From Aeromicrobium sp. CnD17-E (GTDB taxonomy: Bacteria > Actinomycetota > Actinomycetes > Propionibacteriales > Nocardioidaceae), in contig NZ_JAMXRU010000023.1 of NCBI RefSeq assembly GCF_024124745.1, forward strand, positions 1-33,380: a stretch of 33,380 nucleotides of DNA, given 5' to 3'. The notes beneath the pieces were generated by a model. The model did no database searches, was not told the origin of the DNA, and worked only from the letters and a program-made list of their open reading frames with translations. The position numbers and the translations under genes are program-made. This document shows, in pieces, positions 1-33,380 of this stretch (positions are counted from its first letter, which is position 1; each line of letters begins with the position of its first letter).

Positions 1-161
1 TGCGCACGTCGCCGGCGGTCGTCGTGGCCGCGGAGACGGCGACGCCGGCCGTGCCGCTGCTCGCGGACCGGGTCGCGGTCGACGGGCGGGCCACCGCCTA
101 CGTGTGCCGCGACCACGTGTGCGCGCTGCCCGTCACCGACCCGGCGGCGCTCCTGCCGTAG
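1..161 (+). CDS. DUF255 / YyaL-type thioredoxin-domain protein, C-terminal fragment
   Basis: Only the last 52 residues are in the window; the reading frame enters at the left edge (first full codon at position 3) and stops with TAG at 159-161. The fragment carries the pattern AYVCRDHVCALPVTDP, which matches the very C-terminus of the large DUF255 (YyaL, spermatogenesis-associated protein 20-like) family, where a short segment with two cysteines follows the (alpha/alpha)6 barrel. These proteins have an N-terminal thioredoxin-like domain and a glycoside-hydrolase-like barrel; their reaction is not established. The call rests on this tail only. The gene converges on the helicase gene at 446. Confidence 0.6.
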   Translation, partial: RTSPAVVVAAETATPAVPLLADRVAVDGRATAYVCRDHVCALPVTDPAALLP

Positions 162-445
162 TCGCTGCGCCGGCGCGCGTCAACCCTTCTTCGGGTTCCG
201 TGAACGACGCTGGTGGTGGGCTGCGACGCCCCGTAACGTCGTTGCACGAGACGGATACGTAGCGAGGCCCGCACGGGTCCCGCCGCGTCCTGAGCTCCGG
301 CGTCGGCCTGCCCCACCCCCGAGGGGACCGGCGCCGGACCTGTGCCGCGAACCTCGGTGTTGAGGTGCTCCAGGGGACACGGCACGGGCACGGGGCCGTC
401 GGCGACGCCCTGCCGAGCGTCGCCGACGGTGCCCGCTGACGGTCG
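162..445. other. Intergenic region between convergent genes, no gene seen
   Basis: About 284 bases between the end of the DUF255 fragment and the end of the helicase. The open frames crossing it have arginine- and proline-rich translations and look like shadows. I see no tRNA or conserved RNA. The only clear structure is the hairpin at 396-429. Confidence 0.5.
396..429 (-). terminator. Terminator-like hairpin after the helicase gene
   Basis: A perfect 13-bp stem (396-408 with 417-429) with an 8-nt loop lies 17 nt past the helicase stop codon on the minus strand. There is no run of T, which is common for high-GC actinobacterial terminators, so this is a structural call only. It may serve both convergent genes. 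Confidence 0.5.
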
Positions 446-3013
446 TCAGGCGGGGCCGACGTCGGTGACGGTCACGACCGCCTCGCCGGCCGCGTCGCTC
501 GCGTCGAGGTCGACCTCCGCGGAGATGCCCCAGTCGCGGTGACCCTCGGGGTCGTCGAACGTCTGCCGCACCCGCCAGCGTCGGCCATCCGGCCCGTGCT
601 CGGCGGTGATGTCGAGGAGCTTCGGACCCCGCGCCTCGGGCCCGGTGCCGAGGTGGTCGTACTCGGCCCGGTAGGCGGTGAGGGCCTCGCGCCACGCGTC
701 GGCGTCCCACCCGGCCTCGCCGTCGAGGTCGCCGAGCGCGTCCCAGCGGCCGAGCGCCGCGAGCTCCACCCGCCGGAACAGCGCGTTGCGCACCAGCACC
801 CGGAACGCGCGGTCGTTCGCCGTGACCGGACGGATCGCCTGCTCGCCGTCGGCCACCGCGTGCGCGCGGTCGAGGCTCTCGGGGTCGGCGGGGTTCACCA
901 ACGCCTCCCACTCGTCGAGCAGGCTCGAGTCGGTCTGGCGCACCAGCTCGCCGAGCCAGGCCGTCAGGTCGGTCAGCTCCTCGGTGCGCGCCGAGGCCGG
1001 GACGGTCCGCTCGAGCGCCTTGTACGCGTCGGACAGGTAGCGCAGCACCATGCCCTCCGACCGCGCGAGACCGTAGTCGGACACCAGCTCGGAGAACGTC
1101 AAGGCGCGCTCCGCCATGTCGCGCACGACCGACTTGGGTCGCAGCGGGTGGTCGGCCACCCACGGGTGACCCTGGCGGTAGGTCTCGTACGCCGCCTCGA
1201 GCAGGTCCTGCAGCGGCTTCGGGTGCTCGACCTCCTCGAGCAGCTCCATCCGCTCGTCGTACTCGATGCCGTCGGCCTTCATCTGCGCCACGGCCTCGCC
1301 ACGGGCCCGGTGGACCTGGGCGGCGATGATCGGACGCGGGTCCTCCAACGTCGCCTCGATGACCGACACCACGTCGAGCGCGTACTCGGGCGACTCGACG
1401 TCGAGCAGCTCGAGCGTGGCCACCGCGAACGGCGAGAGCGGCTGGTTGAGCGCGAAGTCGCGCTGCAGGTCGACGGTGAGGCGCAGCGTGCGTCCCTCGT
1501 CGTCCGGAGGGTCGGTGCCTTCTGCCACCCCGGGCCCGGCACCCCCGCCGATCCGCTCGACGACCCCGCCGGCCACCAGCGCCTCCACGATCTCGCGCAC
1601 CCGACCCTGCAGCCGCTCGACCTCGTCGGGGCGCACCACGCTCTCCTCGATGAGGTGGTCGAGCGCCGCGATGGCGTCACCCGGACGCTGCACGACGTCG
1701 AGCACCATCGCGTGGGTGATCTGCATGCGGGGCACGAGCGGTTCGGGCGTCCCGTTCACGAGCTTGTCGAACGTCGCCTCGTTCCACGACACGTGCCCCT
1801 CGGGCGCCTTCTTGCGCTGCACCTTGCGCAGCTTCTTCGGGTCGTCGCCGGCCTTCGCGACGGCCTTCGCGTTCTCGATGTCGTGCTCGGGCGCGAGCAC
1901 CACCACGTGGCCGACGGTGTCGTAGCCGGCGCGCCCGGCCCGACCCGCGATCTGGGCGAACTCCCTCACCTGCAGCTGCCGCTGGCGTCGACCGTCGTAC
2001 TTCGTCAGCCCGCTGAACAGCACCGTGCGGATCGGCACGTTGATGCCGACGCCGAGCGTGTCCGTGCCGCACACGACCTTGAGCAGACCCTGCTGCGCGA
2101 GCCGCTCGACCAGACGTCGGTAGCGGGGGAGCATGCCGGCGTGGTGCACGCCGATGCCCATGCGCACCAGGCGCGACAACGTCTTCCCGAACGCCGACGT
2201 GAAGCGGAAGCTGCCGATCGCCTCGGCGATCTCGTCGCGCTCCGCCCGCGTCGCCAGGGCGACGCTGCTGAGAGCCTGTGCCCGCTCCAGTGCCGACGCC
2301 TGGGTGAAGTGCACGATGTAGACGGGCGCCTGTCCGGTCTGCACGAGCTCGGTCACGACGTCCTGCACCGGCGACACCACGTACTCGTTCACCAGGGGAA
2401 CGGGGCGTTCGGACGACGCCACGAGCGCGGTGTCGCGACCGGTGCGGCGGGTGAGGTCGTCGCGCAACGTGGTGGTGTCGCCGAGCGTGGCTGACATGAG
2501 CAGCGCCTGCGCCCGTGGCAGCTCCACGAGCGGGACCTGCCAGGCCCACCCGCGGTCGGGGTCGGCGTAGAAGTGGAACTCGTCCATCACCACGAGGCCG
2601 ACGTCGGCGGCGGCACCCTCACGCAGCGCCAGGTTCGCCAGCACCTCGGCCGTCGCCACGACCACGGGGGCGTCGGCGTTCACGGAGGCGTCGCCCGTGA
2701 GCATGCCCACGTCGTCGGCGCCGAACACCTCGCACAGGTCGAAGAACTTCTCGCTCACCAACGCCTTGATCGGTGCCGTGTAGACGGCGCACTCGCCTCG
2801 CGCCAGTGCCCCGGCGATGGCCGCCGTCGCCACCAGGCTCTTGCCGGAGCCGGTCGGCGTGGCGAGCACGACGTTCGATCCCGACAGCAGCTCGAGGACC
2901 GCCTCCTCCTGCGCGGGGTACATGCTCATCCCGCGCGAGTCGACCCACGCCTCGACGGCGTCGAACACGTCGTCGGGGGTGGCTCCCTCGGGGACGTGGA
3001 GCGCCGGGCTCAC
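446..3013 (-). CDS. DEAD/DEAH-box RNA helicase with DUF3516 C-terminal domain
   Basis: A predicted 855-residue superfamily 2 helicase that should unwind RNA using ATP. Visible motifs: Walker A ATPTGSGKS (residues 51-59), APIKALVSEK (motif Ia), box II DEFH (144-147), SAT (174-176), and motif VI QIAGRAGRAG followed by Y. The C-terminal half is the long DUF3516 region. The start was chosen as GTG at 3011-3013, which overlaps the stop of the hemolysin III gene as GTGA; the frame stays open upstream, but the extra residues are arginine-rich shadow sequence. The product begins SPALHVPEGATPDDVFD, as expected for the family, and length is typical. Expression is probably translationally coupled to hemolysin III. 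The family is common in Actinobacteria; the RNA target is unknown. Confidence 0.9.
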   Translation of the reverse strand: MSPALHVPEGATPDDVFDAVEAWVDSRGMSMYPAQEEAVLELLSGSNVVLATPTGSGKSLVATAAIAGALARGECAVYTAPIKALVSEKFFDLCEVFGADDVGMLTGDASVNADAPVVVATAEVLANLALREGAAADVGLVVMDEFHFYADPDRGWAWQVPLVELPRAQALLMSATLGDTTTLRDDLTRRTGRDTALVASSERPVPLVNEYVVSPVQDVVTELVQTGQAPVYIVHFTQASALERAQALSSVALATRAERDEIAEAIGSFRFTSAFGKTLSRLVRMGIGVHHAGMLPRYRRLVERLAQQGLLKVVCGTDTLGVGINVPIRTVLFSGLTKYDGRRQRQLQVREFAQIAGRAGRAGYDTVGHVVVLAPEHDIENAKAVAKAGDDPKKLRKVQRKKAPEGHVSWNEATFDKLVNGTPEPLVPRMQITHAMVLDVVQRPGDAIAALDHLIEESVVRPDEVERLQGRVREIVEALVAGGVVERIGGGAGPGVAEGTDPPDDEGRTLRLTVDLQRDFALNQPLSPFAVATLELLDVESPEYALDVVSVIEATLEDPRPIIAAQVHRARGEAVAQMKADGIEYDERMELLEEVEHPKPLQDLLEAAYETYRQGHPWVADHPLRPKSVVRDMAERALTFSELVSDYGLARSEGMVLRYLSDAYKALERTVPASARTEELTDLTAWLGELVRQTDSSLLDEWEALVNPADPESLDRAHAVADGEQAIRPVTANDRAFRVLVRNALFRRVELAALGRWDALGDLDGEAGWDADAWREALTAYRAEYDHLGTGPEARGPKLLDITAEHGPDGRRWRVRQTFDDPEGHRDWGISAEVDLDASDAAGEAVVTVTDVGPA

Positions 3014-3711
3014 CGCTGCTGGTAGGCGAGCAGGCTCACGCCGATGTAGTGCACGACGAACGCGGCGATCGTGAGCGTGTGGAACACCTCGTGGAAGCCG
3101 TACCAGCGCGGGAACGGGTCGGGCCACTTGAAGCCGTAGACCAGCGCGCCCAACGTGTACAGACCGCCGCCGACGATCATGAGGACCAGCACCGCGGTCG
3201 AGGCCTGGTCGACGAACTCGCCCCAGTACAGCACCGCGGCCCAGCCGAGCAGCACGTACAGCGGCACGTAGATCCAGCGCGGCGCGCCCACCCAGAACAC
3301 GCGGAACGCGACGCCGAGCAGCGCCCCGCCCCACACGAGCGACAGCATGATCACCGCCTGCCGGGTGTCGAGCAGCAGCAGGCTGAAGGGCGTGTACGAG
3401 CCGGCGATGAGCAGGAAGATGTTCGCGTGGTCGATGCGCTTCCACACGATCCGGGCCTCGTCGGACCAGGTGCGCGTGTGGTAGAGCGCCGAGCACCCGA
3501 ACAGCAGCAGCGCGCTCACCATGAAGATCGCGACGCCGGCGCGCACGAGGGTGTCGTCGGCGATCACCATCATCACGAGGAAGGAGATGAAGGCGAGGGG
3601 TGCGGTTCCCGCGTGGAGCCAGCCGCGCAGCTTCGGCTTGATCTCCTCCAGGTTCTCCCGGATGCGGTCGGACACCTCGTCGGTCGTGGCTTCGAGATCG
3701 GTCCGTGGCAT
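3010..3711 (-). CDS. Hemolysin III / PAQR-family membrane protein
   Basis: A 233-residue integral membrane protein with about seven hydrophobic segments after a soluble N-terminus of roughly 35 residues. The hallmark PAQR/HlyIII motifs are present: SALYH in the second segment region, RIDHANIFLLIAGSYTPF in the middle, and FHEVFHTLTIAAF near the C-terminus. The conserved His and Asp residues are the putative metal ligands of this hydrolase-like fold. Despite the name, a haemolytic role is not implied. The ATG start is supported by a TAGTCT hexamer exactly 7 nt upstream. It lies divergent to the prenyl synthase and is coupled to the helicase downstream. The divergent pairing with a short-chain cis-prenyl synthase resembles Rv1085c/Rv1086. 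Confidence 0.92.
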   Translation of the reverse strand: MPRTDLEATTDEVSDRIRENLEEIKPKLRGWLHAGTAPLAFISFLVMMVIADDTLVRAGVAIFMVSALLLFGCSALYHTRTWSDEARIVWKRIDHANIFLLIAGSYTPFSLLLLDTRQAVIMLSLVWGGALLGVAFRVFWVGAPRWIYVPLYVLLGWAAVLYWGEFVDQASTAVLVLMIVGGGLYTLGALVYGFKWPDPFPRWYGFHEVFHTLTIAAFVVHYIGVSLLAYQQR

Positions 3712-3718
3712 AGGGGGA

Positions 3719-3724
3719 AGACTA
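3719..3724 (-). promoter_or_regulatory. -10 box of a probable leaderless promoter for hemolysin III
   Basis: TAGTCT on the minus strand, followed by 7 nt and the ATG at 3711. A TANNNT box at this distance places transcription start at or next to the start codon. No convincing -35 is visible. Confidence 0.5.
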
Positions 3725-3755
3725 GCCCCTCGCCCTGAGCATCCGATGTGATGAG

Positions 3756-4529
3756 ATGAGGTCCATGGGTCTGAGCCAGGTCGCCTACGGCGCGTACGAG
3801 CGACGGCTCCTCAGACGGCTCGACCCCGATCGCCTGCCACGCCACGTCGGCGCGATCGTCGACGGCAACCGACGCTGGGCGAAGGACGCCCGGATGGGCC
3901 TCGACCAGGGCTACCGGGCGGGTGCGGCGAAGGTCGACGAGTTCCTCGACTGGTGCCACGAGCTGGGCGTCGGGACGGTCACGTTCTGGGTGCTGTCGAC
4001 CGACAACCTCCAGCGCCCCGAGGCGGAGCTGGCGAGCATCCTCGACGCGGTCGAGGACCTCGTCGGACGGCTCGCCGAGGACGGACGCTGGCACGTGCGG
4101 CTCATCGGGAACCTCCAGCTCCTGCCGGCGGACTCCTCCGCGCGCCTGCAGCGCGCCGCGGCGGCGTCGCCGTCGGGGGAGGGCCTGATGCACGTCAACG
4201 TGTGCGTCGGCTACGGCGGCCGGCAGGAGCTCACCGACGCGATGCGTGCCCTCCTGCTCGCGGAGGCGGCCAAGGGGCGCACGCTGGAGGAGGTGGCGGC
4301 GACGCTCGAGGTCGACCACATCGCCGACCACCTGTACACGAAGGGCCAGCCCGACCCCGACCTCGTCATCCGCACGTCGGGCGAGCAGCGCCTGTCCGGC
4401 TTCCTGCTGTGGCAGAGCGTGCACAGCGAGTTCTACTTCTCCGACGTCCTCTGGCCGGCCTTCCGCCGCGTCGACCTCCTCCGCGCGATGCGCTCCTACG
4501 CCGCCCGCGAGCGCCGCTTCGGTGCCTGA
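3756..4529 (+). CDS. cis-prenyl (isoprenyl) diphosphate synthase, short-chain Z-type
   Basis: A 257-residue member of the UppS / cis-prenyltransferase family, which condenses isopentenyl diphosphate with an allylic diphosphate to make Z-polyprenyl diphosphates for cell-wall carriers. Motif I is AIVDGNRRWA with the catalytic Asp at residue 36; the C-terminal signature RTSGEQRLSGFLLWQ and the acidic SEFYFSD are intact. The closest known context is Rv1086, a short-chain Z-farnesyl diphosphate synthase, because both lie divergent to a hemolysin III gene. Product chain length cannot be read from sequence alone. The start could be ATG at 3756 or at 3765 (product beginning MGLSQVAYGAY); a GAGG lies just before the second. 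Synthesis is cytosolic or membrane-associated. Confidence 0.9.
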   Translation: MRSMGLSQVAYGAYERRLLRRLDPDRLPRHVGAIVDGNRRWAKDARMGLDQGYRAGAAKVDEFLDWCHELGVGTVTFWVLSTDNLQRPEAELASILDAVEDLVGRLAEDGRWHVRLIGNLQLLPADSSARLQRAAAASPSGEGLMHVNVCVGYGGRQELTDAMRALLLAEAAKGRTLEEVAATLEVDHIADHLYTKGQPDPDLVIRTSGEQRLSGFLLWQSVHSEFYFSDVLWPAFRRVDLLRAMRSYAARERRFGA

Positions 4530-4694
4530 ACCCGACCGAGCGCAGCGAGGGAGCGGTCCAGGCATGTGGAGCCGTCGCCGTGGGGCGTAGCCGCGACGGA
4601 CGAGTGGTGCACGCCGGAGGCGTCCCTCTGTATCGAGACCGGGTGGGTGTCCAAGACCGGCCGGCCGTGAGGTGGCGACGCTGGTCCGTTGCGG
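4530..4694. other. Non-coding stretch with imperfect palindromes before the repeat array
   Basis: Just after the prenyl synthase stop there is an imperfect palindrome at about 4536-4560 (gaccgagcgcagcgagggag and following bases) that could act as a terminator. A stray half-unit of the repeat family, tatcgagacc, occurs at 4631-4640. No gene is supported. Confidence 0.4.
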
Positions 4695-5260
4695 AGTGGT
4701 CTCGATACGCGGCACGGCGCTCCTTCGTCGCGCGTGCCGATACTCGACCAGCGGAACGTCTCGCTGGTCGAGTGCCTCCACGAGCGCCAGCGAGGGGAGG
4801 TGTATCGAGACCACTCTGGGCTGTCGCTGGGGGTCGGTTCGCGCTGGGCCGTTGCCGGGTGGTCTCGATATGCGCCCACGGCGCTCGTCCCTCGCGCGTG
4901 GCCGCTACTCGACCAGCGGAACGGCTCGCTGGTCGAGTGCCTCCACGAGCGCCAGCGAGGGGAGGTGTATCGAGACCACTCCGGGCTGTCGCTGGGAGCC
5001 GGCTCGCGCTGGGCCGTTGCCGGGTGGTCTCGATATGCGCCCACGGCGCTCGTCCCTCGCGCGTGGCCGCTACTCGACCAGCGGAATGTCTCGCTGGTCG
5101 AGTGCCTCCACGAGCGCCAGCGAGGGGAGGTGTATCGAGACCACTCCGGGCTGTCGCTGGGGGTTGGTTCGCGCTGATCCGTTGCCGGGTGGTCTCGATG
5201 CGCAGCACGGCGCTCCTTCGTCGCGCGTGCCGCTACTCGACCAGCGGAGTGTCTCGCTCG
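4695..5260. repeat. Tandem array of palindromic repeats, about 165-bp period, 3.5 copies
   Basis: Each unit opens with agtggtctcgata or a variant and closes with tatcgagaccact. In unit 1 the 14-nt ends at 4695-4708 and 4802-4815 are perfect reverse complements. Inside each unit is a second palindrome, actcgaccagcg / cgctggtcgagt (4742-4753 with 4762-4773 in unit 1), then cgagcgccagcgagggg. Unit starts (gtggtctcga) are at 4696, 4859, 5024 and 5189, giving spacings of 163, 165 and 165 bp. The fourth unit is cut after the central palindrome. Linkers between units (for example 4816-4857) are also conserved. The array is non-coding; long open frames through it are artefacts of GC content. A related copy lies at 12668-12977. 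Confidence 0.88.
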
Positions 5261-5341
5261 GGGGAGGGCGGGCTGTGCAGAGTTCATCTCGGCGTTACAT
5301 GACGCGCAGCGTGTCGCCGCGCCCGGGCACGGGGGCGGACG

Positions 5342-5347
5342 TACGTT
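5342..5347 (+). promoter_or_regulatory. Candidate -10 box upstream of the phoH leader
   Basis: TACGTT fits TANNNT and is followed, after 6 nt, by a GTG that opens a 15-codon frame (5354-5401). If used, the phoH transcript would have a leader of about 95 nt that carries this short frame. Confidence 0.35.
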
Positions 5348-5353
5348 GCGAGG

Positions 5354-5401
5354 GTGTTGATGCTCGCCCCGGAGCCCAGCCGCCCCACACCCACCGAGTA
5401 G
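5354..5401 (+). CDS. Possible 15-residue leader peptide upstream of phoH
   Basis: GTG at 5354 to TAG at 5399-5401 encodes a proline-rich 15-residue peptide ending [11 protein letters not shown]. The start has the same TANNNT-6 nt-GTG architecture seen at other genes in this window. It ends 47 nt before phoH. It does not resemble the PhoAT antitoxin described upstream of mycobacterial phoH2. It may be fortuitous. Confidence 0.25.
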
Positions 5402-5448
5402 GGAAGGGCCGGCGCAGGGGCGCGCGGGTTCTTCGCAGGGAGTCAGAC

Positions 5449-6798
5449 ATGACTGTCAAGCAGCCCGTCAGCGCCGCCGCCGCCTCTGCCGAGGCCGTCC
5501 GCACCTACGTCCTCGACACCAGCGTCCTGCTGGCCGACCCAGGCGCGGTGCATCGCTTCCACGAGCACGAGGTCGTCATCCCGGTCGTCGTCATCACCGA
5601 GCTCGAGGGCAAGCGGCACCACCCCGAGCTCGGCTACTTCGCCCGCACGGCCCTGCGCTTCCTCGACGACCTGCGCGTGCAGCACGGCATGCTCGACGTC
5701 CCCCTGCCCATCGGCACGGAGGGCGGCACGATCCGTGTCGAGCTGAACCACACCAACCCCGAGGCCCTGCCTGCCGGCTTCCGCCTCGGCGACAACGACA
5801 CCCGCATCCTCGCCGTCGCGAAGAACCTCGCCGACGAGGGGCGCCACGTCACGCTCGTCTCGAAGGACCTGCCGATGCGGGTCAAGGCGTCGGCGGTCGG
5901 CCTGTCGGCGGAGGAGTACCGCGCCGAGCTGGCCCTGGAGTCCGGCTGGACCGGCATGCGCGAGCTCGAGGTCGACTCCGCCGACCTCGACGCGCTGTAC
6001 GAGGAGGGCAGCCTCGACGTCGCGCTCCTGGACGACGAGACCGTGCGCGACCTGCCGTGCCACACCGGTCTGGTGCTGCTGTCGGACAAGGGCAGCGGGC
6101 TCGGCCGGATCACGCCCGACAAGCGGGTCCAGCTCGTCCGCGGCGACCGCGACGCGTTCGGGCTGCACGGCCGCTCGGCCGAGCAGCGTGTCGCGCTCGA
6201 CCTGCTGCTCGACCCCGAGGTCGGCATCGTGTCGCTCGGTGGTCGCGCCGGCACCGGCAAGTCGGCGCTGGCGATCTGTGCGGGTCTCGAGGCGGTGATG
6301 GAGCGTCGACAGCACAAGAAGGTCGTCGTGTTCCGTCCGCTGTACGCGGTCGGCGGGCAGGAGCTCGGCTACCTGCCGGGCAGCTCCGACGAGAAGATGG
6401 GGCCCTGGGCGCAGGCCGTGTTCGACACCCTCGGCGCCGTCGCGTCGCCGCACGTCGTCGACGAGATCCTCGACCGGGGGATGCTCGAGGTGCTGCCGCT
6501 GACGCACATCCGTGGTCGGTCGCTGCACGACGCGTACGTCATCGTCGACGAGGCGCAGTCGCTGGAGCGCAACGTGCTCCTGACGGTGCTCTCGCGCATC
6601 GGCGCGAACTCCAAGGTGGTCCTGACCCACGACGTCGCGCAGCGCGACAACCTGCGCGTCGGGCGCCACGACGGTGTCGTCGCGGTGGTCGAGAAGCTCA
6701 AGGGCCACCCGCTGTTCGCGCACGTCACCCTCACCCGGTCCGAGCGGTCGCCGGTCGCCGCGCTCGTGACCGAGATGCTGGAGGACATCGGCATCTGA
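5449..6798 (+). CDS. PhoH2-type protein: PIN ribonuclease domain fused to PhoH ATPase
   Basis: A 449-residue fusion of an N-terminal PIN (VapC-like RNase) domain and a C-terminal PhoH helicase-type ATPase. PIN features: YVLDTSVLL with acidic Asp23, VITELEGKR, and the acidic [11 protein letters not shown]. PhoH features: Walker [10 protein letters not shown] around residues 265-273 and Walker B VIVDEAQS around 364-371. Family members cleave and unwind RNA; in mycobacteria phoH2 is paired with a small upstream antitoxin gene, phoAT. No comparable gene is seen here, since the upstream DNA is repeats and one 15-codon frame. The start was chosen at the ATG preceded by CAGGGAG at a suitable distance; the frame stays open through the repeats, but those residues are not protein-like. 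The gene ends in a strong hairpin at 6824. Confidence 0.93.
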
Positions 6799-6823
6799 CG
6801 CCCGCCCGGAGGCGGACGCGGAC

Positions 6824-6862
6824 ACCGCGTGCCGGACGTCGCAACGACGTCCGGCACGCGGT
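6824..6862 (+). terminator. Strong hairpin terminator after phoH
   Basis: A perfect 18-bp stem (accgcgtgccggacgtcg paired with 6845-6862) with a CAA loop lies 26 nt after the phoH stop. There is no T-tract. It separates phoH from the ABC operon, whose first gene starts 22 nt later. Confidence 0.75.
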
Positions 6863-6871
6863 CTGCTGTGG

Positions 6872-6877
6872 CAGAGT
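6872..6877 (+). promoter_or_regulatory. Weak candidate -10 for the ABC operon
   Basis: CAGAGT lies 6 nt upstream of the GTG at 6884. It differs from TANNNT only in the first base. The spacing matches the leaderless promoters elsewhere in the window. Confidence 0.25.
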
Positions 6878-6883
6878 GACCCC

Positions 6884-8122
6884 GTGACCAGGAGGGGCGT
6901 GTCCGCGGCGTTCGTCGCTGCCTCGATGCTGCTCGCGGCCGCCTGCGGCGGGTCACCCGACGAGAGCGCCGTCGACGACGTGCCCGTGCTCCACTGGTAC
7001 GTCGGCCCCGAGCGCGCCGACGTCGAGGCGCTCGCGCAGACCTGCAGCGAGGGCTCGGGCGGCGACTACCGCATCGAGGTGGAGCGGCTGCCCGACGACG
7101 CCGAGGAGCGGCACGCGACGCTGATGCGACGGCTGCTCGCCAAGGACGACTCGATCGACCTGTTCAGCATGGACACCGCGTGGAGCGCGGAGATGGCGGC
7201 CGCGCAGGTGCTCGCGCCCGTCCCGGAGGACCTCAAGACGCCCTTCGCGCAGGACGTCGCGCCGGCCGCGCTGCGCTCGGTGACGGTCGACGGCCTGGTC
7301 GTCGCCGCACCCTGGACCTTCGACCCCTGGCTGCTGTGGTGGCGGGGCAACACGGCCGAGCGGGCCGGGCTCGACACGACCGAGCCGGTGTCGTGGGACG
7401 ACCTGCTCACGGGTGCCGAGCGCACCGGGCGCCAGGTGCTGCTCGACGACCCCGACGGCGAGGGCCTGCCGGCGTGGGTGGACGCGCTCGTCGCCGGTGC
7501 GGGAGGCACCCTGCTGAAGGGCGGTGGACGCAGCCCGGAGGTGGGTCTGGACACCGCGGCCGGTCGTACGGCCGCCCGCATCGTGGGCCGGTTGGGCCGG
7601 TCCGGCCTCGGCGCCGACCCGTCGGCCGACGCTGCGGAGGGGCTCGCCCGTCGCGGCGGGTTCGTGCTCGCCCCCAGCTCCTTCGTCTCCGACCCCGCCG
7701 TCGCCCCCGTGGCCAGCGACCTGCAGTGGGCGGCGTTCCCGGAGGTCGACGGCACGGCTGGGGCCCCGAGCACCGGTGTCGCGCTGGCGGTGCCGCTGTT
7801 CGCGCCCGACACGTCGCTCTCGTACGAGGCGATCTCCTGCCTGACGTCCGACGACCTCCTCGCCTCCGTCATGACCGGCTCGGGGCACAGCGCAGCGCGG
7901 CTGAGCGCGTACGACCTCGATGCCGTGAAGGCCGGGTACCCGCTCGCGGACGTCACCCGTCCGGCCGTCGACACGGCCGTCACGCTGCCGTCCACGCCGT
8001 ACTGGATGCAGGCCCGCGCCGCGCTGGTGCAGACCTGGACCCCGATCTCGTCGGTCGGGTCGGCCACTCCACGTCGCTCGCAGGCCGCGGTCCGCGACGC
8101 CGTCGCCGGGAGGCTGCCGTGA
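6884..8122 (+). CDS. Extracellular substrate-binding lipoprotein of a sugar-type ABC transporter
   Basis: A 412-residue family 1 (LpqY / MalE-like) solute-binding protein. The N-terminus is a lipoprotein signal, MTRRG followed by a hydrophobic stretch and the lipobox LAAAC with Cys21 as the lipidation site. Typical parts of the fold are visible: LHWYV near the start of the mature protein, DLFSMDTAWSAEMAAA (the FSMD-x-W pattern of these proteins), and a long alpha/beta remainder with PWTFDPWLLWWR. The start is GTG. It heads an operon in which each next gene overlaps by four bases. The substrate is unknown; trehalose or another oligosaccharide is only an analogy to LpqY-SugABC. Confidence 0.85.
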   Translation: MTRRGVSAAFVAASMLLAAACGGSPDESAVDDVPVLHWYVGPERADVEALAQTCSEGSGGDYRIEVERLPDDAEERHATLMRRLLAKDDSIDLFSMDTAWSAEMAAAQVLAPVPEDLKTPFAQDVAPAALRSVTVDGLVVAAPWTFDPWLLWWRGNTAERAGLDTTEPVSWDDLLTGAERTGRQVLLDDPDGEGLPAWVDALVAGAGGTLLKGGGRSPEVGLDTAAGRTAARIVGRLGRSGLGADPSADAAEGLARRGGFVLAPSSFVSDPAVAPVASDLQWAAFPEVDGTAGAPSTGVALAVPLFAPDTSLSYEAISCLTSDDLLASVMTGSGHSAARLSAYDLDAVKAGYPLADVTRPAVDTAVTLPSTPYWMQARAALVQTWTPISSVGSATPRRSQAAVRDAVAGRLP

Positions 8123-9144
8123 GCGCCGAGCGCCCCGAGGACCCCGAGAACCCTGAGAACCCTGAGAACCCTGGGCGCTCTGGGCACCCTGGGCAGCCGG
8201 ACCAGGCCGACGTGGTCGAGGCGTCGACGGCCGTCACGGTGGACGACGAGCACGACCTCGCCCCGATCGGCCCGGCGCCCACGCGGCGTCGGCGCCGTCG
8301 GCGTGCGGCGGCGTCGCCCGGACGTCGCCGCTCGGGCTGGCCGCTGCTGGCGCCGACGGTGCTGGTCCTGGCGGCTCTGACGCTCTGGCCGCTCGGGCTC
8401 CTGCTCTGGACCTCCCTGCGCCGCTCGTCGAGCACCGTCGGCGACGACACCTTCGTCGGCCTCGACAACCTGACGGGTCTGCTCGGCGACCGCGCGTGGT
8501 GGGTCGCCGTCTCGGTGACCCTGCTGCTCGTCGCGGTCGCCGTCGTCCTGCAGCTGGTCCTCGCCTCCGTCGTGGCGGCCAGCATCCGCCGGCTCCGCCT
8601 GCCGCTGGCCGTGGTGTCGGTCCTGCTGCTCGCACCGTTCGCGCTGCTGCCCGTCGTGACGGCCTCGGTGTGGCGCGACGCCGTCACCTCGGGTGTCGGT
8701 CCCGCGTGGTTCGGCTACGACGGCGGGTCGAGCGCGGTGGCGGCGTTCGCCGTGGTGTCGGCCGAGGTGTGGCGCGGCACGGGCGTGACGGCGGTGATCC
8801 TGCTCGTCGGACTGACGCGGGTCGACCGTCGGCTCATCGACTCGGCCGTGGCCGACGGTGCCACCTCGTGGCAGCGACTCCTGCGCGTCACCTGGCCCGC
8901 CGCTGCGCCGGCCGTGGCGGTCGCCGTCCTGTACCGCGCGACGGACGCGCTCCGGGCGCTGGAGGGTCCGCTGCTCGCGGCGCCCTCCGGCGGGGTGCGC
9001 ACCGTGCCCGTGCTGACGTGGGAGACGACGTTCGAGAGCTTCGAACGAGGTCTCGGAGCAGCCTCCGGCGTGCTGCTGCTGGTGCTGGCGGGCGTCGTGG
9101 CGGCCGTCCTCGTCGCCGTCCTCCGACCGGGGAGGCGCGCATGA
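8119..9144 (+). CDS. ABC transporter permease (SugA/MalF-like)
   Basis: A 341-residue membrane permease. It starts at GTG 8119, overlapping the binding-protein stop as GTGA; the open frame continues upstream but only as shadow sequence. The first 70 residues are unusual: a PENPENPENPG low-complexity stretch encoded by a 9-bp repeat, an acidic stretch, and a polybasic PTRRRRRRR patch just before the first membrane segment. The rest has about six hydrophobic segments. The cytoplasmic EAA-type loop, which contacts the ATPase, is recognisable as DSAVADGATSWQRLLRVTWP. It should pair with the permease at 9141. Confidence 0.85.
   Translation: MSAERPEDPENPENPENPGRSGHPGQPDQADVVEASTAVTVDDEHDLAPIGPAPTRRRRRRRAAASPGRRRSGWPLLAPTVLVLAALTLWPLGLLLWTSLRRSSSTVGDDTFVGLDNLTGLLGDRAWWVAVSVTLLLVAVAVVLQLVLASVVAASIRRLRLPLAVVSVLLLAPFALLPVVTASVWRDAVTSGVGPAWFGYDGGSSAVAAFAVVSAEVWRGTGVTAVILLVGLTRVDRRLIDSAVADGATSWQRLLRVTWPAAAPAVAVAVLYRATDALRALEGPLLAAPSGGVRTVPVLTWETTFESFERGLGAASGVLLLVLAGVVAAVLVAVLRPGRRA
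8141..8178 (+). repeat. In-frame 9-bp minisatellite coding for PEN repeats
   Basis: Short tandem copies of ccctgagaa or close variants encode repeated Pro-Glu-Asn, followed by decayed copies (ccctgggc). The period is a multiple of three, so copy-number changes keep the permease in frame. Confidence 0.7.
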
Positions 9145-10109
9145 ACCCCACCGTCCGCTCCCGGCTGTGGGCCGCTGGCACCGCGTTCGTCGTCGGCTTC
9201 GTGCTGGCCAACGTCGGCGTCCTCGTCGTCACGGGCGCCGACCGCTGGCTCTGGGTCGCCGTCGCGGCCGTCCTCATGGGCACGGGCGCCGTCGGCGTGC
9301 TCGTCGCCGACACGCGTCGTCGGCTGTCGCTCTGGGCGGTTCTCGGGCTCGAGCTGGCCGTGGTCGGCACCGTCGCGCCTCTGTGGTGGACCGCGGCCGT
9401 CGCCCTCACCCCGTCGGGCACGACGGCGACGTCGATGCTGCCGTCGAGCCCGCGCTGGTCCGTCCTCGGCGACGCTCTGCGGCGCGACGACGTGCGCGAG
9501 GCCGCGCTGACCAGCGTCGTCGTCGCCACCGCGGCCACCGTCGTCGCCATGCTCGTCGCTGTTCCAGCGGCGTACGCGCTGGCGCGTCGTCGGGTGCGCG
9601 GCGGGCGGGCGGTGCCCGTCGTCGTGGTGGGGGTCCTGCTCCTGCCCCTGGTCGCGTTCGCCGGACCGTGGTCGGACACGGCCGACGCCCTCGGTCTGCT
9701 CGGCTCCCGCTGGGCGGTCGCACCCGTCCTGCTGCTCGTCGCCGTGCCACTGGCCGTGTTCCTCAGCATCCCCGTCCTGCGCGACGCCCCGTGGTCGCTG
9801 CGCGACTCGATCCGCAGCGACGGCGCCGACCGTCGGCAGGAGCTGCGCGCGTTCGCCGTGCCGGTGCTGCTGCCCGACCTGCTCGTCGTCGGCGCGCTCG
9901 TGTGGGTGCTGTCGGCCCAGGACGTGGTGCTCGGGGCCGCCCTCGGGCCCACGCCCGACGCCCGCACGCTGCCCGCCACCCTGCTGCTCGGGCAGGTGCC
10001 GCCCGCGCAGGCCGCGGCGGTCGGACTGCTGTGGCTGCTGCCCGTGATCGTCCTCGTCGCGGTCGCGCCCCGCCGCGTCCGCCGCCTGATCGGAAGGGAC
10101 CACCCATGA
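9141..10109 (+). CDS. ABC transporter permease (SugB/MalG-like), divergent
   Basis: A 322-residue membrane protein with several strongly hydrophobic segments, starting at an ATG that overlaps the previous stop (ATGA). Position and topology make it the second permease. The expected EAA loop is poorly conserved, reading DSIRSDGADRRQELRAFAVP rather than EAA---DGA-----F--I-LP with a hydrophobic ending. The ATPase it should contact also lacks several motifs, so the pair may have drifted together. The N-terminal segments (ANVGVLVVTG, WLWVAVAAVLMGTG) look like extra membrane helices. The permease call depends partly on context. Confidence 0.7.
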   Translation: MNPTVRSRLWAAGTAFVVGFVLANVGVLVVTGADRWLWVAVAAVLMGTGAVGVLVADTRRRLSLWAVLGLELAVVGTVAPLWWTAAVALTPSGTTATSMLPSSPRWSVLGDALRRDDVREAALTSVVVATAATVVAMLVAVPAAYALARRRVRGGRAVPVVVVGVLLLPLVAFAGPWSDTADALGLLGSRWAVAPVLLLVAVPLAVFLSIPVLRDAPWSLRDSIRSDGADRRQELRAFAVPVLLPDLLVVGALVWVLSAQDVVLGAALGPTPDARTLPATLLLGQVPPAQAAAVGLLWLLPVIVLVAVAPRRVRRLIGRDHP

Positions 10110-11317
10110 CCTCGATGGAGCTGAGGGGCGTACGCCTGGACGCCCTCGACGGCACGCCGCTGCTCGACGGGCTCGACCTCGTGGTGCCCGACGGCAGCAC
10201 GACCGCCCTCTGCGGCCCGGCCGGTGCCGGCAAGTCGGCCGTGCTCCGGGTGCTCGTGGGCTTGGAGGAGCAGACCGAGGGCGACGTGCTGCTCGACGAC
10301 ATCGTCGTCAACGCGGTCGGTCCGCGCGACCGCGACCTCGCACTCGTGCTCCAGGACTACGTGCTCCACCCCCACCTCGACGTCCACGACAACCTGGCCT
10401 TCGCAACCCGGCTGCGCCGCGGGCACGACAAGGTGGCGCTCGCGGAACGGATCGACGAGGTCGCCGCCTTCCTCGCGCTCGACTCGCTCCTCGACGCCAA
10501 GCCCGCCGAGCTCGAGCCGGCGCAGCGTCAGCGCGTCGCCATCGGCCGTGCGCTCGTGCGCGACGCCCTGGGCTACCTCTTCGACGACCCGTTCAGCGCG
10601 CAGGCCGACCGGGTGCGCACCCACGTCCGCTCGGTCACCCTGCAGTGGCAGCGCGACGAGGGTCGGACGTCGCTGTTCACGACGTCGCGCCCCGACGAGG
10701 CGCTCACCCTCGCCGACCGCGTGGCCGTCATGCACCGCGGCGTCGTCCACCAGACGGGCACGCCCGACGAGGTCTACGCCGACCCGGCCGACCTCTTCGT
10801 CGCCGCCTTCCTCGGACAGCCCGCGATGAACCTGCTGCCGGCCTCCGTGGAGGACGACCGTCTCGTGACGCCGGTCCTGAGCATCCCGCTCGACGCCGCG
10901 TCGCGGCAGGCCTTGGGCGAGCGCAGCCACGTCGTCGTGGGGGTGCGCCCCGAGCACTGCGAGGAGGCGGCTCCCGCTGCCGCTGCGGCCCCGACCGACG
11001 CACCCCTGACCGCCGGAGCGATCGCGGCCCAGGCCGAGGCCGAGAGCAAGGTCGAGGTCGTCGGAGAGGTCGACGACGTCGAGTGGCGCGGCGGCACGCA
11101 GCTCGTCTACGTCGGCTACGACCTTGACGACGACGTCCAGGCGATGCTCGAGGACGTCGAGGACGAGCTCGACTTCGACCTCTTCCAGAACTTCTTCGTC
11201 GCCGAGCTGCCGGCAGCGGACCGCCGCCGGGCGGGCGACACGGTGCGCCTGGCCGTTCCGCGGTCGCAGGTGCTCGTGTTCGACGTCGCGACCGGCGCGC
11301 GCCTGCGCACGTCGTGA
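10106..11317 (+). CDS. ABC transporter ATP-binding protein (SugC/UgpC-like) with degraded catalytic motifs
   Basis: A 403-residue MalK/UgpC-type subunit: nucleotide-binding domain (about 1-235) and a C-terminal TOBE-type regulatory domain with an acidic insertion (DDDVQAMLEDVEDELDFD). Walker A is GPAGAGKS (37-44) and the Q-loop Gln83 is kept. Other motifs are altered. The signature LSGGQ is LEPAQ (136-140). Walker B ends FDDP, with Asp161 where the catalytic Glu should be. The D-loop LD is gone (PFSAQADR), and the H-loop His is Ser194 (LFTTSRPDEA). Flanking family sequence is well kept (KPAE before, RQRVAIGRALVRD after), so a frameshift does not explain this. The start overlaps the previous stop as ATGA. 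ATP binding looks possible; normal hydrolysis is doubtful. Confidence 0.88.
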   Translation: MTSMELRGVRLDALDGTPLLDGLDLVVPDGSTTALCGPAGAGKSAVLRVLVGLEEQTEGDVLLDDIVVNAVGPRDRDLALVLQDYVLHPHLDVHDNLAFATRLRRGHDKVALAERIDEVAAFLALDSLLDAKPAELEPAQRQRVAIGRALVRDALGYLFDDPFSAQADRVRTHVRSVTLQWQRDEGRTSLFTTSRPDEALTLADRVAVMHRGVVHQTGTPDEVYADPADLFVAAFLGQPAMNLLPASVEDDRLVTPVLSIPLDAASRQALGERSHVVVGVRPEHCEEAAPAAAAAPTDAPLTAGAIAAQAEAESKVEVVGEVDDVEWRGGTQLVYVGYDLDDDVQAMLEDVEDELDFDLFQNFFVAELPAADRRRAGDTVRLAVPRSQVLVFDVATGARLRTS

Positions 11318-12660
11318 CCGCGCGCCTCGGGGCCGTCGCGCGCTCCGTCCCGTTCCTCTGGGCCCTGCTGTGCACGGCCGCCTACACGACGCTGTCGCTG
11401 CTGCGGTTCCGCCGCTTCGACCCCACCTCCTGGGACAACGCGATCTTCGAGCAGGCGATCCGCGGCTACGCGCACCTCGGGCTGCCGATCGTCGACATCA
11501 AGGGTCCGGGCTTCAACATCCTCGGCGACCACTTCTCGCCGATCACGGCGCTCGTGGCGCCGTTCTACCGGCTGTGGCCGTCGGCGCAGACCCTGCTCGT
11601 CGCGCAGGCTGTCCTGATCGGGCTGTCGGTGCTGGTGGTCTCCCGGCTCGCGGTGCGGCACGCCGGCCCGTGGGCGGGGGCGATGCTCTCCGTCGCCTAC
11701 GGCATCTCCTTCGGCATCGCCTCGGCCGTGCAGTCGGACTTCCACGAGGTCGCGTTCGGTGCCCCGCTGCTCGCGCTGGCCGGCTCGGCGTACCTCGACC
11801 GCCGGTGGAACGCCGTCGTCGGCTGGTCGTTGCCGCTCCTGCTCGTCAAGGAGGACATGGGCGCCACGGTGCTCGTCATCGGGCTCGTGCTGATGCTCGC
11901 CGGCGAGCGTCGCCGCGGCACCCTGCTCGCGGCGGCGGGCGTGGTCGGTGCGGCGCTCGTCGTGCTCGTCGTGCTGCCGTCGGTGAACCCCGGCGGCGTC
12001 TACGACTACGCGTCCAGCGTCGGGGGAGACCGCGGCGTGGTCGCGACCCTCTTCGACGAGCCGGGGCGCAAGGCCCTCACGGTGCTGGTGACGCTCGCGG
12101 TGACGGGTCTCGCGGCGCTCGGCTCGCCCTGGATCCTGCTCGTCCTGCCGACGTTCGCCTGGCGCTTCGTCGGCGACAACCCGTACTACTGGGGCACCGA
12201 CTGGCACTACTCGCTGCTCCTCATGCCGATCGTGTTCGTCGCGGCCGTCGACACCATGCGGCGCTACCCGCCCGTGCGGTGGACGGCGGTGCCCGCTCTC
12301 GTCGTGTCGCTCGCCCTGCTCCCGTCGACGCCGCTGTGGGCGCTGACCCAGGGGGAGACGTACGAGGTGCCCGACCGGGCAGCGGTCGCGCAGCGTGTGG
12401 TCGACATGGTGCCCGAGGGCGCGTCGGTCGTGACCGACATCGGCGTCATCACCCACCTCGCCACGGACCACGACGTGTACTGGCTCGGCACGGTCGGCAC
12501 CGCCCCGCTCCCCGAGGGCGACCCGGACTACGTCCTCCTCGACCAGTGGGCCGGCGTCGGCTCGCCCCCGGACGCCCGCACCTGGGCCGAGCAGACCTTC
12601 GGCGGCACGTGGGTGACGGTCTGGGACGCCGACGGCTACCAGCTCGCCCGCCGCGCCTGA
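11314..12660 (+). CDS. DUF2079 polytopic membrane protein
   Basis: A 448-residue membrane protein with about ten hydrophobic segments. Family-like motifs are visible: DPTSWDNAIFEQAIRGYAHLG near residue 35-55, GDHFSPITALVAPFYRL, SDFHEVAFGAPLLALA, a charged KEDMG loop, and NPYYWGTDWHYSLLLMP. A C-terminal soluble segment of about 110 residues (from QGETYEVPDRAAV) resembles the periplasmic part of GT-C-like proteins. DUF2079 proteins are suspected to be GT-C-type glycosyltransferases, but no reaction is proven. It starts at GTG 11314, overlapping the ATPase stop as GTGA, so it is the fifth gene of the transporter operon and is probably functionally linked to it. Stop TGA is at 12658-12660. Confidence 0.85.
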   Translation: MTARLGAVARSVPFLWALLCTAAYTTLSLLRFRRFDPTSWDNAIFEQAIRGYAHLGLPIVDIKGPGFNILGDHFSPITALVAPFYRLWPSAQTLLVAQAVLIGLSVLVVSRLAVRHAGPWAGAMLSVAYGISFGIASAVQSDFHEVAFGAPLLALAGSAYLDRRWNAVVGWSLPLLLVKEDMGATVLVIGLVLMLAGERRRGTLLAAAGVVGAALVVLVVLPSVNPGGVYDYASSVGGDRGVVATLFDEPGRKALTVLVTLAVTGLAALGSPWILLVLPTFAWRFVGDNPYYWGTDWHYSLLLMPIVFVAAVDTMRRYPPVRWTAVPALVVSLALLPSTPLWALTQGETYEVPDRAAVAQRVVDMVPEGASVVTDIGVITHLATDHDVYWLGTVGTAPLPEGDPDYVLLDQWAGVGSPPDARTWAEQTFGGTWVTVWDADGYQLARRA

Positions 12661-12667
12661 GCGCGGC

Positions 12668-12977
12668 ACCGCTGGTCGAGTAGGCCGACCGGCGACGAAG
12701 GAGCTCGGTCGGGCGTATCGAGACCACTCTGGGTCGTCGCTGGGGGTTGGTCCGCGCTGAGCCGTTGCCGGGTGGTCTCGATACGTCAGGACGTCGCAAG
12801 CTCGTCCTGACTACTCGACCAGCGGGAGGTTTCGCTGGACGAGTGCCTCCACGAGCGCCAGCGAGGGGAGGTGCTGGAGCCGTCGCGGCTACGCCCCCAC
12901 TGCGACGGCTCCATCGCAGCCGCGGCGTTCGTTCCTCACGCGCGGCGCCTACTCGACCGGCGGGAACCCTTCGCTGG
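12668..12977. repeat. Second locus of the palindromic repeat family, rearranged
   Basis: This 300-bp gap between the DUF2079 gene and fumC is filled with pieces of the family seen at 4695. There is gctggtcgagta at 12670, gtatcgagaccact at 12715-12728, a conserved linker, gtggtctcgatac at 12772-12784, ctactcgaccagcggg at 12810, and gcctccacgagcgccagcgaggg at 12844. The first half of the central unit contains its own hairpin (gtcaggacg / cgtcctgac, about 12785-12810). A further hairpin with gagccgtcg / cgacggctc follows. The last piece, ctactcgaccggcggg with tcgctggtca, runs into the fumC stop codon. No gene is seen. Confidence 0.82.
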
Positions 12978-14375
12978 TCAGGGGTGGGTCATGCTCATGA
13001 CGTCGAGGGCGGCGTCGAGCTCGGCCTCGGTGAGGTCGCCGCGCTCGACGTACCCGTCCTCGACCACGACCTCGCGGATCGTCTTGCGCTCCTTGACGGC
13101 CTTCTTCGCGACCTTCGCGGCGTTCTCGTAGCCGATGTGGCGGTTGAGGGGCGTCACGACCGAGGGGCTCGACTCGGCCAGCTCGAGGCAGCGCTCGACG
13201 TTGGCGGTGATGCCGTCGACGCACCGGTCGGCGAGCACGCGCGTCGTGTTGCCGAGCAGCCGGATCGACTCCAGGACGTTGCGGCCGATGACCGGCAGCT
13301 GGACGTTCAGCTCGAACGACCCCGACGCGCCGGCGTAGGTGATGGTCGCGTCGTTGCCGATGACCTGCGCGCAGACCATGAGCGTCGCCTCCGGCAGGAC
13401 GGGGTTCACCTTGCCGGGCATGATGCTCGACCCGGGCTGCAGGTCGGGCAGGTTGATCTCGCCCAGGCCGGTGCGCGGCCCCGAGCCCATCCAGCGCAGG
13501 TCGTTGCAGATCTTCGTGAGGCTGACCGCGACCGTGCGCAGCGCGCCGGAGAGCTCGACGATCCCGTCGCGCGCGCCCTGTGCCTCGAAGTGGTCGGTGG
13601 CCTCGGTGATCGGCAGGCCGGTGTCGGCGGCGAGGATCTCGATGACGCGCTGCGGGAAGCCGGCGGGCGTGTTGATGCCGGTGCCGACGGCCGTGCCGCC
13701 GAGCGGGACCTCGGCGGCCGACGGCAGCGCACGCTCGACGCGGGCGACGCCCTTGCGCACCTGCGCGGCGTACCCGGCGAACTCCTGGCCGAGCGTCACG
13801 GGCGTGGCGTCCATCAGGTGCGTGCGGCCCGACTTGACGACCTCGGCGAACTCCTCGGCCTTGCGCTCGAGCGACTGCGCGAGGTGGTCGAGGTCGGGCA
13901 GCAGCTGGTTGACGGTGGAGGCGGTGGCGGCCACGTGGATCGACGTCGGGAACACGTCGTTGCTCGACTGCGACGCGTTGACGTGGTCGTTCGGGTGCAC
14001 GTCGCGACCGAGCGAACGGGTCGCGAGCGTGGCGATGACCTCGTTGGTGTTCATGTTGCTCGACGTGCCGGAGCCGGTCTGGAAGACGTCGATGGGGAAG
14101 TGCGCGTCGTGGGCGCCGGTCGCCACCTCCTGTGCGGCCGCGACGATCGCGTCGGCGAGGTCGCCGTCGAGGATGCCGAGCTCGGCGTTCGCGCGGGCGC
14201 AGGCGGCCTTGATCTGCGCGAGCGCCTTGATCTGGGCCGGCTCGATCGGGGTGCCGGAGATGGGGAAGTTCTCGACCGCGCGCTGCGTCTGGGCCCGCCA
14301 GAGAGCGTCGGCAGGGACCCTCACCTCGCCCATGGTGTCGTGCTCGATGCGCCAGGCCGTGTCGTTCTCGCTCAT
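12978..14375 (-). CDS. fumC: Class II fumarate hydratase
   Basis: A 465-residue oxygen-stable fumarase, converting fumarate to L-malate in the TCA cycle as a cytosolic homotetramer. The superfamily signature [11 protein letters not shown] around residues 315-325 holds the catalytic serine loop. The substrate-binding pieces [28 protein letters not shown] and [11 protein letters not shown] are intact. Length is normal. The ATG start is supported by TAGCGT 6 nt upstream. The stop codon overlaps the edge of the repeat locus. It lies downstream of, and in the same direction as, a class I fumarase but has its own promoter signal. Corresponds in position to Rv1098c. Confidence 0.96.
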
Positions 14376-14381
14376 GCCCCC

Positions 14382-14387
14382 ACGCTA
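14382..14387 (-). promoter_or_regulatory. -10 box of a probable leaderless promoter for fumC
   Basis: TAGCGT on the minus strand, 6 nt before the ATG at 14375. Its presence argues that fumC can be transcribed independently of the class I fumarase gene. Confidence 0.55.
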
Positions 14388-14421
14388 GCGCGAGCCGGCC
14401 GGACGGCGACCCGGCCGCCCA

Positions 14422-14488
14422 CCCGCTGAGCGTGACGTTCGCGGGCCGGATCCGCGCCATCCACCCCGCGAACGTCACGCTCAGCGGG
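14422..14488 (-). terminator. Perfect 24-bp inverted repeat between the two fumarase genes
   Basis: Arms 14422-14445 and 14465-14488 are perfectly complementary (core gagcgtgacgttcgcggg) around a 19-nt loop. It starts 26 nt past the class I fumarase stop on the minus strand and ends 34 nt before the fumC -10. It fits a factor-independent terminator without a T-tract, or a small interspersed palindrome. Confidence 0.6.
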
Positions 14489-14514
14489 GTGGGGGGAGGA
14501 GGGGCGGTGCGGGT

Positions 14515-16215
<1,701 letters not shown>

Positions 16216-16221
16216 GGGCAG

Positions 16222-16227
16222 ACGATA
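16222..16227 (-). promoter_or_regulatory. -10 box of a probable leaderless promoter for the class I fumarase
   Basis: TATCGT on the minus strand, 6 nt before the GTG start at 16215. It overlaps the gap after the spermidine-synthase-like gene (stop at 16238). Confidence 0.5.
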
Positions 16228-16237
16228 GCGTCCGCGC

Positions 16238-16861
16238 TCAGCGCGCGCGGCCGGTCAGCACCCAGTAGTCCTCGGAGCGTCCCTGGAGGTCGACGGGGAC
16301 GGCGACCGCCCCGACGTCGTCGAGCAGGCCCGCGAGCCGTGCGCGCAGGGGCGCGGAGTCGGCCATCGACCACACGGCCAGGGTCCCGCCGGGCCGCAGC
16401 ACGCGGGCGGCGTCGGCGAGACCGTCGGCGGCGTAGACGGCGGCGTTCGTCTCGTGCACGAGGAAGTCGGGGCCGTTGTCGACGTCGAGCAGGACGGCGT
16501 CGAGGGAGGCGTCGGGCTGGGCGGCGACGACGTCGCGCACGTCGCCGACCTCGACCGTGCAGCGCGGGTCGTCGAGGACGGACGGGCCGGCTCCGGCTCC
16601 GGCGCGCACGGCAGCGACGACGTCGGCGTGCAGCTCGGCGACCACCAGGCGCTCGACGTCGCCGGCCAGGAGCGCCTGGGCCGTGTAGCCCAGGCCGAGC
16701 CCGCCGACGAGCACCTCGCGGGCGCCGAGGTCGAGGACGAGGTCGGCCAGGAGCCGCTCGCTGGAGGTCTCGACGTCGTCCATGACGAACACGCCGTTGA
16801 CCCGCAGCTCCGTGGCCCCGTCGGCCCGGACCCGCACCACCACCTCGCCTGGTTCGTCCAC
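16238..16861 (-). CDS. Spermidine-synthase-like class I SAM-fold protein
   Basis: A 207-residue protein with the Rossmann-type methyltransferase fold of the spermine/spermidine synthase superfamily. Motif I is [15 protein letters not shown]. The acidic residue after strand 2 lies in [11 protein letters not shown] motif similar to the active-site Asp loop reads [26 protein letters not shown] is the usual strand 5 region. It is shorter than true spermidine synthases (about 280 residues) and lacks a clear N-terminal tetramer domain, so the reaction is unassigned. The start is GTG, with TAGGGT 6 nt upstream. Confidence 0.75.
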
Positions 16862-16867
16862 GTCAGG

Positions 16868-16873
16868 ACCCTA
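16868..16873 (-). promoter_or_regulatory. -10 box of a probable leaderless promoter for the spermidine-synthase-like gene
   Basis: TAGGGT on the minus strand, 6 nt before the GTG at 16861. Confidence 0.45.
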
Positions 16874-16876
16874 GCC

Positions 16877-16940
16877 AGTCCCCACGATTCGGAACACCAT
16901 CGCCCGTTCCGGGCGGGAGAACGGGCGACGACGTGCCGAA
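16877..16940. repeat. Short palindromic element, family B, copy 1
   Basis: Imperfect 22-bp inverted repeat, arms 16888-16909 and 16919-16940, sharing the core catcgcccgttc / gaacgggcga. It begins with agtccccacgattcgg, which is identical at copy 2 (17325). It lies between the spermidine-synthase-like gene and the VOC gene. Confidence 0.75.
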
Positions 16941-16957
16941 ACGTCGCGGGAGAGGCA

Positions 16958-16963
16958 TAGCGT
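16958..16963 (+). promoter_or_regulatory. -10 box of a probable leaderless promoter for the VOC gene
   Basis: TAGCGT followed by 6 nt and the ATG at 16970. The -35 region would fall in the right arm of palindrome copy 1. Confidence 0.5.
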
Positions 16964-16969
16964 CGGGTC

Positions 16970-17326
16970 ATGGCACACACCCACCACGGCATCGACTACA
17001 TCGAGATCCCGGCACCCGACCTCGCCGCCGCGCAGCAGTTCTACGGCGGCGCCTTCGGCTGGCGCTTCACCGACTACGGACCGGACTACGTCGGCATCCA
17101 GCGTGTCGAGGGGGAGGGCGAGGCGGGCGGCCTCGACCCCACCGGCACGCCGTCGACCACCGGGCCCCTCGTCCAGCTCTGGTCCGCCGACCTCGAGGCC
17201 ACGCGCGACGCCGTCGTCGAGGCCGGGGGCACGGTCGTCGACGACGTGTTCGCGTTCCCCGGCGGCCGCCGCTTCCACTTCACCGACCCCGCGGGCAATC
17301 GGCTCGGCGTCTGGAGCGACGCCTAG
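16970..17326 (+). CDS. VOC-family (glyoxalase/bleomycin-resistance-like) protein
   Basis: A 118-residue single-domain vicinal oxygen chelate protein. Visible parts: IDYIEIPAPDLAAAQQFYGGAFGW at the N-terminus (first beta-alpha-beta module), and VFAFPGGRRFHFTDPAGNRLGVW at the C-terminus (the FTDPAGN motif of the second module). Such proteins bind a metal between two modules and act as lyases, dioxygenases or binding proteins; the substrate cannot be told. The gene stands alone on the plus strand and is bracketed by two same-orientation copies of a short palindrome, the second beginning at the stop codon. This suggests a cassette-like insertion or a recent repeat spread. Confidence 0.88.
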   Translation: MAHTHHGIDYIEIPAPDLAAAQQFYGGAFGWRFTDYGPDYVGIQRVEGEGEAGGLDPTGTPSTTGPLVQLWSADLEATRDAVVEAGGTVVDDVFAFPGGRRFHFTDPAGNRLGVWSDA

Positions 17327-17388
17327 TCCCCACGATTCGGGACGTCATCGCCCGTTTCTTCGCCCGGAACGGGCGATGACGTTCCGAA
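17325..17388. repeat. Short palindromic element, family B, copy 2
   Basis: Arms 17336-17356 and 17368-17388 pair with a single mismatch (acgtcatcgcccgtt against aacgggcgatgacgt). It starts within the VOC stop codon and lies 18 nt before the end of the convergent hydrolase gene (17406), so it could also serve as a bidirectional terminator. Confidence 0.8.
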
Positions 17389-17405
17389 ACGGGGGGAAGG
17401 CGTGG

Positions 17406-18305
17406 TCAGGCGTGCTGGGCGCGCTCGACGGTGCGGACGATGGCCTCGACGATCTGGTCGTAGAGCTGGCTCGGCAGGTCGTGGGCCATGCCCTCGATCT
17501 CGACGTGCTCGGAGCCGCGCAGCGCTGCGGCCGTCGCCTTCCCGCCGGAGCGGTGGACCAGCGGGTCGCGCGTGCCGTGGATGACGGTGGCGGGGACGTC
17601 GAGCCTGGCGAGGTCGGCCGTGCGATCGGGCTGGGTCAGGATCGCCATCACCTGGCGCGTCACCCCGCTCGCCGACCAGCCGCGGTCATAGGTCTCGTAG
17701 GCGCGGTCACGCGCGAACTCGGGGTCGGTCGGGTAGTCCGGCGACGCGATCATCTGGGTGCCCCGCAGGGAGCGCTCCACGTACTCGTCGCGCGTGTGGC
17801 CGGCCTTGCTGAGCAGGGCGGGCAGCAGCTTGGGGTTCTGGTAGCCGACGGTGCGCCGGCCCGTCGTCGACATGATCGACACGAGCGAGCGCACCCGCTC
17901 GGGGTGCGCCACCGCCATCGTCTGGGCGATCATGCCGCCCATCGAGACGCCGACGACGTGCGCGGCGTCGATGTCGAGGTGGTCGAGCAGCCCGAAGGCG
18001 TCGTCGGCGAGGTCGCCGATCGTGTACGGCGGCGTGGTGAGGCCGACCAGCGCCTTCGCGAGGTCGATCCGGCTCACGCGGTGCTGGCGCAGCTTGGTGG
18101 AACGGCCGGTGTCGCGGTTGTCGTAGCGCACCACGAACAGGCCGCGGGCGACGAGCTGCTCGCAGAACGCCACGTCCCACCAGCCCATCGGGCCGCCGAG
18201 GCCCATGACCAGCAGCACGGGAGGGTCGGTGGGGTCGCCGAACGTCTCGTAGCAGAGGTCGATGCCCGACGGCAGGTGCGCGAACTGTTCTCCGGAGCCG
18301 GCCAT
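17406..18305 (-). CDS. Alpha/beta-fold hydrolase
   Basis: A 299-residue cytosolic alpha/beta hydrolase of the aclacinomycin methylesterase-like / proline iminopeptidase-like kind. The nucleophile elbow is GVSMGG with Ser121; the oxyanion region is VMGLGGPMGWW; the YDNRDTGRS motif follows strand 4. The acidic residue lies in HGTRDPLV and the His in EGMAHDLP near the C-terminus. Esterase activity is likely; the substrate is unknown. The ATG start is supported by TACCAT 7 nt upstream, and the gene is divergent from grpB-like with a 65-bp gap. Confidence 0.9.
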   Translation of the reverse strand: MAGSGEQFAHLPSGIDLCYETFGDPTDPPVLLVMGLGGPMGWWDVAFCEQLVARGLFVVRYDNRDTGRSTKLRQHRVSRIDLAKALVGLTTPPYTIGDLADDAFGLLDHLDIDAAHVVGVSMGGMIAQTMAVAHPERVRSLVSIMSTTGRRTVGYQNPKLLPALLSKAGHTRDEYVERSLRGTQMIASPDYPTDPEFARDRAYETYDRGWSASGVTRQVMAILTQPDRTADLARLDVPATVIHGTRDPLVHRSGGKATAAALRGSEHVEIEGMAHDLPSQLYDQIVEAIVRTVERAQHA

Positions 18306-18312
18306 GCAGGTG

Positions 18313-18318
18313 ATGGTA
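18313..18318 (-). promoter_or_regulatory. -10 box of a probable leaderless promoter for the hydrolase
   Basis: TACCAT on the minus strand, 7 nt before the ATG at 18305. With a 17-bp spacer its -35 would fall at about 18336-18341. Confidence 0.5.
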
Positions 18319-18357
18319 CGAGGAGTCGGGGGCTGGGGCAGGCCGGACGAGACCGGA

Positions 18358-18363
18358 TACGGT
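18358..18363 (+). promoter_or_regulatory. -10 box of a probable leaderless promoter for the GrpB-family gene
   Basis: TACGGT followed by 7 nt and the ATG at 18371. A 17-bp spacer puts the -35 at about 18335-18340, the same bases as the -35 of the divergent hydrolase promoter. Confidence 0.5.
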
Positions 18364-18370
18364 CGTCGAC

Positions 18371-18979
18371 ATGGCCACGCCCGAGGAGATCGTGCGGTTC
18401 GACGACGTCGAGCCGCCGCCCGGTGCGTCGCCGTGGGTCGACGGGGCCGGACCCGGACGCGACGTCGTCGTGGTCGATCCCGACCCGGCCTGGACGGAGC
18501 AGGCGGCTTGGCTCGTCGACACCGTGGGGACGGCGCTCGGCCGGACCGCTGTGGGCGTCGAGCACGTCGGGTCGACGTCGGTGCCGGGCCTCGCGGCCAA
18601 GCCGCTGCTCGACCTGCTCCTCGTGGTGCCCGACCCTGACGACGAGGACGCCTACGTGCCGGCGCTCGAGGCGCAGGGCTTCCGGCTCGTCGTCCGTGAG
18701 CCCTGGTGGGAGGGCCACCGGCTGCTGCGCCACCACGACCCGCGCACGAACCTGCACGTCTTCCACGCGGACGGGGCGGAGGTCGCGCGCATGCGGATGT
18801 TCCGCGACTGGCTGCGCACCCACCCGGACGACCGTGACCTCTACGCCGACGCCAAGCGCTCCGCGTCGGCCGCGGCGCGCGACGCCGGCGAGCACGTCAT
18901 GCAGTACAACGCCCGCAAGCAGGACGTGGTGCGTGCGATCCACGCCCGCATGTTCGCGGCGCTCGGGTACCCCGTCTGA
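18371..18979 (+). CDS. GrpB-family (UPF0157) nucleotidyltransferase-fold protein
   Basis: A 202-residue GrpB/UPF0157 protein. The family signature VEHVGSTSVPGLAAKPLLDLLLVV is present, with the GST and the acidic D of a polymerase-beta-like nucleotidyltransferase fold. RTNLHVFHADG and the charged C-terminal YNARKQDVVRAI also fit. Some members are fused to dephospho-CoA kinase in actinobacteria; this one stands alone. The N-terminal 30 residues (VRFDDVEPPPGASPWVDG) are an extension. Biochemical role is not established. Confidence 0.9.
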   Translation: MATPEEIVRFDDVEPPPGASPWVDGAGPGRDVVVVDPDPAWTEQAAWLVDTVGTALGRTAVGVEHVGSTSVPGLAAKPLLDLLLVVPDPDDEDAYVPALEAQGFRLVVREPWWEGHRLLRHHDPRTNLHVFHADGAEVARMRMFRDWLRTHPDDRDLYADAKRSASAAARDAGEHVMQYNARKQDVVRAIHARMFAALGYPV

Positions 18980-18988
18980 CGCCCGCGC

Positions 18989-19735
18989 TCAGGCAGGTCT
19001 GCGGAACAGCGCGGTGAGGAGGAACGCCTCGCCGAAGCGACCCGTGCTGCGCTGCTCGCGCATGGGGCGGACGTCGACGGGCTCGAGGTCGTCGAAGATC
19101 CACCGCAGGTCGTCGGCCGTGAACGCGATCCCGCCCTCGAGCCCGCCTCGCAGGTAGAGCTGCTCGTCGGGGGCGCCCGTGCCCATGAGGCCGTCGTGGA
19201 AGCACACGACGCCGAACCAGCCACCGGGTGCGAGCACGCGGTCGAGCAGGCGACGGTACGCGACGCGCCGGTGCGGCGGCAGGTGGTGCAGGCAGCCCGA
19301 GTCGTACACGAGGTCGTAGGGCCCGGCGAGGTCCTCGCCGACGTCGCCGAACGCGTCGCCCACGTGGTACCGCGGCGCCGCGTCGGCGTGGGCGTCCTGC
19401 TCCCGGGCCCATCCGACCGCGGTCGCCGAGAGGTCGACGGCATCGACCTCGGCCCCGACGGAGGTCAGGTAGCGGCTATTGCGGCCCGTTCCGCAGCCGA
19501 GGTCGAGGGCGCGTCGGGGCCGCACCTCGCCCGACTCGACCCAGGCCGCCAGGTTCTCGTCAGGGGCGTCGACGAAGAACGGGACGGGACGGGACCGGTC
19601 GGTGTAGAAGTCGTCCCACCAGGCCGCGCCGGCGCCGTCGGTCCAGCGGTCGGCGGTCGACGTGAACAGGTCGTCCATGAGCGCGAGCACGTCGTCGACG
19701 CTGCGCACGTGCCGTGACCGTGGTCGTTCCTGCAC
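18989..19735 (-). CDS. Class I SAM-dependent methyltransferase
   Basis: A 248-residue methyltransferase. Motif I is ALDLGCGTGRNSRYL, the post-II acidic residue lies in VDAVDLSATAV, and motif IV region is YDLVYDSGCLHHLPPHRR. The N-terminal part (WWDDFYTDRSRPVPFF) resembles TehB/thiopurine-type methyltransferases. The GTG start at 19735 has GGGGA at a suitable distance. It lies 19 nt after glpX on the same strand, so it is probably read from the glpX transcript. Substrate unknown. A later in-frame ATG (product MDDLF) is possible. Confidence 0.85.
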   Translation of the reverse strand: MQERPRSRHVRSVDDVLALMDDLFTSTADRWTDGAGAAWWDDFYTDRSRPVPFFVDAPDENLAAWVESGEVRPRRALDLGCGTGRNSRYLTSVGAEVDAVDLSATAVGWAREQDAHADAAPRYHVGDAFGDVGEDLAGPYDLVYDSGCLHHLPPHRRVAYRRLLDRVLAPGGWFGVVCFHDGLMGTGAPDEQLYLRGGLEGGIAFTADDLRWIFDDLEPVDVRPMREQRSTGRFGEAFLLTALFRRPA

Positions 19736-19754
19736 CTCGTCCCCCGACGTCGGC

Positions 19755-20762
19755 TCAGCGCTCGTAGTCGATGGCCGAGTAGGCCTTGAGCTTCGTCAGC
19801 TGGTGCTCGCTCGTGATCTTGCGGATCGTGCCGCTGCGCGAGCGCATCACGAGCGACTCGGTGAACGCCTTGCCCTTGGCGTAGCGGACCCCGTCGAGCA
19901 GCTCGCCGTCGGTGATGCCGGTGGCGACGAAGAAGCAGTCGTCGGCGACGACGAGGTCGTCGGTGAGCAGCACCCGGTCGAGGTCGTGCCCGGCGTCGAT
20001 CGCGCGCTGGCGCTCGTGGTCGTCGGTGGGCGCGAGCCGACCCTGGATGACACCGCCGATCGCCTTGATGGCGCAGGCCGTGATGATCCCCTCGGGCGTG
20101 CCGCCCGTGCCGACGAGCAGGTCGACGCCGGTGTCGGGGCGGGCCGCGACGATGGCACCGGCCACGTCGCCGTCGCTGATGAACTTGATGCGTGCACCTG
20201 CGTCGCGGATCTCCTGCACCAGGGCGGCGTGGCGGGGTCGGTCGAGCACGCAGACGGTGACGTCGCTGTTGCTGATGCCCTTCGCCTTGGCGACGAGGGC
20301 GATGTTCTTGGACACCGGGAGGCGGATGTCGACCTGGTCGGCGGCCTCCGGGCCGGCCACCAGCTTCTCCATGTAGAAGACGGCCGAGGGGTCGTACATC
20401 GACCCGCGGGGCGCGACGGCCATGACCGAGATCGCGTTGGGCATGCCCTTGGCGCACAGGGTCGTGCCGTCGATCGGGTCGACCGCGACGTCGCACTCGG
20501 CGCCGGAGCCGTCGCCGACCTGCTCGCCGTTGAACAGCATGGGCGCCTCGTCCTTCTCGCCCTCGCCGATGACGACGACGCCGTCCATCGTGACGGTGTT
20601 GATGAGGCTCCGCATCGCGTTGACGGCGACGCCGTCGGCGCCGTTCTTGTCGCCGCGCCCGACCCAGCGACCGGCGGCCATGGCACCGGCCTCCGTGACG
20701 CGGACGAGGTCCAGGGCGAGGTTGCGGTCCGGGGCTTGGGCGGCGGGCTGCAGGCTTTCCAC
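19755..20762 (-). CDS. glpX: Class II fructose-1,6-bisphosphatase
   Basis: A 335-residue GlpX enzyme that removes phosphate from fructose 1,6-bisphosphate in gluconeogenesis. The Mg-binding motifs are intact: [26 protein letters not shown] and GTGGTPEG. Length matches the family (about 330). The frame stays open far upstream through the mod genes, but the start was set at GTG 20762 because TAGGGT lies 7 nt before it and the product then begins [20 protein letters not shown]. In position it matches Rv1099c next to fumarase. The methyltransferase gene follows closely. Confidence 0.95.
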
Positions 20763-20769
20763 GCTCCGC

Positions 20770-20775
20770 ACCCTA
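20770..20775 (-). promoter_or_regulatory. -10 box of a probable leaderless promoter for glpX
   Basis: TAGGGT on the minus strand, 7 nt before the GTG at 20762. It sits in the 29-bp gap after modC; a small 7-bp stem (accggcg / cgccggt, 20775-20792) overlaps the modC stop. Confidence 0.5.
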
Positions 20776-20791
20776 CCGGCGTCGGCGCCGG

Positions 20792-21847
20792 TCAGAGGCC
20801 GTGCACCTGCACTTCGCTCGCCTTGACCACCAGGTGGACACGTCGCCCGGGCTCCAGGAGCAGGTCGGCGACGGCGTCGACCGTGACGTCGGCGCTCACG
20901 ACGTCGGTCCGGACGAGGGCCCGGCGACCGCGTGGCTCGACGGCCGTGACCGTGGCGGGCCAGACGTTGCGAGGGCTGCCGGCGGGCGCCTCCAGGTGCA
21001 CGGCGACGGCGGCCGGGTCGAGCACGGCGACCGCGGGGACCCCGGCGGGGGGCGTGGTGCCGGAGGCGTGGACGACGAGCCCCTCGGGCGTGTGCAGACC
21101 CGGCGCCGTCGCCGTGCCCCGCAGCAGGTTGAGCCCCGCGAGCTCGGCCGCGAACACGCTGCGCGGCTGCTCGAGCACGCGCTGGGTGGGGCCCACGTCG
21201 ACGACGCGGCCGTGCTCGACGACGGCCAGCGTGTCGGTGAGCAGCAGGGCGTCCAGCACGTCGTGGGTGACCAGCACGGCGGTGCGGCCGGCGTCGCGAC
21301 GTCGGCGCAGCACCTGTGCGAGGGTCGTGCGCAGCTGCGGCACGACGGCGGCGTCGAGCGCGGCCATCGGCTCGTCGAGCAGCAGCACGCCAGGGTCGGG
21401 GGCGAGGGCGCGCGCGAGTGCGACGCGGGCCGCCTGCCCGCCCGAGAGGGTGCCGGGCCGCCGGTCGGCGAGATCGGTGCACCCGAGCTCGGCCAACCGG
21501 TCGCGGGCGATCCTCTCCGCCTCGCCGCGCGAGGCCCCCCGGCTGCGTGGTCCGAAGGCGACGTTCGCGACGACGTCGAGGTGGGGGAACAGCAGCGGCT
21601 CCTGGGCCAGCAACCCGACCCCGCGCACGTGCGGCGGTGTCCACCGGCCCGTCGCGGTGTCCACGAGCACCTGGTCGTCGACCTCCAGGCGCGCGTGAGG
21701 GGGTCGCAGCGTCCCGGCGAGCGCCGCGAGCACGGTCGACTTGCCCGCGCCGTTGGGCCCGACCAGCCCCAGCGTGCTGCCTGCGGCGACGTCGAGCGCG
21801 AGGTCGACGTCGCGTTCCGGCACCTGGAGGCGCAGCGCGATGCTCAC
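20792..21847 (-). CDS. modC: Molybdate ABC transporter ATP-binding protein
   Basis: A 351-residue ATPase that powers molybdate import. All motifs are intact: Walker [10 protein letters not shown] (30-38), Q-loop Gln82, LSGGQ (134-138), LLLDEP with Glu159, and H-loop His195 (VTHD). The C-terminus holds a TOBE/Mop-type domain ([21 protein letters not shown]). It starts at GTG, overlapping the modB stop as GTGA; upstream open frame is shadow. It is the last gene of the mod operon. Its intact motifs contrast with the altered ATPase at 10106. Confidence 0.92.
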
Positions 21848-22689
21848 GAGCGACCCTCCCGGCCGCGCACGAGCACGATGACGAGCACGGCCACCACGAC
21901 GAGCAGCAGGGAGAGCGCGACGGCGGCGTCGGGGTCCGTCTCGCGCTGCAGGTAGATCTCGAGCGGCAGCGTCCGCGTGACCCCCTGCAGGCTGCCCGCG
22001 AAGGTGATGGTGGCACCGAACTCCCCGAGTGCCCGCGCGAACGCGAGGACCGCGCCGGACACCAGTCCGGGCAGGACGAGCGGCAGGCTGACTCGGCGCA
22101 GCACGGTCGAGGGCCGCGCCCCGAGCGTGGCGGCGACGGTCTCGTAGCGGTGCCCGGCGGTGCGGAGGCTGCCCTCGAGGCTGATGACCAGGAAGGGCAG
22201 CGCCACGAACGTCTGGGCGAGGACCACGGCCGTGGTCGAGAAGGCCACCTGCACGCCGACCACCTCGAGGCTCGAGCCGAGCAGTCCGCGGCGCCCGAAG
22301 GTCGCGAGCAGGGCGATGCCGCCGACCACGGGTGGCAGGACGAGGGGCAGCAGGACGAACGCGCGCAGCAGGGCCTGGCCCGGGAACCGGGTGCGGGCGA
22401 GCACGAACGCCATGGGCACGCCCAGCAGCACGCACAGCACGGTGGACGCTGCGGCGGTGCGCAGGCTGAGCCAGAGCGCCGCGCGCGACGACTCCGACGT
22501 CAGCAGCGCCGGGAGGTCCGACCAGTCGACGCGGGTGAGCAGCGCGACGACGGGCACGACCACGAGCGCGGCACCGAGCGCCGCGGGCAGCCAGACCCAC
22601 CGGGGGAGGTCCCCGGCCGTGCGCTGGGTGCGTCGGGTCCTCGTCCCCTGCGGCACCTCGGGTGCGAGCGGCGCGCCCCGAGGGCTCAC
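21844..22689 (-). CDS. modB: Molybdate ABC transporter permease
   Basis: A 281-residue inner-membrane permease with about six hydrophobic segments after a basic N-terminus. The family loop [22 protein letters not shown] is the EAA motif, and [16 protein letters not shown] is the strongly conserved ModB/CysT signature. It starts at GTG 22689, overlapping the modA stop as GTGA, and its own stop overlaps modC. Molybdate rather than sulfate or tungstate is inferred from the binding protein and the Mop-domain regulator. Confidence 0.92.
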
Positions 22690-23456
22690 GGTCGGGCGAA
22701 GCCGGCGGCGCGCAGCACCTTCTGGCCCTGCGAGCCGGTGACCAGCTCGACCCAGTCGCGGGCCAGGCCGGGCTGCTTGGCGTCCGAGAGCACCGCGATC
22801 GGATAGGTGTTGACGACCTGCGAGGCCTGCGGCACCTCGACGGTGCGGACGCTGTTGCCGGCACCCTTCGCGTCGGTCACGTAGACGAGTCCGGCGTCGG
22901 CCTCGCCTGACGTCACCTTCGTGAGCACGTCCGTGACGGACTGCTCCTCGCTGTCGGGCGCGAGGGTGACGCCGGCGGCGGTGGCGAGCTTCTGCGCGGC
23001 ACTGCCGCAGGGCACCTGCGGTGCGCAGACCACGACGTCGAGGTCGGGGTCCGCGAGGTCGTCGAGGGACGTGACGTCGCCCGGGTTGTCGGGAGGCGTG
23101 ACGATGACGAGCGTGTTGGACGCGAAGTCCTGGGGGTCGCCGGACACCAGGTCGTCACCCACGAGCGTGTCCATGTTCTTCTCGTCGGCGGAGGCGAAGA
23201 CGTCCGCGGGCGCCCCCTCGCTGATCTGTGAGACGAGGTCGGAGGAGCCGCCGAAGCTCAGCTGCACGGTGACGCCCTCGTTCGCGGCCTCGAACTCCTT
23301 CGCCAGCTCGGTGAAGGTGCCCTTCAGCGACGCGGCGGCGTAGACGACGAGCGTGCTGTCGACGTCGGCCCGCGGGTCGACGGCGTCGTCGTTGCCGCAC
23401 GCGGCGAGGGGGAGCAGCAGAGCGGCGGCGGCCGCGGCGGTCGCAAGCTTCTTCAT
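22686..23456 (-). CDS. modA: Molybdate-binding lipoprotein
   Basis: A 256-residue periplasmic-type binding protein anchored as a lipoprotein: MKKLATAAA signal, lipobox LPLAAC with Cys20. Typical ModA motifs are [45 protein letters not shown] and [12 protein letters not shown]; these contribute the oxyanion-binding serines and backbone. ATG start overlaps the regulator stop as ATGA. It is the second gene of a four-gene operon. Confidence 0.94.
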
Positions 23457-23842
23457 GACGAGACCTCCAGGGAGACGTTCGTGGACTTGACGGTCGCCCA
23501 GGCGACGCTGCCGGGCTCGAGCCCGAGCGCGTCGACGGACTCCCGGCTGACGAGGGAGACGACGCGGTACGGACCGCAGACCAGCTCGACCTGCGCCATC
23601 ACGGTGTCGCTGGTGATGCGGGTGACGATCCCGCGCAGCTGGTTGCGGGCGCTGATGTGCTCCGGCCCGTGGTCGGGCGTGGCCGCGTGCTCCGCCGCGA
23701 GGCGCGCGAGCTCGGTGCCCTCGATGCCCGCCCGGCCGTCGACGTCGACCGGGCTGAACCGGCCCTGCTGCTGCCAGCGACGTAGGGTGTCATCGCTGAC
23801 GCCGATCAATGCTGCGGCGTCGGAGAGCTTGTGCACGACCAT
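23453..23842 (-). CDS. HTH (MerR/excisionase-like) and Mop-domain molybdate regulator
   Basis: A 129-residue two-domain protein: an N-terminal helix-turn-helix (HKLSDAAALIGVSDDTLRRWQQQGRF) and a C-terminal single Mop/TOBE domain of about 65 residues (NQLRGIVTRITSD, VSRESVDALGLEPGSVAWATVKSTNVSLE) that binds molybdate. It probably senses molybdate and controls its own operon, a role like that of ModE but with a different DNA-binding domain. ATG start with TACGCT 7 nt upstream. The next gene, modA, overlaps its stop. Confidence 0.85.
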   Translation of the reverse strand: MVVHKLSDAAALIGVSDDTLRRWQQQGRFSPVDVDGRAGIEGTELARLAAEHAATPDHGPEHISARNQLRGIVTRITSDTVMAQVELVCGPYRVVSLVSRESVDALGLEPGSVAWATVKSTNVSLEVSS

Positions 23843-23849
23843 GCTGCGG

Positions 23850-23855
23850 AGCGTA
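23850..23855 (-). promoter_or_regulatory. -10 box of a probable leaderless promoter for the mod operon
   Basis: TACGCT on the minus strand, 7 nt before the ATG at 23842. It lies in the 80-bp divergent gap shared with the DUF4245 gene. Confidence 0.5.
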
Positions 23856-23922
23856 GCCGCACTCGCGGCGGTGTGCCGACGAACGGGCCGCGTCTGCGGC
23901 GAGATTACATCCTGGAGGACGC

Positions 23923-24453
23923 ATGGCCGGCTCGAGCCGCGGCAACCCGAAGCTCGGCGACATCATCCGGTCGGTCGGCGTGCTCGGTGTCGGCCTGCTC
24001 GTCGTCTGGGGGGTGGCGCACCTCTTCTACGGCAACGCCCCGAAGGAGCCGCGGGTGCCGGCCGTCGACTACGCGGCGGTGCTGCCCGGGGCAGAGCGTG
24101 AGACGGGCGCCGACCTGCTGGCGCCCACGTCGCTACCCGAGGGCTGGAAGGTCACCTCGTCGCGGGTGCGCGAGAAGGTGTGGAGCCTCGGCACGCTCAC
24201 CGACGACCAGCGGTTCATCGGTATCCAGCAGGCCCCGGGGGCCGAGGAGGCCACGGTCGAGGAGCTGGTGCCGGGCAGCGAGCGCGTCGACGAGGTCGAG
24301 ATCGGCGACCAGACGTGGACGCGTTGGTCGTCGCCGGACGACGAGACCACGTACTCGCGCGTGGTCCCGGGACCGCGGGAGGACACGACGGCGGTCGTGA
24401 CGAGCGACGTCGACCGGACGACGCTCGAATGCTACGTCGCGTCGCTGTCCTGA
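23923..24453 (+). CDS. DUF4245 membrane-anchored protein
   Basis: A 176-residue protein with a short basic N-terminus (MAGSSRGNPKLGDIIRS), one transmembrane segment (about residues 18-36, VGVLGVGLLVVWGVAHLF) and an outside domain of about 140 residues. It matches the actinobacterial DUF4245 family found beside glpX and fumarase (Rv1100 position). Function is unknown. TGGAGGA at 23912-23918 is a good ribosome binding site. Its last 22 nt overlap the convergent xseB gene. Confidence 0.85.
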   Translation: MAGSSRGNPKLGDIIRSVGVLGVGLLVVWGVAHLFYGNAPKEPRVPAVDYAAVLPGAERETGADLLAPTSLPEGWKVTSSRVREKVWSLGTLTDDQRFIGIQQAPGAEEATVEELVPGSERVDEVEIGDQTWTRWSSPDDETTYSRVVPGPREDTTAVVTSDVDRTTLECYVASLS

Positions 24454-24668
24454 GCCTCGTCGTCGCCTCGGGCGGCCCGGTCGAGACGTTCACGCGCGCC
24501 GTCGAGCCAGCGTTGGCACACCGTGGCGAGCTGCTCGCCGCGCTCCCAGAGGGCGAGCGACTCCTCGAGACCGACGCCGCCGGTCTCGAGCCGCTGCACG
24601 ACGGACACCAGCTCCTCGCGGGCCTGCTCGTAGGAGAGGTCGGGGGCGGGGTCGGGCTCAGTCGGCAT
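24432..24668 (-). CDS. xseB: Exodeoxyribonuclease VII small subunit
   Basis: A 78-residue helical protein. [28 protein letters not shown] and [23 protein letters not shown] are the standard XseB coiled-coil sequences. It binds XseA to form the single-strand exonuclease. Its start overlaps the 3' end of xseA by 11 nt and its end overlaps DUF4245. Confidence 0.95.
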
Positions 24669-25872
24669 GCGGGGTCTCCTCGGTGCGGTCGGTCGTGACG
24701 TGGGCGCTGCCGTCGGCGAGGCGCACCACGAAGGCGGCGGGCACGTCGGCCACGGAGGTCAGCACGTGCCCGTCGGGGGTCTGCGCGACCGCGTAGCCGC
24801 GCTCGAGGGTGGCGAGCGGCGACAGCGCCCGCACGCGCGCCAGGTGGTGCCCGACGGCGTCGTGCTCGCGGTCGAGCCGGTGCCGCAGGGCGCGGTCGGC
24901 GCGCTCGCGCAGGTGGGTGAGGGCGTCGTGCTGCGTGTCCACGAGCACGTGCGGCGCGGCGAGGACGGGGCGTGAGCGCAGCTGCGCCAGTCCGTGCGCC
25001 TCGCGCTCGACGAAGGTCGTGACGGCGCGGCGCAGTCGGGAGCGCGCGTGGGCGATCCGGTCCTGCTCCTCGGCGGCGTCGGGGACCACGCGCTTGGCGG
25101 CGTCGGTGGGGGTGGAGGCGCGGACGTCGGCGACGAGGTCGAGCAGGGGCGTGTCCTGCTCGTGCCCGATGGCGCTGACCACGGGCACCCGGCAGGCGTG
25201 CACCGCGCGCACGAGCGACTCGTCGGAGAAGGGCAGGAGATCCTCCAGCGATCCTCCGCCGCGGGCGACGACGAGCACGTCGACCTGCGGAGCGAGCTCC
25301 TGCACGGCGGCCACGACGTCGCGCGCCGAGCCGGCTCCCTGCATGAGCGCGTGCCGGACGACGAACCGGACGCCCGGCCACCGCAGGCGGGCGTTCTCGA
25401 GCACGTCGCGCTCGGCGGCCGAGGCGCGTCCGGTGACCAGCCCGACGGTGCCGGGCAGGAACGGCAGCGGCTTCTTGAGCCGGGCGTCGAAGAGCCCCTC
25501 GGCCGCGAGCAGCTGTTTGCGTCGTTCGAGCTGGGCGAGCAGCTCGCCCTCGCCGGCAGGACGGATCTCCCGCACCTGCAGGGTGAGCGAGCCGTTCGGC
25601 TCGTAGAACTCCGGCCGGGCGTGGACCACCACGCGCGCGCCCTCGGTGACGGGCGCGGCCGACGCGTCGAGGACGGACACGTGGCAGGTGGCGCGGATCG
25701 AGAGGGTGGCCCGCAGGTCGCGGAGCACGAGGAAGCAGACGCCGGGACGTCGGGTCAGCTGCGCCACCTCGGCCTCGACCCAGATCGCCCCCAGCCGCCC
25801 CACCCACTGCCCGATCAGCGTCGACACCTGCCGCAGGGGCGCGGGGGAGTCCGCCGTCGTGTCGAGCGCCAT
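24658..25872 (-). CDS. xseA: Exodeoxyribonuclease VII large subunit
   Basis: A 404-residue catalytic subunit that degrades single-stranded DNA from both ends. N-terminal OB-fold ([22 protein letters not shown]), then the nuclease core with [56 protein letters not shown], and a long helical coiled region. The start was set at ATG 25872, not the longer frame, because TAGGCT lies 7 nt upstream and the OB-fold begins soon after. Co-transcribed with xseB. A perfect inverted repeat covers the -35 position of its promoter. Confidence 0.95.
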
Positions 25873-25879
25873 GCGCCTC

Positions 25880-25885
25880 AGCCTA
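25880..25885 (-). promoter_or_regulatory. -10 box of a probable leaderless promoter for xseA
   Basis: TAGGCT on the minus strand, 7 nt before the ATG at 25872. Confidence 0.5.
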
Positions 25886-25891
25886 GGAGGT

Positions 25892-25982
25892 GGGAGATTC
25901 CCAGGTCGCCCTGGGAATCTCCCGCCGGGCACGGTTTCCTCAGCGAAGCACGGAATGCTCTCCGTGCTCCGTTGAGATTCCC
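25892..25982. promoter_or_regulatory. Inverted-repeat element over the xseA promoter region
   Basis: A perfect 14-bp palindrome (gggagattcccagg, tcgc loop, 25910-25923) starts 6 bp upstream of the xseA -10 and spans the -35 position. A second hairpin follows (agcacgga / tccgtgct, about 25948-25969). A further gagattccc at 25974-25982 pairs with gggaatctc at 25913-25921, so the whole element can fold into a larger structure. It may be an operator or an interspersed palindrome. Confidence 0.5.
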
Positions 25983-26050
25983 GTGCCTCGACCGGGCGGT
26001 CGGCGGCTGGCGGGGTCGCGCCGACGGGCTCGCGGTCTGTCGGCGGTCGG

Positions 26051-26056
26051 TACGAT
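26051..26056 (+). promoter_or_regulatory. -10 box of a probable leaderless promoter for ispH
   Basis: TACGAT, then 6 nt, then the ATG at 26063. No ribosome binding site is present upstream of this ATG, as expected for a leaderless transcript. Confidence 0.55.
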
Positions 26057-26062
26057 GCACCT

Positions 26063-27052
26063 ATGACGACCCACGTGGACCTCGGCATGCCCCCCGTCGG
26101 CGGGAGCGTGCTCCTCGCCGACCCGCGCGGCTACTGCGCCGGCGTCGACCGCGCGGTCATCACCGTCGAGAAGGCGCTCGACCTCTACGGGGCGCCGGTG
26201 TACGTCCGCAAGCAGATCGTGCACAACAAGCACGTCGTCAACACGCTGGCCGAGCGCGGAGCCGTGTTCGTCGAGGAGCTCGACGAGGTGCCCGAGGGTG
26301 CGACGGTCGTGTTCTCCGCCCACGGTGTCTCGCCGATGGTGCACGAGCAGGCCGCCGAGCGTGGCCTGAAGACGATCGACGCCACGTGCCCACTCGTCAC
26401 CAAGGTCCACCACGAGGCCCGCCGTTTCGCCGCCGAGGACTACCGCATCCTGCTCATCGGACACGCGGGCCACGAGGAGGTCGAGGGCACTGCGGGCGAG
26501 GCGCCCGAGCACATCACCCTCGTCGAGAGCCCGGACGACGTCGACGCCCTCGAGTTCCCCGAGGGCACCCGGCTGTCGTGGCTCTCGCAGACCACCCTGA
26601 GCGTCGACGAGACGATGGAGACCGTCCGCCGGCTGCGCGAGAAGTTCCCGCAGCTGGAGGACCCGCCGTCCGACGACATCTGCTACGCCACCCAGAACCG
26701 TCAGGTCGCGGTCAAGGAGATCGCGAAGGACGCCGACCTGGTCATCGTCGTCGGTTCCTCGAACTCCTCGAACTCGGTGCGCCTGGTCGAGGTCGCGCTC
26801 GAGGCGGGCGCGTCGGCGTCCTACCGCATCGACGACGTCAGCGAGCTCCAGGAGGAGTGGCTCGACGGCGTCGAGACCGTCGGCGTGACGTCCGGTGCCT
26901 CGGTGCCCGACGACCTCGTCCAGGACGTCCTCACCTACCTCGCCGAGCACGGCCACCCCGACGCCGCCGCCGTGCGCACCGCCGACGAGACCCTCACCTT
27001 CGCCCTCCCGCCCGAGCTGCGCCGCGACATGAAGGCTGCCGGCCAGGTCTGA
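26063..27052 (+). CDS. ispH: 4-hydroxy-3-methylbut-2-enyl diphosphate reductase
   Basis: A 329-residue iron-sulfur enzyme (LytB) making isopentenyl and dimethylallyl diphosphate in the last step of the MEP pathway. The three cluster cysteines are Cys25 ([10 protein letters not shown]), Cys109 ([11 protein letters not shown]) and Cys207 ([10 protein letters not shown]). [16 protein letters not shown] and VGSSNSSNS also fit. It is divergent from xseA and in the position of Rv1110. It feeds the isoprenoid precursors used by the prenyl synthase at 3756. Confidence 0.96.
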
Positions 27053-27139
27053 GAAGGGCAGACGGCGCGATCTGCGAGAGGCGCGAAGCAGGCGAACCTG
27101 CCGGCGCGTCCCGCAAGTGGGTGTGACGTGCAACTTTCC

Positions 27140-27168
27140 TTGAGGAGTTCTGGAAGTCTCGCTAGTTT
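27140..27168 (+). promoter_or_regulatory. Promoter of the DUF5819/HTTM cluster
   Basis: TTGAGG (27140-27145), a 17-bp spacer and TAGTTT (27163-27168). Transcription would start near 27175, leaving a leader of about 42 nt that ends in gggggagaaag before the ATG at 27217. The surrounding bases are visibly richer in A and T than elsewhere, and the leader is of the conventional type rather than leaderless. Confidence 0.55.
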
Positions 27169-27216
27169 CTCTCCCCAGCGGGTCCTGGAGTGGGGCCCTG
27201 GACGAGGGGGAGAAAG

Positions 27217-27555
27217 ATGAAGAAGAGGATCGTCGTGACGGCCGCTGCTGCCGCCACTGTCGTAGCGGGCGCCACCTTCGGGTCGGCAGCCACCGCCGAC
27301 TCCGAGGTGATCGCGTCGCCCTACGTGGCCGCAGTCGAGGCCCAGCCGGACGACGTCGTGGAGGCTCGGCCGCAGGCCATCCCTGGCATCGTCGCCGCGG
27401 CAACCGCCGCTGGTCGGGGCTTTACCGCGGCGCAGGCTCCGCGCTACGCCGGCGAGGTGGCGCGCGCTGCCAGCTTCATCCAGGGAGTCCTGGGCGGAAG
27501 CAGCTACGCCAGGACGTCGGCGCCGGGCACGTCCGTCGACGTCATCTTCGACTGA
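27217..27555 (+). CDS. Small secreted protein, possible SDP-like peptide precursor
   Basis: A 112-residue protein, unknown family. The ATG at 27217 follows GGGGGAGAAAG and begins a clear Sec signal peptide: MKKR, an Ala/Val core and an ATA cleavage motif after residue 27. An upstream in-frame start at 27190 is less likely. The mature 85 residues contain no Cys, no further transmembrane helix and four Glu. A mildly hydrophobic, Ala/Gly-rich segment (IPGIVAAATAAGRG to ASFIQGVLGG, residues 55-94) is in the middle. It is followed after 8 nt by a DUF5819 gene and an HTTM gene. By analogy to SdpC, processed with SdpA and SdpB, it may be the product that these act on. This is inference from context; no sequence similarity to SdpC is claimed. 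Confidence 0.75.
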   Translation: MKKRIVVTAAAAATVVAGATFGSAATADSEVIASPYVAAVEAQPDDVVEARPQAIPGIVAAATAAGRGFTAAQAPRYAGEVARAASFIQGVLGGSSYARTSAPGTSVDVIFD

Positions 27556-27563
27556 CGTCTCGC

Positions 27564-28244
27564 GTGGACGTCCAGGAGGACGGCGCGGCCCCGTTGACGG
27601 CGCGATCGCGCCTGACGCGGGGCCTCGCGCTCGCTACGGTCGTCGTGGCGGGCTTCGTGTACTTCGCAAGCGCCGTCCTGACGACTGCGCCCATCACCCC
27701 CCTCACACTCGTGCACGGTGAGCGCGCGAACCAGGTGCTGAGTCCATATGTCTCGCAGAACTGGCAGCTGTTCGCGCCCGACCCGATCAGCGAGGACCGC
27801 GGCATCGCCGCACAAGTGCGGTGCGCCGACGGAGCCGAGTCACCCTTCGTCGACGTCACGACCCCGACGGTGGAGGCGGTGCACCGTAGCCGCTTCTTCC
27901 CATCCCGGATGTCGCGTGTGGTCAGCAACGGCATCATGCACGTCTTCCTGCAGGACCCTTTCCTCCTGCGGTTCCGCGAGGACGCACCCGACAGCGACGC
28001 TCCGGAAGCGCTGCCACGTGCCGAGCAGCTCTCGCCGCAGGAGCGCGAGAGCCGTGCGCGGGGCGAGCGGACTCTGCACCGCTTCGCCGCATGGGCATTG
28101 GCCGACCGCTGTGCCGAGGCCGGCGAAGTTTCGCAGGTCCGCCTGAGGTACGTGATCCACCGCTTTCCGCGGTGGTCCGAGCGGGACCGGTGGAGTGAGA
28201 CAGGCGACGTCGACGTACTGGAGACCGCATGGGCGCGCCTCTGA
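27564..28244 (+). CDS. DUF5819-family (SdpA-like) membrane-anchored protein
   Basis: A 226-residue protein with one transmembrane segment (about residues 20-42, GLALATVVVAGFVYFASAVL) and an outside domain. The family mark is SQNWQLFAPDPISEDRG, comparable to the W-x-hydrophobic-F-x-x-x-P pattern of SdpA. Two Cys (RCADG and DRCAE) could form a disulfide. The start is GTG 27564, 8 nt after the small secreted gene. Its end overlaps the HTTM gene by 16 nt. DUF5819 genes are usually found next to HTTM genes. In Bacillus, SdpA and SdpB are needed to turn pro-SdpC into toxin; a similar role here is inferred. Confidence 0.8.
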   Translation: MDVQEDGAAPLTARSRLTRGLALATVVVAGFVYFASAVLTTAPITPLTLVHGERANQVLSPYVSQNWQLFAPDPISEDRGIAAQVRCADGAESPFVDVTTPTVEAVHRSRFFPSRMSRVVSNGIMHVFLQDPFLLRFREDAPDSDAPEALPRAEQLSPQERESRARGERTLHRFAAWALADRCAEAGEVSQVRLRYVIHRFPRWSERDRWSETGDVDVLETAWARL

Positions 28245-29212
28245 TCTCGGCCACGGATCGCATCCTGCAGTCGGTCGGTGACCGGCCCCGGGCGCTCGTG
28301 GGGTTGGCCGCCGCTCGGATCGGCGTGGGCGTCGCCCAGCTGTCGCTCTTCCTGTCCGACTACGGAGACCGGCGCGTGTTGTTCGGCGCGGAGTCGTTCT
28401 ACCCGCGTGAGGACGTCGGTCACGCAGGCGGCTTCAACCTGTTCGTAGCGCTCGGTGACGGGTCGGTCGCCTTCGAGCTCCTCTATCACCTCGGGATCGT
28501 GCTCTGCGTAGCGATGGTCGTCGGTGTCGGCGGTCGGCTCGTGATCGCTGGAGCGTGGGCGGTCTGTTGGACGATGTGGGGGGCCAATCCGTTCCTCATC
28601 GACGGCGGCGACAACCTGTCGATGATCGTCATGCCGTTGCTGGCCGTCAGCCGGTGCACGGACCGGCTGTCCGTGCGCAGCAACTGGCCGCCGATCGCGC
28701 GGGTCCGGCGGGTCGGTCACACGTGGTGGGCGACCATGCTCAGCAACGCCGCGGCTCTGGCGATCGCACTGCAGATCTGTCTCGTCTACCTGATGAGCGG
28801 GCTGTACAAGGCCCAGGGTGACATGTGGATCGACGGCACGGCGCTCTACTACGTGATGCGTACGCCGGAGTACTTCCACCCGGCCCTGTCGCCGCTGGTG
28901 CTTGAGCATGACCACGTCGTCGTCCTCGGCACCTACGGAGCCATGCTGGCGCTCATCGGGTTCCCGTTCCTGGTCGTCTCCAGGTCGGTGCGGCCGTGGG
29001 CCGTCTTGATGATGGTGACGTTCCACCTCTCGATCGCGCTGTTCATGGGTCTGACGAGCTTTGCGCTGGTGATGATCGCCTGCGACACGATCTTCGTGTC
29101 CTCCCACCTGGAACGGTTCGTGGCCTGGCTGCGCGGCCGGGGCGGAGCTGGGGCGGACGACGGGCCGCGGTCCGAGGACGGGCGGCCATCGGCTGTGGAG
29201 ATCGACGCATGA
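28229..29212 (+). CDS. HTTM-domain membrane protein (SdpB-like, gamma-carboxylase fold)
   Basis: A 327-residue polytopic protein with the HTTM domain shared by vitamin K-dependent gamma-carboxylases and SdpB. Motifs: RIGVGVAQLSLFLSDYGDRR near the N-terminus, NPFLIDGGDNLSMI, LVYLMSGLYKAQGDMWIDG around residues 185-203, then TALYYVMRTPEYFHP and TFHLSIALFMGLTSFALVMIACD. In the GLYKAQGDMW motif, Lys194 lines up with a lysine of the GIKKLDSDW motif of the human carboxylase. The C-terminal soluble carboxylase part is absent, so this is an HTTM-only protein as in SdpB. Start overlaps DUF5819; stop overlaps the next gene. Confidence 0.85.
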   Translation: MGAPLISATDRILQSVGDRPRALVGLAAARIGVGVAQLSLFLSDYGDRRVLFGAESFYPREDVGHAGGFNLFVALGDGSVAFELLYHLGIVLCVAMVVGVGGRLVIAGAWAVCWTMWGANPFLIDGGDNLSMIVMPLLAVSRCTDRLSVRSNWPPIARVRRVGHTWWATMLSNAAALAIALQICLVYLMSGLYKAQGDMWIDGTALYYVMRTPEYFHPALSPLVLEHDHVVVLGTYGAMLALIGFPFLVVSRSVRPWAVLMMVTFHLSIALFMGLTSFALVMIACDTIFVSSHLERFVAWLRGRGGAGADDGPRSEDGRPSAVEIDA

Positions 29213-30456
29213 GGACGTCGCTGGTGCTGGCGGTCGCCACCGTCCTGGTGCTTGCGGGCTGCTCCGAGAGCCCGGACCCGGCACCGCGCCCTGGCGCTAG
29301 CGCGTCGAGTGCAGCGAGGTGGCTCGTCGACGGTCTCAACGGCGAGGGGCTCTCCACTGCCGACCGGCGGTACTTCTCCAGTGCGTTGTCCGACGGGGCT
29401 CAGTGGCCGGAGGTGACCCGTGCGGTCCGGGCCGTCGTCGACGACGGTCCGTGGGAGGTCGTCGACGAGGAGACGAAGGGACCGGTGGCTCGCCGAGTGC
29501 TGCGATCGAGCGCCGGCCGGACGCTCCTGCTACACCTCGAGCGAGGCGAAGGAGGAGCGATCGACGTGCTCTGGTTCGGTCCAGCGGTCGACCGCAGTGT
29601 CGCCGCGGCCGACGTGCAGGACGTCCGTCGTGTGTCTTCCACGCTGCCCGTGCGGTGGTCCGCAGCCGCGCTGCGGGTCGGCGAGGACCGGGCTGAGGTC
29701 GTCGGCGCGTCGCCGGAGGACCTGTTGCCCATGGCCTCGGTGGCCAAGGTGGTGGTCGCAGCGGGCGTGGCTCGCGGGATCGACGATGGTCGCCTGTCGC
29801 CGCGACAGGCGGTGCGCGTGGGAGCCCGCGACCAGTCGGCCCCCGTCACTGCCCGCACGCCTGCCGCCGGTGAGCGCCGCACGATCGACGAACTGGTCGC
29901 CCTGATGCTGCAGACCAGCGACAACACCGCGACGGACGCCCTGCTCCGCGTCGTCGGTCCGGACGGCGTGACGGCGGCCTGGGAGGAAGCCACCGGGCGC
30001 CGCTGGTCCGGCCCGTTCCTCTCGACGAAGCAGGTGTTGCAGGCGGGATGGGGCGCCGAACCCCTGCCCGCTGGTGCGGATCTCGGGGACGCGGAGACTC
30101 GTGAGGTGCTGAGGCGGGTCGCCGCGGCGACGGTCGACGTCGATCCGCGCGCCGTGACGACGCCCCGATGGCAGGACGGCCTGGACTGGACGGCGCGGTC
30201 CACCGACATCGCTGCCCTGGGCGCATGGTTGCTGGAGCATCGCGGGTTGTTCGGCCCGCAGGCCCGCGCCGTCCTAGACGACGACTTCACGAAGCCGGGC
30301 GGGGCGCCCGGCGTCGTCGCGGAGCTGCGGTGGACGTTCGACGACAGCGGTGCCACCGTCGCGGTGGCCCAGTTCGCCGGTCGCACGACCAGCGACGTCG
30401 GCGACGCGGAGGGGCTCCTCATGCTCGCCGATCGGACCCTGGAGGTGGAGCGATGA
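29209..30456 (+). CDS. Class A beta-lactamase-like serine hydrolase lipoprotein
   Basis: A 415-residue lipoprotein (lipobox LVLAGC, Cys18). An N-terminal domain of about 150 residues precedes a beta-lactamase/DD-peptidase fold. SxxK is Ser177-Val-Ala-Lys180 and SDN is Ser237-Asp-Asn239. The third motif is KPG (Lys362-Pro-Gly, TKPGGAPGV), where KTG is usual. A class A lactamase-like acyl-enzyme site is therefore nearly complete. ATG start overlaps the HTTM stop (ATGA). Substrate is unknown; peptidoglycan or a peptide are equally possible. Whether it confers lactam resistance cannot be said. Confidence 0.85.
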   Translation: MRTSLVLAVATVLVLAGCSESPDPAPRPGASASSAARWLVDGLNGEGLSTADRRYFSSALSDGAQWPEVTRAVRAVVDDGPWEVVDEETKGPVARRVLRSSAGRTLLLHLERGEGGAIDVLWFGPAVDRSVAAADVQDVRRVSSTLPVRWSAAALRVGEDRAEVVGASPEDLLPMASVAKVVVAAGVARGIDDGRLSPRQAVRVGARDQSAPVTARTPAAGERRTIDELVALMLQTSDNTATDALLRVVGPDGVTAAWEEATGRRWSGPFLSTKQVLQAGWGAEPLPAGADLGDAETREVLRRVAAATVDVDPRAVTTPRWQDGLDWTARSTDIAALGAWLLEHRGLFGPQARAVLDDDFTKPGGAPGVVAELRWTFDDSGATVAVAQFAGRTTSDVGDAEGLLMLADRTLEVER

Positions 30457-31349
30457 GCCTCCGGACGAGCGTCGCGGCCCTTCTGCTGACCAAGGACGGG
30501 GAGCGGCGCGAAGGCTCGGGCTGGCACCGGCCGGGGCAGCCGGTCCGGTGGGGCTCGGTGTCGAAGATCCTGACGGCCGGGCTGGCCCACGCGATGGTCG
30601 AGCGCGGCACGTGGAGGTGGGACACGACGGTCGAGGAGGTGCTCGACTCGACGTCGCCGATCACCGTGGCCGAGCTCGTCCGGCACCGGTCGGGGCTGCC
30701 GCGCACTGCCCCAGGTCAGCGCCGCGAGCTCCTCGATCCTTACCGGCGGTGGACGCGAGAGCGCTTCGACCACGACGTGCTGCCCGAGCTCGACGCGCTC
30801 GTCGACCAGCACCGTCGGGTGGTGGGCGAGTACTCCAACCTCGGCTACGCGGTGCTGACGCGGATGCTGGAGGAGGTCGGCGGGCCGTGGATCGAGCAGG
30901 TGCGGAGCACGCTCGTCGAGCCGGCCGGTCTCGACCCGAGCGCGTTCGACATCGCCCGGAGGACCGGCGAGCGTGACGACGTCGTCGAGGCGCTGAGCAT
31001 CTGGGGCCGCCCCCTCGACGAGTGGGTCATCGGCGACGGCCCGTTCGTCGGGGCGGCGGGTCTCGTGGCCACCCTCGACGACATGGCGGCGCTCGTGCGG
31101 GCCTCGGCCGACGGCGGCCTGCTCGATCCCTCTCGGCAGCCCCACGCCTGGCGGGTGGACGACGGCCTGGCCGTCCACCACGGCGCTCTCATGCGCTGCG
31201 GGGCGGTGGTGGCGTGGCGTCCCGCCACAGGGATCGTGGGGGTGGCCAGCGCCGTCGGCGGACGGGCGGCCTTCGCCGATCGACGGGCCGCGGACGTGCT
31301 GGACCAGCTGGCGTCCGCAGCGGCGCCTGAGGAGGGGGAGATGTCATGA
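30453..31349 (+). CDS. Class C-type serine hydrolase (beta-lactamase family)
   Basis: A 298-residue beta-lactamase/esterase-fold protein without a signal peptide. The nucleophile motif is SVSK (Ser35 to Lys38) and the second motif is YSN (Tyr127 to Asn129, in EYSNLGYAVL). A possible third motif is HHG in VHHGALMRCG. RHRSGLPR matches the conserved loop after the first helix. The start is ATG 30453 overlapping the previous stop (ATGA). A shortened family member compared with typical 350-400 residues. Probably cytoplasmic, so unlike the preceding lipoprotein. Function unknown. Confidence 0.85.
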   Translation: MSLRTSVAALLLTKDGERREGSGWHRPGQPVRWGSVSKILTAGLAHAMVERGTWRWDTTVEEVLDSTSPITVAELVRHRSGLPRTAPGQRRELLDPYRRWTRERFDHDVLPELDALVDQHRRVVGEYSNLGYAVLTRMLEEVGGPWIEQVRSTLVEPAGLDPSAFDIARRTGERDDVVEALSIWGRPLDEWVIGDGPFVGAAGLVATLDDMAALVRASADGGLLDPSRQPHAWRVDDGLAVHHGALMRCGAVVAWRPATGIVGVASAVGGRAAFADRRAADVLDQLASAAAPEEGEMS

Positions 31350-31810
31350 GCGAGCACCGCATGGCCTGGCTGGTGACCACCGACGACGCGGTGGCGGTCG
31401 GCGACCCGTGGCGCGATCACCTGATGCTCACGACCGAGGGGCTCGTGCACCGACGGCTCGACGTCGATGCCGAGGCGATGGTCGACGAGGCGACGTGGTC
31501 GTGGGCCGACGTCACCGACCTGCTCGTGTCCGCGCCGACGAGTCGCACGTCGAAGCCCGGACTCTGGGCCTTTCTCAGGGCTGCGGCAGCCGAGGCCACA
31601 GGCTGGGGCAGCACCCTGGCGTCGGTCGAGGTGGCGGCACGCATCGTCCATGCCGACGGCACCGATGCGCTGCTGCTCCTCGACGGCCACACCGGGAGCG
31701 GGTACCCCGCCGAGGACCAGGAGGAGGCGCGCACCATGCTGCGGCGCGTGCTGGAGGACCCCGGCACCATCCCGCAGATTCGGAACCTCATCGCCCATTC
31801 TGACTCGTGA
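31346..31810 (+). CDS. Hypothetical protein, last gene of the cluster
   Basis: A 154-residue soluble protein that I do not recognise. It opens with MAWLVTTDDAVAVGDPWRDHLMLTTEGLVHRR and contains two short acidic-tryptophan segments (EATWSWADVTDLLVS), suggesting a PH-like or small beta-rich domain, but this is only an impression. The ATG overlaps the previous stop. The last residues (QIRNLIAHSDS) are encoded by the left arm and loop of a palindromic element, so the natural C-terminus may have been replaced when the element arrived. Confidence 0.65.
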   Translation: MSEHRMAWLVTTDDAVAVGDPWRDHLMLTTEGLVHRRLDVDAEAMVDEATWSWADVTDLLVSAPTSRTSKPGLWAFLRAAAAEATGWGSTLASVEVAARIVHADGTDALLLLDGHTGSGYPAEDQEEARTMLRRVLEDPGTIPQIRNLIAHSDS

Positions 31811-31833
31811 GATGGGCGATGAGGTTCCAGAAC
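31776..31833. repeat. Short palindromic element, family B, copy 3; likely bidirectional terminator
   Basis: Arms 31782-31798 and 31812-31828 form a perfect 17-bp stem (ggaacctcatcgcccat) with a 13-nt loop. The left part agattcggaac-tcatcgccc matches copies 1 and 2 near the VOC gene. It lies between two convergent genes; the stop codon of the plus-strand gene is in the loop and the minus-strand stop is at 31838. Confidence 0.8.
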
Positions 31834-31837
31834 GTGG

Positions 31838-33380
31838 CTATCGGCGGTCGGGTCGCACCACCAGGGCGGTGCCGCCACCGCGACGTTGCGGCTCGGCGAC
31901 GGCGGTGAGGCGGCCGCGGCGGTCCTGCTCGATCGCGGCCACCGCACCGATCTCCGCCTGCGACGTGAACGCGTCTCCCGACGGCGTCAGCTGCTGGCCG
32001 AAGGGGGCGAGCAGGCCGCCGTACTGCTCGATGAAGGCCGGCTCGGCCGGCGTGACGGCTGCGTTGCGCTGCGAGGCGCGCGGCGCGGCGACCGCCTGCG
32101 GCAGCGTCATGCCGAGGTCGATGCGGTTGAGCAGCACCTGCAGGACCGTCGTGATGATGGTGGCGCCACCGGGCGAGCCGACCACGTACTTCACCCGGCC
32201 GCGGTCGAGCACGATCGTCGGCGACATCGACGAGCGGGGTCGCTTGCCCGGCTCGATCCGGTTCGGGTCCTTCGGGTCGTAGACGGCCGTGAAGTCGGTG
32301 AGCTCGTTGTTGAGCAGGAACCCGCGCCCGGGCACCGTGATCGCCGAGCCACCGGTCTGCTCGATGGTGAGTGTGTAGGAGGCGGCGTTGCCCCAGCGGT
32401 CGACGACCGAGAGGTGGGTCGTGGAGATGTTCTCGGTGTCCGGCTTCTCCTCCGCGGCCCGGGTTTTGCAGGGGCCGCCGTCGAGCGCGCCCGCCGCCAC
32501 CGGCCGCTGCGACGCCTGCGTGGGGTCGATGGTGCAGGCTCGTGAGTCGGCGAAGCGCTGGCTGAGCAGGGTGCGGACGGGGACGTCGGGGACGTCGCCC
32601 ACGTACGCCGCGCGGTCGGCGAACGCCCGTGCCGACGCCTCGAGGAACAGGTGCAGCGACGAGCCGAGGCGGGCGCCCCCGCCCAGGCGGTAGCCCTCGA
32701 GGATGTTCAGCGCCTCGCCGACCGCGATGCCGCCCGACGACGACGGAGCCATGCCGTACACGTCGAGACCGCGGTACCGCGCGCGGGTCGGTGCCTGGCG
32801 GTCGACCCGGTAGGTGGCGAGGTCACGCTCGGTCATGGAGCCGGGCGGGGCCGGCAGGTCGGACGCGGGGTCCTTCGGCGGCGCCTGGACCGTGCGCGCG
32901 ACGTCGCGGGCGACGGACCCGGTGTAGAAGGCGCGCGGCCCCTTCGCCGCGATCAGCGACAGCGTGCGGGCCAGCTCTGGGTTGCGGAAGGTGCTGCCGA
33001 CCTGGGGCGCGTCGCCGCCGGGCAGGAACAGCCGGGCGGTGTCGGGGAAGGCCGCGAACCTGTCCTTGTTGTCGAGCGTCTGGCTGCGGAACGTCCGGTC
33101 GACCGTGAACCCGCGCTCGGCGAGCTTGATGGACGGGGCGAGGGCCTGGCGCAGCGACCAGCGACCGTGGTCGCGCAGGGCCGCCTCCCAGGTGGCCGGC
33201 GTCCCCGGGACGCCGACCGCGACGCCGGACGAGACGAGCTCGGGCGTGAACCGGTACGGCTTGCCGGTGGACGGGTCGATGAACGCGTCGCGCGTGATGC
33301 CGGCGGGTGCGGTCTCGCGACCGTCGATGGTGCTGACCTTCCCGCGCTTCGCGTCGTAGTAGACGAAGTAGCCGCCCCCG
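31838..33380 (-). CDS. ggt: Gamma-glutamyltranspeptidase, 5' end outside the window
   Basis: The last 514 residues of a gamma-glutamyltranspeptidase, read from 33379 with no break to TAG at 31838. It cleaves glutathione and other gamma-glutamyl compounds outside the cytoplasm after self-processing. The mature small subunit starts at TTHLSVVD (first Thr codon 32420-32422), the autocatalytic nucleophile; downstream are NNELTDF, RSSMSPTIV and GSPGGATI, the substrate-binding region. Upstream, GGGYFVYYDA, DGRETAP and GVPGT are the large-subunit motifs. The N-terminal signal lies beyond the right edge. A later Met at 32836 is internal, not the start. Confidence 0.95.
   Translation of the reverse strand, partial: GGGYFVYYDAKRGKVSTIDGRETAPAGITRDAFIDPSTGKPYRFTPELVSSGVAVGVPGTPATWEAALRDHGRWSLRQALAPSIKLAERGFTVDRTFRSQTLDNKDRFAAFPDTARLFLPGGDAPQVGSTFRNPELARTLSLIAAKGPRAFYTGSVARDVARTVQAPPKDPASDLPAPPGSMTERDLATYRVDRQAPTRARYRGLDVYGMAPSSSGGIAVGEALNILEGYRLGGGARLGSSLHLFLEASARAFADRAAYVGDVPDVPVRTLLSQRFADSRACTIDPTQASQRPVAAGALDGGPCKTRAAEEKPDTENISTTHLSVVDRWGNAASYTLTIEQTGGSAITVPGRGFLLNNELTDFTAVYDPKDPNRIEPGKRPRSSMSPTIVLDRGRVKYVVGSPGGATIITTVLQVLLNRIDLGMTLPQAVAAPRASQRNAAVTPAEPAFIEQYGGLLAPFGQQLTPSGDAFTSQAEIGAVAAIEQDRRGRLTAVAEPQRRGGGTALVVRPDRR

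Follow-up and report, generated by a model that had tools for sequence, protein, structure and literature searches.

A six-gene operon of Aeromicrobium sp. CnD17-E very probably specifies the production and finishing of a secreted peptide. Sequence comparison further points, with a probability of about 0.7, to an operon of an undescribed family, in which a DUF5819 protein and an HTTM protein would mature a secreted peptide that bears a C-terminal tag and is probably a bacteriocin. The operon looks to specify an undescribed peptide family because peptides bearing the same two-residue tail are encoded beside these two membrane proteins in bacteria that are only distantly related.

Examination of the window, namely the whole stretch of 33,380 nucleotides that was analyzed, confirmed the six genes, here termed g1 to g6, to be real, closely spaced and all on the forward strand. 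The initial annotation had described joints consisting of 4- or 16-nt overlaps or an 8-nt gap, and this arrangement is borne out by the coordinates and reading frames, with g1 and g2 being separated by 8 nt, g2 and g3 overlapping by 16 nt and the g3/g4, g4/g5 and g5/g6 pairs each overlapping by 4 nt. The intergenic stretch between ispH and g1 (27053..27216, forward strand) is the left insertion joint and the presumed place of the promoter. The promoter postulated in front of g1 was left unconfirmed by a consensus scan, which detected no sigma-70 consensus promoter in 27040-31860 and says little for an actinobacterium. At the other end, the perfect 17-bp stem reported earlier was indeed found as an inverted repeat at 31782..31828, between the convergent g6 and ggt genes. 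The arms of the repeat (31782-31798 and 31812-31828) fold at -36.5 kcal/mol (z -7.1 versus 200 shuffles) and the stem is kept in the sister genome G086 through paired changes, as judged by eye. It is likely a terminator; it has no T run and does not appear in the output of a terminator scan.

The first gene, g1 (27217..27555, forward strand), encodes a small, Cys-free and presumably secreted precursor of 112 residues, built from a signal-like start, a variable linker, a conserved Pro 52, an Ala/Gly-rich core that is only modestly hydrophobic, and the C-terminal sequence SVDVIFD. A Pfam search with g1 returned no matches, and a homologue (L116:4895-5242) has ARGFTAA(Q/K)AP and SF(I/L)QG in common with it. 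The terminal Phe-Asp tag, residues 111-112, is encoded at 27547..27552 on the forward strand and is invariant in an alignment of 35 precursors, in which the termini are conserved but the cores vary widely. Phe-Asp followed by at most one residue (FD or FDx) ends 46 of the 47 intact precursors whose starts were picked by eye (a first precursor count had employed a looser tail pattern), as compared to six of 427 other called genes. Three of those six are themselves precursors, lying after the HTTM gene and found only through this count. Exceptions are offered by an Armatimonadetes MAG (L168), where the upstream small ORF ends in IFDVPQ, neither FD nor FDx, and by a Macrococcus plasmid, where the small ORF accompanying the DUF5819-HTTM pair ends in FAR. 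Precursors with the FD tail occur in Streptomyces, Salinibacterium, Microbacterium, Paenibacillus, Virgibacillus, Salsuginibacillus, Corallococcus and a Chloroflexi MAG; plasmid copies exist, one of which carries two tandem precursors. The FD-tailed peptides of Streptomyces plasmids are annotated as hypothetical.

Recurrence of the gene set was considered in 60 loci, most from Streptomyces, that were collected using HTTM patterns and hence favor this HTTM branch. The HTTM alignment was chosen for the locus search because g2 alone, used as query against genome contigs, found no relatives. The loci are not independent, with pairs judged to be from the same genome (L123/L109, L166/L106 and L170/L093) entering the tree described below as duplicates, and the counts of DUF5819, class C hydrolase, g6, FAD oxidoreductase and DCC1-like proteins were taken over every open frame of a locus, which extends about 6 kb to each side. 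On this basis, DUF5819 was found in 58 of 60 loci and a small signal-peptide ORF adjoined the pair in 52. In 49 loci the precursor precedes DUF5819 (47 intact and two split, L137 and L139), and in three further loci it follows HTTM; at eight of the 59 HTTM places in these loci, no precursor was found by the set criteria. The recurrence test proposed in the initial annotation comes out mostly in its favor, g1 having counterparts that accompany the DUF5819-HTTM pair elsewhere. As to the two hydrolases said to be joined to this pair, the class C-type g5 recurs (41/60), but the class A-type g4 does not (0/60).

The same association is seen in a tree of 116 HTTM tips, in which an ORF, to be scored as a precursor, had to be encoded in the same orientation no more than 2.6 kb away, measure 60-180 residues, have a signal-like start and end in FD or FDx. 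A single clade of 63 tips (support 0.991) holds all 57 that have an FD-tailed precursor, and by these criteria no such precursor was found at any of the 53 tips outside it. Six HTTM pieces of under 180 residues were left out, and the window and the split precursors L137 and L139 were labeled by hand. The L168 tip, which lies in the same clade, was labeled by mistake through another ORF, such that 57 of 58 labels are true. When four SdpB proteins served as outgroup, the clade comprised 61 tips, 56 of them labeled, with a support of 0.91, the two labeled tips falling outside being two copies of one Microbacterium locus. Outside the clade, pairs of the same two families in the same order are found in Aeromicrobium, Streptomyces and a family taken for Mycobacteriaceae, with no FD-tailed precursor nearby and, in several cases, with LPxTG-type neighbors, as noted by eye. 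Since these other pairs adjoin LPxTG-type proteins, DUF5819-HTTM has no general link to bacteriocins.

The likeness to the SDP system of Bacillus, raised by the initial annotation, was next considered. Maturation of SdpC needs SdpA and SdpB (PMC6818787). In SDP (sdpABC/sdpRI and yitPOM) and in sdpCAB, as in the window, a precursor, a small membrane protein and an HTTM/SdpB protein are encoded in one operon, and the gene order of the window is identical to that of the actinobacterial sdpCAB loci L178, L228 and L229. This part of the proposal stands, as does the kinship of HTTM with SdpB: g3 (28229..29212, forward strand), the presumed maturase, scores 41.3 bits against PF05090 (HTTM; cut-off 27.7) and is a distant relative of SdpB by TIGR04033 (E 2.8e-22; 79.6 bits, under the cut-off of 178.4), with four of its relatives reaching 57.7-67.4 bits. 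Membership in SDP itself is not supported. The presumed SdpA counterpart, g2 (27564..28244, forward strand), which has a hydrophobic N-terminal stretch and a QNWxLFAPDP motif, belongs to DUF5819 (PF19136; E 1.3e-19, 71.8 bits versus a cut-off of 27.1) and not to SdpA by profile. The SdpA family PF17418 was found in none of 14 genomes with related loci and not in the genome of the window, while being detected in two of 346 genomes of the phylum. A remote kinship between DUF5819 and SdpA is only suggested by profile comparison (hhalign E 0.0035, probability 9.4%, score 25.5, with 60 column shuffles reaching at most 23.6); g2 matched no solved structure by sequence, and DUF5819 was not named in any paper found by a literature search. 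Likewise, the 35 precursors taken together touch 10 NCBIfam families (E up to 0.06), none of them an SdpC model, and g1 itself touches no family. SdpC is of about 220 residues, as compared to about 80-130 for FD-tailed precursors, and four SdpC sequences (two annotated and two assigned by position) end without FD. Finally, the window has a class C hydrolase and g6, whereas no SdpI-type immunity gene was seen among the Pfam matches of its six proteins. Membership in SDP was rejected, given the unmatched SdpA and SdpC families and the sub-threshold SdpB score.

Linaridin precursors and core enzymes belong to families other than those of the window, the hydrolase of which has a beta-lactamase fold. 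Nonetheless, the linaridin cluster of corynaridin resembles the window in placing an HTTM protein (crdG) and a hydrolase, in its case of the alpha/beta type (crdE), beside a ribosomal peptide and in having no leader protease gene (PMC9927463). A phage origin was also rejected, with HTTM having no match at E<=1e-5 among 50,697 phage records.

Of the remaining genes, g5 (30453..31349, forward strand) encodes a serine hydrolase of the class C beta-lactamase fold (PF00144; E 5.8e-28, 98.5 bits versus a cut-off of 27) with SVSK, YSN and HHG motifs. Among its relatives in 41 loci, a simple pattern finds SxxK in 40, YSN in all 41 and HxG in 29; eight of the 41 matches are longer proteins of a more distant type (E 1e-16 to 1e-24). 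The class C gene is absent from 12 precursor-bearing loci, including all eight from Bacillota. As g5 lacks a signal-like start, it is unlikely to act on an extracellular peptide. The product of g6 (31346..31810, forward strand) is a small protein of a family without a name; nothing in Pfam exceeded the cut-off (one weak match, E 0.095). It was the only further match (E 2.1e-5) of a profile built from 13 ORFs of 12 loci; homologues, which follow HTTM in Streptomyces loci, are found in 12 of 60 loci. By contrast with g5 and g6, both of which recur with the pair, g4 (29209..30456, forward strand) is a local addition and not a conserved partner. This lipoprotein-like protein with a class A beta-lactamase-type domain (LAGC, SVAK, SDN and KPG, by eye) scores 64.3 bits against Beta-lactamase2 (PF13354; cut-off 22) and 57.1 bits against class A beta-lactamase NF033103, below the cut-off of 200. 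Matches were found in 55 of 295 other genomes of the class at E<=0.001, all distant and at best 29% identical, and, weakly, in four of 48 other genomes of the genus; in the seven best-matching genomes that also encode DUF5819, the two lie at different places, as compared by eye. The absence of g4 beside the pair pertains to the 60 loci examined. The idea that the two hydrolases form one unit was rejected, as g5 recurs with the pair and g4 does not.

Comparison with the two nearest sister genomes, G019 and G086, offered a view of how the operon may have arisen, since both have g5 and g6 at this site without g1-g4. Over the first part of g5 (30453..30559, forward strand), the window and G019 are 66-67% identical, versus 89-100% further on, whereas G019 and G086 are 85-89% identical to each other over the same stretch; this 5' end is apparently of foreign origin, with an import joint near 30560. 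Moreover, of 30 ispH loci, 18 have ggt as the next gene, no more than 200 nt away. Because the sisters keep only g5-g6, most of these ispH loci run into ggt and g5 of the window is a mosaic, we infer that g1-g4 and the 5' end of g5 were imported into the site between ispH and ggt. The g5-g6 pair on its own in the sisters could also be an older remnant that has nothing to do with immunity.

In the preferred reading, g1 would be exported through its signal peptide, and the membrane-situated DUF5819 and HTTM proteins, the co-occurrence of which with the tag is observed, would recognize the C-terminal Phe-Asp and finish the peptide by cleavage, chemical change or both. The released Ala/Gly-rich, partly amphipathic part would most likely be bacteriocin-like and act on competitors, while g5 and g6 would most likely protect the producer, a role suggested by the nearest sisters keeping them without g1-g4. 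A peptide that is matured in the same manner but sensed by kin, that is, a signaling or developmental peptide, would suit the preponderance of Streptomyces, the modest hydrophobicity of the g1 core and the missing SdpI match. It is, however, unlikely, considering the diversity of the cores between conserved ends, the plasmid copies and import by recombination, which suit competition better, and the fact that none of the six proteins matches a receptor or a two-component protein. The notion that DUF5819-HTTM instead anchors or releases a small surface protein at the membrane through a C-terminal sorting signal, comparable to LPxTG, draws on the LPxTG-type neighbors of other pairs and on a hydrophobic stretch near the end of a few precursors (L148, L149 and L170). 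Yet, most precursors are without a C-terminal membrane helix and basic tail (by eye) and precursors track a separate HTTM clade, making this a rather poor prospect. As for g1-g6 being a chance operon of unrelated genes, g4 is not conserved and close joints by themselves prove little, but counterparts of g1, g2, g3, g5 and g6 lie together in other genera, which contradicts a chance origin for these five genes, and such an origin of the operon is highly improbable.

How HTTM might act on a tagged peptide is hinted at by vitamin K gamma-carboxylase (GGCX), to which g3 is homologous. A search of the PDB with the HTTM profile matched chains of the human enzyme (best E 3.8e-6), across residues 83-297 of 696, i.e., the membrane domain only. 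The catalytic base of this enzyme is Lys 218 (PMC12589487); human GGCX is also the subject of the one related paper among those listed in a literature search (PMC5343777), the others using the letters HTTM in different senses. Lys 218 aligns with Lys 194 of g3 (codon 28808..28810, forward strand), a position held by K in 36 of 39 HTTM sequences, and Trp 223, a quinone-pocket residue, aligns with Trp 200, W in all 39 (positions counted by eye). Such conservation, together with the invariant acidic tag, is consistent with HTTM being an active quinone-dependent enzyme by which the acidic end of the peptide would be chemically altered, with DCC1-like or FAD partners keeping the quinone reduced. 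Indeed, a DCC1-like protein is encoded in 20 of 60 loci (in eight of them in one open frame with HTTM) and an FAD oxidoreductase in another 20, never both, for which the chance of 3e-5 assumes independent loci and is too small because the loci are related. At the same time, the window has neither redox partner, Q replaces K in three of the 39 sequences, the loci of these three still having precursors, and the positions of the Glu-pocket residues Asn 159 and His 160 (also counted by eye in GGCX) differ, being Gly-Gly of DGGDN in 39/39. The proposed substrate, unlike that of GGCX, would be a short bacterial peptide. This quinone chemistry is held only tentatively. Still more speculative, and at present improbable, is a new multi-phylum class of ribosomal peptides in which the gamma-carboxylase homologue would modify the acidic Phe-Asp tag by menaquinol chemistry, DUF5819 would present the substrate, and interchangeable DCC1-like thiol-disulfide and FAD oxidoreductases would recycle the quinone.

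Regardless of the chemistry, an operon for a tagged, secreted peptide would provide a likely substrate for DUF5819 and for a branch of HTTM proteins. A small signal-peptide ORF ending in FD beside DUF5819-HTTM would serve as a marker for finding peptides now annotated as hypothetical, and the chemistry of bacterial relatives of SdpB and vitamin K carboxylase would become testable directly on a short peptide.

The window, which corresponds to contig C135 in a genome of 3.57 Mb, contains six forward-strand genes (g1 to g6) flanked by ispH (26063-27052) and by ggt, a gamma-glutamyltransferase gene on the opposite strand (31838 onward). The six are joined by overlaps of 4 or 16 nt or an 8-nt gap, as the initial annotation had described. 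Third-position G+C was 0.81-0.90 in the five cluster ORFs called, as opposed to at least 0.92 in most of the window's remaining called genes, according to a simple ORF caller that called two cluster ORFs too long and left g1 uncalled.

Near relatives of the DUF5819-HTTM pair (g2, 27564-28244; g3, 28229-29212) were found in Streptomyces and Salinibacterium. In five Streptomyces loci (DUF5819, E 2e-38 to 5e-43; HTTM, called in three of them, E about 1e-71), a small ORF with a signal-like start, mostly overlooked by the simple ORF caller, lies 5' of DUF5819 and ends in tails such as SVETVFDK, ATAFDR and TVFDR. A search based on an HTTM alignment yielded 60 named loci (L116-L175), of which 52 include such a precursor, bearing out the proposal that a small secreted gene recurs with the pair. 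Here, 47 intact precursors and two that are spread over more than one frame or broken by a stop (L137 and L139) precede DUF5819, while three nearly identical myxobacterial precursors of 78-79 residues, ending in SDATFDR, follow HTTM (L160:5952-6191, L161:7063-7302 and L163:7074-7310).

The DVIFD tail of g1 (27217-27555) resembles those seen in Paenibacillus (DVIFDK, DIVFDH), Virgibacillus (VVFDQ), Salsuginibacillus (FVFDN), Microbacterium (VTAFD), Corallococcus (ATFDR) and a Chloroflexi MAG (LLFDR); in an Armatimonadetes MAG, the tail is IFDVPQ. Alignment of 35 precursors left just three invariant positions (Met 1, Phe 111 and Asp 112); Pro 52 and Gly 93 are almost invariant. The Salinibacterium precursor shares ARGFTAA(Q/K)AP and SF(I/L)QG with the core of g1, and its HTTM is the sister of the window HTTM in the tree (support 0.919). 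Terminal FD, alone or plus one residue, occurs in six of the 427 other called genes of the 60 loci, three of these being the myxobacterial precursors, first revealed by this count. As a group, the precursors lack a Pfam or NCBIfam family, the matches listed touching one to three members each; one precursor matches a phage virion family (E 6e-5). A Virgibacillus plasmid (L222) carries two near-identical tandem precursors ending in FDL (2003-2308 and 2556-2861) before a single pair in which HTTM carries a fused DCC1-like domain. Not every precursor-like gene bears the tag, since the small gene with a signal-like start that precedes the pair on a Macrococcus plasmid (L225, 2796-3155) ends otherwise.

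In a tree of 116 HTTM sequences, all 57 with a nearby FD-tailed precursor, including that of the window, fell within one 63-tip clade (midpoint root, support 0.991), with none of the 53 tips outside having such a neighbor. Rooting on four SdpB proteins gave a clade of 61 tips, 56 of them labelled as precursor-bearing (support 0.91), and left two copies of one Microbacterium locus outside. The 53 tips outside the midpoint-rooted clade include pairs that, on our reading of the groups, belong to Aeromicrobium, Streptomyces and a family taken for Mycobacteriaceae (f21), and several adjoin LPxTG-type proteins, as judged by eye. We consider g1 to be the substrate of g2 and g3 with a probability of roughly 0.85.

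Among 394 genomes of the class, 76 gave a DUF5819 match, which exceeded the cut-off in 73. In the same genome as the window, DUF5819 and HTTM each occur at four places; the three additional pairs lie in L009 (G000:C22:23000-38000) and L010 (G000:C161:1-7000), with a large protein having an LPxTG-like C-terminus between the two C22 pairs. Many genomes of the genus contain paired copies a few kb apart. As the best-scoring match to the window HTTM in 197 family genomes, the window copy itself aside, was only 34% identical, the window pair is, judging by sequence, not a close orthologue of the other pairs in its family.

The cluster had been proposed to be an SDP-like system. In Bacillus subtilis, SdpC (203 residues) gives rise to the 42-residue SDP, with SdpA and SdpB assisting maturation and SdpI conferring protection (PMC6818787); weak sdpABC homologues have been reported in Brevibacterium (PMC5719810). 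Gene order in actinobacterial sdpCAB loci is identical to that of the window cluster. Four of five actinobacterial SdpA sequences contain PQGWxFFT where DUF5819 has QNWxLFAPDP, and profile comparison of DUF5819 with the five gave an E of 0.0035 and a probability of 9.4%, above all 60 column shuffles and suggestive only. Membership in SDP is not supported, but it is plausible that the cluster works in a manner like SDP. A bacteriocin-like product is somewhat favored. HTTM may also be compared with human vitamin K gamma-carboxylase, PDB chains of which were matched by the HTTM profile (best E 3.8e-6). Window Lys 194 (Lys in 36 of 39 sequences, Gln in three) aligns with chain Lys 187, i.e., Lys 218 given the offset of 31 between chains of that match table, which acts as the base in deprotonating vitamin K hydroquinone (PMC12589487), and Trp 200 (39 of 39) aligns, as counted by eye, with Trp 223, a residue lining the quinone ring (PMC12589487). 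By contrast, the two residues that hold the side chain of Glu in the human enzyme, Asn 159 and His 160 (PMC12589487), have Gly-Gly at their positions in all 39. Because the Lys and Trp positions are kept and the Asn and His positions are not, HTTM may perform related quinone chemistry, whereas its substrate pocket is different; we consider quinone-type chemistry by HTTM less likely than not.

An FAD oxidoreductase (Amino_oxidase and NAD_binding_8 domains) is encoded in 20 of the 60 loci and a DCC1-like protein (named from PLSDB annotation) in another 20, forming a single open frame with HTTM in eight of these. The two never co-occur, an exclusion with a chance of 3e-5 were the loci independent, but they are related. 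The window contains neither.

Of the two beta-lactamase-fold genes expected to recur with the pair, only the class C type (g5, 30453-31349) did so, being found 3' of HTTM by coordinates in 41 of the 60 loci; no locus considered had g4 (29209-30456) next to the pair. By simple pattern, the 41 hydrolases contain SxxK (40), YSN (41) and HxG (29), eight being of a longer, more distant type. Window g5 has no signal-like start. The hydrolase is missing from all eight Bacillota loci with a precursor. The g6 family follows HTTM in 12 Streptomyces loci, and a profile of these members recovered window g6 (31346-31810) as its only further match (E 2.1e-5).

ispH is present in 47 of 49 genomes of the genus, and the best 30 of these loci, the window's own included, were aligned to the window. 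In 18 (L194, L197-L206, L208, L211, L213, L216-L218 and L220), ggt comes no more than 200 nt after ispH and no remnant of the cluster is seen; in two (L212 and L219), the distance is within about 400 nt and repeats intervene; in seven, no ggt lies inside the 1.5 kb of flank compared. That leaves the window itself and its two closest relatives, G019 and G086, 97 and 94% identical to it, respectively, in the stretch upstream. Short stretches of the window (4762-5144, 12401-12432 and 12833-12873) that match the ispH neighborhoods of some other members of the genus are perhaps dispersed repeats, and short elements of the window at 16879-17397 and 25889-25988, partly inverted copies, also match near-ispH stretches of sister genomes.

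In G019 and G086 (L192 and L193), ispH is directly followed by g5, g6 and the ggt end, without g1 to g4. Over its first about 107 nt, window g5 is 66-67% identical to that of G019, as compared to 85-89% between G019 and G086; beyond this point, the values are 89-100% and 58-90%, respectively. Because the sister sites keep only g5 and g6 and identity along g5 is mosaic, recombination beside, or over, an existing g5-g6 is the most likely route by which g1 to g4, together with the start of g5, entered the genome. That g5 and g6 protect the producer is a tentative reading; their retention without the peptide genes is the appearance that would be expected of, while not proving, an orphan protection gene.
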